Of a DNA stretch of 64,000 nucleotides, positions 1 through 64,000 are shown piece by piece (within the stretch, counting starts at the first letter, position 1; the number at the start of each line of letters is the position of its first letter). The DNA is from Acidobacteriota bacterium. GTDB taxonomy: Bacteria; Actinomycetota; Actinomycetes; Actinomycetales; Microbacteriaceae. The stretch lies in contig JABBOB010000007.1 in NCBI GenBank assembly GCA_019352055.1, positions 1 to 64,000 of the forward strand. Reading direction: 5' to 3'. Below the pieces are notes generated by a model, which saw nothing but the letters and a program-made list of their open reading frames with translations, ran no database searches and was not told the DNA's origin. Both the position numbers and the translations under genes were made by a program.

Positions 1-54
1 AACCAAGAACAACTGAACCAGAATCAGCCGTGTTGCCAATTACACCATACCCCA
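1..54 (-). tRNA. tRNA-Gln (CUG anticodon), 3' part cut off by the window edge
   Basis: Reverse complement reads TGGGGTATGGTGTAATTGGCAACACGGCTGATTCTGGTTCAGTTGTTCTTGGTT: tRNA-Gln acceptor/D-arm, anticodon stem GCTGA/TCAGT with loop TTCTGGT (CUG). Confidence 0.9.
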
Positions 55-152
55 ATGCCGCAACCGGAAGGTTGCAGGCGGGCGACCCGCGGTGAGGGGG
101 CCGATCGACAAGCATACGCGACGCCCGAGCCCGATCCTTCCTGCGCGCGCGG

Positions 153-1106
153 TCACCGCTCCGACGGGGTGCGCGGCGGCTTCGGCGGTCGGTGCAGCAC
201 GGCGCCGGTCCGGGCCGCGACCCAGCGCACCACGGGAGGCCGAAGCGCCGCCACGAGCGCCGCAGTGAGCAGCACGGACGCCGCGAACACGACCAGCCCC
301 GCCGGATTCTGGTCGTCGCGCAGGGCGTAGATGTGGTTGAGGTTGCGCAGTGCCCCGGTCGCCAGGACGAGGAACACGTGCACGACGGTGAACGCGACGA
401 GGAACCACATCGTCCACCAGTGGAGCGTCTTCGCGAGCCGCACCGGGAACCGGGCGTCGAGCACCCGGAGGCGGCTGGCGAACCCCGGAGCGGCACGCAG
501 CCCCGTGAGCACGGCGATCGGGCCGGCCACGTAGACGACGAGGAAGTAGCTCAGCTGCTGCAGAGCGTTGTAATTTACCCAGCCGTCCTCCGTCGGCCAC
601 GTGAACGACGCGTACTGCAGCCCCGCGGAAACCGCCTGCGGGAGGACGGCCCAGTCGGTCGGCACGATCCGCGCCCAGTGCCCGCTGACGGCGCACAGGA
701 TCACGAACAGCACGCCGTTCAGCACCCACAGGGTGTCCGCCGCGAAATGCGACCAGAGATCGATCGCGATCCGGATCGGGGGGTTCCGGGTGCGGATCCG
801 ACCGTCGTTGCGTCGCGTCCAGAACGTGGTGGGGCGGGCGCCGCGGTGGATGCGCCACCCCGACCGCACCGTGAGCAGGAGGAACACGGCGTTCAGGCCG
901 TGCTGCCAGGCCGCCCACGCCGGGAATCCGACGGGCGTGCCCGCGAGCCGCGGTGCAGCACCCGAGTAGGTGCCGATGAAGGCCTCCCCCGCCACCGAGA
1001 ATCGGACGACGCGAGCGACCAGGACGACCAGGACCGCGAGCACGACCGCGCCGACGGTGAGCAGCAGCCATCGCCTGCGCGCGGCGGGCACGGTCTCGGC
1101 GCTCAC
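153..1106 (-). CDS. cytochrome b/b561-like integral membrane protein
   Basis: Multi-TM ORF with histidine-bearing helices ([40 protein letters not shown]). GTG start overlaps the gltX stop (GTGA). Confidence 0.7.
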
Positions 1107-2605
1107 GTCGCGAGCGCGCTGCGCAGCCTGCGGACGCGGTCGATCGACTCGTCGCGGCCGAGGATGGCGAGCGACTCGAACAGCGGCGGCGACACGCGCC
1201 GCCCGCTGGTCGCGACCCGGACGGGGCCGAAGGCGACGCGCGGTTTGAGCGCGAGGTCGTCGATGAGCGCCCCGTCGAGCGCGGCCTTCACACCCTCGAC
1301 ACTCCACTGCTCGACCGTCTGCAGCGCCGTCTCCGCGGCGGCCAGCACCTCTGCGGCGTTCTTCGGCAGCGCGGCGACCGCCGCCTCGTCCGGGACGAGC
1401 GCGTCGGCGGTGATGAAGAAGGACCCGAGCAGGTCGGGCGCCTGCCCGAGCAGCTGCATGCGCTCCTGCACGAGCGGTGTCAGCCTGCGCAGGAGGAACA
1501 GCTGCTCCGCCGACGGCTGCGCCGGCAGCACGTCCTTCACCTGGAGGTACGGGACGAGCCGCGCGGTGAGATCGTCGGGATCGAGCATCCGGATGTGGTC
1601 GCCGTTGATCGACTCGGCCTTCTTCAGGTCGAAGCGCGCCGGGTTCGGGTTGACGTTCCGGATGTCGAACGCCTCAGCGAGCTCCGCCTTCGAGAAGACG
1701 TCGCGATCGGGACCGATCGACCAGCCGAGCAGCGCGAGGTAGTTGAGCAGCCCCTCCGGGATGAACCCGCGCTCACGGTGCAGGAACAGGTTCGACTCGG
1801 GGTCGCGCTTCGACAGCTTCTTCGTCCCGTCGCCGAGCACGAGCGGCATGTGGCCGAAGCGCGGCACCCAGGAGGCGACACCGATGTCAATGAGCGCGTG
1901 GTAGAGAGCGATCTGCCGGGGCGTCGACGGCAGCAGGTCCTCGCCTCGCAGGACGTCGGTGATGCGCATCAGGGCGTCGTCGACCGGATTCACGAGCGTG
2001 TACAGCGGCTGCCCGCCCGGGCGGACGACCACGAAGTCCGGGAACGAACCGGCCGCGAAGGTGATCGGGCCGCGGACCAGGTCGTCGAAGGAGAGGTCCT
2101 CGTCGGGCACGCGGAGGCGGAGCGCCGGCTGCCGGTCGTCGGCGCGGTAGGCGGCCCGCACCTCCGGGTCGCGCTCCCAGTTGCCGTAGCCCTGCTGGAC
2201 CGCGCGGCCCTCCGCGATGTTCCGCGCCTCGATCTCGGGCGCCGTCATGTACGACTCGTAGAGGTGACCGGAAGCGGTGAGCCGAGCGATGACGTCCTGG
2301 TAGATGTCCCCCCGCTGCGACTGCCGGTAGGGCTCGTCGGGGCCGCCCGTGATGATCCCCTCGTCCCAGTCGAGGCCCATCCAGCTGAGCGCGTCGATGA
2401 TCTGGTCGAAGGACTGCTCGCTGTCGCGGGCCGCGTCGGTGTCCTCGATGCGGAAGACGAAGGTGCCGCCCGTGTGCCGGGCCTCGGCCCAGTTGAACAG
2501 CGCGGTGCGGACGAGGCCGACGTGCGGCAGCCCGGTCGGTGAGGGGCAGAAGCGCACACGGACGGCTGCGCCCGTGGCGTTCGTGGTCGGATGCGCGGTC
2601 GACAT
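1103..2605 (-). CDS. gltX: glutamyl-tRNA synthetase
   Basis: [26 protein letters not shown] (class I HIGH-type region) and KKLSKRD (KMSKS-type). Confidence 0.96.
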
Positions 2606-2641
2606 GGCGATCCGTGAGTCTACCGAGGGCGACGCGAGGGC

Positions 2642-3607
2642 TCAGGCGAAGACGACGGCGAGCGCGGCGACCGCGATCAGCGCCCAGGCGCCGAGCCCGG
2701 CGGAGGCGGTCGCGAGCCCCGTGCCGGCGAGCTGACGGAACCGGATGCCGGAGCCCAGGCCGAACAGCGCCATGCCGAGCAGGACCGTCTGCAGCAGCTG
2801 CGCCCAATCGAGCACCACCGTCGGTACCGGCAGGAAGCTGCGGACCAGGACCGCGACGACGAACCCGGCGACGAAGAGGGGCAGGATCGGCGGCCGCTTC
2901 CCCTCCTGCGCACCGCGGAGCCGCAGCACGAGCCCGGTCCCCGCGACGAGCGGGGCGAGCAGCAGCACCCGCAGCAGCTTGACGAGGATCGCGACGGCCA
3001 GGGCGGCGCTCCCCCACTGCTGGGCCGTCGCGACGACCTGTCCGACGTCGTGCACGCTCGCTCCGGTCCACCGGCCGAACTGCTCGGTGGACATGTGCGC
3101 CGCGCCGGCCACGAACGGCACGACGAGGATCGCCAGGGTGCCGCAGAGCGTCACGAGCGCGACCGGTCGCGACTGCTCCTTCGCATCGCTCTTCGTCACC
3201 GCGGCCATCGCGCCGATCGCCGAAGCGCCGCAGATCGCGAAGCCGGCCGCGAGCAGCAGCGGTTCCCGGCCGGGCAGCCGGACGAGTCGCGCGATGAAGT
3301 AGGTGCCGGCGAACGCCACCGCGGTCACCAGGACGACGGCGACCACGGTGGGCCAGCCGAGGCCGACGACATCGGAGAGCACCAGCTGGAGCCCGAGCAG
3401 CACCACGCCGATCCGGAGGCAGCGCCGTGCCGCAGTGGCGATGCCGGGTCTCAGCGGCCCGTCGAGGAACCGGGTGGCGGCCGGGATCTGGCCGACGACG
3501 ACTCCGAGGATGACGCAGACGGTGAGCAGGGGGACCGCGGGTAGGAGCAGGTGGGTCAGGAACCCCACCCCGACGGCGAGCAGCGCCAGTGCGAGCCCGG
3601 CGATCAC
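2642..3607 (-). CDS. YeiH-family putative sulfate exporter-like membrane protein
   Basis: FAICGASAIGAMAAVTKSDAKEQ and polytopic architecture typical of the YeiH/UPF0324 family; GTG start overlaps the upstream FAH stop. Confidence 0.85.
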   Translation of the reverse strand: MIAGLALALLAVGVGFLTHLLLPAVPLLTVCVILGVVVGQIPAATRFLDGPLRPGIATAARRCLRIGVVLLGLQLVLSDVVGLGWPTVVAVVLVTAVAFAGTYFIARLVRLPGREPLLLAAGFAICGASAIGAMAAVTKSDAKEQSRPVALVTLCGTLAILVVPFVAGAAHMSTEQFGRWTGASVHDVGQVVATAQQWGSAALAVAILVKLLRVLLLAPLVAGTGLVLRLRGAQEGKRPPILPLFVAGFVVAVLVRSFLPVPTVVLDWAQLLQTVLLGMALFGLGSGIRFRQLAGTGLATASAGLGAWALIAVAALAVVFA

Positions 3608-4374
3608 GCGCGAGCGCGGGCGGTGTTGACGAGGCGTCCGATGTTGCCGATCTCGATCTCGACGCGCTGTCCGGCGCGGATCTCGAGGTGACCGGGCGAG
3701 CTCCCGGTGAGGATGAGGTCCCCCGGCAGCAGCGTCCAGACGTCCGAGACCATCTCGACGATCTCCGGGATCGACAGCACGAGATCTCTCGTGTGGCCGC
3801 TCGAGCGCTCCTCGCCGTCCACGAGCGTGCGGATGGGGACGCCGCGGGGGTCGATCTCCGTCTCGATGAACGGGCCGATGGGGCAGAACGTGTCGTAGCC
3901 CTTGGCGCGGGCCCACTGCCCGTCCTCGAGCATCTGGTCGATCGCCGTCACGTCGTTCGCGATGGTGTAGCCGAAGATGACGTCGTCGGCGTCCTCCGCT
4001 CGCACCCGCTTCGCCACTGCTCCGATCACGATGGCGAGCTCGCCCTCGTGGATGACCCGCCCCGGCACCGGCGGTAGCTGGATCGCGTCGTTGGGGCCGA
4101 TCACAGCGGTGTTCGGCTTGAGGAAGATGACGGGTTCGGTCCTCGACCCCGCTGGCAGCAGGCCCTCGGCGCCGGCGTAGTTGAGCCCGATGCCCACGAT
4201 CTTGGAACGCGGGATGACCGGTGCGAGCAGCTTCGCCTCCGCGAGCGGTACGCGCTCGCCCGTCGTCTCGAAGCCCTGGAACATCGGGTCGCCCGCGACC
4301 ACCACGAGGTCCTCGTCGTCGACGATGCCGAACTGCGGGTCGCTGCCCCCTGAGGTGAACCGCGCGATCTTCAC
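3604..4374 (-). CDS. fumarylacetoacetate hydrolase family protein
   Basis: VGIGLNYAGAEG, EGELAIVIG, GYTIANDVTAID, GDLILTGSSPG motifs. Confidence 0.93.
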   Translation of the reverse strand: MKIARFTSGGSDPQFGIVDDEDLVVVAGDPMFQGFETTGERVPLAEAKLLAPVIPRSKIVGIGLNYAGAEGLLPAGSRTEPVIFLKPNTAVIGPNDAIQLPPVPGRVIHEGELAIVIGAVAKRVRAEDADDVIFGYTIANDVTAIDQMLEDGQWARAKGYDTFCPIGPFIETEIDPRGVPIRTLVDGEERSSGHTRDLVLSIPEIVEMVSDVWTLLPGDLILTGSSPGHLEIRAGQRVEIEIGNIGRLVNTARARA

Positions 4375-4565
4375 CCCGAGAGCGTACCGAGGCCGACTTC
4401 GCGCTCACGGGGCCCTCAGCTGCAGATCCGACGGTGCGCTCCGTCCTCCTTGCAGCGGACGGCCCGTCAGCGGGTCGAGCGGATCAGCCGTCGCGTTGGT
4501 CGCACCGCCTCCGGGATTTGACGACGGTGGGCGACTCCGCACCTGATGAGGAGCAGAATCGAAGC

Positions 4566-5420
4566 ATGCCCGAGATGCCGGAGGTGCACGCGCTCGCGGA
4601 CGACCTCGCCGACCGCCTGGTCGGGCACACGATCGCCCGGTTCGAGATCACCACGTTCTCGGCACTGAAGACGTTCGACCCTCCCACCACTGCCGTGGTC
4701 GGCGGGACGGTGCGGGACGTCACCCACTTCGGCAAGTTCCTCGACATCGACCTGGGCGACCTCCACGTGGTCGTCCATCTCGCGAAGGCGGGGTGGATCC
4801 GCTGGTACGACGTGCTGCCGACAGCCCGGAACCGCGTGATCGCCGCGCGGATCGGGCTGGACGACGGCTCCGGCATCCAGCTCACCGAGGCCGGCACGAA
4901 GAAGTCGCTCGCCATCTCCGTCGTCCGCGACCCGACCGAGGTCCTGCGACTCGCGACGCTCGGCCCCGATCCGCTGTCGGACGAGTTCACGGAGGAGCGG
5001 TTCGCCGAGGTGCTGGCCGAAGCCGGTCGCGCACAGGTCAAGGGCGTGCTCCGCGACCAGGCGCGGATCGCGGGGATCGGCAATGCGTACTCGGACGAGA
5101 TCCTGCACGCCGCGAGGATGTCGCCCTTCAAACCGGCCGCGATGGGCCCGGAGGACGTCCGCACCCTCTACGAGGCGATGCGGTCCGTGCTCGCGGACGC
5201 GATCCGCCGATCGGAGGGCCTGCACATGGCGGACCTCAAGGGCGAGAAGAAGGCGGGCATGCGCGTGCACGGCCGCACCGGCGAGGCCTGTCCGGTCTGC
5301 GGCGACACCATCCGGCAGGTGCGCTTCGCAGACAACACCCTGCAGTACTGCCCGACCTGCCAGACCGGCGGCAAGCCCCTCGCCGACCGAGCGCTGAGCC
5401 GCCTCGGCATCACCGTCTGA
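4566..5420 (+). CDS. Fpg/Nei-family DNA glycosylase
   Basis: MPEMPEVHALADDL N-terminus (family starts with P-E), helix-two-turn-helix GIGNAYSDEILHAA, C-terminal zinc-finger CPVCG...CPTCQTGG. Confidence 0.9.
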   Translation: MPEMPEVHALADDLADRLVGHTIARFEITTFSALKTFDPPTTAVVGGTVRDVTHFGKFLDIDLGDLHVVVHLAKAGWIRWYDVLPTARNRVIAARIGLDDGSGIQLTEAGTKKSLAISVVRDPTEVLRLATLGPDPLSDEFTEERFAEVLAEAGRAQVKGVLRDQARIAGIGNAYSDEILHAARMSPFKPAAMGPEDVRTLYEAMRSVLADAIRRSEGLHMADLKGEKKAGMRVHGRTGEACPVCGDTIRQVRFADNTLQYCPTCQTGGKPLADRALSRLGITV

Positions 5421-5426
5421 CTGTGC

Positions 5427-6542
5427 TCAGGCGAGGCGGGTCATCCAGCCGTGGTGGTCCGGGAGGCGGCCGTACTGGATGCCGGTGAGCTCCTCGCGGA
5501 GGCTCATCGTCAGGGCGCCGGGTTCGGCGTCCGGGGCGCCGATCTCGAAGTCCCTCGTCTTCAGCCGCCCGATCGGCGTGATCACCGCAGCGGTGCCGCA
5601 GGCGAACGCCTCCACGATGTCGCCCGACTCGACGCCCTCACGCCATTCGGCGACGGTGAAGCGGCGCTCCTCGACGACGTGGCCCCGCTCCTGCGCGAGC
5701 CGGATCACGCTCGAGCGGGTGATCCCCTCGAGGATCGTGCCGAGCGCCGGGGTGACGACGCGGCCGTCCCGGTAGAGGAAGAACACGTTCATGCCGCCGA
5801 GCTCCTCGACGTACGTGCGCTCCTCCGAATCGAGGAACAGCACCTGCTGGCAGCCCTGCTCGTACGCCTCGGCCTGGGGCAGCAGGCTCGCCGCGTAGTT
5901 GCCGCCGGTCTTCGCCGCGCCCATCCCGCCGCGGCCGGCCCGGGAGTAGTCCTCCGACAGCCAGATCGACACGGGCCGGATGCCGCCGGAGAAGTACGCG
6001 CCCGCCGGTGACGCGATCACGTGGAAGTCGACGCCGTGCGCGGGGCGGACGCCGAGGAAGGCCTCCGACGCGATCATGAACGGCCGGAGGTAGAGGCTCG
6101 TCTCGGGCGCGCTCGGCACCCATGCCTCGTCGATGGCGACCAGCTGACGGATCGACTCGACGAACACGGACTCGGGCAGCTGCGGCAGCGCCAGGCGGCG
6201 CGCCGAGCGCTGCATGCGCTCGGCGTTCGCCTCCGGCCGGAAGGTCCACACCGAGCCGTCGGCCCAGCGGTAGGCCTTCAGCCCCTCGAAGATCTCCTGC
6301 GCGTAGTGCAGCACCGCAGCAGCCGGGTCCAGGGTCAGGGGCCCGTACGGCTTGACCACGGCGTCGTGCCAGCCCGCGTCCTCCGACCAGGCGATGGACA
6401 CCATGTGGTCGGTGAAGTGCTTGCCGAACCCGGGGTCGGCGAGGATCGCCTCCCGCTCCGCGTCGGCGCGGCGCGCAGGCGATGGCGTGGTGTCGAATTC
6501 GAGGCCGAAGGGGGTCGGCGCTGCCGGGGTCGTGGTGGTCAT
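5427..6542 (-). CDS. ilvE: branched-chain amino acid aminotransferase
   Basis: [32 protein letters not shown] (PLP lysine region), [10 protein letters not shown]. Confidence 0.95.
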
Positions 6543-7600
6543 CGGTGCTCCAGGGAGGGGAGGGCTGCGCGGACCGCGTCGCCGATCTCGGTCGTCGTCC
6601 GGGCGGACGAGCCACGGGAGGCGAGGTCGGCGGTGACGGCTGCCGTGATCCTGCCGGCCGCCTCGGTGAGGCCGAGGTGGTCGAGCAGCAGCGCGGCGGA
6701 GAGGATGGCGGCCGTCGGGTCGGCCTTCCCGGTGCCGGCGATGTCGGGCGCCGAGCCGTGCACCGGCTCGAACATGGACGGGAAGGCGCCGCTCGGGTTG
6801 ATGTTCCCGGAGGCCGCGAGACCGATGCCGCCGCTGATCGCGCCGGCCAGATCGGTCAGGATGTCACCGAAGAGGTTGTCGGTGACGACGACGTCGAACC
6901 GGGCGGGGTCGGTGACGAGGAAGATCGTGGCCGCGTCGACGTGGAGGTAGTCGACCGCGACATCGGGGAACTCCTCCCCCACCGCGTCCACCAGGCGCTT
7001 CCAGAGCGACCCGGCGAAGGTGAGCACGTTCGTCTTGTGCACGAGCGTGAGGTGCTTCCGGCGCCCGGCCGCCTTCGCGAACGCGTACCGGACGACCCGT
7101 TCGACGCCGTAGGCGGTGTTGACGCTGACCTCGTTCGCGACCTCGGCGGGGGTGCCGACGCGGATCGCGCCGCCGTTGCCGACGTAGGGCCCCTCGGTGC
7201 CCTCCCGCACGACCACGAAGTCGACCTCGCCTGGGTCGGACAGCGGGCTGGTGACGCCGGGCCAGAGCACGGTGGGGCGCAGGTTCACGTAGTGGTCGAG
7301 CGAGAAGCGCAGCTTCAGCAGCAGCCCGCGCTCGATGTTCGCGTCCTTCAGTCGGGGGTCCCCAGGCGTGCCCCCGACCGCGCCGAGGAGGATCGCGTCG
7401 TGCTGCGCGATCGCCGCGAGCTCGTCGTCCGGCAGCACGTCCCCGGTCGCGAGGTAGCGGGCGGCCCCGAGGGAGAACTCGGTGACGTCGAACTCGGCCT
7501 CGACGCCCACGGCGACCCGGAGGATTTTCAGCGCCTCGGCGACGACCTCGGGCCCGATGCCGTCGCCGCCGATCACCGCGAGACGGATGGTGCGCGTCAC
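6539..7600 (-). CDS. leuB: 3-isopropylmalate dehydrogenase
   Basis: [51 protein letters not shown]; 4-nt overlap with ilvE. Confidence 0.95.
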
Positions 7601-7687
7601 GATCGGGCCTCCTTCGCCTTCGGTCCAAGGCTACAAGCGCCCGGGAGGCGTTCCGCCCGATGCACCGGGCGGTCCGCCTCCGTGCTG

Positions 7688-9307
7688 TCAGTCGGTGACG
7701 CGGAGCGCGTCGTCCACCGGCTTGCCCTCGAGGAACGCCCCGCGCGGGATGACCTCCCCCCGGAAGTAGGCGCCGTTGCGGGCCCACCAGATCGCCATGA
7801 GCACGAACCCTGCGAGCAGCCCCACGATGCCGACGACTGCAGCTGCGCCGATGCCGAAGATCGTGACGTTGTTGCCGGAGATGGGATCCGTGGTCCAGTC
7901 GGGGGCCGCGAACTGGATGAGCCCGTAGACGAAGATCACGGCCAGGATGAGGAACCCGAGGGCCGGGAACAGTCCGCGGAACACGAAGTTGCGCGCGCTC
8001 GTGAGGAGCGTGTTCCGGTAGAACCACACGCACGCCAGTCCGGTGAGGCCGTAGTAGAACGCGATCATCAGACCGAGCGACGAGATCAGTGCGGCGAGCA
8101 GGCCCTGGCTGATCGCCGAGAAGACCAGGAACAGCACGGCCGAGATGAGGCCCATGCCGATCGTCGACCAGGTCGGGGTGAGGAATCGCGGGTGCATCCG
8201 GGCGAAGTGGCTCGGGAGCGCCTTGTGGGTCGCCATGGAGAGCGCGGTCCGTGCCGTCGGCAGGATGGTGGTCTGCGTCGAGGCCGAGGCGCTCGTGAGG
8301 ATCGTGGCGGCGAACAGCACCTGCATGATGTGACCGATCGAGCTGTTGCCGAACACCGCCGACGACATCGCGGAGAACACGTCGCCCGAGTTGTTCGGGT
8401 TCGCGAGTCCGATCCCCTTGTCGCCGACACCGGCGAACGACACCGTGGCGATCGTCACGAGGAGGTAGGTGCCGAGCAGCAGCAGCGTCGAGAGGATCGC
8501 GGCGCGACCGGGCGTCTTCGCCGGGTTGGAGGTCTCCTCGTTGACGGCGACAGCGCTGTCCCAGCCCCAGTAGATGAACAGTGCCGTCAGCAGCGCCGGC
8601 GCGAGCGCCGATCCGAAGTCGAGGCCGAACGGGTTCAGCCAGTCCCACGAGAACCCGATCGAGTAGCTCTCCCCCTGACCGGTGCCGACCCGCACCAGCG
8701 CGACGATCGCGAAGGCGAGCAGCAGCACGACCTCGAAGGAGAGCAGCGCGTACTGCAGGCGTGCGGAGATCTCGATGCCGCGGTAGCAGATGTAGGTCAT
8801 CAGGGCGATCCACACGAGGCCGACGATCGTCGCAGGCCAGAAGTTGGCCGGGTCGTTGCCGAACTTCGCGACCTCCGGCAGCCCGAACCCGCCGATGAAT
8901 GTGAAGGTGTACTGCCCTGCGATGTAGGCGAGGTTCGACATCACGATGACGTCACTGATGATGATGCCCCAGCCGCCCATCCAGCCGGTGATCGCACCGA
9001 ACGCCCGGGTCGCCCAGGTGAAGGTCGTCCCGCAGTCGGGGTCCGCCTCGTTCAGCTCCTTGTACGCCTGTGCGATGAAGTACATCGGCACGAACGCCAG
9101 CAGGATGACCGCCGGCGCCTTGACCCCGGCCGGGGAGGTCCCGCCGACCACGATGAACCCGAGGCTCGCCGCGAGGCTGTAGGCCGGCGCGGTCGACGCG
9201 ACGGCGACGACGACGCTGCCGACGAGCCCGATCGCGCCGGGCTTCAGCCCCTTGCTGCCGGCTAGGTCGATGCGTTGCGCGATGTTCTTGATGAGCGGTT
9301 CGGACAC
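7688..9307 (-). CDS. APC-family amino acid permease
   Basis: 12-TM ORF; GLVGSVVVAVASTAPAYSLAASLG, NEADPDCGTTFTWATRAFG. Confidence 0.9.
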   Translation of the reverse strand: MSEPLIKNIAQRIDLAGSKGLKPGAIGLVGSVVVAVASTAPAYSLAASLGFIVVGGTSPAGVKAPAVILLAFVPMYFIAQAYKELNEADPDCGTTFTWATRAFGAITGWMGGWGIIISDVIVMSNLAYIAGQYTFTFIGGFGLPEVAKFGNDPANFWPATIVGLVWIALMTYICYRGIEISARLQYALLSFEVVLLLAFAIVALVRVGTGQGESYSIGFSWDWLNPFGLDFGSALAPALLTALFIYWGWDSAVAVNEETSNPAKTPGRAAILSTLLLLGTYLLVTIATVSFAGVGDKGIGLANPNNSGDVFSAMSSAVFGNSSIGHIMQVLFAATILTSASASTQTTILPTARTALSMATHKALPSHFARMHPRFLTPTWSTIGMGLISAVLFLVFSAISQGLLAALISSLGLMIAFYYGLTGLACVWFYRNTLLTSARNFVFRGLFPALGFLILAVIFVYGLIQFAAPDWTTDPISGNNVTIFGIGAAAVVGIVGLLAGFVLMAIWWARNGAYFRGEVIPRGAFLEGKPVDDALRVTD

Positions 9308-9441
9308 GTCGCCTCCATCCAGGAGCCGGGCGCGACATCGAGCCCGGCGATCAGGTCTGGCGCGAGCATAGCCCCGAGGATGTTTCCAGCGGATAACACC
9401 GCCGAATCATCTCCCGACCGATGGAATCAGCCGTCGATCCC

Positions 9442-11034
9442 CTATTCGGCGACGAGATCGATGGCCGTGAGGTGGGAGGCGTCGATGCGGGAACGGATGT
9501 CGTCGAGCACGTCCTCCGGCGCCTCCGAGTCGATCGTCAGCACGCTGAGGGCGGTCCCGCCGGCGACGTCGCGCGCGATCTGCATCGCGGCGATGTTCAC
9601 GCCCGCCTCGCCGAACGCGGCGCCGTACTGGGCGACGATGCCGGGTCGGTCGGTGTAGGTGAAGACGACGTGGTGGTCGGCGAGCGGCACCTCCACGTCG
9701 TAGCCCTCGATCTCCGTGAGCTTCTCGATCTGCTTCGGCCCGGTGAGCGTGCCGGACACCGAGTGGACGGCTCCGGTCGTCGTCGCGCCTTTCAGCGAGA
9801 TCACGTTGCGGTAGTCGGTGCTCACGGCGTCGGTGACGAGGCGCACCTGCATGCCGCGCTCCTCCGCGAACAGCGGCGCGTTCACGTACGACACGTTCTC
9901 GGTGAGCGTGCGCACGAAGAGGCCCTTGAGCGCCGCGAGCTTCAGGACGCTGACGTCGTAGTCGTTGAGGTCGCCGCGCACCTCGACGTCGAGGCTCGCG
10001 ATCGGCCCGTCGGCGAGCGCGGCGAACACCTGCCCGAGCTTCTCGGTGAGGGGGATGCCGGGGCGCACGTAGGGGTCGATGATCCCGCCCGCGACGTTGA
10101 CCGCGTCGGGCACGAGCTCGCCGTCGAGCGCGAGCCGCACGCTCTTCGCGACCGCGACGCCGGCCTTCTCCTGCGCCTCGTCGGTGGACGCGCCGAGGTG
10201 CGGCGTGACCTGCAGGCCGGGATGCGCGATCAGCGTGGGGTTGCGCGGCGGCTCGGACACGAACACGTCGAGCGCCGCGCCGGCGATCAGGCCCGCGGTG
10301 AGCGCCCGCTCCAGGGCGGCCTCGTCGATGATGCCGCCGCGGCTGCAGTTGACGATGCGCAGCCCGGGCTTGGCGACCGCGAACTCCGGGTCGCCGATGA
10401 GGCCGGTGGTCTCGGGGGTCTTCGGGATGTGCACCGTCACGAAGTCGGACACGCGCATGAGCTCGTCGAGGCTCAGGAGCTGCACGCCCAGCTGCTGTGC
10501 GCGCGCCGGGGTCACGTAGGGGTCGTAGGCGACGAGCGTGACCCCGAACGGCTGCAGGCGCTGCGCGACGAGGGTGCCGATGCGGCCGAGGCCCACCACG
10601 CCGACCGTCTTCTCGTAGAGCTCGACGCCCGTGAACCGTGAACGCTTCCACTCCCCGGCCTTCAGCGACGCGTTGGCTTCGGGCAGATGGCGCGCGAGGC
10701 CAAGGAGGTGGGCGATCGCGAGCTCCGCGGCCGACACGATGTTGGACGTCGGCGCGTTGACCACCATCACGCCGGCCTTCGTCGCGGTCGGGATGTCGAC
10801 GTTGTCCAGACCGACGCCGGCACGGGCGACGACCTTCAGCTGCTTGCCGGCGGCGATCGCCTCCGCATCGACCCGGGTCGCAGAGCGCACCAGGAGGGCG
10901 TCGGCGTCGGCGAGTGCCGCGAGCAGTGCGGGACGGTCGGTGCCGTCCACATCCCGGACGTCGAAGTCCGGCCCGAGGGCGGCGACGGTGGCGGGCGAGA
11001 GCTGCTCGGCGATCAGCACGACGGGTTTCGGCAC
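9442..11034 (-). CDS. serA: D-3-phosphoglycerate dehydrogenase
   Basis: VGVVGLGRIGTLVAQRL NAD-binding motif, IVNCSRGGIIDEAAL, C-terminal ACT domain; GTG start chosen (VPKPVVLIAE). Confidence 0.94.
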   Translation of the reverse strand: MPKPVVLIAEQLSPATVAALGPDFDVRDVDGTDRPALLAALADADALLVRSATRVDAEAIAAGKQLKVVARAGVGLDNVDIPTATKAGVMVVNAPTSNIVSAAELAIAHLLGLARHLPEANASLKAGEWKRSRFTGVELYEKTVGVVGLGRIGTLVAQRLQPFGVTLVAYDPYVTPARAQQLGVQLLSLDELMRVSDFVTVHIPKTPETTGLIGDPEFAVAKPGLRIVNCSRGGIIDEAALERALTAGLIAGAALDVFVSEPPRNPTLIAHPGLQVTPHLGASTDEAQEKAGVAVAKSVRLALDGELVPDAVNVAGGIIDPYVRPGIPLTEKLGQVFAALADGPIASLDVEVRGDLNDYDVSVLKLAALKGLFVRTLTENVSYVNAPLFAEERGMQVRLVTDAVSTDYRNVISLKGATTTGAVHSVSGTLTGPKQIEKLTEIEGYDVEVPLADHHVVFTYTDRPGIVAQYGAAFGEAGVNIAAMQIARDVAGGTALSVLTIDSEAPEDVLDDIRSRIDASHLTAIDLVAE

Positions 11035-11193
11035 GGTCCAGCAGCCTACCGAGCACGGGCGACCCGCATCCGCCGCCCTGTCACACGACGACGCACCTCC
11101 GTGTGCCCGGATTCGCGTCACCTGTCTGTGCGCGCCGGGTGGCAGGTGACCGGAATGCGGTCAGGCGGTGCCGAGCGCCCGGAGGGGTCGGCG

Positions 11194-12351
11194 TCAGCGG
11201 GTCGAGAAGATCGCGAGCAGGTCCGCGAACAGCGGGTGGGTCGGCTCGATGCCGGTCACCACGGTCACGGCGCCGTCCGGCTCCTCGTCGCGCAGGATGC
11301 GCTGCAGCTCGACGCTCTCGGCGTCGTCGGGCACGTCGAAGCGCAGCGCGTCCGCGATGCCCCGCAGCAGCGCGTCGCGCGGGAGGCCCCGCTCGGCCAG
11401 CTGCGCCGCCGGGCCGATGAACCGCTCGTTCCGGCTGAGCTTCCGGAGGGGGCCGCGTCCGACGCGCTCGACGGTGTCGGGCAGCTCGGGGTTCGACAGA
11501 CGGCCGAGGATCTTCTTCCCGTAGGCCGTCTGCTCGGCCTCGTCCAACCCGAACTTGGCGACCAGGAGGGACCGGGTCTCGCTGATCGCCGCCTCCACCT
11601 CGGCGCGGATCGTCGGGTCGGCGATCGCGTCGATGATCGAGGGGATGCCGCGTGCGAAGCCGTGGTAGGCGGCGGTCGCGTGGCCGGTGTTGACGGTGAA
11701 CAGCTTCCGCTCGATGAACGGCGCGAGGTCGTCGACCCAGTGCACGCCCACGATCTCGGGCGGGTTCCCGTCGAACGGGGTGCGATCGATGACCCACTCG
11801 TGGAACGGCTCGAGCACCACGTCGAGGCCTGCGTCCGGCGCCTGAGCGGGGACGATCCGGTCGATCGCCGTGTTCGCGAACGCGGCGACCGCGTCGAGAC
11901 GGTCGGCGTCCACCTCGGTCAGCGCGGCGCGCACCTCGGCCTCCAGCAGGTCGGTGGCGTTGATCGCGTTCTCGCACGCGAACACCGCGAGTCGGCCGCC
12001 GTCGATCGCGTCCTGGCCCGTCTCGATGCGCCGCTCGATGCCTCGTGCGATCACCGGCGCCACGAACGGCAGGACGCGAGGGCCGACCGCCGTCGTCACG
12101 ACGTCCGCGGTCGCGATCTCGTCGACCAGCCGCTCCTCGTCCGTGCGGCTGTTGATCGCCCGGAAGTCGGTGACGACCGTCGTGCGGCCTCCCTCGCCGA
12201 TCTCGGTGACCCGGTAGGAGTCCGCCGCGTCGAGCGCGTCGATGAGGGCGTCCGCGACGTCCGCGAACACCACCTCGAACCCGCTCTCGTGCAGGAGCTC
12301 CCCGACGAACCCGCGGCCGATGTTGCCTGCGCCGAAGTGCACCGCTTTCAT
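11194..12351 (-). CDS. mtlD: mannitol-1-phosphate 5-dehydrogenase
   Basis: [21 protein letters not shown]-terminus, [20 protein letters not shown]. Confidence 0.92.
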
Positions 12352-12402
12352 GCCCCGGACGCTAGCGCGTCCGCGCGTACCGGTGCTCGGAGGGCGGGGC
12401 GC

Positions 12403-12750
12403 TCAGAGCGCGCCGACCACCGAGAGGAAGAACGCGAGCTGGCTGAGCGACAGCGCCTCCGACGCGCAGAGGGCCAGCACGAGCACCAGGGCGAACCCGA
12501 GCGGGCGCCGCGTCCTCCCCAGCACGACCGCTGCCGCGTAGGCGACGACCGGGATCGCGATGCCGAGCAGCAGCACGACCCACGCCGTCGCGGTCAGCCC
12601 CGAGCCCAGCACGCCCGCGAACCCGAGCCAGACGACCAGGTTCGAGACCGCGCCGTACACCTGCCAGAGGAAGGCGAGCAGGAAGGCGAGCGCGATGCCG
12701 ATCCGCGCCCCGCGGCGTGCACGTGGCGGGGCGACGACCTCGGCGCTCAT
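12403..12750 (-). CDS. small membrane protein of unknown function
   Basis: ORF with several hydrophobic helices; ATGA overlap with the upstream ORF. Confidence 0.65.
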   Translation of the reverse strand: MSAEVVAPPRARRGARIGIALAFLLAFLWQVYGAVSNLVVWLGFAGVLGSGLTATAWVVLLLGIAIPVVAYAAAVVLGRTRRPLGFALVLVLALCASEALSLSQLAFFLSVVGAL

Positions 12751-13169
12751 CCACCCGCCAGGATCGCGGGCCACGGCACGAGCAGCACCGCACCGAGGAC
12801 GAGGACCGCGAGGCGCCGCGAGGGCACCCGGACGCGCCAGCAGATGATCGCGAACCACGCGACCGGCGCCAGGACGGCCAGCACCCTGCCGGCGACGTTC
12901 AGCACGAACGACGCGATCTCGATGGGCGAACCCGAGCCGGGATCGATGGAAGCGGCGATCTGCAGCTCGAACGCACTGCGGATCCAGAACGCGGTCTCGA
13001 TCACGGCGACGCCCCCGAGGACGCCGAGCACGAGCAGAGCGAAGCCCCCACCGGAGGCGGCCCCCGCCCCGGCCGGCCGGTCGTCGATCAAGGGGGCCGG
13101 ACGCTTCGGCGCCGCCAGAGCGGCGTCCCGGTCCCAGGACAGGGCGTCCTCATCGGTCGGATCGGTCAT
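12747..13169 (-). CDS. membrane protein of unknown function
   Basis: MTDPTDEDALSWDRD acidic N-terminus then TM helices; overlaps the downstream small membrane ORF by 4 nt. Confidence 0.65.
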   Translation of the reverse strand: MTDPTDEDALSWDRDAALAAPKRPAPLIDDRPAGAGAASGGGFALLVLGVLGGVAVIETAFWIRSAFELQIAASIDPGSGSPIEIASFVLNVAGRVLAVLAPVAWFAIICWRVRVPSRRLAVLVLGAVLLVPWPAILAGG

Positions 13170-13218
13170 GGCCCCTCGATCCTCCCCCACCCGGAGGCCG
13201 GCTCGCGCCGCAGGCCGC

Positions 13219-13614
13219 TCAGGCGTCCGTGATCCGCAGCACCACGCTGCCGGCGGCGTCGCCCCGTGCGACCAGGCGCTCGACCGCCGTGAAGGCACGG
13301 AACTGCCAGCCGTACTTGCGGCGGTGCCCTTCGAGCAGCCGGTGCTGCTCGTCCGGGTCCGCGACCACCTCCGCGCGTGCCGCGATCGTCGCAGCGCCGG
13401 GCCGGACGCGTCCGCGGGCGTCGCACTCCCGCAGCTCCACCCGCGGGTCGTTCCGGATCCGCTTCGTCTTGCCGGCGACCGCTCCGGTCGTCACGACGAG
13501 CGCATCACCGGCCGGCGCGATCCAGACGGCCGTCGGCACACCGACGCCCGAGCGCCGGAACGTGGTCAGCGACACGTAGCGGCGACGACCGACGGCACGA
13601 AGCTCCGGGCTCAT
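13219..13614 (-). CDS. PPOX-class (F420/FMN-type) oxidoreductase
   Basis: YVSLTTFRRSGVGVPTAVWIAPAGDALVVTTGAVAGKTKRIRNDPRVELRECDARG is typical of the PPOX split-barrel family. Confidence 0.85.
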   Translation of the reverse strand: MSPELRAVGRRRYVSLTTFRRSGVGVPTAVWIAPAGDALVVTTGAVAGKTKRIRNDPRVELRECDARGRVRPGAATIAARAEVVADPDEQHRLLEGHRRKYGWQFRAFTAVERLVARGDAAGSVVLRITDA

Positions 13615-13656
13615 GCCTGCACCGTACGCGCGGACACGTGCGGTTGGCTGGCCCAC

Positions 13657-14058
13657 ATGGTTCCGAAGCGCGCCCTCATCCGTGCCCTGGTGGCAGCCGG
13701 GTTCGCAGGCATGGGTGCGACCCATTTCGTGCCGAGCGTCGCGAAGGGGATGTCGGCGATGATCCCGCCCGCGATCCGCCGGCGCAGCCCCGTGCAGGCG
13801 AAGACGCTCGTCCGCATCACCGGGGTGTGCGAGCTCGCCGGCGCGGCCGGGCTGCTCATGCGGCCGACCCGGCCGATCGCGGCGGCTGCGCTGATCGTCT
13901 TCCTCGCCGCCGTCTTCCCGGCGAACGCCTACGCGGCCCGGGACCCCGAGCGTTTCGGCCCCGTCGCCGTCCCGCTGGTGCCCCGCGCCGCGGCCCAGGT
14001 CGTGCTCGCCGCGCTCGTCGCCGTCGCCGGGACGGGCGCTCGGTCGATCAGCCGCTGA
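13657..14058 (+). CDS. DoxX-like membrane protein
   Basis: 4-TM ORF with AAGFAGMGATHFVPS and RITGVCELAGAAGLL. Confidence 0.75.
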   Translation: MVPKRALIRALVAAGFAGMGATHFVPSVAKGMSAMIPPAIRRRSPVQAKTLVRITGVCELAGAAGLLMRPTRPIAAAALIVFLAAVFPANAYAARDPERFGPVAVPLVPRAAAQVVLAALVAVAGTGARSISR

Positions 14059-15109
14059 AGCGGGCGACGAGCGGAGCCAGGTCGGCCGTGCGGACCGGCA
14101 CCTCGCGCACGTCCCTGCCCGGGTACGGCGCCTCGATCATGCTGCCGCCGCCCGAGTAGATGGCGACGTGGTAGTAGTCGCCGCTGCCGTAGAACAGCAG
14201 GTCGCCGGGCTTCGCGTCGGCGTACGGCACGAGCAGCCCCTGGCTGCGCGCCAGCTGGTACTGCACGTTCACGCCGTGACCGCCGATGTTCCGACCGGCG
14301 GCCGCGTAGGCGCCCATGGTCAGACCGGAGCAGTCCCACGAGCTCGGCCCGGCGGCGCCGAACACGTACGGGTCGCCGATCTGGGCGCGCGCGAAGGCGA
14401 CGACCTTGGCGGCGACCGACGCGTTCGCCGGCATCGCCGTGTACGCGCTCACGAGAGCCGTGCTCGATCCGGGCGACTGCTTCTCCTGCGCCTTGGCGAC
14501 GAGCATCGTCGCCGCGGCGGCCGACTGCTTCGCCGCGTCGTAGAGGGCCTTCGCCTGCTGCTCCTCACCGGCGAGCCGGTCGGCGGCGGACTTCGCCTGC
14601 TGAGTGAGGTCGTCGGCCTGCGCCTGGTCCTGCTTCGCGGTGGCTGCGAGCTGGCCCGTATCCGCGGTCATCTCGGACATCCGGCTGAGGTGGTAGAGCA
14701 CCGAGCTGGCACCGTCTCCGGACAGGAGCACCGCGGTGGTCTGCCCGACGGAGCCGCCGGTGCGGGCGAGCTGGGCCGCGACCGCCGCAGCCCGCGCCCG
14801 GGAGGCGTCGGCGACGAGCGTCGCCCGGTCGGCCGCGGTGCGGAGGTCGGTGTACGCCTTCTGTGCCGCAGCGGTGTGCTGCTTCGCCTCGAGGTAGGCC
14901 TCGTCCGCCTTGGCGGCGGTCTTCCCTGCGGTCTCGGCCTGCACGCGGAGCGAGCTGATGCAGGAGGTCAGGGCGGAGCCGGACAGGCCCGTCGGATCGG
15001 TGCACGCGAGCGAGGCGGCGGATGCGGTCGTGAGTCCAGCGGCGGCGATGGCACCGGCGACGGTGGCCGTGATCGCGAATCCTGCGATGTTCCGGGCTCG
15101 GAATTGCAC
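14048..15109 (-). CDS. secreted NlpC/P60 peptidoglycan endopeptidase with N-terminal coiled coil
   Basis: Signal-peptide-like N-terminus; C-terminal GDPYVFGAAGPSSWDCSGLTMGAYAAAG...KPGDLLFY...HVAIYSGGGSMIEAP. Confidence 0.92.
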   Translation of the reverse strand: MQFRARNIAGFAITATVAGAIAAAGLTTASAASLACTDPTGLSGSALTSCISSLRVQAETAGKTAAKADEAYLEAKQHTAAAQKAYTDLRTAADRATLVADASRARAAAVAAQLARTGGSVGQTTAVLLSGDGASSVLYHLSRMSEMTADTGQLAATAKQDQAQADDLTQQAKSAADRLAGEEQQAKALYDAAKQSAAAATMLVAKAQEKQSPGSSTALVSAYTAMPANASVAAKVVAFARAQIGDPYVFGAAGPSSWDCSGLTMGAYAAAGRNIGGHGVNVQYQLARSQGLLVPYADAKPGDLLFYGSGDYYHVAIYSGGGSMIEAPYPGRDVREVPVRTADLAPLVARFSG

Positions 15110-15469
15110 GGGGTGGTTCCTCCTGGTTTCGCAGCGCGGTCACCGTGGGGTACGGCTCCAGGACCCGTCAGAGCGCACAGAGGGCAGGGGTAGGCGGTGT
15201 GTGCAATGGGCGACGGGGTGGTCGCGATGTCGTGATCGGCAAGGTGGGGTGGCCGACCGCGGGCGAAGCTAGCAGTGCCGATGAGTCTCCGCACACCCTG
15301 GGCGTTATCAGACCGTGACGTGAATGCGGCGTGTCGCTCTCATTCGCGCCCCACGTGATGCGATATTGCCCAGGAAACCCAGGTCACGCGAGGGATTCAC
15401 CACGCCGCGTGGAGCGCGGGGGAATGGCTCGCTGCAGGACCGACCCACTTCCACCCGGCGGAAGCCCGA

Positions 15470-16600
15470 TCAGCCGAAGTGCGCCGCCTGCGCGACGAGG
15501 TCCAGTGTGCGGACGGGTGCCCCGCGCACCCTCGCGCCGGGATAGGGGGCCTCCAGCATCAGGCCGTTCCCGGCGTCGATCGTGACGTGGTACATGTCCC
15601 CGTGCCCGTCCGTGTAGAACAGCAGGTCACCGGGCTTCGCGTCCGCGATCGCGACCAGATCGCCGTTCGAGCGCGCGAGGTCGTACTGCGCGGTGGCCGA
15701 GTGGATGCCGATGGACACGCCCGCCGCTGCGTAGGCCGCGAGGGTGAGTCCCGAGCAGTCGTAGGCGTCCGGGCCCGCAGCCCCGAAGACGTAGGGCTTG
15801 CCGATCTGGGCGAGCGCGAACCGTACGACCCGCGCGCCGACCGAGGTGCCTGCGGGGGCCGCTCCGGCGCTGGGGAGGCATGCTGCGACCGGCGCGGTGC
15901 CCACGGAGGCGCAGACGGCCGGATCACCGGCCGTCTGCGCGAGCAGGGCGCTCTGCTCGCGCAGTGCGGCGTCGACCGCGGTCTTCGCCGTCGCCGCGAT
16001 CTTCCTGGCGGCGGCAGCGGCCGCGGTCGCGTGGCCCGCGGTCGCGGCGGCATCGGCGGCGGCCGAGGCGGCGGCCTCCTGCGAGCGCCGGGCGGCGACC
16101 TCCGCGGTCCGTGCCTCCGCGAAGAGCAGCTGCGACTGCATGGACAGCTGCGCCGTCGTGGAGAGGCCGCCGAGCATCTCCTCCGCCGACCGGGCGTTGA
16201 GCAGCAGGTCGAGCGGCAGAGTGCCCAGGTTCGTCCGGGCGAGTTGCGCAGCGAACGCGGAGGCGGAGGCGCGGGTCTCCACGGCGTCCTGCGCGGCGAA
16301 CGCTGCCGCCGTCCTCGCGTCGGCGAGCGCCTGCGCTGCGGCCTCCGACGCCGCCTTCGCGGCGTCGGCCCGCTCGTCGGCCTGCTCGGCGGTCTTCCCC
16401 TCCTGCTCCGCCTCGCGCTGCAGCGCGACGATTCGGGTGGCGAGCTCGCGGGCACGCGTCCCGTCGGTCGACGCGAGACTCGCTGACGGCGACGGGCTCG
16501 TCCGGGGAGAGTCCGCCAGGGCGGCCGACGGCGATCCGAGTACGAGCGCGACGGTGATCAGCGCTGCGGCGGGTCCGCCCGCTCGCGTCCGTGCAGCCAT
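15470..16600 (-). CDS. secreted NlpC/P60 peptidoglycan endopeptidase, paralogue of the neighbouring gene
   Basis: GKPYVFGAAGPDAYDCSGLTLAAYAAAG...KPGDLLFYTDGHGDMYHVTIDAGNGLMLEAPYPGARVRGAPVRTLDL. Confidence 0.9.
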   Translation of the reverse strand: MAARTRAGGPAAALITVALVLGSPSAALADSPRTSPSPSASLASTDGTRARELATRIVALQREAEQEGKTAEQADERADAAKAASEAAAQALADARTAAAFAAQDAVETRASASAFAAQLARTNLGTLPLDLLLNARSAEEMLGGLSTTAQLSMQSQLLFAEARTAEVAARRSQEAAASAAADAAATAGHATAAAAAARKIAATAKTAVDAALREQSALLAQTAGDPAVCASVGTAPVAACLPSAGAAPAGTSVGARVVRFALAQIGKPYVFGAAGPDAYDCSGLTLAAYAAAGVSIGIHSATAQYDLARSNGDLVAIADAKPGDLLFYTDGHGDMYHVTIDAGNGLMLEAPYPGARVRGAPVRTLDLVAQAAHFG

Positions 16601-16820
16601 CGCCGGCTCTCCCGCGGGCAGCACGACGTGGAGGACTCCACTCGTGCGTTCGGGGCGCCCGCGTGCTGTACGTCTCGGCGCGGGTCGGGTGGCCCGCGAT
16701 GGCGCGACTGTAGCGACCGGATCTGCGAGGCGCACCGCCCAGGGGCACATCGAGCGGATTCGGGCCCGGACCAGGGACGACCGAGCAGGCCGCGGGCACT
16801 CCGGCAGGCCACACGCACTC

Positions 16821-16853
16821 CGGCAGGCTCCCAGACGCTCCGGGAGCCTGCCG
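16821..16853 (-). terminator. probable hairpin terminator downstream of ilvC
   Basis: Perfect 12-bp inverted repeat CGGCAGGCTCCC / GGGAGCCTGCCG with a 9-nt loop, 3' of ilvC (stop at 16884). No U-tract. Confidence 0.6.
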
Positions 16854-16883
16854 AAGTGGAATCAGCCTGCTGAGGTGCTCGGA

Positions 16884-18452
<1,569 letters not shown>

Positions 18453-18456
<4 letters not shown>

Positions 18457-20381
18457 TCGGTCACATCCCCCGCGGCCAGGTCGGGGTCGATTCCGGAGCC
18501 GGGCGCCTCGTCGTCCCAGGCGGGCGCGTGGTCCCGGGCGTACTGGACACCGGAGTTGCTCACGCCCTGCGGCACCATCGGCCACACCATCGCGTCCGCC
18601 GAGACGACGAAGTCGATGACGACCGGGCGGTCGTTCGTCTCGAGCGCCAGCCGGATCGCCGCGTCGACGTCCTCCTCCTTCTCCACCCGGATCCCGAGCG
18701 CCCCGTAGGCGTCCGCGAGCTTCACGAAGTCCGGCACGCGCGCGGTGCCGTGACCGGTGTTCAGGTGGGTGTTGGAGTAGCGGCCGTCGTAGAACAGCGT
18801 CTGCCACTGGCGCACCATGCCCAGCGACGAGTTGTTGATGATCGCGACCTTGATCGGGATCTGGTTGATGACGCAGGTGGCGAGCTCCTGGTTCGTCATC
18901 TGGAAGCAGCCGTCGCCGTCGATCGCCCAGACCACACGGTCGGGCTGCGAGACCTTGGCGCCCATCGCGGCCGGCACGGCGTAGCCCATGGTCCCGGCGC
19001 CGCCCGAGTTGAGCCAGGAGTTCGGGCGCTCGTAGCCGATGAACTGCGCGGCCCACATCTGGTGCTGGCCGACGCCGGAGGCGTAGACCGCCTCGGGGCC
19101 GGAGAGCTCGCCGATCCGGGTGATCACGTGCTGCGGGGACAGCAGGCCGTCGGTCGTCTTCGAGTAGCCGAGCGGGAACTCGGCCTGCAGCTCGCGGAGC
19201 CGCGCCCACCAGGACGCGTAGGGGGCGGCCGGCCGCGCGCCGAGCTCTCGGAAGGCCGCGGCGAGGTCGCCGAGCACCTCCTTCGCGTCGCCCACGATGG
19301 GCACCTCCGCGATGCGGATCTTGCCGATCTCCGCCGGGTCGATGTCGATGTGCACGACCTTCGCCTCCGGGGCGAACAGCGACGCCTTGCCGGTGACGCG
19401 GTCGTCGAACCGGGCGCCGATGGCGATCAGCAGGTCGGACTCCTGCAGCGCGAGCACCGCGGGCACCGTGCCGTGCATGCCGGGCATCCCGAGGTTCGAG
19501 GGGTGGCTGTCCGGGAAGGCGCCCCGCGCCATCAGCGTGGTGACGACGGGCGCCCCGGTGAGGTCGGCGAGCACGCGGAGCTCCTCCGACGCGCGCGCGC
19601 GGATCACGCCGCCGCCGACGTACAGGACGGGCCGCTTGGCGGCGGCGAGCAGCTGGGCGGCGGCCTGCACCTGCTTGCCGTGCACCTTCGCGATCGGCCG
19701 GTAGCCGGGCAGGTCGAGCTTGACCGGCCACACGAACGGCGCCGTGGCCTGCTGCGCGTCCTTGGTGATGTCGACGAGCACCGGGCCCGGGCGCCCGGTG
19801 GAGGCGATGTGGTAGGCGGACGCGATCGCCAGCGGGATGTCCTCCGCCTTCTTCACGAGGAACGAGTGCTTCGTGACCGGCATCGTGATGCCGACGATGT
19901 CCGCCTCCTGGAACGCGTCCGTACCCATCAGCGTCGAGAACACCTGACCGGTGATCGCCAGCAGCGGCACCGAGTCCATGTAGGCGTCCGCGATCGCGGT
20001 GACGAGGTTGGTCGCACCGGGGCCCGAGGTGGCGATGGCGACGCCCACCCTGCCGGACGCGGCCGCGTAGCCCTCGGCCGCGTGGCCGGCGCCCTGCTCG
20101 TGCCGCACGAGGATGTGGCGCAGCGTCTTCGCGTTCAGCAGCGGGTCGTAGACGGGCAGGATCGCACCGCCCGGCAGCCCGAAGACGTCGGTGACACCGA
20201 GCAGCTCGAGCGTGCGGACGACCGCCTCCGCTCCGGTGATCAGCTCGGGCTCGGGCGCACGCGTGGCGTGCTGGTCACCGCCGGTCGCGCGCGCGGGGGC
20301 GCGCACCGGGGACGGTGACGGGGTGGTCGGTGAGGACAACGGGATTCCCTTGGGACGGAAGGAGTGAGACCGCCGCGTCAA
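18453..20381 (-). CDS. ilvB: acetolactate synthase large subunit
   Basis: [31 protein letters not shown]-binding [16 protein letters not shown]...[12 protein letters not shown]. Confidence 0.95.
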
Positions 20382-22093
20382 CCGGTGACGGCGCCGACGG
20401 CTGCGGACTGCACGAGCTTGGAGTACTTCGCGAGCACGCCACGGGTGTACCGGGGCGGCAGAGGGGCCCAGCCGTTTCGGCGGGCTTCGAGCTCTGCCGG
20501 GTCGACGAGGAGATCGAGCGTACGCGAGGCGATGTCGACCCGTATCGGGTCACCGTCTTTCAGGAAGGCGATCGGACCTGCGTCCACCGCTTCCGGCGCG
20601 ATGTGGCCGATGCACAGGCCGGTTGTGCCGCCCGAGAATCTGCCGTCGGTGAGCAAGAGTACATCCTTGCCGAGCCCTGCCCCCTTGATCGCTGCGGTGA
20701 TCGCGAGCATCTCGCGCATCCCCGGACCGCCCTTGGGGCCCTCGTACCGGATGACGACGACGTCGCCGGCGTGGATCTCGCCGTTCGTCAGCGCGTCCAT
20801 CGCGCCGCGCTCGCGCTCGAAGACCCGCGCGGGGCCCTCGAAGACCGCTGCGTCGAAGCCCGCGGTCTTCACGACCGCCCCCTCCGGTGCGAGCGAGCCC
20901 TTGAGGATCGTGAGGCCGCCGGAGGCGTGGATCGGGTCGTCGAGGGTGCGGAGGACCGTGCCGTCGAGCGGCGCGATGTCCATCTCGGCGAGGTTCTCCG
21001 CGACCGTCTTCCCGGTGACGGTCAGGCACTCGCCGTTCAGCAGCCCCGCGTCGAGCAGCGCCTTCATGACGACGGGGACGCCTCCGACGCGGTCGACGTC
21101 GTTCATCACGAAGCGGCCGAACGGCTTGAGGTCGCCGATGTGCGGCACCTTCGACCCGATCCGGTTGAAGTCGTCGAGCGTCAGGTCCACCTCCGCCTCG
21201 TGGGCGATGGCGAGCAGGTGGAGGACGACGTTCGTGGAGCCGCCGAACGCCATCGCGACGGCGATCGCGTTCTCGAACGCCGGCTTCGTGAGGATGTCGC
21301 GGGCCGTGATGCCCTTCCTCAGCAGGTTCACGACGGCCTCGCCGGAGCGGTGCGCGAGGTAGTCGCGACGGCGGTCCGCGCTGGGCGGCGCCGCCGAGCC
21401 GGGCAGCGCCATGCCGAGCGCCTCCGCGACGGACGCCATCGTGTTCGCGGTGTACATGCCGCCGCAGGAACCCTCGCCCGGCGCGAAGGCGCACTCGATG
21501 CGCTTCGCGTCCTCCGCGCTCATCTTCCCGGCCTTGACCGCACCGACGGCCTCGAACGAGTCGATGATCGTGATGTCCTTCTCGGTGCCGTCGGAGAGCT
21601 TGACCCAGCCCGGCGCGATCGAACCGGAGTAGACGAAGACGCTGGCGAGGTCGAGGCGAGCCGCCGCCATCAGCATGCCCGGCAGCGACTTGTCGCAGCC
21701 GGCCAGCAGCACGGAGCCGTCGAGACGCTCGGCCTGCATGACGGTCTCGACGCTGTCGGCGATGACCTCGCGGCTCACCAGGGAGAAGTGCATGCCCTCA
21801 TGGCCCATCGAGATGCCGTCGGAGACGCTGACCGTGCCGAACTGCAGGGGGTAGCCGCCACCGGAGTGCACGCCCTCCTTCGCCGCCTGCGCGAGCCGGT
21901 CGAGGCTCAGGTTGCAGGGCGTGATCTCGTTCCAGGACGAGGCGATGCCGATCTGGGGCTTGTCCCAGTCCGCGTCGCCCATCCCGACGGCGCGGAGCAT
22001 GCCACGGGAGGTCATCGCCTCGATGCCGTCGGTGACGACGCGAGAGCGCGGCTTGATGTCGACGGCGGCGTCGTTCCCGGGCGTTTCAGACAT
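20378..22093 (-). CDS. ilvD: dihydroxy-acid dehydratase
   Basis: [53 protein letters not shown]. Confidence 0.95.
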
Positions 22094-22108
22094 GGCTGAA
22101 GTTTATGG

Positions 22109-22134
22109 CCCGGGATCGGCAGGCCGATCCCGGG
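22109..22134. terminator. perfect hairpin between the LLM gene and ilvD (terminator or 5' regulatory element)
   Basis: CCCGGGATCGG / CCGATCCCGGG 11-bp perfect inverted repeat, 4-nt loop, 15 nt before the ilvD start. Confidence 0.55.
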
Positions 22135-22204
22135 CTGTGCCACCCCCACGGCCCTGAACGGGCCTCGGCGAGCGGCCTGTCTCGTCCTGCTCGTCGAGAG
22201 GGCG

Positions 22205-23581
22205 CTACCGGGTCAGGCGGGCGCCGAAGTGGTCGGAGAGGTGCGGGCCGCCGCCGATCAGCTGCTCGCGGAGGGTGCCCTCCGAGGGCACCTCCGGGAG
22301 TCGGCCCCGGCGTCGCAGCTCGGGCACGACCCAGTGCGCGAAGTCCTCGAGGTCGGTCGGGGCGAAGATCGGCTCGAGCAGGAAGCCGTCGAGGTCCGTC
22401 TCGTCCATCAGCGACTCGAGCTCGTCCGCGACCTCCGTCACCGACCCGGTGACCTGGAAGCCGCGGGTGCCGCGCCCCTTCAGCTGGTCGAGGATCTGCC
22501 GGACCGTCGGCGCCGGCGAGCCGTCCTTCGGGAGGAAGCGGTCGATGTTGCTCTGCCCCAGCTGGCCGACCTTGCCGTCGTCGGCGAGCTGCTCGAGCGA
22601 TCGGTCGGGGTCGAGCGACAGCAGGTCGATGCCCGTGTTGCCGGAGTAGAGCACGTTCACGACCTCGTCCGTCTGCAGCGCGTCGAACTCTGCACGCTGC
22701 GCGACCGCGGCCTCGTGCGTCTCCCCGACGGTCACGGTGACGCCGACCATGATCCGGATCGAGTCGGGGTCGCGCCCCTCCGCGGCCGCCCGCGCCCGGA
22801 TGTCGGCCACGTTCGCCTTCGTCGCCGCGACCGTCGTGCCCTGCACGAACACGCACTCGGCGTTGTGGGCGGCGTAGGCGCGACCGCGGGCGGAGGTGCC
22901 CGCCTGGAACAGCACGGGCGTGCGCTGCGGGGACGGCGTCGTGGCGTACCAGCCGCCGGAGCGGTAGTACTCCCCCGAGAACTCGATCTCGTGCACCTTG
23001 TCCGGGTCCGCGTAGCGGGCCGCCTCCCGGTCCTCCAGCACCGCGTCGTCGTCCCACGCGGTCTGCCAGAAGCGCAGCGCCAGCTCCAGGTACTCGTCGG
23101 CCTGGTCGTACCGGTCGTCGTGCTTGCGCATCTCGTCGTGCCCGAACAGCCGAGCGATGGTGTCCTGGGACGATCCGGTCACGATGTTCCAGCCGATCCG
23201 GCCGCCCGTGAGGTGGTCGAGGGTCGAGAAGGTGCGCGCGGTCTGGACGGGGTGGTCGAGGCCCGTGCCGGAGGTGAACACGAAGCCGAGCCGCTTCGTC
23301 TCGTACGCGAGGACCGGGATGAGGTAGCTCGGGTCGATGCCGGGGAAGTTGATCCCGCCGGTCACCGAGAGCGGATGGAGGACGCCCTGCACCGTCGGAT
23401 AGCCGTAGCCGCCCGCGAAGAAGAGGAAGTCGAAGCCGGCGTCGTCCAGCAGCTTCGCGACCTCCACCCAGTACCTCGGGTCCCGGTACTCGATCGACCG
23501 GCTCCTCGGGTGCGGCCAGCTGAGCGTGCCGCCCACCTGCACCGCCGCCACCTCGAACACCCCGAGCCGCATCCGCTTCAT
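22205..23581 (-). CDS. LLM-class FMN-dependent monooxygenase (NtaA/SnaA/DszA type)
   Basis: TSGTGLDHPVQTARTFSTLDHLTGGRIGWNIVTGSSQDTIARLFGHDEM..RYDQADEYLELALRFW and PVLFQAGTSARGRAYAAHNAE. Confidence 0.9.
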   Translation of the reverse strand: MKRMRLGVFEVAAVQVGGTLSWPHPRSRSIEYRDPRYWVEVAKLLDDAGFDFLFFAGGYGYPTVQGVLHPLSVTGGINFPGIDPSYLIPVLAYETKRLGFVFTSGTGLDHPVQTARTFSTLDHLTGGRIGWNIVTGSSQDTIARLFGHDEMRKHDDRYDQADEYLELALRFWQTAWDDDAVLEDREAARYADPDKVHEIEFSGEYYRSGGWYATTPSPQRTPVLFQAGTSARGRAYAAHNAECVFVQGTTVAATKANVADIRARAAAEGRDPDSIRIMVGVTVTVGETHEAAVAQRAEFDALQTDEVVNVLYSGNTGIDLLSLDPDRSLEQLADDGKVGQLGQSNIDRFLPKDGSPAPTVRQILDQLKGRGTRGFQVTGSVTEVADELESLMDETDLDGFLLEPIFAPTDLEDFAHWVVPELRRRGRLPEVPSEGTLREQLIGGGPHLSDHFGARLTR

Positions 23582-23618
23582 CTCTGCTCCTGTTCTTCCG
23601 TTCCTAGGACGGGCCGTC

Positions 23619-24479
23619 CTACGAAACGGAGAGGCCTGCTGCGATCCGATCGGCCATCGCCCTGCGTGCCTCGTCGACGTCCACACCCGTCGCGATGCGC
23701 ACCGAGCCGGGCCGGTCGACCACCCGGACCGCTCCCGAGTCCGCCACCTCGACCGCGACCGGTGGCGTGAACGCGAACAGCTCCGGCTGCAGCAGCGCGA
23801 GCGCGGTGAGGGGGTCGTGGGGCACTTCGAAGTCCTCGTCCCAGCGGGCCATCCAGGCGCGGATCTCGGCGGCGAGGATGCGGCCGAGCTCGCCGCGCGC
23901 CGCGAACCGCGCGATCTCCGGCTCCCCGAACCGCACCTGCCGGGTCACGTCGAGTCCCACCACGGTGATCCGCGCGCCGGACTCGAGCACCCGCTTCGCC
24001 GCGACGTGGTCGGAGGCGAGATTGTGCTCGGCGACGGTCGGGTCCCGCCAGTCGCCACCCATGATCGTGATGCCCGCGACGTCCAGGCCCGCGTCCAGCG
24101 CCGCCGCGACGGAGGTGAGCGGGCCGATCGCGAGCAGCTCCGCCCCCGCTGCCTGCTCGAGCAGCAGCCGGACCCCCGCCGACGGACTGCCGCCGTCCCG
24201 GGTCGGGAACGGGGCGAGCGCGCCGTACGCCGCCCCCTCGATGCCGGCCCACCACACGTCCTCGCCGGACAGGGGCCTCGACTGCCCCGGCTGCACGACC
24301 ACCGCCCGACCGGTCAGCTCGGCCATGCGAAGCACGATCGAGGCCCGCAGCCCTACGTCGCCGTAGGTCGTGCAGACACCGCGGAGGTCCACCTCGGGCG
24401 AACCCCAGAGCAGTGCGAGCGCGAGCTCGTCGTCGACGTCGGACCCCAGATCGGTGTCGAGGAGGATCGGGAGGGGCAC
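23619..24479 (-). CDS. nucleoside hydrolase (IUNH-type)
   Basis: N-terminal calcium-binding-type motif ILLDTDLGSDVDDELALALLWG, ELLAIGPLTSVAAAL, ITIMGGDWRD; GTG start. Confidence 0.87.
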   Translation of the reverse strand: MPLPILLDTDLGSDVDDELALALLWGSPEVDLRGVCTTYGDVGLRASIVLRMAELTGRAVVVQPGQSRPLSGEDVWWAGIEGAAYGALAPFPTRDGGSPSAGVRLLLEQAAGAELLAIGPLTSVAAALDAGLDVAGITIMGGDWRDPTVAEHNLASDHVAAKRVLESGARITVVGLDVTRQVRFGEPEIARFAARGELGRILAAEIRAWMARWDEDFEVPHDPLTALALLQPELFAFTPPVAVEVADSGAVRVVDRPGSVRIATGVDVDEARRAMADRIAAGLSVS

Positions 24480-24493
24480 TGGGAGCGGGCGGT

Positions 24494-25369
24494 TCAGCGG
24501 GCGCCGGACTTGCCGGCGTCCGGGCCCCACTCGGACAGCACGGCCGCCTCGATGATGGCGGTGATCGTGTAGAAGACGACGGACACGATGGTGACGAACA
24601 CCGTCGACGCCCAGATGAGCGGGTAGTCGAACGCGGCCTTCGCGGTCACGATCGTGCCGCCGAGGCCGGCGCTGGTGAACAGGTACTCGTACAGCATCGC
24701 CCCGGTGATCGCGCCCGGCACCGCGATGCGCATCGACGCGAAGAAGTACGGGAGGGCCGTGGGGATCGCGACCTTGCGCAGCACCGTGAACCGGCTGCCG
24801 CCGTAGACCCGGACGAGGTCCACCGACTGCTGCGAGACCGAGCGCAGTCCCACGGTGATGTTCACCAGCAGCGGGAAGAGCACCACGACGGTGCCGATCA
24901 GCGCGGCGGTGATCGCCCCGTTGCCGAAGACGATGTAGATCACGGGCGCCATCGCGAGCAGCGGGACGGTGCGCAGCAGCATCGCGATCGGCATGAACAT
25001 GAACTCGACCGGCCGGAACATCGTGAAGGCGATCGAGATCAGCACCGACAGCGGCACGCCGACGAGGAACCCGATGGACGCGTCGCCCAGCGTCACGCCG
25101 AGGAGCTTCAGCAGCGTGCTCTGGTGCGACGCCGCCGAGCCGCCGTCACCGTCCTGGGTGAAGTACTTCCAGACGTCGAGCGGGCCCTTCGTGATGAAGG
25201 ACGAGATGTGCGAGGTGCTGATGGCGACCTGCCACAGCACGACGAGCACCAGGAGCGAGAGCAGGATCGTCCCGACGGTGACGCCGGTGCGGCGCGCGGT
25301 GTAGGCGACGGCGGCGCGGGCGGAGGCGGAGACGACCGGTCCGCGGGCGGTGCTCACGGTCGCGGTCAT
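24494..25369 (-). CDS. ABC transporter permease (SsuC/ThiX-like)
   Basis: BPD_transp_1-type ORF; AIGLR-like EAA loop YGGSRFTVLRKVAIPTALPYFFASMRIAVPGAITGAMLYEY. Confidence 0.9.
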   Translation of the reverse strand: MTATVSTARGPVVSASARAAVAYTARRTGVTVGTILLSLLVLVVLWQVAISTSHISSFITKGPLDVWKYFTQDGDGGSAASHQSTLLKLLGVTLGDASIGFLVGVPLSVLISIAFTMFRPVEFMFMPIAMLLRTVPLLAMAPVIYIVFGNGAITAALIGTVVVLFPLLVNITVGLRSVSQQSVDLVRVYGGSRFTVLRKVAIPTALPYFFASMRIAVPGAITGAMLYEYLFTSAGLGGTIVTAKAAFDYPLIWASTVFVTIVSVVFYTITAIIEAAVLSEWGPDAGKSGAR

Positions 25370-26244
25370 CAGAACGCCGCCTTCCGGCCGCGGTCGGCGG
25401 CGGACCACGGGGTCAGCAGGCGTCCGATCCGGTCGATGAGGAAGTAGGCGAGCCCGGCGATGCCGCCGGAGGTCAGCGCCAGCACCCAGACGCGCGTGGC
25501 GTCGTTGTAGAACTGCGCGTTCAGCAGGAGGATCCCGATGCCGGAGTCGACCCCGACCAGGAAGTACTCCCCGAGCACCGCGCCCAGGAACGCGGCCGGT
25601 GCCGCGATCTTCAGCGCCGCGAGCAGGCTGGGCAGCGCTGCGTACAGGCGCACCTTGCGGATCTGGGTGAAGCGGCTGCCGCCGTAGGCGCTGATCACGT
25701 CGAGCTGGGTGCTGTTCGCCGACTTGAGGCCGAGGATCGAGCCGATCACCGTGGTGAAGATGACGCTCAGGGCGGCGAGGAACACGCTCGTGACGCGGGA
25801 ACCGGCTTCCGACATGATCGCGACCAGCGGGCCGATGGCCGTCAGCGGCAGGCACGAGGTGACGACCGCGAGCTGCGTCGCGAACCCCTCCGACCTCGGC
25901 AGCAGCAGCACGATCAGGGCGAGCACGAGGGCGATGACGTTGCCGATCAGGTAGCCCTCGCCGGCGGCGAGGCTCGTCGCGCCGATCGCCTGCCAGTAGG
26001 ACGAGTCGCCGAACGCCTGGCCGAACAGCTTCACGACCGCGAACGGCGTCGGGATCGCGCCGCTCCTGCCGAGCGAGGTGATCGAGAGGATCCACCAGAC
26101 GGCGATGATCAGGACCACGCCGGCCAGGCCGCCGACCCAGGCGGGCGTGCCCGCGAGCCGGCTCCCGGCGCTCCGCGACGGACGCGCCCCGGGGACGGTG
26201 CCGTCGACGACGAGGCTGTTGGCGGCCTCCGCGAGCTCAGTCAT
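25369..26244 (-). CDS. ABC transporter permease
   Basis: EAA loop [42 protein letters not shown]; 1-nt TGATG overlap with the next permease. Confidence 0.9.
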
Positions 26245-27070
26245 CGTCGCCCTTGCCGCCGAACAGGATCTCCGACAGCCGGTCGACGTAGGCGTGGAAC
26301 TCGGGGGTCCGCATCAGCTCGGGCACCCGCGGTCGAGGGAGGTCGATCTGCACCACCTCGACGATGCGACCAGGCCGTGCGCTCATGACGGCGACGACGT
26401 CGGAGAGGAACACGGCCTCGCTGATGCCGTGCGTGACCATCAGCGTGGTCGCCGGTCGCTCGGTCCAGATCCGGAGCAGCTCGACGTTCATCCGCTGCCG
26501 GGTCATGTCGTCGAGCGCACCGAACGGCTCGTCGAGCAGCATGATGCTCGGCTGCACGACCAGGCAGCGGGCGATGGAGACGCGCTGCCGCATGCCGCCG
26601 GAGAGCTGCGCGGGCTTGGCGTGCTCGAAGCCGCGGAGGCCCACGAGATCGATCAGCCCGTCGACGAGACCGTCGTCGATCTTGAGACCGGCGACCTCGA
26701 GGGGCAGCCGGATGTTCTTCTCGACGGTGCGCCACGGGAGCAGTGCCGAGTCCTGGAACGCGATGCCGATCGAGTGGTCGCGCTGGATCTCGGCGGCGGT
26801 GCGGCCGTTCACGCCGACCGTGCCCGCGGAGGGGGTGTCCAGCCCGGCGAGGATCCGCAGGATCGTCGACTTGCCGCACCCGGACGGCCCGAGCAGCGAG
26901 AGGAACGAGTCCTTCCTCGTGCCCAGGTGGACGTCCGACAGCGCGTGGACCGACTTGCGGCCGAGGGAGAAGGTCTTCGTCAGGCCCTGGATGTTGATCC
27001 CGGAGGCGAGCTCCGGGTTCGACACGGGATCCGACGTCGCGACCGCGGTGCTCGTCACGATGTCCATCAT
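26237..27070 (-). CDS. ABC transporter ATP-binding protein
   Basis: Walker [15 protein letters not shown], signature [15 protein letters not shown], Walker [13 protein letters not shown]. Confidence 0.95.
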
Positions 27071-27111
27071 GGGACCTTCCCCTCAGCGCGAATCGGTCGG
27101 CCCCGATCCGC

Positions 27112-28245
27112 TCAGGCGGCGCTGGGGATCGTGAAGGTGGTCTTGAGGCTCGGGTTCTCCTTGTAGACCTCTTCGATCAGGCTCATGTCGAACAGCTTGT
27201 CGGCAGTGATGTCGTAGCCCATCGCCGCGAGCGACTTGATGTTCTGGTCGATCAGGTCCTGCGTCATCGTGAACAGGCCGTTCGTGTTGACGTCCGTGGT
27301 GAGGATGAGCCCGTTCTGCGCGGTCGCCTCCTTCGTCTGCTCGGTGACGTCGAGGTCCTTGCCGAAGTTCGCACCCTTGCCGTACTTGTTCGCAGCCAGG
27401 GATGCGGACTTCGCCGGGTCCTTGACCGCGTCCGTCCAGCCCTGGATCTCGGCCTTCAGGTAGGCCTTCAGCAGCGCGCGCTTCGTGTCGATCGTGTCCT
27501 GCAGCACCGTGAAGGTCTCGGCCACGAACGGGAGCCCGTTGTCGGCGAACGTGAGCAGCACCGGGGTCTTGCCCTCGGAGGCGGCGAGGATCGGCTCGTT
27601 CGTCGTGTACGACATGTGCGCGTCGTACTTGCCGGAGATGAGCGGGGCGATGTCGAAGCCCGTGGTCACGATCGTGACGTCGCTCTTCGAGAGGCCGTTC
27701 GCCTTCAGGAAGCCGTCGACGATCGTCTGGTTCGCCCCGGCCTGCACCCCGATCTTCTTGCCCTTGAGCTCGGCCACCGTGCTGATCGGCGTGCCCTCCT
27801 TCAACGACATCAGGCAGAACGGGTTCTTCTGGTAGGTCGTGGCGATGACCTTGAGGGGCGCGCCCTTGATGATCGAGGGCGCGGTGCCGATGGGCGAGGA
27901 GAGACCGACGAGGGCCTTGCCGGAGATGATGATCTCCTCCGCCGTGGTGCTGCCGGAGCCGCCGGCGAGCAGATCGACCGTGCCGAAGCCGGCCTTCGTG
28001 TAGTACCCGTTCTCGGTCGCGAAGTACTCGCCCGCGAACTCGATGTTCTTGATCCAGGAGAGCTGGACGGCGATGTCGCCGTAGCTGGCCGCGGCACCGC
28101 TGGAGGCGGATCCGGAGGCGCCGGTGCTGCTCGTGCCGGAGCACGCCGCCAGCAGGGCCGTGGTGCCGACCACACCCGCGGCGGCGCCACCGATGCGGAG
28201 GAACGACCGGCGGTCGAAGGCGGAGGAGATGGGCTGTGTAGGCAT
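27112..28245 (-). CDS. NMT1/THI5-like ABC substrate-binding lipoprotein
   Basis: RRSFLRIGGAAAGVVGTTALLAACSG (twin-Arg-like region plus lipobox LAAC), VQLSWIKNIEFAGEYFATENGYYTKAGF typical of the NMT1 family. Confidence 0.9.
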   Translation of the reverse strand: MPTQPISSAFDRRSFLRIGGAAAGVVGTTALLAACSGTSSTGASGSASSGAAASYGDIAVQLSWIKNIEFAGEYFATENGYYTKAGFGTVDLLAGGSGSTTAEEIIISGKALVGLSSPIGTAPSIIKGAPLKVIATTYQKNPFCLMSLKEGTPISTVAELKGKKIGVQAGANQTIVDGFLKANGLSKSDVTIVTTGFDIAPLISGKYDAHMSYTTNEPILAASEGKTPVLLTFADNGLPFVAETFTVLQDTIDTKRALLKAYLKAEIQGWTDAVKDPAKSASLAANKYGKGANFGKDLDVTEQTKEATAQNGLILTTDVNTNGLFTMTQDLIDQNIKSLAAMGYDITADKLFDMSLIEEVYKENPSLKTTFTIPSAA

Positions 28246-28395
28246 TCGAGTCCTCGAGGGTTGTGCAGGGGGACGGGTGCTGTGTCCCCGGTGAAGGTAC
28301 TCACGGCGCGTTTCCCCCACGTTTCGGGCCGGTCACGATCACGAGGTCGTCGTTCGGCACGCCGACGCGGCGGTGACCCGAGCCAGCTCCTCCCG

Positions 28396-29160
28396 TCAGA
28401 GCTCGAGGGCCACGGCGGTCTCGAGGGCCGCCTCGATGCTCGCCGCCCAGCCCGCCCTGAGCGCGTCCTTCGTCCCCGAGTAGAGGCTCGCGCCGTCGAC
28501 CAGGTTGCTCGAGCAGGCGCAGATCATGGCCGCGCGCACGCCGCGCAGCCGCGCGACGACGAAGAGCGCGCTCGACTCCATCTCGATGTTGAGGATCCCC
28601 TCGCGGCGCAGCCGTTCGATCCACTCCGGACCTTCCGCGTAGAACGCGTCGTCGCTCGCGTTGAGACCGTTCACGGCGCTGAGCCCTTCGCGCGCGGCGA
28701 TCCGGGCCGCCTGCCGCTCGAGCTCGAGCGTGATCGGCAGGTCCGGCACCGCCGGGTAGCCGGGGTGCACGTAGGCGGCGGTCGTGCCGTCGTTGCGGAG
28801 TGTGCCTTCGCTGACGAGCAGGTCCCCGGGGCGCACGCCCGGCTGCACGGCCGCGGAGCTGCCGACGCGGATGAGCGCGGTGACGCCCACCCGGATCAGC
28901 TCCTCCACCGCGATCGCGGTGGAGGGGCAGCCCATCCCGGTCGAGGTCGCGGTGATGCGGCGCCCCTTGTAGCGGCCCGTCATGGTGCGGTGCTCTCGCT
29001 GGTGCGCCACCTCCTGCACGTCCGTGAGGAACTCGGCGATCAGCGGGACGCGGAACGGGTCGCCGGGCAGCAGGGCCACCGAGCCGACCTCGCCCGGCGC
29101 GATCCCGATGTGGTACTGGCGCTCCCCGAGGCCCACGGAGCTCTTGTCGACGGTGCTCAT
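28396..29160 (-). CDS. nucleoside phosphorylase (uridine/purine nucleoside phosphorylase family)
   Basis: VALLPGDPFRVPLIAEFL, YKGRRITATSTGMGCPSTAIAVEELIRVGVTALIRVGSSAAVQPGVRPGDLLVSEG. Confidence 0.92.
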   Translation of the reverse strand: MSTVDKSSVGLGERQYHIGIAPGEVGSVALLPGDPFRVPLIAEFLTDVQEVAHQREHRTMTGRYKGRRITATSTGMGCPSTAIAVEELIRVGVTALIRVGSSAAVQPGVRPGDLLVSEGTLRNDGTTAAYVHPGYPAVPDLPITLELERQAARIAAREGLSAVNGLNASDDAFYAEGPEWIERLRREGILNIEMESSALFVVARLRGVRAAMICACSSNLVDGASLYSGTKDALRAGWAASIEAALETAVALEL

Positions 29161-29203
29161 CCCGTCATCCTCCTGGACCTGGTCGCCCGGTAGCGTCGAC
29201 CGG

Positions 29204-29851
29204 GTGCCCGTCCGCCGCCTCGTCGTCCTCGACTTCGACGGGACGGTGGCCGTCGGGGACGGTCCGGTGCTCGACTACTTCCGCAGGATCGCCGGAGGCG
29301 CAGCGGACGACGAGCTCGCCCGCTGGCTCGCGTCCGGCGGAGGGCACGTGGACGGCTACGCGTTCGTGGCGGACTGGGCGGCACGGCACGGGGTTCCCGA
29401 AGCGACGCGCTCGGCGGCCTACACGGCCAGCCGGGCCGCGCTGCACGCGGGCGACGTCGGGATCACCGCGCCGGCGGGACTCGCCGCACTGCTGCGGGAG
29501 CGCCCGGCCGACGTGCGGTGCGTCCTGGTGACCAACGCGCCGGTGGCGGGGATCGACCCGCTGCTCGAACGCCTCGGGCTCGCGAGGCTGCTGGACTCGG
29601 TCGTCGGCGACGCGCGCAAGCCGAGCGGCATGCCGGCGGTCCTGGAGCGGCTGCTCGCCGAGGCGTCCCGCTCCCCCGACGCGCTGCTGTCGGTCGGCGA
29701 CGTGTGGCGCAACGACCTCGAGCCGGCCGCTGCGATCGGCGGCGCGACGGCGTTCGTGGACCGGTTCGGGCGCGGCGAGGGCTCGCCGACGTTCCGCGCG
29801 CGCACCCTGGAGGCGCTCCTCCCGTCGATCGAAGGGTGGTGGAGCGCATGA
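29204..29851 (+). CDS. HAD-family hydrolase
   Basis: VVLDFDGTVAVGDG motif I, VTNAP motif II, LSVGDVWRNDLEPAAAIGG motif IV; GTG start. Confidence 0.85.
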   Translation: MPVRRLVVLDFDGTVAVGDGPVLDYFRRIAGGAADDELARWLASGGGHVDGYAFVADWAARHGVPEATRSAAYTASRAALHAGDVGITAPAGLAALLRERPADVRCVLVTNAPVAGIDPLLERLGLARLLDSVVGDARKPSGMPAVLERLLAEASRSPDALLSVGDVWRNDLEPAAAIGGATAFVDRFGRGEGSPTFRARTLEALLPSIEGWWSA

Positions 29852-29955
29852 CGATCCTCGTCGTGGCCGGGCTCCTGGTCGGCATCGCCGTCGCGACGCT
29901 CGTGGCGACCCGCATCGCCCGCCTGGTCGCGTTCCTCCGCCAATTGCGCCGCTGA
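29848..29955 (+). CDS. 35-aa single-TM small protein (putative)
   Basis: ATGA overlap with the HAD gene; MTILVVAGLLVGIAVATLVATRIARLVAFLRQLRR. Confidence 0.45.
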   Translation: MTILVVAGLLVGIAVATLVATRIARLVAFLRQLRR

Positions 29956-30008
29956 GTCGCAATTGCGCCGCGCAGCCGGTACGCAATTGCGACTCAGGAT
30001 CGCAATTC
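29941..30008. repeat. left 68-nt imperfect palindromic repeat (27-nt arms, 14-nt spacer)
   Basis: CAATTGCGCCGCTGAGTCGCAATTGCG - 14 nt - CGCAATTGCGACTCAGGATCGCAATTC; the inner 16 bp (29952-29967 / 29982-29997) are perfectly inverted. Confidence 0.85.
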
Positions 30009-30088
30009 GCCGGAGGAGCGAGCCTGCGGTCGGGTCCTCCACAGGCCGGACCCCTGCGCGTCGGCCTCCTCGGCGGCAGCATGGCCGC

Positions 30089-31060
30089 GTGAACGGCTGG
30101 GATCTCGAGCTGATCGTCGTCCTCGGCGGGTCGCACCCGAGCGGCGAGCGCAGCTCGGTCGCGCGTGACGTCGAACGCGGGCTGCTGATCCGGATCCGCA
30201 GAGGGGTCTACACCGCGCACGCGGGCTTCGACTCGCTGTCCATCGAGCAGCAGCACATCGTCCGGATGCGGGCCGTCGCGGCGGTGGCTCCCGGCACGGT
30301 GTTCTCGCACATGTCGGCGGCGGTGCTGCACGGCCTCCCGGTGCTCAGGAGCGGGCTCGCCCGCGTGCACACCACGGTTCCGGCCGCGAGCCTGAGGGGT
30401 CGGGACGGGGTCGCGGGGCACGTGTTCCCGCTGCTCGACTCCGAGATCACCTGGTGCGGGCCGCTGCAGACGACCGCGATCGGGCGGACGGTGGTCGACG
30501 TCGCTGGAGCGCTGCCGTTCGGCGAAGGGCTGATGGTCGCCGACGCGGCACTCCGCTCCGGTGTCCGTCGCGACCTGCTCGAGCAGGCGGTGGCGCTCGC
30601 CGGCCCGCGGCAGTCGGGGCAGCGGATCGGGAACGTCGTCGCGGTGGCGCACCCGGGTGCCGAGTCCGCGAACGAGTCGATGTCCCGCGCGGGCATGATC
30701 CGATTCGGCTTCGAGCCACCGGAGCTGCAGCACGAGCTGAGGGATGCGGACGGGTTCGTCGCAGCGCTGGACTTCTTCTTCCGTCGGTTCCGCGTCGGCG
30801 GCGAGGCGGACGGGATGAAGAAGCTGCTCGATCCCGCGATCGCGACCCGGGGCGCCGGACGGGCGCTGGTGCAGGAGAAGCGCCGTGAGGACCGAGTGCT
30901 GCCGCTCGTCCGCAGCCTCGCCCGCTGGGGCTGGTTCGAGGCGACCCGTCCGGTGCGCCTGCGGCAGAAGCTCGCAGCTCACGGGGTGCACCCGCCCGCA
31001 GCCCGAGCGTCGATCTCGGACTACGCGCGAGCAGCACGCGGCGCGAGACCCCGCCGCTGA
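30089..31060 (+). CDS. AbiEi-like (type IV toxin-antitoxin antitoxin-domain) protein with a C-terminal DUF559-like region
   Basis: N-terminal winged-helix-like DVERGLLIRIRRGVYTAH, GTVFSHMSAAVLHGLPV, HTTVPAASLRGRDGVAGHVFPL, TAIGRTVVDVAGALPFGEGLMVADAAL: pattern of AbiEi/DUF559 proteins. GTG start. Confidence 0.7.
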   Translation: MNGWDLELIVVLGGSHPSGERSSVARDVERGLLIRIRRGVYTAHAGFDSLSIEQQHIVRMRAVAAVAPGTVFSHMSAAVLHGLPVLRSGLARVHTTVPAASLRGRDGVAGHVFPLLDSEITWCGPLQTTAIGRTVVDVAGALPFGEGLMVADAALRSGVRRDLLEQAVALAGPRQSGQRIGNVVAVAHPGAESANESMSRAGMIRFGFEPPELQHELRDADGFVAALDFFFRRFRVGGEADGMKKLLDPAIATRGAGRALVQEKRREDRVLPLVRSLARWGWFEATRPVRLRQKLAAHGVHPPAARASISDYARAARGARPRR

Positions 31061-31063
31061 TCG

Positions 31064-31131
31064 CAATTGCGCCGCCCAGTCCCAATTGCGACCGGGCTGA
31101 GCGGCGCAAATGGGACTCAGCGGCGCAATTG
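31064..31131. repeat. right 68-nt imperfect palindromic repeat, inverted relative to the left copy
   Basis: CAATTGCGCCGCCCAGTCCCAATTGCG - 14 nt - CGCAAATGGGACTCAGCGGCGCAATTG; outer arm matches the reverse complement of the left outer arm at 25/27. Confidence 0.85.
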
Positions 31132-31134
31132 CGG

Positions 31135-31965
31135 TCAGTTGGTGCCGGGGGCGTCGCGCGCGTGGGTCTCGCGGAGGGTCGCCAGCAGGCTCAGCACCGC
31201 GGCGACCTCCTTCACGCCGGCCACCCGATGGTCCGCGGCGGTCGGGCCGTCGCCGCTCTTCACGCCGAGGTCGTCCGCGGTCAACGCCACGAAGGCGTCC
31301 TCGTCGGTGACGTCGTCGCCGGCGTAGAAGACCGCGGTCGCGTGCGTGTAGCGCCGGAGGTGCTCGACCGCCTCCCCCTTCGTGGTCGAGCGGACGGAGA
31401 ACTCGATCACGTCCTTGCCGAGCCGCACCGTCGCGTCGGGTGCCTCCGCCTTCAGCTCGTTGATCGCCACCAGGTGCGCGACGCGACTGTGCCGCTCGGT
31501 CGCGAGCCGCGTGTGGACCGCGAAGCCCGCCGGCTTCGGCTCGATCCACACGGTGTCCAGCGTGTCCGCGATCTGGTCGAGCACCTGCTCGAGCACATCC
31601 AGCTGCCGGCGCTCGCCGTCGTCGAGCGCGAGCACGTCGTCCGGGTCGTCGAGTCGCAGCTCGATGCCGTGGGAGCCGACGAGCAGGACGCGGTCGCCGA
31701 ACGGGGCCACCTGCTCGAGGTCCTGCAGCGACCGGCCGGAGACCAGCGCGACCCGGGTGTCCGGCACCTCGATCAGCCGCTCCACCGCTGCCCGCGCCTC
31801 GGGCGTCGCCCGCGCCTTCTCGGGGTCGTCGACCACCGGAGCGAGCGTCCCGTCGAAGTCGAGCGCGACCAGGAGACGCGGTGTCGCGGCGAGCGCGCCC
31901 AGTGCGTCGCGCAGGTCCCGCCGCACCCCGCTGCCGGACTGGCCGACGCGATCGTCGATCGCCAT
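31135..31965 (-). CDS. otsB: trehalose-6-phosphate phosphatase
   Basis: LLVALDFDGTLAPVVDDPEKARATPEARAAVERL, VALVSGRSLQDLEQV, YAGDDVTDEDAF. Confidence 0.95.
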   Translation of the reverse strand: MAIDDRVGQSGSGVRRDLRDALGALAATPRLLVALDFDGTLAPVVDDPEKARATPEARAAVERLIEVPDTRVALVSGRSLQDLEQVAPFGDRVLLVGSHGIELRLDDPDDVLALDDGERRQLDVLEQVLDQIADTLDTVWIEPKPAGFAVHTRLATERHSRVAHLVAINELKAEAPDATVRLGKDVIEFSVRSTTKGEAVEHLRRYTHATAVFYAGDDVTDEDAFVALTADDLGVKSGDGPTAADHRVAGVKEVAAVLSLLATLRETHARDAPGTN

Positions 31966-33479
31966 CAGTCGGCGGCCGCCGCTGCCGCCGCGGAGGTAGT
32001 GGTGGGCTTCAGCTGCGCGAGCGCTTCGAGGAAGTCCTTCGACCAGCGTTCGACGTCATGCAGCAGCACCCGGTGCCGGAGCGCGCGCATCCGGACGCGG
32101 CGCTCCGCCCGAGGCATGTGCACGGCGGTGAGCATCGCGCGCTTCAGCCCCTCGATGTCGTGGGGGTTCACGAGGAGCGCCTGCTTCAGCTCGTCGGCCG
32201 CACCGGCGAACTCGCTCAGCACCAGCACGCCGTCGTCGTCCGCCCTCGTCGCGACGTACTCCTTGGCGACCAGGTTCATCCCGTCTCGGAGCGCGGTGAC
32301 GAGCATCACATCGGCGGCGAGGAACAGCGCCACCATCTCCTCCCTCGGGTACCCGTGGTGCAGGTAGTTGATCGCCGAGTGGGCGATCGTGCCGTACTCG
32401 CCGTTGACCCGGCCGACGGTCAGCTCGATCTCGTCCCGGAGCGCCTTGTAGGTCTCCACCCGCTCGCGGCTCGGGCTCGCGATCTGCACGAGCACGGTGT
32501 CGTCGACGTCGAGCTTGCCCTCGGCGAGCAGCTCCGCGTAGGCGGCGAACCGGTGCCGGATGCCCTTCGTGTAGTCGAGCCGGTCGACACCGAGCATGAT
32601 CGTCGTCGGGTTGCCGAGCTCGTTTCGGATCTGCGCGGCGCGCTCGCGCACGTCCTGGCGCTCGACGAGCTCGACGTAGGACTTCGCGTCGATCGAGATC
32701 GGGAAGTGGCGCGCGACGACGGTGCGCGGCTGGTCCGACATCGAGTTCGGCCAGCGCCCCTCCCCCGCCGCGGGCAGCTCGATCTGGCCGTGGTTGGTGT
32801 GCACGTGGAAGAGACGGCGGACCGCGCGGAGGAAGTTGCCCGCGTCCGCCCGGCGCTGGAAACCGATCAGGTCCGCACCCAGCAGGCCTTCGACGATCTC
32901 ACGACGCCACGGCAGCTGCGAGAACAGGCCGTACGCGGGGAACGGGATGTGGTTGAAGAAGCCGATGACGAGGTCGGGGCGCAGCTCGCGCAGCATCCTC
33001 GGCACGAGCTGCAGCTGGTAGTCCTGCACCCACACCGTGCCGCCGTCGGAGGCCACCGCGGCCGCGGCATCGGCGAACTGCCGGTTGACGTCGACGTACG
33101 CCTCCCAGAACCGACGGCTGTAGGTGGGTTGCGCGATGACGTCGTGGTAGAGCGGCCAGATCGTGTCGTTGGAGAAGCCCTCGTAGTAGAGCTCGATCGC
33201 CGTGGCGGAGAGGGGGACCGGCACGAGATGCAGCCCGTCGGCCTCGAACGCCTCCTGGTCGTCGTCGGCGACGCCCGTCCAGCCGACCCATGCGCCGTCG
33301 TTGGCCCGCATCACGGGTTCGAGCGCGGTGACCAGCCCCCCGGGCGACGGCTTCCAGGACGGCGTGCCGTCATGCGCGGTCACCCGGTCGACCGGGAGCC
33401 GGTTCGCCACCACGACGAAGTCGTACCGACCGCCGGAGGTCTCGTCCTCGATGTCCGCCCCCTGGTGCTCGTCGGCCAC
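31965..33479 (-). CDS. otsA: alpha,alpha-trehalose-6-phosphate synthase
   Basis: VVVANRLPVDRV, VQDYQLQLVPRMLRELRPDLVIGFFNHIPFPAYGLFSQLPWR, GVDRLDYTKGI. Confidence 0.96.
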   Translation of the reverse strand: MADEHQGADIEDETSGGRYDFVVVANRLPVDRVTAHDGTPSWKPSPGGLVTALEPVMRANDGAWVGWTGVADDDQEAFEADGLHLVPVPLSATAIELYYEGFSNDTIWPLYHDVIAQPTYSRRFWEAYVDVNRQFADAAAAVASDGGTVWVQDYQLQLVPRMLRELRPDLVIGFFNHIPFPAYGLFSQLPWRREIVEGLLGADLIGFQRRADAGNFLRAVRRLFHVHTNHGQIELPAAGEGRWPNSMSDQPRTVVARHFPISIDAKSYVELVERQDVRERAAQIRNELGNPTTIMLGVDRLDYTKGIRHRFAAYAELLAEGKLDVDDTVLVQIASPSRERVETYKALRDEIELTVGRVNGEYGTIAHSAINYLHHGYPREEMVALFLAADVMLVTALRDGMNLVAKEYVATRADDDGVLVLSEFAGAADELKQALLVNPHDIEGLKRAMLTAVHMPRAERRVRMRALRHRVLLHDVERWSKDFLEALAQLKPTTTSAAAAAAAD

Positions 33480-33597
33480 CAGGCTACCGGGCGCCCGCTG
33501 CTCTCCGGTCGAGCACGCTCCTGGCCGCCCTGCGGCCCGGAGCGTCTCCCGAGCGGCGCCGCTTCGTGACGGTCCTCATCGGTGCGTCGACCCTGCT

Positions 33598-35643
33598 TCA
33601 GGTGAGGACGGGAGTCGCGGAGAAGAGCGCCGTCGACGTGCGGCGCCGCGCGACCACTGCGACCGTCAGCACGAACGCGAGGAGCGCCCAGAGCACGAGC
33701 GACAGCACGGCCGTGCCGACCGCGCCGCCACCGGCCCCCGTGAGCACGGCGGTCGTCGCGTTCACCGCTGCGGTCAGGGGCAGGAACGGGCTGATCACCT
33801 GGAAGGGAGCGGAGACCAGCTGGATCGGGTAGATCCCGCCGACCGCGACCAGCTGCACGCCGAGCAGCACGATGGACAGCACGGTCCCCGCGCTGCCGAA
33901 CACCGCCTGCAGCAGCTGGTGGATCGCGAGGAAGGCGATGCCGCCGATCACGGCCACGAGGAAGAGCAGGGGCAGGGCGCCCCAGCCGACCCCGAGGGTC
34001 GCGGCGACGACCACGACGATCAGCACGGCCTGCACCGCTGCGACCACGACACCGCGGAGCAGTGCGCCGCCGACGAGCCGGCCGGTGCCCACGCCGGTCG
34101 CGAGCAGCCGCCGCGAGACCGCGCCGAACAGCAGAACGAGGGCGGCCGCACCGATCCAGAGCCCGACCGGCACGATCAGCGTCGAGACGATCTGTCCCGG
34201 GCCGGAGAGCGCGTTCTCCCGCGTCGCGGAGGCGTTCACGGGACTCGCGACGACCTTGCCGGCGTTGGTCTGCTGAGCCTTGGTCAGGTTCGGGACCTGG
34301 CTCGCGCCGGTCTTCAGCCCGGACCCGATCCGGTTCGCGCCGGTCGCGAGCTTGCCGGCACCGGTCGCGCTCTTCCGCACGCCGTCGGTGAGCGCCGAGG
34401 CGCCGGTCGACAGCTTGTCCGCGGCGGTGCCGAGCTGGCCGACCCCGGAGGCGATCGTGTCCGCGCCGTTCGCGGCGGAGGAGATGCCGGCAGGGAGCTT
34501 CGCGAGACCGGTCGCGAGCGCGGAGGTGCCGGACGCGAGCGACGGCCCGGACGCGGCCAGCTGGGTGCCGGCCCCCTGGAGCTTCGCGATGCCCGGGTTC
34601 GAGGCGATCTGGGACGAGCCGGCCGCGAGCTGCGACTGGCCGTTCGAGATCGTGTCGAGCTGCGTGGCGATCTGCGTGAGCGCGCCCTTCGACTGCGCCG
34701 ACATCGTCGGGTCCTGGGTGAGCGCCCGGAGGGAGCCGGCGATCGTGGACGTCCCGCCCGCGAGCTGCTGCTGGGCGGCGGCGGACGTCTTCGAGCCGGA
34801 GACGATGCCGGCGAGCAGCTGGTTCACGCCGTTCGCGTATGAGGTGACTCCGGAGGTGTAGGAGTCCACGCCGCCGGTGAGCTTCTGGGCGCCGGTCGCC
34901 GCCCCCTGAGCGCCGGACGCCGCGGAGCGCAGCCCGGTGGCGAGCGAGCTCGTGCCCGCCGCGAGCTGCCGCGCGCCGTCGCCGAGCGAGCTGGCGCCGG
35001 TCGACAGCTGGTCGCCGCCGGCCGCCGCCTGGTCGAGACCCGAGGAGAGGGAGCTCGCGCCGCTGCCGAGGCTCGTGGCGCCGTCGGCGGCCTTCAGCAG
35101 CGAGCTGCGGACGGTCGCGTAGCCGCCGTAGAGGCCGGACACCACGCTCGTGGTGATCTGGCCGCCGACGGAGGAGGCGATCGTGTCGCCGACGATCCCG
35201 CCGATCTGGCTGACGAGCGTGCCGTGCGCGTCGTCCGTCTTGACCGAGATCTCCGCCTGCTTCGGGGTGCTCCCCGAGACGGTCGCGATCGACTTCGAGA
35301 ACGTCTTCGGGATCGTCACGATCGCGTAGACCTGACCGTCCGCGAGCATCCGCTTCGCGTCCGCGGTGTTCGTGAGCGTCCAGTCGATGCTGGCGCCCGC
35401 GGTGCTGCTCGCGGGCTTGGTCAGCCCCGTCACCACGAGCCGCCCGGCCGCGATGGTGGTCGTCTTGCCGTCGGCGCCCTTCGACTGCACCAGCTGGTCG
35501 TTGTTGACGAGGGCGGCGGGGATCGTCGCGGCACCGGAGTCCGCAGCGGCGAGCGCGGCGACGAAGACGCCGAGCACCACGGCGGGCACGATCGCGACGA
35601 TGAGGAGCCGGACGAGCGGGCTCCGGAGGATGCGGCCGATCAT
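33598..35643 (-). CDS. YhgE/Pip-domain membrane protein
   Basis: N-terminal TM plus VALVNNDQLV...GRLVVTGL, long G/S/A-rich repeat region (LSTGASSLGDGARQLAAGTSSLATGL...), C-terminal multi-TM ABC-2-like region. Confidence 0.88.
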   Translation of the reverse strand: MIGRILRSPLVRLLIVAIVPAVVLGVFVAALAAADSGAATIPAALVNNDQLVQSKGADGKTTTIAAGRLVVTGLTKPASSTAGASIDWTLTNTADAKRMLADGQVYAIVTIPKTFSKSIATVSGSTPKQAEISVKTDDAHGTLVSQIGGIVGDTIASSVGGQITTSVVSGLYGGYATVRSSLLKAADGATSLGSGASSLSSGLDQAAAGGDQLSTGASSLGDGARQLAAGTSSLATGLRSAASGAQGAATGAQKLTGGVDSYTSGVTSYANGVNQLLAGIVSGSKTSAAAQQQLAGGTSTIAGSLRALTQDPTMSAQSKGALTQIATQLDTISNGQSQLAAGSSQIASNPGIAKLQGAGTQLAASGPSLASGTSALATGLAKLPAGISSAANGADTIASGVGQLGTAADKLSTGASALTDGVRKSATGAGKLATGANRIGSGLKTGASQVPNLTKAQQTNAGKVVASPVNASATRENALSGPGQIVSTLIVPVGLWIGAAALVLLFGAVSRRLLATGVGTGRLVGGALLRGVVVAAVQAVLIVVVVAATLGVGWGALPLLFLVAVIGGIAFLAIHQLLQAVFGSAGTVLSIVLLGVQLVAVGGIYPIQLVSAPFQVISPFLPLTAAVNATTAVLTGAGGGAVGTAVLSLVLWALLAFVLTVAVVARRRTSTALFSATPVLT

Positions 35644-38480
35644 GCGGACACCTCTCTGCGGGTCGGTGCTGCGCCGAGTCGGGTGGCGCTGCGGTCTGCG
35701 GGCGACGTGACGATGACCGCGGTGCGGTCACCACGGGGTCCTGACGAGCTCGCGGGGACGACGACGACGAGGTCGAGGAGCGCGGCCAGACGCTCGAGCG
35801 CCTCCCGGCCGAGGTCGCCCGCGTCCACGACGAGGGCGACGGCGCCCCCGGCGGCGGCGGCGAGGGCGAGCACGGCGAGACGCTCCTCCGGCGGCAGCTC
35901 GCCGATCGGGCGCTCCCGCACGACGGCGTCGGGCAGCACCTGCAGCCAGGAGCGCACGGTGCCGCTCCGGAGGCGGCGCGGGGCGAACCGGAGGCGCTCG
36001 GCGATCAGGGCGGACGGGGTCGCGTCGAGCGCGGACCCGTCGTCGATGACCGGTGCCGCGACCTGGCGCAGCTCGCGGGCACCGGTCGGCGCCACGAACC
36101 CGGCGACCTGCACGCGCCCCGCGGCCGGTTCGAGGTGCCCGGTGAGGGTCGCGACCACGCCGCGACGGCTGAACGACGGCACGGTGACGACGCTCGTCGT
36201 CCCCACCTCGGCGTGCACGCTGAGCGGCGCGGTGTCGAACGGCGGCGGCGGCACCAGGTCGATGGAGGAGAGCGCCCAGCGCTCCTCCCCCTCCGCCCAG
36301 GCGACGTCCTCGGCGTGCCGGACGATGCCTTCGCCCTCGATGTCCACGGTCGGCAGCAGCCGGTCCAGCCACGCCGGGATGTACCAGGCGACGCGTCGGA
36401 ACAGGAACATCACCGCGGGCACGAGGGTCATGCGGATCAGGAACGCGTCGAAGAGGATGCCGACGGCCAGCGTGAACGCGATCGGCTTGATGGTGCCGGA
36501 GCCCTCCGGGATGAAGGAGGCGAAGACGAAGATCATGATGAGCGCCGCTGCCGTCACGACCCGGACGCCACCGGCGAACCCGCGGCGCACGGCCCTGCGG
36601 TAGTCCCCGGTGTGCGCCCACGTCTCGCGCATGCCGGAGACGATGAAGACCTCGTAGTCCATGGAGAGCCCGAACAGGATCGCGACGACGAGGATCGGCA
36701 GGAAGCTCAGCAGCGGCCCCGGCTGGATGTTCAGGAGGTTCGCTCCCCAGCCCCACTGGAACACCGCCACGGTCGCGCCGACGCTGCCCGCGAGGGAGAG
36801 GAGGAAGCCGACGGCCGCCTTCAGCGGCACGACGATCGAGCGGAACACCGCCATCAGCAGGATCACCGACAGCCCGACGACGACGAGCACGAAGGGGAGC
36901 AGTGCGCTGCCCAGACGGTTCGAGATGTCGATCTGCACCGCGGTCGAGCCGGTCACCGAGATCGGCATCCGGTACTGGTGGTCGAGGCTCGGGGCGATGG
37001 CCCTGATGCGGTTGACGAGGGCGATCGTCTTGTCGGAGGTGGGCCCGGAGTCCGGGATGACCTGCATGATCGCGGTGTCGAGCGTCGCGTTGGGCGTCGG
37101 CTTGCCGACGGCCTTCACGTCGGGCAGCGCTGCGATCCGGTCCTGGACCTTGGTCAGGTCGGTGATGAAGCTGTTGTTCTGCGTGACGTCGATCAGCAGG
37201 ACGAGCGGGCCGTTGCGGCCCTCCCCGAAGTACTTCGTCGTGAGGTCGTACGCGACGCGCGGCCCCGTGCCCGGCGCCTCCGTCCCGTTCGTGGGGAGGC
37301 TGAGCTGCATGGACGCGGCCGGGATCGCGACGACGCCGAGGATCGCGATGACGACGGCGAGGAAGAGCGCGGGCACCTTCTCGATGAGCGCGCCCCAGCG
37401 GGCGCCGAGGGTGTGCGTGCGGTCCTGCGACGCCGCGACGGCGCGCTCCCGCAGGCGTGAGCCCGCCTTCGGGATCAGGCGCCGGCCGGCGAGCGCGAGC
37501 ACCGCCGGCAGCAGGGTCGTCGAGCCGCAGACCGCCAGGAAGACCGCGAACGCCGCCCCGACTCCCATGACGCTGAGGAAGGGGATCCCGACGATCAGCA
37601 GGGCGACGAGCGCGATGATCACGGTCGTGCCCGCGAACACCACGGCGGTCCCGGCGGTCGCGACGGCCTTCGGGAGCGCCTCCTCGATGGGCACGTCGAG
37701 CGCGAGCTGATCCCGGTACCTCGAGATCACGAACAGGCCGTAGTCGATGCCGACCGCGAGCCCCAGCATCAGGGCGAGGGTGAGGCTCGCACTGGCGACC
37801 GTGATGAAGTTCGCGCTGAACAGGAGGGCCGCGACCGAGAGCAGCACGCCGACGATCGCGCTGATCAGGGGCATGCCCGCCGCGAGCAGCGACCCGAAGG
37901 TGAGGATCAGCACGAGCGCCGCGAACGCGAGACCGAACAGCTCGGTGATCGAGGGGCCGAACGAGTTGTTCTGGAAGACCTGACCCGTGAAGGCCACCTG
38001 CAGACCGGCGCCCTTGCCGATGGAGGCGGTCTTCTGCAGCGCGTCGAGGGTCGACGTCTTCACCCCGGCCTCGGTGCCGGAGAACTGGACGGAGACGATC
38101 GCGGCCCGGTGGTCCCCCGAGATCGCGTCGACCGAGTACTGGCTGAACGGGCTGCCGACCGTCTCGATGCCGTCGACCTTCTTGATCGCCGCGATGGTGT
38201 CGTCGACGGCCGCGCGCGCCGCGCCCTGATCGATCCGCTGTCCGGAGGGCGCGACCATCACCGCCTGGGCGCTCGCGCCGGCCGCCTGCGGGAAGACCGC
38301 GTCCAGGCGGTCCAGCGCGTTCTGCGACTCGGTACCGGGGATGGTGAAGCCGTCGCTGAGCTTGCCGCCGAAGCCGAAGCCCGCGCCGGCGACCGCCAGG
38401 ATGATGAGGAGCCAGGCGGCGAGCACCCGCCACGGGTGGGCGTGGCTCATGCGGCCGAGCCGGTACAGGAACGCGGTCAT
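35640..38480 (-). CDS. MMPL/RND-family transporter with an extra C-terminal domain
   Basis: MSHAHPWRVLAAWLLIILAVAGAGFGFGGKLSDGFTIPGTESQNALD, GLAVGIDYGLFVISRYRDQL, LFGLSMDYEVFIVSGMRE. The extra C-terminal ~210 aa are described in findings. Confidence 0.93.
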   Translation of the reverse strand: MTAFLYRLGRMSHAHPWRVLAAWLLIILAVAGAGFGFGGKLSDGFTIPGTESQNALDRLDAVFPQAAGASAQAVMVAPSGQRIDQGAARAAVDDTIAAIKKVDGIETVGSPFSQYSVDAISGDHRAAIVSVQFSGTEAGVKTSTLDALQKTASIGKGAGLQVAFTGQVFQNNSFGPSITELFGLAFAALVLILTFGSLLAAGMPLISAIVGVLLSVAALLFSANFITVASASLTLALMLGLAVGIDYGLFVISRYRDQLALDVPIEEALPKAVATAGTAVVFAGTTVIIALVALLIVGIPFLSVMGVGAAFAVFLAVCGSTTLLPAVLALAGRRLIPKAGSRLRERAVAASQDRTHTLGARWGALIEKVPALFLAVVIAILGVVAIPAASMQLSLPTNGTEAPGTGPRVAYDLTTKYFGEGRNGPLVLLIDVTQNNSFITDLTKVQDRIAALPDVKAVGKPTPNATLDTAIMQVIPDSGPTSDKTIALVNRIRAIAPSLDHQYRMPISVTGSTAVQIDISNRLGSALLPFVLVVVGLSVILLMAVFRSIVVPLKAAVGFLLSLAGSVGATVAVFQWGWGANLLNIQPGPLLSFLPILVVAILFGLSMDYEVFIVSGMRETWAHTGDYRRAVRRGFAGGVRVVTAAALIMIFVFASFIPEGSGTIKPIAFTLAVGILFDAFLIRMTLVPAVMFLFRRVAWYIPAWLDRLLPTVDIEGEGIVRHAEDVAWAEGEERWALSSIDLVPPPPFDTAPLSVHAEVGTTSVVTVPSFSRRGVVATLTGHLEPAAGRVQVAGFVAPTGARELRQVAAPVIDDGSALDATPSALIAERLRFAPRRLRSGTVRSWLQVLPDAVVRERPIGELPPEERLAVLALAAAAGGAVALVVDAGDLGREALERLAALLDLVVVVPASSSGPRGDRTAVIVTSPADRSATRLGAAPTRREVSA

Positions 38481-38538
38481 GGTGCCGTCCTCGATCGATG
38501 GTCTCTTCGGTGCGACGGCGGTGTCGCGCGGGTGGTGG

Positions 38539-39120
38539 TCAGGCGGGCAGGGAGACGGGGTGGCCCAGGACGAACTCGCCGAGGACGTCAACGAGCTCGG
38601 CGCGCACCTCCTCGTCCGGCACGTGGTCGATCGACCAGCGATCGGCCGCGACGAGCATGAAGGCTGCGCCCGACAGGGCGACACCGAAGCGCAGCATCTG
38701 GCGATCGGCCGACCCTGCGGGCTTCAGGCGGGCTGCGAGGTCCCGCACGAGGGCGTCGGCCTCGTCGATCACCGCGTGGCCCGCGAGGGCTCGCCCGTGG
38801 TTGAAGATCACGGCGATCGCGAGGCGGTGCTCGTACAGGTAGTCGACGAACCGCACGAGGAACGCCCGGCGGGACGGGTCGTCGGACAGGGCGACGATCT
38901 CCTCGACCAGCACCGCGAGATCGTCCACCGCGGGGCGGAGTGCGGCGTCGAGCAGCGCCTCCTTGCTGGAGAAGTGGTAGAGCACGCTGGACTTCGAGAG
39001 GCCGGCGTCGGTGGCGATGCGCTGCAGCGACGCACCGTCGAACCCGACGTTCGCGAAGTGCCGCAGGGCGGACTCGAGCAGCGGTGCTGAGCCACCGAGG
39101 TCGCGCGTTCTGTCCTGCAC
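38539..39120 (-). CDS. TetR-family transcriptional regulator
   Basis: ESALRHFANVGFDGASLQRIATDAGLSKSSVLYHFSSKEALLDAAL HTH; GTG start. Confidence 0.92.
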   Translation of the reverse strand: MQDRTRDLGGSAPLLESALRHFANVGFDGASLQRIATDAGLSKSSVLYHFSSKEALLDAALRPAVDDLAVLVEEIVALSDDPSRRAFLVRFVDYLYEHRLAIAVIFNHGRALAGHAVIDEADALVRDLAARLKPAGSADRQMLRFGVALSGAAFMLVAADRWSIDHVPDEEVRAELVDVLGEFVLGHPVSLPA

Positions 39121-39150
39121 GATCGGTCAGCGTACTGCACGATCGGTCAG
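39115..39150. promoter_or_regulatory. tandem putative TetR operator
   Basis: Two perfect copies of CTGCACGATCGGTCAG at 39115-39130 and 39135-39150 (20-bp period) over the TetR start. Confidence 0.6.
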
Positions 39151-39249
39151 GATCGGCGCGCGCGCGTTCCGCGGTGATCGCGCCCCCGGCTCGGCGCCCA
39201 GCGAGCATCCAGTCAGCTCCCGCACGAACCCCAGTACGCTCCCGGACTC

Positions 39250-39498
39250 ATGGGAACCTTGCGCAAGTACCTCATGAACGGCGCGATCATCTCCTCCGTC
39301 CTCTCCGGCATCTCCGCGCTGCGGCAGGGACGCAAGAATCCGACGGACTGGCGCACGTACCTCACCTGGATCGCCTGGGGCCTGACCCTCGTCGTCGCGC
39401 TCGGCACGGTGCGCAAGGAGTCCCGAGACCCGGACGCGCCGAAGGTGGCGCCCGGCCCGAAGCTCAAGAACGCCCAGAAGAAGCCGAAGAACAAGTAG
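39250..39498 (+). CDS. small conserved-looking membrane protein of unknown function
   Basis: MGTLRKYLMNGAIISSVLSGISALRQGRKNPTDWRTYLTWIAWGLTLVVALGTVRKESRD, K-rich C-terminus. Confidence 0.65.
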   Translation: MGTLRKYLMNGAIISSVLSGISALRQGRKNPTDWRTYLTWIAWGLTLVVALGTVRKESRDPDAPKVAPGPKLKNAQKKPKNK

Positions 39499-39528
39499 CC
39501 CGCTGCTGCCGCCCTCGCCACCGCCGGG

Positions 39529-40728
39529 TCACGGGGTGTGCGTGCGGACCGGGCCCGTGAAGTCCTTGCCGCGGGCGACGCCCTGGGCCGAGCCGCCGAA
39601 CAGCTCCCGGTCCTGTCGCTGATCCGTGCGACCGGCCGACCGTGCTGCGGCGTCCTCCGGCGGCGTCATGAGCACGCGGGTGCGCGGCAAGGCGGCCGGC
39701 TGGTGCTCGTGCAGCCAGCGGATCATCTCCTCCCGCACGAAGCAGCGCAGATCGAACAGCGTCGGCGCATCGACCGCGGTCACCAGGATCCGGACGTGGA
39801 TCATGCCGCCGACGGCATCCGTCACCTGGAGCACGGCGACCCGGCCGTCCCAGAGCTCCGTGCGGCCCAGGACCCGGTGCATCTCGTCGCGCATCGCCTG
39901 CGGGTCGACCAGCCAGTCGAGGTCGAAGTCCACCGACTGCATCAGCTGGCTGGAGGTCCGGGTCCAGTTCTCGAACGGCGTGGTCGTGAAGTAGGTCGAC
40001 GGCAGCACGAGGCGCCGGTCGTCCCAGACATGGACCACGACGTAGGTGAGCGTGATCTCCTCGATGCGCCCCCACTCGGCGTTCGCGATGACGACGTCGT
40101 CCACGCGGATCGCCCCCGAGAACGCGAGCTGCATGCCCGCGATCACGTTCCCGAGGGTCGACTGCGCAGCGAGGCCGGCGATGATCGAGACCACCCCGGC
40201 GGACGCGAGCAGGGAGGCGCCCGCGGTCCGCGCCGCAGGGAAGACCAGCAGTGACGCCGCGAGCGCCACGATGACGATGGCGACCACCGCGACCCTGCGG
40301 AGGATCAGCGCCTGCGTCCGCACCCGTCGCGCCACGCGGTTGTCCGCGACGTCGGTGCGGTAGCGGGACAGCATGACGTCGACGAGCAACGACACGAACG
40401 TCGCGACGAACCAGGCGGTCAAGGCGATCACCGCGATGTTCAGGACCTGATCGACCGGCGTCTGGAAGCCCTTGGCCCCTGCCGGGAGCGCCGCGATCAC
40501 GAAGTTCTCGGCGATCCAGATCGCGATCGCCATCAGCAGCCAGCGGAAGGGCCAGCGGAGCCGGCCGACGGCCCTGTCCGGCCAGCCGCGACGGCGGGCG
40601 ACGGCACGGAAGACCGCGCCGACGACGGCTGCCAGCGCGACTGCGAGGACGATCGCGATCGCGATCGAGACCAGCAGCCGGGACCACAGCGTGTCCATCA
40701 GGCCGTACCAGAACGTGGGGATGTCCAC
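39529..40728 (-). CDS. MscS-family mechanosensitive ion channel
   Basis: SVVSIIAGLAAQSTLGNVIAGMQLAFSGAIRVDDVVIANAEWGRIEEITLTYVVVHVWDDRRLVLPSTYF. Confidence 0.92.
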   Translation of the reverse strand: MDIPTFWYGLMDTLWSRLLVSIAIAIVLAVALAAVVGAVFRAVARRRGWPDRAVGRLRWPFRWLLMAIAIWIAENFVIAALPAGAKGFQTPVDQVLNIAVIALTAWFVATFVSLLVDVMLSRYRTDVADNRVARRVRTQALILRRVAVVAIVIVALAASLLVFPAARTAGASLLASAGVVSIIAGLAAQSTLGNVIAGMQLAFSGAIRVDDVVIANAEWGRIEEITLTYVVVHVWDDRRLVLPSTYFTTTPFENWTRTSSQLMQSVDFDLDWLVDPQAMRDEMHRVLGRTELWDGRVAVLQVTDAVGGMIHVRILVTAVDAPTLFDLRCFVREEMIRWLHEHQPAALPRTRVLMTPPEDAAARSAGRTDQRQDRELFGGSAQGVARGKDFTGPVRTHTP

Positions 40729-40850
40729 GACGGCTCCTTCCTCATCGGGGAGGCGCTGCCAGCACCCCGCGTTCGTCGGCGCTCCGTTGCGAGCGGCCAT
40801 GATGCCCGAGCCGCATCTGCCGCCGCCTGGAGTCGCGCGGACTCACGCGG

Positions 40851-41630
40851 TCACCGATGCTCCAGGAGGCCCGCGGCGCGATCGGTTCGCTCCTCACGAC
40901 CCGCATCGCACGGCAGCGCGTCAGCTGCGGCGTCCGCGAGGGCGCGGAAGAGGCGGCGGTCGGACTCGTGCTGCTCGGGGTGCCACTGGACGCCGACGAC
41001 GAAGGGGGCCGAAGGCAGCTCGACCGCCTCGATCAGGCCGTCCTCCCCGCGCGCGGCGACGACCAGGGAATCCGCGACACGGTCCAGGACCTGGTGGTGA
41101 TGGCAGTGCACCGAGAGTCGGTCGCCCGCGGAACCGAGCACCTCCCGGACGAGGGCGCCTCCGGTGATCCGCACGTCCGCGCGGGCGAAGCCGCCGGGCG
41201 TGCCCCCGTGGTCGGCGTCGGAGATGTCCGGCACGTGCTGCGCGAGCGTCCCGCCGAGCGCGACGTTGAGCAGCTGCACGCCGCGGCAGATCGCGAGCAC
41301 CGGCATCCCGCGCCGGATCGCGCCGAGCACCAGCTCGACCTCCCAGTCGTCGCGGTCGTACCGCGGGTCGTCGGTGTGCGGGCCCCGCTCGGCGCCGTAG
41401 CGGCCGGGGTCGACGTCGGCGCCGCCCGAGATGACGAGTCCGTCGATCGCGTCCAGCACCCGGGTGATGTCCGCGTCGTCGAACGGCTGCGGCGGCAGCA
41501 GCAGCGGGATGCCGCCCCCCTCCGCCACGGCGACGAGGTAGGTCTCCGGCACCATCGCGAACCGCTCGTCCCACTCGCCGAAGACCGCCCGCTCGAGGGA
41601 GGCGGTGACGCCGATCAGCGGCTTCGCCAC
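40851..41630 (-). CDS. gamma-glutamyl-gamma-aminobutyrate hydrolase (PuuD/peptidase C26) family
   Basis: DGLVISGGADVDPGRYG, MPVLAICRGVQLLNVALGGTLAQHV, SVHCHHHQ, VVGVQWHPE. Confidence 0.92.
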   Translation of the reverse strand: MAKPLIGVTASLERAVFGEWDERFAMVPETYLVAVAEGGGIPLLLPPQPFDDADITRVLDAIDGLVISGGADVDPGRYGAERGPHTDDPRYDRDDWEVELVLGAIRRGMPVLAICRGVQLLNVALGGTLAQHVPDISDADHGGTPGGFARADVRITGGALVREVLGSAGDRLSVHCHHHQVLDRVADSLVVAARGEDGLIEAVELPSAPFVVGVQWHPEQHESDRRLFRALADAAADALPCDAGREERTDRAAGLLEHR

Positions 41631-41951
41631 GGTCGCCCCGCTGCACTCCGCCCGTCCGCGACCGGGACGATCACCGCGCCGGTCGCGCCCTGCGCCGTGG
41701 CTGCCGACGGCGCTTCCGGCCCCGGCCCACCGGTCTGCTGCACCACGCGTCCTCCAAAGCCGGCTCAGGGGCCGATGACGCAGTTCTACCGCAGGGGTGC
41801 GGCCGCGCCGCGAAGCCGGGGGGTCGCCTGGACGCCCGTTCCGTCCGCGGAGCTCCGCGGCACGTGCGCGCGACCTGATCGGGAACGGCTCGTCGGGGCC
41901 CGGTTCCGGCTTCACCGGACTCCGTGAACCTGGAACAGCGAGGATGGGGGC

Positions 41952-43754
41952 ATGCCACTGCCGATCGAGGACTACGCGATGATCAGCGACTGCCAGTCGG
42001 CGGCGCTGGTCGGCCGTGACGGCAGCATCGACTGGTTGTGCTTCCCGCGCTACGACTCGGCGAGCATGTTCGGCGCGCTGCTCGGCGACGAGTCGCACGG
42101 CCGATGGCTCCTCGCACCGTCCGACGACGCCGCGACCGCGACGCGGCGCTACATCGAGAACACCTTCATCCTCGTCACCACCTGGACCACGCGCACCGGC
42201 GTCGTCGAGGTCACCGACCTGATGCCGCACGGCAACCGCTCCGCCGACATCGTGCGTCGGGTCCGCGGCATCAGCGGCTCGGTCGAGCTGCAGCAGGACG
42301 TGCGGATCCGCTTCGACTACGCGCGGGCGGTGCCCTGGGTCCGGCAGGTCCACGACGAGGCGGGCCACGGCATCATCGCCACCGCGGGACCGGACGCCGT
42401 CATCCTCCGGGGTCCGCGCCTGCGCGCGCAGGACGAGACGCATCGGGGCGTGTTCACGGTGCGCGAGGGCGACACGGTCGACGCGGTCCTGAACTGGTAC
42501 CCCTCCTACCGCGACGCCCCGGCGCCGCTCGACGTCGACCACCTGATGAGGACGACGAAGGCGTGGTGGGACGACTGGACGAGCGGTATCGGCCACCAGG
42601 GCCGGTACCACGACGAGGTCGTCCGCTCCCTGCTCGTGCTCCGCGCGCTCACCCACGAGGACACCGGCGGGATCGCGGCGGCAGCGACCACGAGCCTCCC
42701 GGAGCGGTTCGGGGGCGCGCGCAACTGGGACTACCGCTACACCTGGTTGCGCGATGCCTCGCTGACGCTCTCCGTGCTCATGAGCCACGGGTACGTGGAC
42801 GAGGCGGCGGCGTGGCGCGGCTGGCTGCTCCGCGCGATCGCGGGGGATCCGGCCGACGTGCAGATCATGTACGGGCTCGGTGGCGAGCGGGACCTGCAGG
42901 AGCGCGAGCTGCCGAACTTCCCCGGCTACGAAGGGGCGTCCCCGGTCCGGATCGGGAACGGGGCCGTCAGCCAGTATCAGGCCGACGTCATCGGCGAGGT
43001 GATGGTCGCGCTGCAGGAGGCGCGGGAGAAGGGCGTCCGCTCCACGCATCACGCGTGGCCGGTGCAGCGGGCGCTGATGTCGTTCATGGAGGAGAACTGG
43101 GACCGCAAGGACAGCGGGATCTGGGAGATGCGGGGCGCGGAACGGTACTTCACCCACTCCCGCGTGATGGTGTGGGCCGCGTTCGACAGCGCGATCAAGG
43201 CGCACGAGCGGTTCGGTCGCGAGGGGCCGGTGAAGCGCTGGCAGGAGCTGCGCAGCCGCATCGAGGCCGAGATCGAGGAGCACGGATTCGACGCGGAGCG
43301 CGGCACCTACGTGCAGTCCTACGACACCAAGGAGGTGGACGCCTCCCTGCTGATCCTCCCCCAGGTCGGCTATGTGAAGGCGACCGATCCCCGGATGCTC
43401 GGCACCATCCGGGCGATCGAGGAGGACCTCATGCCCGACGGGCTCGTGATGCGGTACCGCACGCAGGCCAGCGACGACGGGCTGGAGCCGGGCGAGAACC
43501 CGTTCCTGGCCTGCAGCTTCTGGCTCGTCGAGCAGTACGCCCGGAGCGGCCGGCACGATGACGCCGTCGCGCTGATGGACCGGTTGCTCGGGCTCGCGAA
43601 CGACGTCGGCCTGATGTCGGAGGAGTACGACGTGCAGGCGAAGCGTCAGGCCGGCAACACCCCGCAGGCGCTCTCCCATCTCGCGTTCGTCCGGGCCGCC
43701 GACGCGATCGAGGCGGGCAAGGATCTGCGTCCGCGGAACGCCCCCGCGCGCTGA
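41952..43754 (+). CDS. glycoside hydrolase family 15 protein (glucoamylase/trehalase-like)
   Basis: MPLPIEDYAMISDCQSAALVGRDGSIDWLCFPRYDSASMFGALLG, GGARNWDYRYTWLRDASLTL. Confidence 0.93.
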   Translation: MPLPIEDYAMISDCQSAALVGRDGSIDWLCFPRYDSASMFGALLGDESHGRWLLAPSDDAATATRRYIENTFILVTTWTTRTGVVEVTDLMPHGNRSADIVRRVRGISGSVELQQDVRIRFDYARAVPWVRQVHDEAGHGIIATAGPDAVILRGPRLRAQDETHRGVFTVREGDTVDAVLNWYPSYRDAPAPLDVDHLMRTTKAWWDDWTSGIGHQGRYHDEVVRSLLVLRALTHEDTGGIAAAATTSLPERFGGARNWDYRYTWLRDASLTLSVLMSHGYVDEAAAWRGWLLRAIAGDPADVQIMYGLGGERDLQERELPNFPGYEGASPVRIGNGAVSQYQADVIGEVMVALQEAREKGVRSTHHAWPVQRALMSFMEENWDRKDSGIWEMRGAERYFTHSRVMVWAAFDSAIKAHERFGREGPVKRWQELRSRIEAEIEEHGFDAERGTYVQSYDTKEVDASLLILPQVGYVKATDPRMLGTIRAIEEDLMPDGLVMRYRTQASDDGLEPGENPFLACSFWLVEQYARSGRHDDAVALMDRLLGLANDVGLMSEEYDVQAKRQAGNTPQALSHLAFVRAADAIEAGKDLRPRNAPAR

Positions 43755-43871
43755 GCGCTCGAGGACTCATCGGCTGCCCCCAGGCTGCCCACCCGATGCA
43801 CCCAGCGCACTCTCTCTGCACGCTCAGATCCGATCCCTATGGTCGGGGCCCCGCACGTGAAGGAGCTCCCC

Positions 43872-44327
43872 ATGGCACAGGTCATCGAAACGATCGACGT
43901 CGACGTCCCGGTCGACACCGCGTACAACCAGTGGACCCAGTTCGAGTCGTTCCCCCGCTTCCTCAGCTTCGTGGAGTCGATCGAGCAGATCGATGACACG
44001 CATCACCACTGGACGGTGAAGGTCGGCGGGGTCGAGCGCGAGTTCGACGCCGTGATCACCGAGCAGCACCCCGACGAGCGGGTCGCCTGGAAGAGCACCG
44101 ACGGCACCACGAACGCCGGTGTCGTCACCTTCCACAAGCTGTCCGACACGAGCTCCCGCGTCGCGGTCCAGATCGACTGGCAGCCCGATGGGCTCGTCGA
44201 GAAGGCCGGCGACGCGCTCGGGTTCGACGAGCGCAGCGTGAAGAAGGACCTCGAGCACTTCAAGGAGTACATCGAGCAGAGCGGTCTGGAGGACGGCGCC
44301 TGGCGCGGAGACGTCCCCCGCTCCTGA
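43872..44327 (+). CDS. SRPBCC-family (polyketide cyclase/dehydrase-like) protein
   Basis: VIETIDVDVPVDTAYNQWTQFESFPRFLSFVESIEQIDDTHHHWTVKVGGVEREFDAVITEQHPDERVAWKSTDG. Confidence 0.87.
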   Translation: MAQVIETIDVDVPVDTAYNQWTQFESFPRFLSFVESIEQIDDTHHHWTVKVGGVEREFDAVITEQHPDERVAWKSTDGTTNAGVVTFHKLSDTSSRVAVQIDWQPDGLVEKAGDALGFDERSVKKDLEHFKEYIEQSGLEDGAWRGDVPRS

Positions 44328-44414
44328 TCCGCCGCCCGGCGTGCTCCCCGTCTGCGGACACGCCGGGCCCGGTTCATCTCGCGTTCCCCGGCGATCGGTA
44401 CCGTCTGCACGCAG

Positions 44415-44639
44415 ATGGACACACGACCCGGCAGCGCCGACGACCAGCTCCGCCGAGCGGTCGCCGCGTTCGAGCAGTCGCTGCTCGTCGCTCCGGACCT
44501 GCCCGCGCCGGCACTCCCCGCGTTCGTCGGTCTCGTCCGCGCCGTCGGCGACCTGACGCGGTTCGTGCTCGACCTCGCGCTCGACCCGGATCGCGCCGAC
44601 CCGATCGATCTCGAGCCCCGGATCCTTCGCGCGGCCTAG
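44415..44639 (+). CDS. hypothetical protein
   Basis: 74-aa ORF MDTRPGSADDQLRRAVAAFEQSLLVAPDLPAPAL... filling the gap before the convergent amidase gene. Confidence 0.45.
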   Translation: MDTRPGSADDQLRRAVAAFEQSLLVAPDLPAPALPAFVGLVRAVGDLTRFVLDLALDPDRADPIDLEPRILRAA

Positions 44640-46300
44640 CTGCGCTCGCTCCCGAGCGGCGGCGTCCGAGTCGGCGCATGCCGCTCGGTGACGCCGGATG
44701 CCTCCATCGCCGCGGCGATCGCGATCAACCGAGCATCGTCGTACGCACGTCCGGCGATCGTCAGCCCGATCGGCATCCCGATGTCGGCCATCAGCCCCAT
44801 CGGCACGGTCACCGTCGGGATGCCGAGGTGCCGGATCACGAGGTTGCCGTTCGCGACCCAGGTGCCGTTGCGCCAGGCGAGGTCCGCGGAAGCGGGGTGC
44901 ACGTCCGCGTCCGCAGGGCCGACGTCCGCGACCGCGGGGAAGACGACCGCGTCGAGGCCGAGGGAGTCCAGCTGCCCCTCGAAGTCGACCCGCCTCGCCC
45001 GCTCGAGCCCGCGCACCCCCTCCGGGATCGAGGGGATGTCGAGCAGCGACGTGACGCCGTTCCTGGCCCGTTCGACGTAGTCCGCGAGGTCGAGGTCCGC
45101 GTCCCCGTAGCGGTCCGGCAGCGCGCCGTCCGGGTGGGGGAAGATCCGCGGCCCGTCGACGTCGGCGAGGCGATGCAGAGCCGGATCGCCGTTCGCTCGG
45201 AGGAAGCCGTCCCACGCCCAGATCGAGAGGTCCCAGAGCTCGCGTTCGGCGAAGTCCGGCGGGACGAGCCCACGCGGGACGAGGTCACCGTGCTCGTAGC
45301 TCGTGACGACCGGGAAGGCGATCTCGACGACCGTCGCGCCACGCGCCTCCAGCCGTGCCCGGGTGACCCGCCAGCGCTCCAGCACCGTGGGCCGGGTCTC
45401 GATGGGCTCGGGTGCCCCGGCGTCCTCGCCGATGTACATCCGGGGCACCCCGAGGCGCAGACCCGCGAGCTGCACCGATCCGGTGAGCGCCGGGTAGGAG
45501 GCGGGCCGCAGCTCGTCGACGGGCGGGATCGGCACCCACGGCTGCATGCGCCAGAAGTCGCCGGTGGGCGTCGGGTCCGGCGCGACGACGACGTCCAGCA
45601 CCTCGAGCAGATCGGCGACCGTGCGGGTGTGCGGCACGACGACGTCCATCGTCGGCACGAGCGGCCAGTTGCCGCGGATCGAGATGATGCCGCGCGACGG
45701 CGTGTAGGCGACGAGGCCGTTGTTCGTGGCGGGCGCGCGGCCGGACGACCAGGTCTCCTCCGCCAGCCCGAACGCGGCGAAGCTGGCCGCCGTCGCCGTG
45801 CCGGACCCGTTCGAGGAGCCGGAGGCGAACGCCGCGGTGAGGAAGTCGGCGTTGTAGGGGCTCTCCGCCCGTCCGTGGACGCCGCGCTGCATGCCGCCGT
45901 TCGCCATGGGCGGCATGGTGGTGAGCCCCAGGCAGATCGCCCCGGCCGCGCGCAACCGGCCGATGGTGAAGGCGTCGCGCTGCGCGACGAGGTGCTCGAA
46001 CGCCGGCGAGCCCGCGGCGACCGTCAGCCCGCGGACCGCGTAGCTGTCCTTCGCCGTGTAGGGGATGCCGTCCAGCGGGCCGAGGGCCGCACCGGCCGCG
46101 CGGCGCGCGTCGCTCGCGCGCGCCTCCGACATCGCGGCCGGGTTCAGCACCGGCACCGCGTTCAACCGCACCCCTCCGCGGTCGTAGGCCTCGATGCGTG
46201 CGAGGTAGGCCGCGACGAGCTGCACGGCGGTGACCTCACCCTGCTGCAGCGCGCTCCGCAGGTCGGCGATCGACGCCTCCACGACATCGAACCCGGGCAT
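44636..46300 (-). CDS. amidase family protein
   Basis: GIPYTAKDSYAVRGLTVAAGSPAF, ASGSSNGSGTATAASFAAFGLAEETW (amidase-signature Ser region). Confidence 0.9.
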   Translation of the reverse strand: MPGFDVVEASIADLRSALQQGEVTAVQLVAAYLARIEAYDRGGVRLNAVPVLNPAAMSEARASDARRAAGAALGPLDGIPYTAKDSYAVRGLTVAAGSPAFEHLVAQRDAFTIGRLRAAGAICLGLTTMPPMANGGMQRGVHGRAESPYNADFLTAAFASGSSNGSGTATAASFAAFGLAEETWSSGRAPATNNGLVAYTPSRGIISIRGNWPLVPTMDVVVPHTRTVADLLEVLDVVVAPDPTPTGDFWRMQPWVPIPPVDELRPASYPALTGSVQLAGLRLGVPRMYIGEDAGAPEPIETRPTVLERWRVTRARLEARGATVVEIAFPVVTSYEHGDLVPRGLVPPDFAERELWDLSIWAWDGFLRANGDPALHRLADVDGPRIFPHPDGALPDRYGDADLDLADYVERARNGVTSLLDIPSIPEGVRGLERARRVDFEGQLDSLGLDAVVFPAVADVGPADADVHPASADLAWRNGTWVANGNLVIRHLGIPTVTVPMGLMADIGMPIGLTIAGRAYDDARLIAIAAAMEASGVTERHAPTRTPPLGSERS

Positions 46301-46335
46301 ACGACGATCCTGCCAGCCGCCCGCTAGCGTGTCGG

Positions 46336-46397
46336 GCGGTGATGGAGCTCGCCTCGACCCCGGTCGGAACCGCATCGACAGCTGATAGCCCCTGCCG
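46336..46397 (+). ncRNA. fluoride riboswitch (crcB motif)
   Basis: GGCGGTGATGGAGCTCGCCTCGACCCCGGTCGGAACCGCATCGACAGCTGATAGCCCCTGCCG has the GGTGATGG..CTCGCC / AACCGC / GCTGATAGCCCCTGCC layout and lies just upstream of crcB. Confidence 0.88.
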
Positions 46398-46421
46398 TCC
46401 CTCCTCGACGAGCGGAGCCCC

Positions 46422-46838
46422 GTGACCCTCCACCCTGAAGCGCGCCCGACGCACCTGCGTCCCGCCATGCTCGCCGTCGTCGCGGTCGGCGGAGCGCTGG
46501 GCACGGCCGCACGCGAAGCGCTCTCGCTCGCGATCCACCCGGTCGACGGTGTGCCCGTGGCGATCCTGGTGATCAACGTCGGCGGGGCGTTCGTGCTCGG
46601 GGTGCTGCTCGAGGCGCTCGCCCGGAGCGGATCCGACAGCGGTCGACGCCGGCTGCTGCGCCTCGGCGCCGGCACCGGCTTCTGCGGCGGATTCACCACG
46701 TACAGCACGCTGGCGACGGGTGCGGCGGCGCTGCTCGGCTCCGGCGCGACGGGACTCGCCCTCGGCTACGCGGTCGGTTCGGTGCTGCTCGGCACCGCGG
46801 CCGCCTGGGCCGGTGTCGCCGTGGGTGCCCGCCGATGA
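46422..46838 (+). CDS. crcB: fluoride efflux transporter CrcB/Fluc subunit 1
   Basis: VGGALGTAAREALSLAI...VINVGGAFVLGVLLEAL...GFCGGFTTYSTLATGAAAL; GTG start. Confidence 0.93.
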   Translation: MTLHPEARPTHLRPAMLAVVAVGGALGTAAREALSLAIHPVDGVPVAILVINVGGAFVLGVLLEALARSGSDSGRRRLLRLGAGTGFCGGFTTYSTLATGAAALLGSGATGLALGYAVGSVLLGTAAAWAGVAVGARR

Positions 46839-47206
46839 CGCCGCTGCTGCTCGTCCTGCTCTCGATCGCGGGCGGGATCGGCGCCGGGCTGCGGTTCGTC
46901 GTCGACGGGCTGGTGCGCGGCCGGATCGGCAGCCGGCTGCCGTGGGGCACCGCGCTGATCAACGTGTCGGGCTCGTTCCTGCTCGGTCTGCTGACGGGGC
47001 TCGCGACCCGCGGGATGCCGGAGGCGGTGCTGCTCGTGGCGGGCACCGGCCTGCTCGGCGGCTACACGACGTTCAGCGCCGCGAGCGTCGAGACGGTCCG
47101 GCTCGTGCAGCAGCGCCGCTGGGCCGCCTCCGTGCTCTACGCCCTCGGCGTCCTGGTGCTGTCGGTCGCGGTGGCGCTGATCGGGGTCGCGCTCGGCGCG
47201 GCCTGA
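46835..47206 (+). CDS. crcB: fluoride efflux transporter CrcB/Fluc subunit 2
   Basis: GGIGAGLRFVVDGLVRGRIGSRLPWGTALINVSGSFLLGLLTGL...GLLGGYTTFSAASVETVRL; ATGA overlap with the first crcB. Confidence 0.94.
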   Translation: MTPLLLVLLSIAGGIGAGLRFVVDGLVRGRIGSRLPWGTALINVSGSFLLGLLTGLATRGMPEAVLLVAGTGLLGGYTTFSAASVETVRLVQQRRWAASVLYALGVLVLSVAVALIGVALGAA

Positions 47207-47222
47207 TCCTGCCGCGCCTCCG

Positions 47223-49941
<2,719 letters not shown>

Positions 49942-49976
49942 CGTTCCTCCTCGTGTCGAGCACGACTGTATTGACC

Positions 49977-50013
49977 GGAGCATGATGGCTACGTATCGTA
50001 GCCATCATGCTCC
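49977..50013. promoter_or_regulatory. 37-bp perfect palindrome, putative TetR operator
   Basis: GGAGCATGATGGCTACG-TAT-CGTAGCCATCATGCTCC, 17-bp perfect arms, between divergent TetR and MBL genes and covering the MBL ATG. Confidence 0.8.
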
Positions 50014-50729
50014 TCTCCCCTGGACTCCACCGGATCGGCAACGACATCGTCGCCGCCCATCTCATCGCCACGGATGAGGGCATCACCCTCATCGACGCGG
50101 GCCTGCCCGGTCACTACGCCGATCTGCGACGCGAGCTGGCGGTGATGGGGCGCCCCGCCACCGACATCCGCGGCATCGTGCTGACGCACGGCGACAGCGA
50201 CCACATCGGCTTCGCCGAGCGGCTGCGGAGGGAGCTCGGCGTCCCGGTGCACATCGGCGCCGCCGACGCCGATCGGGCGAAGGGCGCGAAGCCGCCCGCC
50301 ACGCCCAGGGGCCCGATGCGGATCCGGCCGATGGCGGGGTTCCTCGCCTACGCGGCCCGCAAGGGCGCCGTCCGCATCCCGCCGCTGAACGAGGTGCGAC
50401 CCGTCGCCGACGGCGACGTGCTCGACCTGCCCGGTGCGCCACGGATCATCGGGATGCCCGGCCACTCCCCCGGCAGCATCGCCGTCCACGTGCCTTCGGT
50501 CCGCGCCGTCTTCGTCGGCGACGAGCTCACGACCCGCCACGTCCTCACCGGCGTCACCGGCCCGCAGCCGGCGCCGTTCACCGACGACCAGGCGCGGTCC
50601 TCCGCCTCGCTCGAGTCGTTGCGCGGGCTCGACGTGGAATGGGTGCTCCCCGGGCACGGCGCGCCATGGCGGAGCGGGGTCGACGCGCTGATCGCCGCGT
50701 ACCGGTCCGCTGAGGCCCGAGCGCGCTGA
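50007..50729 (+). CDS. MBL-fold metallohydrolase
   Basis: GIVLTHGDSDHIGFAERL (HxxxDH-type), PGHSPGSIAVH, LPGHGAPW. Confidence 0.92.
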   Translation: MLLSPGLHRIGNDIVAAHLIATDEGITLIDAGLPGHYADLRRELAVMGRPATDIRGIVLTHGDSDHIGFAERLRRELGVPVHIGAADADRAKGAKPPATPRGPMRIRPMAGFLAYAARKGAVRIPPLNEVRPVADGDVLDLPGAPRIIGMPGHSPGSIAVHVPSVRAVFVGDELTTRHVLTGVTGPQPAPFTDDQARSSASLESLRGLDVEWVLPGHGAPWRSGVDALIAAYRSAEARAR

Positions 50730-50751
50730 CCGGTCGGATGCCCCCGCTGGA

Positions 50752-50802
50752 CGTAAAGAGCGCGTAGAGGTCGGGCGTCGCGGCGTGCGGACCCCGTAAA
50801 GA
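50752..50802 (+). promoter_or_regulatory. candidate KdpE-type direct-repeat box upstream of kdp
   Basis: CGTAAAGA (50752-50759), CGTAGAGG (50763-50770, 11-bp period), CGTAAAGA (50795-50802). Confidence 0.45.
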
Positions 50803-50841
50803 CCACCCCCGCCGGCGCCGTCCCGTCCTTCACTGACCTCC

Positions 50842-50925
50842 GTGCTCGATGTCCTGTACCTCGCCGGCGTGCTCGTGCTCGCCGCCCTCACCGCGCTGAC
50901 CGCGAGAGCGGCGGCGAAGCGGTGA
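50842..50925 (+). CDS. 27-aa hydrophobic ORF upstream of kdpF (putative)
   Basis: [31 protein letters not shown] start; stop overlaps the kdpF GTG start (GTGA). Confidence 0.5.
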   Translation: MLDVLYLAGVLVLAALTALTARAAAKR

Positions 50926-51011
50926 TCGTCTTCGACCTCGTCGCGGCCGTGCTCGCAGTGGCCGCGATCATCTACTGCGTCGTCGCCCTCGTGCGGCCCG
51001 AGCGGTTCTGA
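50922..51011 (+). CDS. kdpF: K+-transporting ATPase subunit KdpF
   Basis: [30 protein letters not shown], 29 aa, canonical KdpF ending, immediately before kdpA. Confidence 0.88.
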
Positions 51012-51013
51012 CC

Positions 51014-52690
51014 ATGGCCGGCCTGCTCTTCGCGCTCACCCTCCTCACCCTCGTCGTCGCCCTGGTGGTGTTCGGCTGGCCGCTCTCCACCTGGATGGCG
51101 CGCACCTACACGTCGGACACGGACTGGCGGGTCGAACGAGGCGTGTACCGCCTGCTCGGCGTCGATGCCCGCGCCGAGCAGCGCTGGCCCAACTACCTCC
51201 GCGGCATCCTCGCCATCTCGGTGCTCGGCGTCCTGTTCCTCTACGCGCTGCAGCGTCTGCAACCGCTGCTGCCCTTCTCCCTCGGGCTGCCGGCGGTGCC
51301 ACCGGGTCTCGCGTTCAACACCGCGATCTCGTTCGTGACGAACACGAACTGGCAGTCCTACTCGCCGGAGGTGACGGTCGGCTACACCGTGCAGGTCGCC
51401 GGTCTCGCGGCCCAGAACTTCCTCTCCGCGGCGATCGGCATCGCCGTCGCGATCGCGCTGGTGCGCGGCATCGCCGCGAAGAGCACCGGCACGGTCGGGA
51501 ACGTCTGGGTCGACCTGGTCCGCACGATCACCCGCGTGCTGCTGCCCCTGTCGCTGGCCGCCGCGGTGGTCCTGCTCGCGACGGGCGTGATCCAGAACCT
51601 CAGCGGCTTCCCCGTGGTGCACACGCTGACCGGGGGTACCGCCACGATCCCGGGCGGCCCCGTCGCCTCGCAGGAGGCGATCAAGGAGCTCGGCACGAAC
51701 GGCGGCGGCTTCTTCAACGCGAACTCGGCGCACCCGTTCGAGAACCCGACCGGCTTCTCGGACCTGCTCGAGATCGTGCTGCTGCTGCTCATCCCGTTCG
51801 CCCTCACCCGTGTGTTCGGGCTCATGGTCGGCGACCGCCGCCAGGGTCGCGCGGTGCTGGCGACGATGGTGCTGCTGTTCGCGATCGTGCTCGGCGCGAT
51901 GGCCGCCTTCGAGACGGCGGGCGGCGGCACCGCCACGACCGCCGCGGGCGGCGCGATGGAGGGGAAGGAGCAGCGCTTCGGGGTGCTCACCTCCGTGCTC
52001 TTCGCGACCTCGACGACGCTGACCTCCACCGGCGCGGTGAACTCGATGCACGATTCGTTCACCCCGCTCGGCGGCATGGTCGCGATCATCGACATGATGC
52101 TCGGCGAGCTCGCGCCCGGCGGGGTCGGCTCCGGGCTGTACGGCTTCCTGATCGTCGCGATCCTGGCCGTGTTCCTCGCCGGCCTCATGATCGGCCGGAC
52201 GCCGTCCTACCTCGGCAAGCAGGTCGGGGGTCGAGAGATCACGTTCGTGAGCCTGTACATCCTCACCACGCCCGCCGTGGTCCTCATCGGCCTCGGGCTC
52301 ACCTTCGCGATACCGGCGGTCGCCGCGGACGTCTCGAGCACCTCGATCGCCAACCCGGGACCGCACGGCTTCTCGGAGGTGCTGTACGCCTTCACCTCCG
52401 CCGGCAACAACAACGGGTCCGCCTTCGCGGGTCTCAGCGCGAACACCCCGTGGCTGAACGCGTCGCTGGGCGCCGCGATGTGGCTCGGCCGGTACCTGCC
52501 GATCGTGTTCGTGCTGGCGCTCGCCGGCTCGTTCGCGAACCAGGAACCGCGCCCGACCGGCGCAGGGATGCTCGCGACGCACCGGCCGCAGTTCGTGCTC
52601 CTCACCGCGGGCACCGTGCTCGTCGTCTCCGCCCTCACCTACTTCCCGGTGCTCGCGCTCGGGCCGCTCGCCGAAGGACTCGCCTCATGA
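51014..52690 (+). CDS. kdpA: K+-transporting ATPase subunit A
   Basis: [62 protein letters not shown] selectivity-filter regions. Confidence 0.97.
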
Positions 52691-54828
52691 CCACCACCAC
52701 CGCGCCGGCCCCCGAGGAGCGGCCGGAGGAGCACGTCGACACGCGTGCGCCGAAGGGCGCGTTCAGCGCCTCCCAGCTGGTGCAGAACCTGCCGGACGCG
52801 ATCCGGAAGCTCGCGCCCCGGGACATGGTCAAGAACCCGGTGATGCTCATCGTCGAGGTCGGCGCCGCGCTCACCACGGTGCTCGCGATCGCCCTCCCGT
52901 TCCTCGGCTCGGACGGCACCACGATCGGCTTCACCTGGGCGATCGCGGTCTGGCTGTGGTTGACCGTGCTGTTCGCGACCCTCGCCGAAGCGGTCGCGGA
53001 AGGGCGGGGCCGCGCCCAGGCCGCCTCCCTCCGGGCGACCCGGACCACCACGATGGCGACGCGCGTGACGGGGTACGACGCGGCCGCCGATCCCGCGGCG
53101 AAGTCGGCTGCGCTCGAATCGGTCGCGTCCGCCGACCTGCGACAGGGCGACGTGGTCGTCGTGGTCGAGGGCGAGGTGATCCCGGGCGACGGCGACATCA
53201 TCGCCGGCATCGCCTCCGTCGACGAGTCCGCGATCACCGGCGAGTCCGCGCCGGTGGTGCGCGAGTCCGGCGGCGACCGCAGCGCGGTCACCGGCGGCAC
53301 CCGGGTGCTGTCCGACCGCATCGTCGTGCGGATCACGAGCAAGCCCGGCGAGACGTTCGTCGACCGGATGATCGCGCTCGTCGAGGGCGCGGTGCGGCAG
53401 AAGACGCCGAACGAGCTCGCGCTCTCGGTGCTGCTCGCGAGCCTCACGATCGTCTTCCTGATCGTCGTGCTCGTGCTCGGCCCGATCGCCGGCTTCCAGA
53501 GGTCGACGCCCGGTGTGGCGGTGCTGATCGCCCTGCTGGTCTGCCTCATCCCGACCACGATCGGCGCGCTGCTGTCCGCGATCGGCATCGCCGGCATGGA
53601 CCGGCTGGTGCAGCGCAACGTGCTCGCCACCTCGGGCCGCGCGGTCGAGGCCGCCGGCGACGTCACGACCCTGCTGCTGGACAAGACCGGCACGATCACC
53701 TACGGCAACCGGCGCGCGGTCGCCTTCCTCCCCCTCCCCGGCATCGACGAGACCCGGCTCACCGAGGCCGCGGCGCTGTCCTCGATCGCCGACCCCACCC
53801 CGGAGGGGGCGAGCGTCGTCGAGCTGGCCGGCGAGCGCGGCTTCACTCCGACGGAGGCGCCGGGGCGGACGGTCGTGCCGTTCACCGCGCAGACCCGGAT
53901 GAGCGGGATCGACGAGTCCGACGGCCGGGCCCTGCGCAAGGGGGCCTCCGCGAGCGTGCTCGCCTGGGTGCACGAGCACGGTGCGGTCGCTCCGGCGGTC
54001 GCCGCCGCGCTCGAGGAGCGGGTGCGGGCCATCTCCGAGCAGGGCGGCACACCCCTCGCGGTCGCCGAGCTCGATGCGGGCGGCACCGCCCGTCTGCTCG
54101 GCGTCATCCACCTGAAAGACGTCGTCAAAGCGGGTCTGGCGGAGCGTTTCGCCGCACTGCGGTCGATGGGCATCCGCACGATCATGGTGACGGGCGACAA
54201 CCCGATCACCGCGAAGGCCATCGCCGCCGAGGCCGGCGTCGACGACGTGCTCGCCGAGGCCACGCCGGAGGAGAAGCTCGCGCTGATCCGCCGGGAGCAG
54301 GAGGGCGGCCGCCTCGTCGCGATGACCGGCGACGGCACGAACGACGCGCCCGCGCTCGCGCAGGCGGACGTCGGCGTCGCGATGAACACCGGCACCTCCG
54401 CCGCGAAGGAGGCCGGCAACATGGTGGACCTCGATTCCGACCCGACGAAGCTGATCGACATCGTGACGATCGGCAAGCAGCTGCTGATCACCCGCGGTGC
54501 GCTGACGACGTTCTCGATCGCGAACGACGTCGCGAAGTACTTCGCGATCGTCCCCGCGATGTTCGTCGGCGTCTTCCCCGGGCTGCGGGCGCTCAACGTC
54601 ATGGGCCTGCACTCCCCCGACTCGGCGATCCTCTCGGCCGTGATCTTCAACGCGCTCGTCATCGTCGCGCTCATCCCGCTCGCGCTGCGCGGCGTGCGCT
54701 ACCGCCCCTCCTCCGCCTCCGCGCTGCTCGGCCGCAACCTGCTGCTGTACGGCGTCGGCGGCGTGATCGCCCCCTTCATCGGCATCAAGCTCATCGACCT
54801 CGTCGTGAGCCTGATCCCCGGATTCTGA
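52687..54828 (+). CDS. kdpB: K+-transporting ATPase subunit B
   Basis: [18 protein letters not shown] phosphorylation motif, [27 protein letters not shown]. Confidence 0.97.
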
Positions 54829-54838
54829 AGCAGGAACC

Positions 54839-55453
54839 ATGTCCTCCGTCCTCACCCGCGGTCCCGTGCGGACCATCACCGTCGCGCTCCGCCTCCTCGT
54901 GCTGACCGTCGTCGCGACGATCCTGTACACGGCCGTCGTCACGGTCGTCGGGCAGCTCGCGCTGCCCACGCAGGCGAACGGCTCCTTCGTCACCTCCGGC
55001 GGCAGGACGGTCGGGTCGGCGCTGATCGGTCAGTCCTTCACGGACCGGAAGGGGAACGCGCTGCCGCAGTGGTTCCAGTCCCGGCCGTCCGCGGCGGGCG
55101 CCGGATACGACGGGGGCGCCTCCGGTGGCAGCAACCTGGGGCCGGACAACCCCGCCCTCCTGAAGGCGATCGAGGCGCGGAAGGCCGCGATCCTGAAGAG
55201 CGACGGCCCCGGCGCGATCCCGGCGGACGCGGTCACCGCCTCCGGTTCCGGCCTCGACCCGCACATCTCGGAGGCGTACGCGCTGCGGCAGGTCGCTCGG
55301 GTCGCCACGGCCCGCGGGATCCCTGCGGCCCGGGTCCGCGCGCTGGTCGAGCGGTTCGTGCAGGCGCCGGACCTCGGCTTCCTCGGCCAGCCGACGGTCA
55401 ACGTGCTCCGGCTCGACATCGCCCTCGCCGGCATGGGGAAGCACGGAGAATGA
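54839..55453 (+). CDS. kdpC: K+-transporting ATPase subunit C
   Basis: GSALIGQSFTDRKGNALPQWFQSRPSAA, ASGSGLDPHISEAYALRQVARVA. Confidence 0.96.
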   Translation: MSSVLTRGPVRTITVALRLLVLTVVATILYTAVVTVVGQLALPTQANGSFVTSGGRTVGSALIGQSFTDRKGNALPQWFQSRPSAAGAGYDGGASGGSNLGPDNPALLKAIEARKAAILKSDGPGAIPADAVTASGSGLDPHISEAYALRQVARVATARGIPAARVRALVERFVQAPDLGFLGQPTVNVLRLDIALAGMGKHGE

Positions 55454-55457
55454 GCGC

Positions 55458-57959
55458 GTGAACCGCGGACGCCTCCTGGTCTTCCTCGGTGCCGCCCCCG
55501 GCGTCGGGAAGACGTACTCGATGCTCGAGGAGGCGCACCGGCTCGCCGAGCAGGGCAAGGACGTCGTGGCGGCCGTGGTCCTCGATCACGGCCGTTCCGC
55601 GACCGCGGCGCTGACCGCGGGCCTCGAGACCGTGCCGCCGCGCGTCGTCCGGCACGGTGGGATCACGCTGGAGGAGGTCGACCTCGCCGCGGTGCTCGCG
55701 CGCCGACCGCAGATCGCGCTCGTCGACGAGCTCGCGCACACGAACGCGCCCGGGTCGCAGCACGCGAAGCGCTGGGAGGACGTCGACACGCTCCTCGACG
55801 CAGGCATCGACGTGCTGTCCACGGTGAACATCCAGCACATCGCGTCGCTGAACGACGTCGTCGAGCGCATCACCGGCATCCCTCAGCGGGAGACGATCCC
55901 GGACCAGGTCCTGCGGCACGCCGACCGCATCGAGCTGGTCGACCTCGCGCCGCAGGCGCTGCGCGACCGCCTCTCGGCCGGTCAGGTGTACCCGGAGACC
56001 CGGATCGACGCCGCCCTGGCCAACTACTTCCGCGTCGGCAACCTGACCGCGCTGCGCGAGCTCGCGCTGCTGTGGCTCGCCGACGAGGTCGACAGCGCGC
56101 TGCAGCGGTACCGCACGGAGCACGGCATCGACACCGCGTGGGAGGCGCGGGAGCGCGTCGTCGTCGCGCTCACCGGCGGTCCCGAGGGCGAGACGCTGCT
56201 CCGCCGCGGCGCCCGCATCGCTGCCCGGTCGGGCGGCGGCGAGCTCCTCGCGGTCCACATCACGAGCGAGGACGGCCTCGCCACCCCGAACCCGGGGGCG
56301 CTCGCCTCGCAGCGGGTGCTCGTGGATCAGCTCGGCGGGACCTATCACCAGATCGTCGGCGAGGACATCGCGACGGCGCTCATCGCGTTCGCCCGTGCGT
56401 CCCATGCGACGCAGCTGGTCATCGGCGTCTCGCGCCGGTCCCGCCTCGTCGCGCTGCTGACCGGACCGGGTACCTCGTCGCGGGTGATCCGCGCCTCCGG
56501 CGACATCGACGTGCACATGGTCACGCACGGGTTCGCCGGCACGCGATCGACGCTGCTGCCCTCGGGCCGGGGCGCGCTCTCGGGCCGCCGCCGGATCCTC
56601 GGATTCCTGCTCGCCGCGGCGGGTGGACCGGCCCTGACCCTGGTCCTCAGCCTCACCCGCTCGACCGACAGCCTCACCGCGGAGGCGCTCGGCTACCAGC
56701 TGCTCGTGATCCTCGTCGCACTGCTCGGCGGGGTGTGGCCGGCCGTGTTCGCGGCGCTGCTCTCCGGGCTGACCCTCGACTACCTCTTCACCGAACCGCT
56801 GCTGACGTTCACCATCGCGCGGCCGTCGTACCTGATCGCGCTCCTGCTCTACCTCGTCAGCGCGCTGCTCGTCAGCTTCGTCGTCGACCGCGCCGCGCGC
56901 CTCACCCGGATCGCGCGCCGCTCGGCGAGCGAGTCCGAGGTGCTCGCCACGATCGCGGGCGGCGTGCTCAGCGGCGCGGACGCGGTCGAATCGCTCCTCG
57001 AACGCACGCGGGAGGCCTTCCGGATGGACGCGGCTCGCCTGCTCGTCGGCGACGAGGTGGTCCAGCGCCACGGCGCCGAACGGGCGGACGGCACCCTCAC
57101 CAGGGTCGCCGTGGACGGCACGACCGCGCTTGAGCTGGTCGGCCGGCCGCTCGACGCCTCCGATCGGCGCATCCTCGACGTCGTCGTCACGCAGCTGGGG
57201 GTCGCACTCGAGCAGCGCGCGCTCACCGCGACCGCGCGACGGCTGGAGCCGCTCGCCGAGGTGGACCGGGTCCGATCGGCGCTCCTGGCCGCCGTGGGCC
57301 ACGACCTGCGCCGCCCGCTCGCGGTCGCCACGGCTGCGGTGACGAGCCTGCGCTCCTCCCACGACCACCTCTCGCCCACCGACCGGGCGGAGCTGCTCAC
57401 GAGCGCGGAGCGGAGCCTCGACACGCTCGCGCACCTGGTCACGGACCTGCTCGACGTGAGCCGGGTGCAGGCGGGCGCTCTCGCCGTCGCGCTGGAGTCC
57501 TTGGACGTCGCCGACGTGCTGCCGGCGGTGCTCGCGGATCTCGACGCGGGGCCGGACGAGGTGCGCCTCCACGTCCCGGATGCCCTGCCGCCCGTCCGAG
57601 CGGATCCGGTGCTGCTGCAGCGGGTGCTCGTGAACCTGCTGTCGAACGCGATGCGGTACTCGCCGCCGGGCAGACCGCCCGAGCTGACGCTGTCCACCTT
57701 CGGCGAGATGCTGCAGGTCCGGGTCATCGATCACGGCCCGGGGATCGTGGAGGAGCGACGTGCGCGGATGTTCGAACCGTTCCAGCACACCTCCGACACC
57801 TCGGACTCGGGAGGCATCGGGCTCGGCCTCGCCCTGTCGCGCGGGTTCGCGGAGGGGATGGGTGCGACCCTCGAGGCGGAGGACACCCCGGGAGGCGGAC
57901 TGACCATGGTGCTCGAGCTGCCCGTCGACGCGACGGTGCGGGAGCCGGCCGACGCATGA
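55458..57959 (+). CDS. kdpD: osmosensitive K+ channel histidine kinase
   Basis: RGRLLVFLGAAPGVGKTYSMLEEAH KdpD domain, USP-like domain, 4-TM DUF4118 region, LLAAVGHDLRRPLAV H-box and C-terminal HATPase. Confidence 0.96.
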   Translation: MNRGRLLVFLGAAPGVGKTYSMLEEAHRLAEQGKDVVAAVVLDHGRSATAALTAGLETVPPRVVRHGGITLEEVDLAAVLARRPQIALVDELAHTNAPGSQHAKRWEDVDTLLDAGIDVLSTVNIQHIASLNDVVERITGIPQRETIPDQVLRHADRIELVDLAPQALRDRLSAGQVYPETRIDAALANYFRVGNLTALRELALLWLADEVDSALQRYRTEHGIDTAWEARERVVVALTGGPEGETLLRRGARIAARSGGGELLAVHITSEDGLATPNPGALASQRVLVDQLGGTYHQIVGEDIATALIAFARASHATQLVIGVSRRSRLVALLTGPGTSSRVIRASGDIDVHMVTHGFAGTRSTLLPSGRGALSGRRRILGFLLAAAGGPALTLVLSLTRSTDSLTAEALGYQLLVILVALLGGVWPAVFAALLSGLTLDYLFTEPLLTFTIARPSYLIALLLYLVSALLVSFVVDRAARLTRIARRSASESEVLATIAGGVLSGADAVESLLERTREAFRMDAARLLVGDEVVQRHGAERADGTLTRVAVDGTTALELVGRPLDASDRRILDVVVTQLGVALEQRALTATARRLEPLAEVDRVRSALLAAVGHDLRRPLAVATAAVTSLRSSHDHLSPTDRAELLTSAERSLDTLAHLVTDLLDVSRVQAGALAVALESLDVADVLPAVLADLDAGPDEVRLHVPDALPPVRADPVLLQRVLVNLLSNAMRYSPPGRPPELTLSTFGEMLQVRVIDHGPGIVEERRARMFEPFQHTSDTSDSGGIGLGLALSRGFAEGMGATLEAEDTPGGGLTMVLELPVDATVREPADA

Positions 57960-58633
57960 GGGTCCTGGTTGCGGACGACGACCCGCAGATCCTCCGAGCG
58001 CTGCGCATCATCCTCGGCGCGCACGGCTACGACGTGTCGACCGCGCGCGACGGGCGGGAGGCGATCGACATGGCGGCGCACGATCGCCCGGATGTGATCG
58101 TGCTCGATCTCGGGATGCCCCGCCTCGACGGCGTCGGGGTGATCGAGGCGGTCCGCGGCTGGACGACCACGCCGATCCTGGTCGTCTCGGGGCGCTCGGA
58201 CACGTCCGGCAAGGTCGATGCGCTCGACGCGGGGGCGGACGACTACGTGGTGAAGCCGTTCGCGACGGAGGAGCTGCTCGCCAGGATCCGTGCGCTCACC
58301 CGAAGGGCCCCCGAGGTCGCGGACACCCCGGCCGTCTCGTTCGGCGACGTCGTCGTCGACCTCGCCGCGAAGCGGGTCACCCGAGCGGGCCAGGACGTCC
58401 GTCTCACCCCGACCGAGTGGGCGCTGCTGGAACCGCTCGTCCGCAATCCGCGCCGGCTCATCACCCAGCAGACCCTGCTGACGAGCGTGTGGGGCCCGAC
58501 GCACACGCGCGACTCCGGCTACCTCCGCATCTACCTCGGCACCCTGCGGAAGAAGCTCGAGCCCGAGCCGTCGAGCCCGAGGTACCTCATCACGGAGCCC
58601 GGGATCGGGTACCGGTTCACTCCCGACGAGTGA
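57956..58633 (+). CDS. kdpE: response regulator (OmpR/KdpE family)
   Basis: VLVADDDPQILRALRIIL, VIVLDLGMPRLDGVGVIE, winged-helix LTPTEWALLEPLVRNPRRLITQQTLLTSVWG; 4-nt overlap with kdpD. Confidence 0.95.
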   Translation: MRVLVADDDPQILRALRIILGAHGYDVSTARDGREAIDMAAHDRPDVIVLDLGMPRLDGVGVIEAVRGWTTTPILVVSGRSDTSGKVDALDAGADDYVVKPFATEELLARIRALTRRAPEVADTPAVSFGDVVVDLAAKRVTRAGQDVRLTPTEWALLEPLVRNPRRLITQQTLLTSVWGPTHTRDSGYLRIYLGTLRKKLEPEPSSPRYLITEPGIGYRFTPDE

Positions 58634-58825
58634 CCTGAAGCCGGGTTCGGAACGGACGGTGCGAGTTCCGCCGGAGGGGCGTCGACCGTCCGGCCCATCC
58701 CGAGCCCGGGACCGGCGAGCGGGTGCGGCAGCGGTCCGTCACCGGGTCGTGCCCGGCGGGGCGGCTCGGGGCTCCCCGCACCGCACCTCGGTCGACGGAG
58801 GAGGAGCGGACGGCTGAGGGAGGCC

Positions 58826-59230
58826 TCAGGCCAGCAGCTCGGCGAGCAGCGCGGAGACGCGCTCGCGGATCTCGTCGCGGACGGGACGGACCTGCTCGAT
58901 CGGCAGACCGGCCGGATCGGTCAGCTCCCAGTCCTCGTATCGCTTCCCCGGGAAGATCGGACAGGCGTCTCCGCAGCCCATGGTGATCACGACGTCGGAG
59001 GCGCGCACGTCGTCGACGGCGAGCACGCGGGGCTGCGTGCCGGCGATGTCGATGCCGACCTCGCGCATCGCCTCGACGGCCACCGGGTTGATCCGATCGG
59101 CCGGCTCGCTGCCCGCCGAGAGCACGCGGACCCGACCCGAACCGAGCGCCGTGGCGAACCCGGCGGCCATCTGGGAGCGCCCGGCGTTGTGCACGCAGAC
59201 GAACAGGATCGAGGGCGCCTCGTCGGCCAT
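58826..59230 (-). CDS. arsenate reductase ArsC (low-MW phosphatase-like)
   Basis: SILFVCVHNAGRSQMAAGFATALG, VVITMGCGDACPIFPGKRYEDWELTDPAGLP. Confidence 0.93.
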   Translation of the reverse strand: MADEAPSILFVCVHNAGRSQMAAGFATALGSGRVRVLSAGSEPADRINPVAVEAMREVGIDIAGTQPRVLAVDDVRASDVVITMGCGDACPIFPGKRYEDWELTDPAGLPIEQVRPVRDEIRERVSALLAELLA

Positions 59231-59380
59231 GTCCGCTCCTTCAGCGATGGGTGTCGATGAACCATAGACATGCCGGGTTCTTCACGAGGAGCAAGCGCGG
59301 CACATGGGCCGCCTGCGTCCTCGTTCCCGGCTCGCCGGACGCGGACGCGGGTGCAGTCGCTGGCGCGGTCGCTGGCGCCA

Positions 59381-59611
59381 TCACGACGGCCTGATCGATC
59401 GGGCGCCCGCCTCGCGCGACGCGGGCGGATTCGGTGCGGTGATCTCGCACAGGAGCATGCCGCCGATGACGGCGACGAACGCCAGCAGCGCGGCGGTCAT
59501 CGCCGGCATGCACCGGCTGAGGAGCGACCGCCTGCTGTAGCTCTGTGGAACGACCATCCGGTTCCGGATCTCGGCCAGCAGGAGTTCGGTCTGGGAGGAG
59601 GCGGCGGGCAT
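59381..59611 (-). CDS. small single-TM hypothetical protein
   Basis: 76-aa ORF with one hydrophobic segment (MPAMTAALLAFVAVIGGMLL); weak coding support. Confidence 0.4.
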   Translation of the reverse strand: MPAASSQTELLLAEIRNRMVVPQSYSRRSLLSRCMPAMTAALLAFVAVIGGMLLCEITAPNPPASREAGARSIRPS

Positions 59612-59695
59612 GCCTGCACCGTAGGCAGCGAACTCTGGTCGCCTCTGTGCAGGTCACGCGCATGTGCTGTGCGGACTCGGTCTCCGCGGACCGGG

Positions 59696-61135
59696 TCAGT
59701 CCGCAGGGAACAGCACGCGTCGCACGGCGAGGCGCAGCTGCGCCTCGCCCGCGATGACGGCCGCCGCGTCCTCGATCGCGCGGAGGTCGTCGGCGTCGAA
59801 CCGGCGGGGCTGCACGTCGCAGGCGTAGAGGCCGCCGATGACGCTGCCGTCGTTCGCGGTGAGGACCGCCGCCGCGACACCGCGCACGTGGTGCGGCTCA
59901 CCGGTCAGCGGATGGTCGGCGAGATCGGGGTCCGCGGCGAGGTCCTCGACCGTCCAGGTCGCCCCGTGCGGCGACACCGGCAGGAGGGGATGGTCCTCGA
60001 GCTCCCGCGCCCGCCGGGTCCAGCCGTGCTCGGCGGCGATCGCCTGCCCGGTCGGTCCCGAGACGGTCAGCAGCAGTCGCGGGCAGCCGATCGCCCGGGC
60101 GAGCAGCCCGAGGACGCGACCGAACCCGGCCTGCGCCTGCTCGACGATCGACCGCAGGTCGTCGGGCGTCTCCGTCGCAGGCGGGGGCTCCGCCAGCGCA
60201 CCCCTGCGGACGTTCAGGTCGTCGACCAGGATCTGCTGGAGCTCCACCGCGGCATCGTGGAGCCCGATCCGATCCTCCGGTCGCCGCGCCGTCATCCGTG
60301 CGAGGAGGGCCCGCGTCCGCTTCGGGATGTCGTCCGGGATGACGGGATCCCGGGTGAGTCGCTCGAACGCCGCCTTCGTGACGGAGCCGGGGAACTCGAC
60401 CCGGCCGGTCATCGCTTCCAGCAGCACGAGCCCCAGCGAGTAGACGTCGGATTCGGGGCGGGCGTCATGGCCCTCGACCTGCTCGGGGCTGAGGTACGCG
60501 GCGGTCCCGATCGTGAACTCGCTGTAGTCCGGTTCGCCGACGGGCGCTGCGATGCCGAAGTCCGTCAGCTTGGCGACCACGGGCCGGACGCTCCGTGCGT
60601 CGGAGATGAGGATGTTGCTGGGCTTGACGTCCCGGTGCAGGAAACCGGTCTGGTGCATGTAGTCGAGGCCCTCGGCGAGGTCGAAGCCCAGCCAGCAGGC
60701 CTCCGAGACCTCCATCGGCCCCCGCCGCAGCCGCGCCGCGAGCGTCTCTCCCGAGACGTACTCCATCACCAGGTAGAGCTGCTCGAACCCTTCGGGACCG
60801 ATGTCGACGCCGCTGTCGAACAGGGTCGTGAGCGCGTAATGGTTGAGCGCCGCGCCCACCCGAGCCTCGATCTGCAGCAGCCGCCCTTCCGACGGAGGGA
60901 GGGTCTGCCGCCGGAACAGCTTGACCGCGACCTGGCGACCCAGCACGCGGTCGTGCGCGGCGAAGACGGACGCCTCACCCCCGGCGCCGAGCACGTGCCC
61001 GAGCTCGTACCGACCGCCCAGCACCGGCGAGGACGGCGGGTCGTCGTGCCGGTCGGTCACCGGCTCGGACCGCACGGCAGCCACCGCGTCCCCGGACGGC
61101 TTCGGGCGCCGGGGCCACCCGAACCGATGCTCCAC
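59696..61135 (-). CDS. Ser/Thr protein kinase with C-terminal GAF-like domain
   Basis: LGAGGEASVFAAHDRVLGRQVAVKLF, FLHRDVKPSNILI, LTDFGIAA, GTAAYLSPEQ; C-terminal region resembles GAF (GVAAAVLTANDGSVIGGLYACDVQPRRFDADDLRAIEDAAAVIAGE). Confidence 0.88.
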   Translation of the reverse strand: MEHRFGWPRRPKPSGDAVAAVRSEPVTDRHDDPPSSPVLGGRYELGHVLGAGGEASVFAAHDRVLGRQVAVKLFRRQTLPPSEGRLLQIEARVGAALNHYALTTLFDSGVDIGPEGFEQLYLVMEYVSGETLAARLRRGPMEVSEACWLGFDLAEGLDYMHQTGFLHRDVKPSNILISDARSVRPVVAKLTDFGIAAPVGEPDYSEFTIGTAAYLSPEQVEGHDARPESDVYSLGLVLLEAMTGRVEFPGSVTKAAFERLTRDPVIPDDIPKRTRALLARMTARRPEDRIGLHDAAVELQQILVDDLNVRRGALAEPPPATETPDDLRSIVEQAQAGFGRVLGLLARAIGCPRLLLTVSGPTGQAIAAEHGWTRRARELEDHPLLPVSPHGATWTVEDLAADPDLADHPLTGEPHHVRGVAAAVLTANDGSVIGGLYACDVQPRRFDADDLRAIEDAAAVIAGEAQLRLAVRRVLFPAD

Positions 61136-61271
61136 GGCGGGAAATGTAGCGTGCGATACCTCGGGAAATGAACCGAAACGGCGTCCGGATGCAGGGGACC
61201 GCGCGAACCGGCCCGCGGGTCGGCCCGCCCGACGGTCTCCCAGGACCGATCGGCCACGATCGTGCGCCGTG

Positions 61272-61553
61272 ATGACGGTGACGACCCGCGGTGGGGCGGT
61301 CTACTCGATCGACTACCGGGACCTCGACGGAGCCGGACTGCGTCTCGCCGTGCTGCGACACGGCGGCCCGGACGATCCGCCCGAGACGAACAAGCCGATG
61401 TCCTCCGACACCTGGTACCGCGTCGCGCTGCTCACGCCGCTGCCCCCGGAGATCGGGACCCAGGTGGCGATGGTGCTCGACCCGATCGAAGGCGATGCCG
61501 ACCCCATCGTCCGGTACTCGACGACGGTGATGTCCACCGTCGGCGTGCTCTAG
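61272..61553 (+). CDS. hypothetical protein
   Basis: 93-aa ORF MTVTTRGGAVYSIDYRDLDGAGLRLAVLRHGGPDDPPETNKPMSSDTWYRVALLTPLPPEIG; not recognised. Confidence 0.55.
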   Translation: MTVTTRGGAVYSIDYRDLDGAGLRLAVLRHGGPDDPPETNKPMSSDTWYRVALLTPLPPEIGTQVAMVLDPIEGDADPIVRYSTTVMSTVGVL

Positions 61554-61680
61554 GACGCTCGCCGACGCCGGACCGCGTCGGCACCGCCTCGCTGCTGCCC
61601 GATCTCGGCGTTGCGCCTCCGTCCTGCTCGGCCGCGCCCGGAACCGAGCGCGGCGAGACCGCACGATTCCCGACGGTGAC

Positions 61681-61714
61681 GGGGCTCTGCGACCGGATCG
61701 GGTCGCAGAACCCC
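61681..61714 (-). terminator. hairpin terminator downstream of katG
   Basis: GGGGCTCTGCGACC - GGATCG - GGTCGCAGAACCCC, 14-bp stem with one mismatch, 3' of the katG stop at 61733. Confidence 0.6.
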
Positions 61715-61732
61715 GCTGCTGGTGGGCGTGCC

Positions 61733-64000
61733 TCAGGCCGCCATCGGGCCGTACCGCCTGCTGCCCTTGACGTCGTACCGGTCGAGCATCATCAGCTTGT
61801 CCCAGGCGCGGATGAAGTCGCCCACGAAGCGCTGCTGGCCGTCGCTGCCGGCGTAGACGTCGACGACCGACCGCAGCTGGGCGTTCGAGCCGAACACGAG
61901 ATCGGCTCGGGTGGCGGTGAAGCGCGCCTCTCCCGTCGACTGGACGGTGCCCACGAACGTCATCTCCGTCTCGTCGGTCCTGGTCCAGACGAGGTCCGTG
62001 TCCGTCAGGTTGACGAACCAGTCGGTCGACAGCACGCCCACCCGGTCGGTCAGCAGTCCCGTGTCCGAGCCGTCGGCGTTGGCGCCGAGCACACGGAGAC
62101 CGCCGGTCAGCACGGTCCACTCCGGCGCCGTGAGGGTCATCAGGTTCGCCCGATCCAGGAACACCTGCTCGGGCGCGACACCGGGCGCCACGTGCCGGTA
62201 CTCGTCGGCGACGTGGTTGCGGAACCCGTCGGCGATGGGTCGCAGCCACTCGAACATCTCGATGTCGGTCAGCTCCTGCGTGGTGTCGACCCGGCCCGGC
62301 GTGAACGGCACGGTCGCCTCCACCCCGGCCGCGCGCGCCGCCTGCTCCACGGCAGCGCAGCCGCCGAGGACGATCAGGTCGGCGAGCGATACCCGCTTGC
62401 CGTTCCGGGCGTCACGGTCGAAGTCGGCCTTGACGCGGGTGAGCGCCTCGATCACGGGGATGGTCCGGCGGTTCACGGCCCAGTCCTTCTGCGGCGACAG
62501 CGCGAGCCGCCCGCCGTTCGCGCCGCCGCGCTTGTCGCTGTCGCGGTACGTGGACGCCGCCGAGTAGGCGGTGAAGACCAGATCCGACACCGTCTGCCCG
62601 GTCGCGAGAACGGCACGCTTCAGCGCCGCCGCATCGGCGTCGTCGATCGGCGCGCCCACCGCCTCGGGCAGCGGGTCCTGCCAGAGCAGGCCGTCCTCGA
62701 TCCTGGCGTCGGGGCCCAGGTAGCGGAACCTCGGCCCCATGTCGCGGTGCGTCAGCTTGTACCAGGCCTTCGAGAAGGCCTGCGTGAAGGCGTCGAAGTC
62801 GTCGAGGAACTTCTCGCAGACCTTCCGGTACTCCGGATCGACCTTGAGCGCGAGGTCCGAGGTCATCATCATCAGCGGGTTCATCTGACCGGGCACGTGC
62901 GCGTCGGGGGTCCTCGGCGCGTCGGGATCGGTCGGGGTCCACTGCAGCGCTCCGGCCGGGCTCCTCGTCTGCTCCCAGTCGTGGGCGAACAGGTTCTCCA
63001 GGTAGGTGTTGTCCCACTGCACCGGGTTCGGGGTCCAGCTCCCCTCGATCCCGTTGGTCATCGTGTCCCGGCCGGAGCCCGTGCCCTGCGGGTTGTGCCA
63101 GCCGAGGCCCATCGACTCGATCGGGGCGATCTCCGGCGGGGCACCGATCTGCGCCGCCGGGACCATGCCGTGGCTCTTGCCGAACGCATGGCCGCCCGCC
63201 ACGAGCGCGACCGTCTCCTCGTCGTTCATCGCCATGCGGGTGAAGGTGGTGCGGATGTCGCGCGCCGATCCCATCGGGTCGCCGTTCGCGTAGGGGCCCT
63301 CCGGGTTGACGTAGATGAGCGCCTGGTGGGAGGCCGCCAGGGGGCTCTGCAGGTCGTAGTCCGCGTCGCCGTTCGTCCCGTGCCAGCGCTTGTCGCGCTG
63401 CACCATGCCGTCGTAGCTCGACACGTCGTGCGGGTTCCACACCTCCGGACCCCACCAGGTGCCGTCGTCCGCCTCCCACGCGTCGAGCCGGCCACCGCCG
63501 AACCCGGAGATCGGCAGGCCCATCAGCTCGAGCGCGCAGTTGCCGGTGAGCACCATCAGGTCCGCCCAGGAGAGGGCGTTGCCGTAGCGGTGCTTGATCG
63601 GCTGGAGCAGCCGGCGCGACTTGTCGGTGTTGCCGTTGTCCCACCAGCTGCTGATCGGCGCGAAGCGCTGCATCGCCGTCCCGGCGCCGCCGCGCCCGTC
63701 GGCGATCCGGTAGGTGCCGGCCGCGTGCCAGGCCATCCGGATCATCTGCGGACCGTAGTTGCCGTAGTCCGCCGGCCACCAGTCGACGGAGGTGGTCAGC
63801 AGCTGCCTGATGTCCCGTTTCAGCTCCTCGAGGTCGATCGTCGCGAACGCCGCGGCGTAGTCGAAGTCGCGGCCGAGCGGATCGGCGTCGAGGCTGTTGC
63901 GGTGCAGCAGCTCGACGCGGAGACGCTGGGGGTACCAGGCCTCCAGCGACGGCGGTTCACCGAAGGCCCCACCGAGACGGGTCCCGCCCGCCGGCAGGTC
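61733..64000 (-). CDS. katG: catalase-peroxidase, N-terminus beyond the right edge of the window
   Basis: [33 protein letters not shown] active site, [34 protein letters not shown]. The ORF continues in frame through position 64000 (upstream of the listed Met at 63745). Confidence 0.97.

Follow-up and report, generated by a model that had tools for sequence, protein, structure and literature searches.

Two matched 72-bp palindromic elements frame a single AbiEi-like gene in the window (the whole stretch of DNA that was analysed, 64,000 nucleotides of contig JABBOB010000007.1), and pairing with a cognate element is a general property of the AbiEi-like protein family sampled across actinobacteria. 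We regard this association of gene and cognate element as well supported, with little room for doubt. The best explanation, to which we give a probability of roughly two in three, is that the block is one unit in a REPtron-like system whose protein is AbiEi/nuclease-like and not an HUH (Y1) transposase. A DNA-binding, nuclease-like protein seems here to have spreading repeats of its own as partners, an arrangement for which the open-access literature searched yielded no description.

The paired elements and the gene between them

The upstream element spans positions 29939 to 30010, with 25 of 29 arm positions paired around a 14-nt centre (29968-29981), and the downstream element spans 31062 to 31133, with 26 of 29 paired; neither is assigned a strand. 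Each contains four half-sites close to CGCAATTGCG at offsets 0, 19, 43, and 62 (layout 10-9-10-14-10-9-10), located at 29939-29948, 29958-29967, 29982-29991, and 30001-30010 upstream and at 31062-31071, 31081-31090, 31105-31114, and 31124-31133 downstream. The first-pass annotation had described 68-nt hairpins at 29941-30008 and 31064-31131, and its matched layout held, although the true extent of each element is 72 nt. Its claim that two matched hairpins frame one AbiEi-like gene is confirmed: the pair is real and far beyond chance, exact CGCAATTGCG occurring only four times in the 2,978,855-base draft genome, each time inside the two elements, and RNA folding giving -54.6 and -65.2 kcal/mol (z scores of -6.6 and -11.1), values equalled by 0 of 200 shuffles. 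Sequence searches found no further copies of the window motif in the window's own draft genome, which counts against the best explanation. The pair had also been described as inverted, and a repeat search did rank 29941-30007/31065-31131 as the longest inverted repeat in the window (67 nt, 82%); the orientation is, however, weakly defined, because each element is itself palindromic, and among the 44 loci with both hairpins that are described below, the direct alignment was better in 20 and the inverted one in 13, with 11 ties. Searches of Rfam with the window hairpins returned sub-threshold miRNA matches only, and those of six other loci matched no family. Arm covariation scored above all shuffles in an Amnibacterium set and was only marginal in an M. 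azadirachtae set, so that selection on the hairpin itself is uncertain, and the palindromy could stem from two-fold symmetry of protein binding and not from a hairpin intermediate.

The gene is a single ORF on the plus strand (30089-31060, GTG start, 323 aa), and the downstream element begins 1 nt past its stop. As this is the only ORF between the elements, the unit has no internal toxin partner; an AbiEii (DUF1814) toxin gene is also absent beside it, the neighbors being a HAD-type hydrolase ORF, a 35-aa ORF, and otsB. The product joins an AbiEi-fold N-terminal part to a C-terminal PD-(D/E)XK-like (Vsr/DUF559-like) domain. PADLOC, which calls the protein AbiEi, matched its AbiEi profiles to the N-terminal half (7e-14), and the top PDB matches of the predicted structure (pLDDT 95) were AbiEi (6y8q) and Rv2827c (1zel), with probability 1.0. 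Searched alone against the PDB, the C-terminal domain gave weak PD-(D/E)XK matches only (Vsr 1vsr at E=1.3, Nt.BspD6I, and AbaSI), none of them significant, which counts against the best explanation; the domain shares the D...ExDGxxK signature and topology with DUF559/Vsr-like nucleases, but similarity in sequence and structure is too weak for assignment to them. An alignment of 70 family proteins contains the conserved PD-(D/E)XK catalytic signature of a predicted nuclease, with E196, D228, D241, G242, and K245 invariant and E239 retained in 69, and a second motif, EKRRED, is likewise invariant or almost so. One family member matches DUF559 and a plasmid relative carries a DUF559 annotation, while the window protein had no match in PHROGs or NCBIfam. 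Phage and plasmid collections yielded one partial, diverged match each, and the family is therefore not generally phage- or plasmid-borne.

Locus-specific motifs and dispersed copies

The comparison covered 80 related genes from named genomes, almost all of them actinobacterial, and, because conserved peptides were used for retrieval, the sample is biased and comprises close to moderately close relatives. Scanning for 29-14-29 hairpins placed such structures on both sides of most of the genes, those paired at 20 or more of the 29 positions being present upstream in 43/80 and downstream in 40/80, against 11 of 814 control windows. The two flanks of a gene resembled each other, with a similarity exceeding the 99th percentile for cross-locus pairs, in 58 of 79 loci, compared with 2 of 146 gene-sized segments (Fisher test, 3e-33) and 3 of 68 other genes of the same loci (5e-19). 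The match persisted in 44 of 53 clusters when the proteins were clustered at 60% identity. The window's genome contains four close paralogues of the window gene, and all five genes lay above the flank threshold with a motif particular to each. Roughly one locus in four lacks a clear element pair, which is a point against the best explanation.

In the 44 loci with both hairpins, an element's own partner was ranked top in 37, mean element identity was 0.73 within and 0.39 across loci, and arm autocorrelation reached 0.55 at lag 19 only, the other lags lying at about 0.29. The motif is thus specific to the locus, and the 72-bp geometry with its 19-bp repeat is common to elements of different loci. 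The downstream element lies a median of 5 nt past the stop codon, and the upstream element ends a median of 101 nt before the start codon.

Copies away from the gene were counted with the motif CGCCCCCTC-N10-CGCCCCCTC, two matches of which make up a full element, in twelve genomes. Four Microbacterium genomes whose gene carries this motif type gave 59, 63, 30, and 69 matches, or about 15-35 dispersed element copies each; 18 matches were found in M. paraoxydans, the gene motif of which is similar, and 1-3, a background level, in five relatives with other motif types, with a reversed-pattern control giving 1-8 matches in total per genome. The 27 elements found in 20 sampled regions of M. azadirachtae are all 72 bp long and never lie inside a gene, being situated between convergent genes in 16 cases, tandem genes in 9, and divergent genes in 2. 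Their four half-sites are far better conserved than the gaps, and the element is therefore read as a two-fold symmetric array of binding sites, the hairpin perhaps being a by-product. The proposal that the hairpin family is tied to the AbiEi/DUF559-like protein is supported, since matching hairpins, with a motif of their own each time, flank most members, and dispersed copies are present in A. setariae as well as in the four Microbacterium genomes.

A few dispersed elements adjoin genes unrelated to AbiEi (loci L233, L243, and L079), and this, too, counts against the best explanation. At L233 of M. azadirachtae, a nearly identical pair (1165-1236 and 2296-2367) surrounds an alpha/beta-hydrolase-like gene, with no AbiEi-like gene between, and at L243 of the same species a pair with identical 14-nt centres (1046-1117 and 1748-1819) surrounds two small ORFs, which we take to resemble DUF4160/DUF2442. 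M. paraoxydans carries at one site (G308:C1:306282-306347) tandem 19-bp units, with at least 3 repeats, instead of the 72-bp palindrome. A different repeat (GGACNGGAGG...GGCACCGCGCCTCC) occurs nearby in Curtobacterium (L141:1623-1723 and L195:6215-6286), where it is not tied to the gene.

Insertion site and inheritance

The window genome is Amnibacterium-like, and the block (29941-31133, no strand assigned) is present in it and in A. setariae and missing from A. kyonggiense. The latter provides a near-exact empty site, with neither the gene nor either element: homology to the window stops at 29941 and restarts at 31135, and only nine nucleotides separate the flanking stop codons. The right border is the stop codon of otsB (trehalose-phosphatase, minus strand, 31135-31965), which is 89% identical between A. 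kyonggiense and the window. The left border, placed by alignment with A. kyonggiense and A. setariae, is a conserved 35-aa ORF (plus strand, 29848-29955, reading MTILVVAGLL...FLRQLRR and stop), the last codons and stop of which are supplied by the upstream element; the left hairpin therefore overlaps a stop codon where it had been said to follow one, and only the right hairpin does follow its stop. The 35-aa ORF is membrane-like and adjoins the HAD gene, and the inserted element rewrites its end. No clear target-site duplication was found at the junctions compared in the three species, an observation that counts against the best explanation.

In A. setariae the same block occupies the same site, with both elements diverged (CGCARTTGCG, centre CGAGCGCTCG) and the gene split by a frameshift, its protein being 63-64% identical to that of the window over the first part. 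The search for copies elsewhere, fruitless in the window's genome, succeeded in this species, where seven dispersed copies of its block's motif type were found, all of them intergenic. An LRR-protein gene in A. setariae also has elements on either side, of another motif type (L079:1813-1884 and 2777-2848); this pair was rejected as a cassette, since A. kyonggiense possesses the gene but lacks those elements, its locus bearing a hairpin of a different type at one of the two positions.

Within genera, the genes are mostly syntenic and are hence regarded as vertically inherited, so that the cassette is not visibly hopping, which again weighs against the best explanation. Motifs change nonetheless. 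The syntenic orthologues L118, L122, and L123 differ in motif on both sides of the gene, and the two flanking copies therefore change together. Motif similarity was 0.72, 0.43, and 0.30 at protein identities of >60%, 45-60%, and <45%, and correlations between protein segments and motif ranged from 0.12 to 0.24, values too low to single out a segment that sets the motif. At the metY-metX site, the cassette is found in M. azadirachtae and relatives and missing in the 25 Microbacterium genomes examined, the resolved sites without it showing a short gap in 14 genomes and an unrelated insert in others. Several Microbacterium genomes (L248-L256) have a metY-metX insert of 0.95-1.2 kb that is not an AbiEi-like gene. 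The whole-block presence/absence that the first-pass annotation proposed to look for is thus seen both here and at the A. kyonggiense site; of its suggested MITE-like cassette, this presence/absence stands, while transposition itself is not favored by the synteny within genera.

A REPtron-like reading and its rivals

REPtrons consist of a mostly single-copy, vertically inherited gene and cognate palindromes that adjoin it and are dispersed between genes, each gene having its own repeat type (PMC3116915, PMC8266576, PMC3733652). The unit described here has cognate palindromes beside the gene and, in A. setariae and the four Microbacterium genomes though not in the window's own, dispersed intergenic cognate repeats. 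It differs in its protein, which has an AbiEi fold and a PD-(D/E)XK-like domain without HUH/Y1, and in its element, with 72 bp and half-sites at 0/19/43/62; two element alignments contained no invariant tag at the element ends of the GTAG/CGTC kind found at the foot of REPtron repeats. The unit would work like a REPtron but is not one. Nor is it a classical AbiE system: the N-terminal fold, the PADLOC AbiEi profiles, and palindromic sites upstream of the gene are shared with type IV AbiE (AbiEi/Rv2827c), whereas the absence of an adjacent toxin in the unit, the extra conserved nuclease-like domain, the second element downstream, and the 72-bp four-site arrays in place of 23-bp repeats are not.

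On the REPtron-like reading, a single-gene cassette would encode a winged-helix AbiEi fold and a PD-(D/E)XK-like domain and carry its own cognate element, a 72-bp palindrome of four ~10-bp half-sites, with one copy on each side of the gene. The protein would bind the half-sites as a multimer, its nuclease domain would cut or nick at the element, and cutting followed by repair would seed further intergenic sites with copies of the element and homogenize the copies; protein and element would thus co-evolve, with the gene itself remaining mostly vertical. Recognition of the element by the protein is likely. Its mobilization by the protein, suggested by the nuclease signature, the dispersed copies, and concerted change, is plausible without being probable. 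The fullest form of the proposal, in which four-site palindromes are copied through the genomes of actinobacteria by their own AbiEi/PD-(D/E)XK protein, under a co-evolving protein-repeat code and as a second, independent origin of a REPtron-like system, is put forward a little more tentatively still.

The main rival is regulation by a solitary AbiEi-type autorepressor, with the flanking elements as operators, the dispersed copies as its regulon, another role for the nuclease-like domain, and no mobility of the elements. Classical AbiEi and Rv2827c do bind the promoters of their own genes at inverted repeats, although the known operators are 23-bp repeats with other spacing (PMC7319586). The upstream element lies at a suitable distance from the start codon, but the second copy sits right past the stop, most of the dispersed copies sampled are found between convergent genes, a setting in which operators would hardly be expected, and copies turn over between species; we consider this explanation unlikely. 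Considerably less probable is a cassette or MITE-like unit moved in trans by an unrelated transposase, the 72-bp elements being its ends and the AbiEi protein its cargo. Short palindromic repeats bracketing a gene, the near-exact empty site in A. kyonggiense, and the pairs around other genes at L233 and L243 would fit such a unit, yet the motif of the elements varies with the resident AbiEi protein, the genes are largely vertical, and neither evidence of a transposase nor a target duplication was identified.

That both hairpins are simply terminators, as the first-pass annotation had offered in the alternative, is not supported by a terminator scan, which called none in the elements and found T-runs absent. 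A downstream element abutting the stop codon and many copies between convergent genes would be expected of ordinary bidirectional terminators at gene ends; a locus-specific four-site motif common to both flanks, the exact 72-bp geometry, the two copies between divergent genes, and the lack of such pairs at other genes in the same loci would not, and we hold this reading to be very improbable. REPINs of an HUH/Y1 (RAYT) transposase acting in trans would likewise be palindromic, intergenic, and dispersed, but the 72-bp four-site layout is unlike short tagged REPs, and PF01797 was absent from all 13 genomes searched, the window's included, with control genomes positive in 6 of 14 cases; this candidate was rejected.

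To conclude, solitary AbiEi-type genes of this kind are easily read as antitoxins or DUF559 proteins. Should dispersed cognate palindromes prove to be what their products act on, they would form a class of DNA-processing systems, domesticated or selfish, that is new. Dozens of motifs built on one geometry would then amount to a natural series of protein-DNA recognition pairs, with a code open to direct testing. If true, the REPtron-like reading would also explain why genomes such as those of Microbacterium contain families of intergenic repeats 72 bp long.
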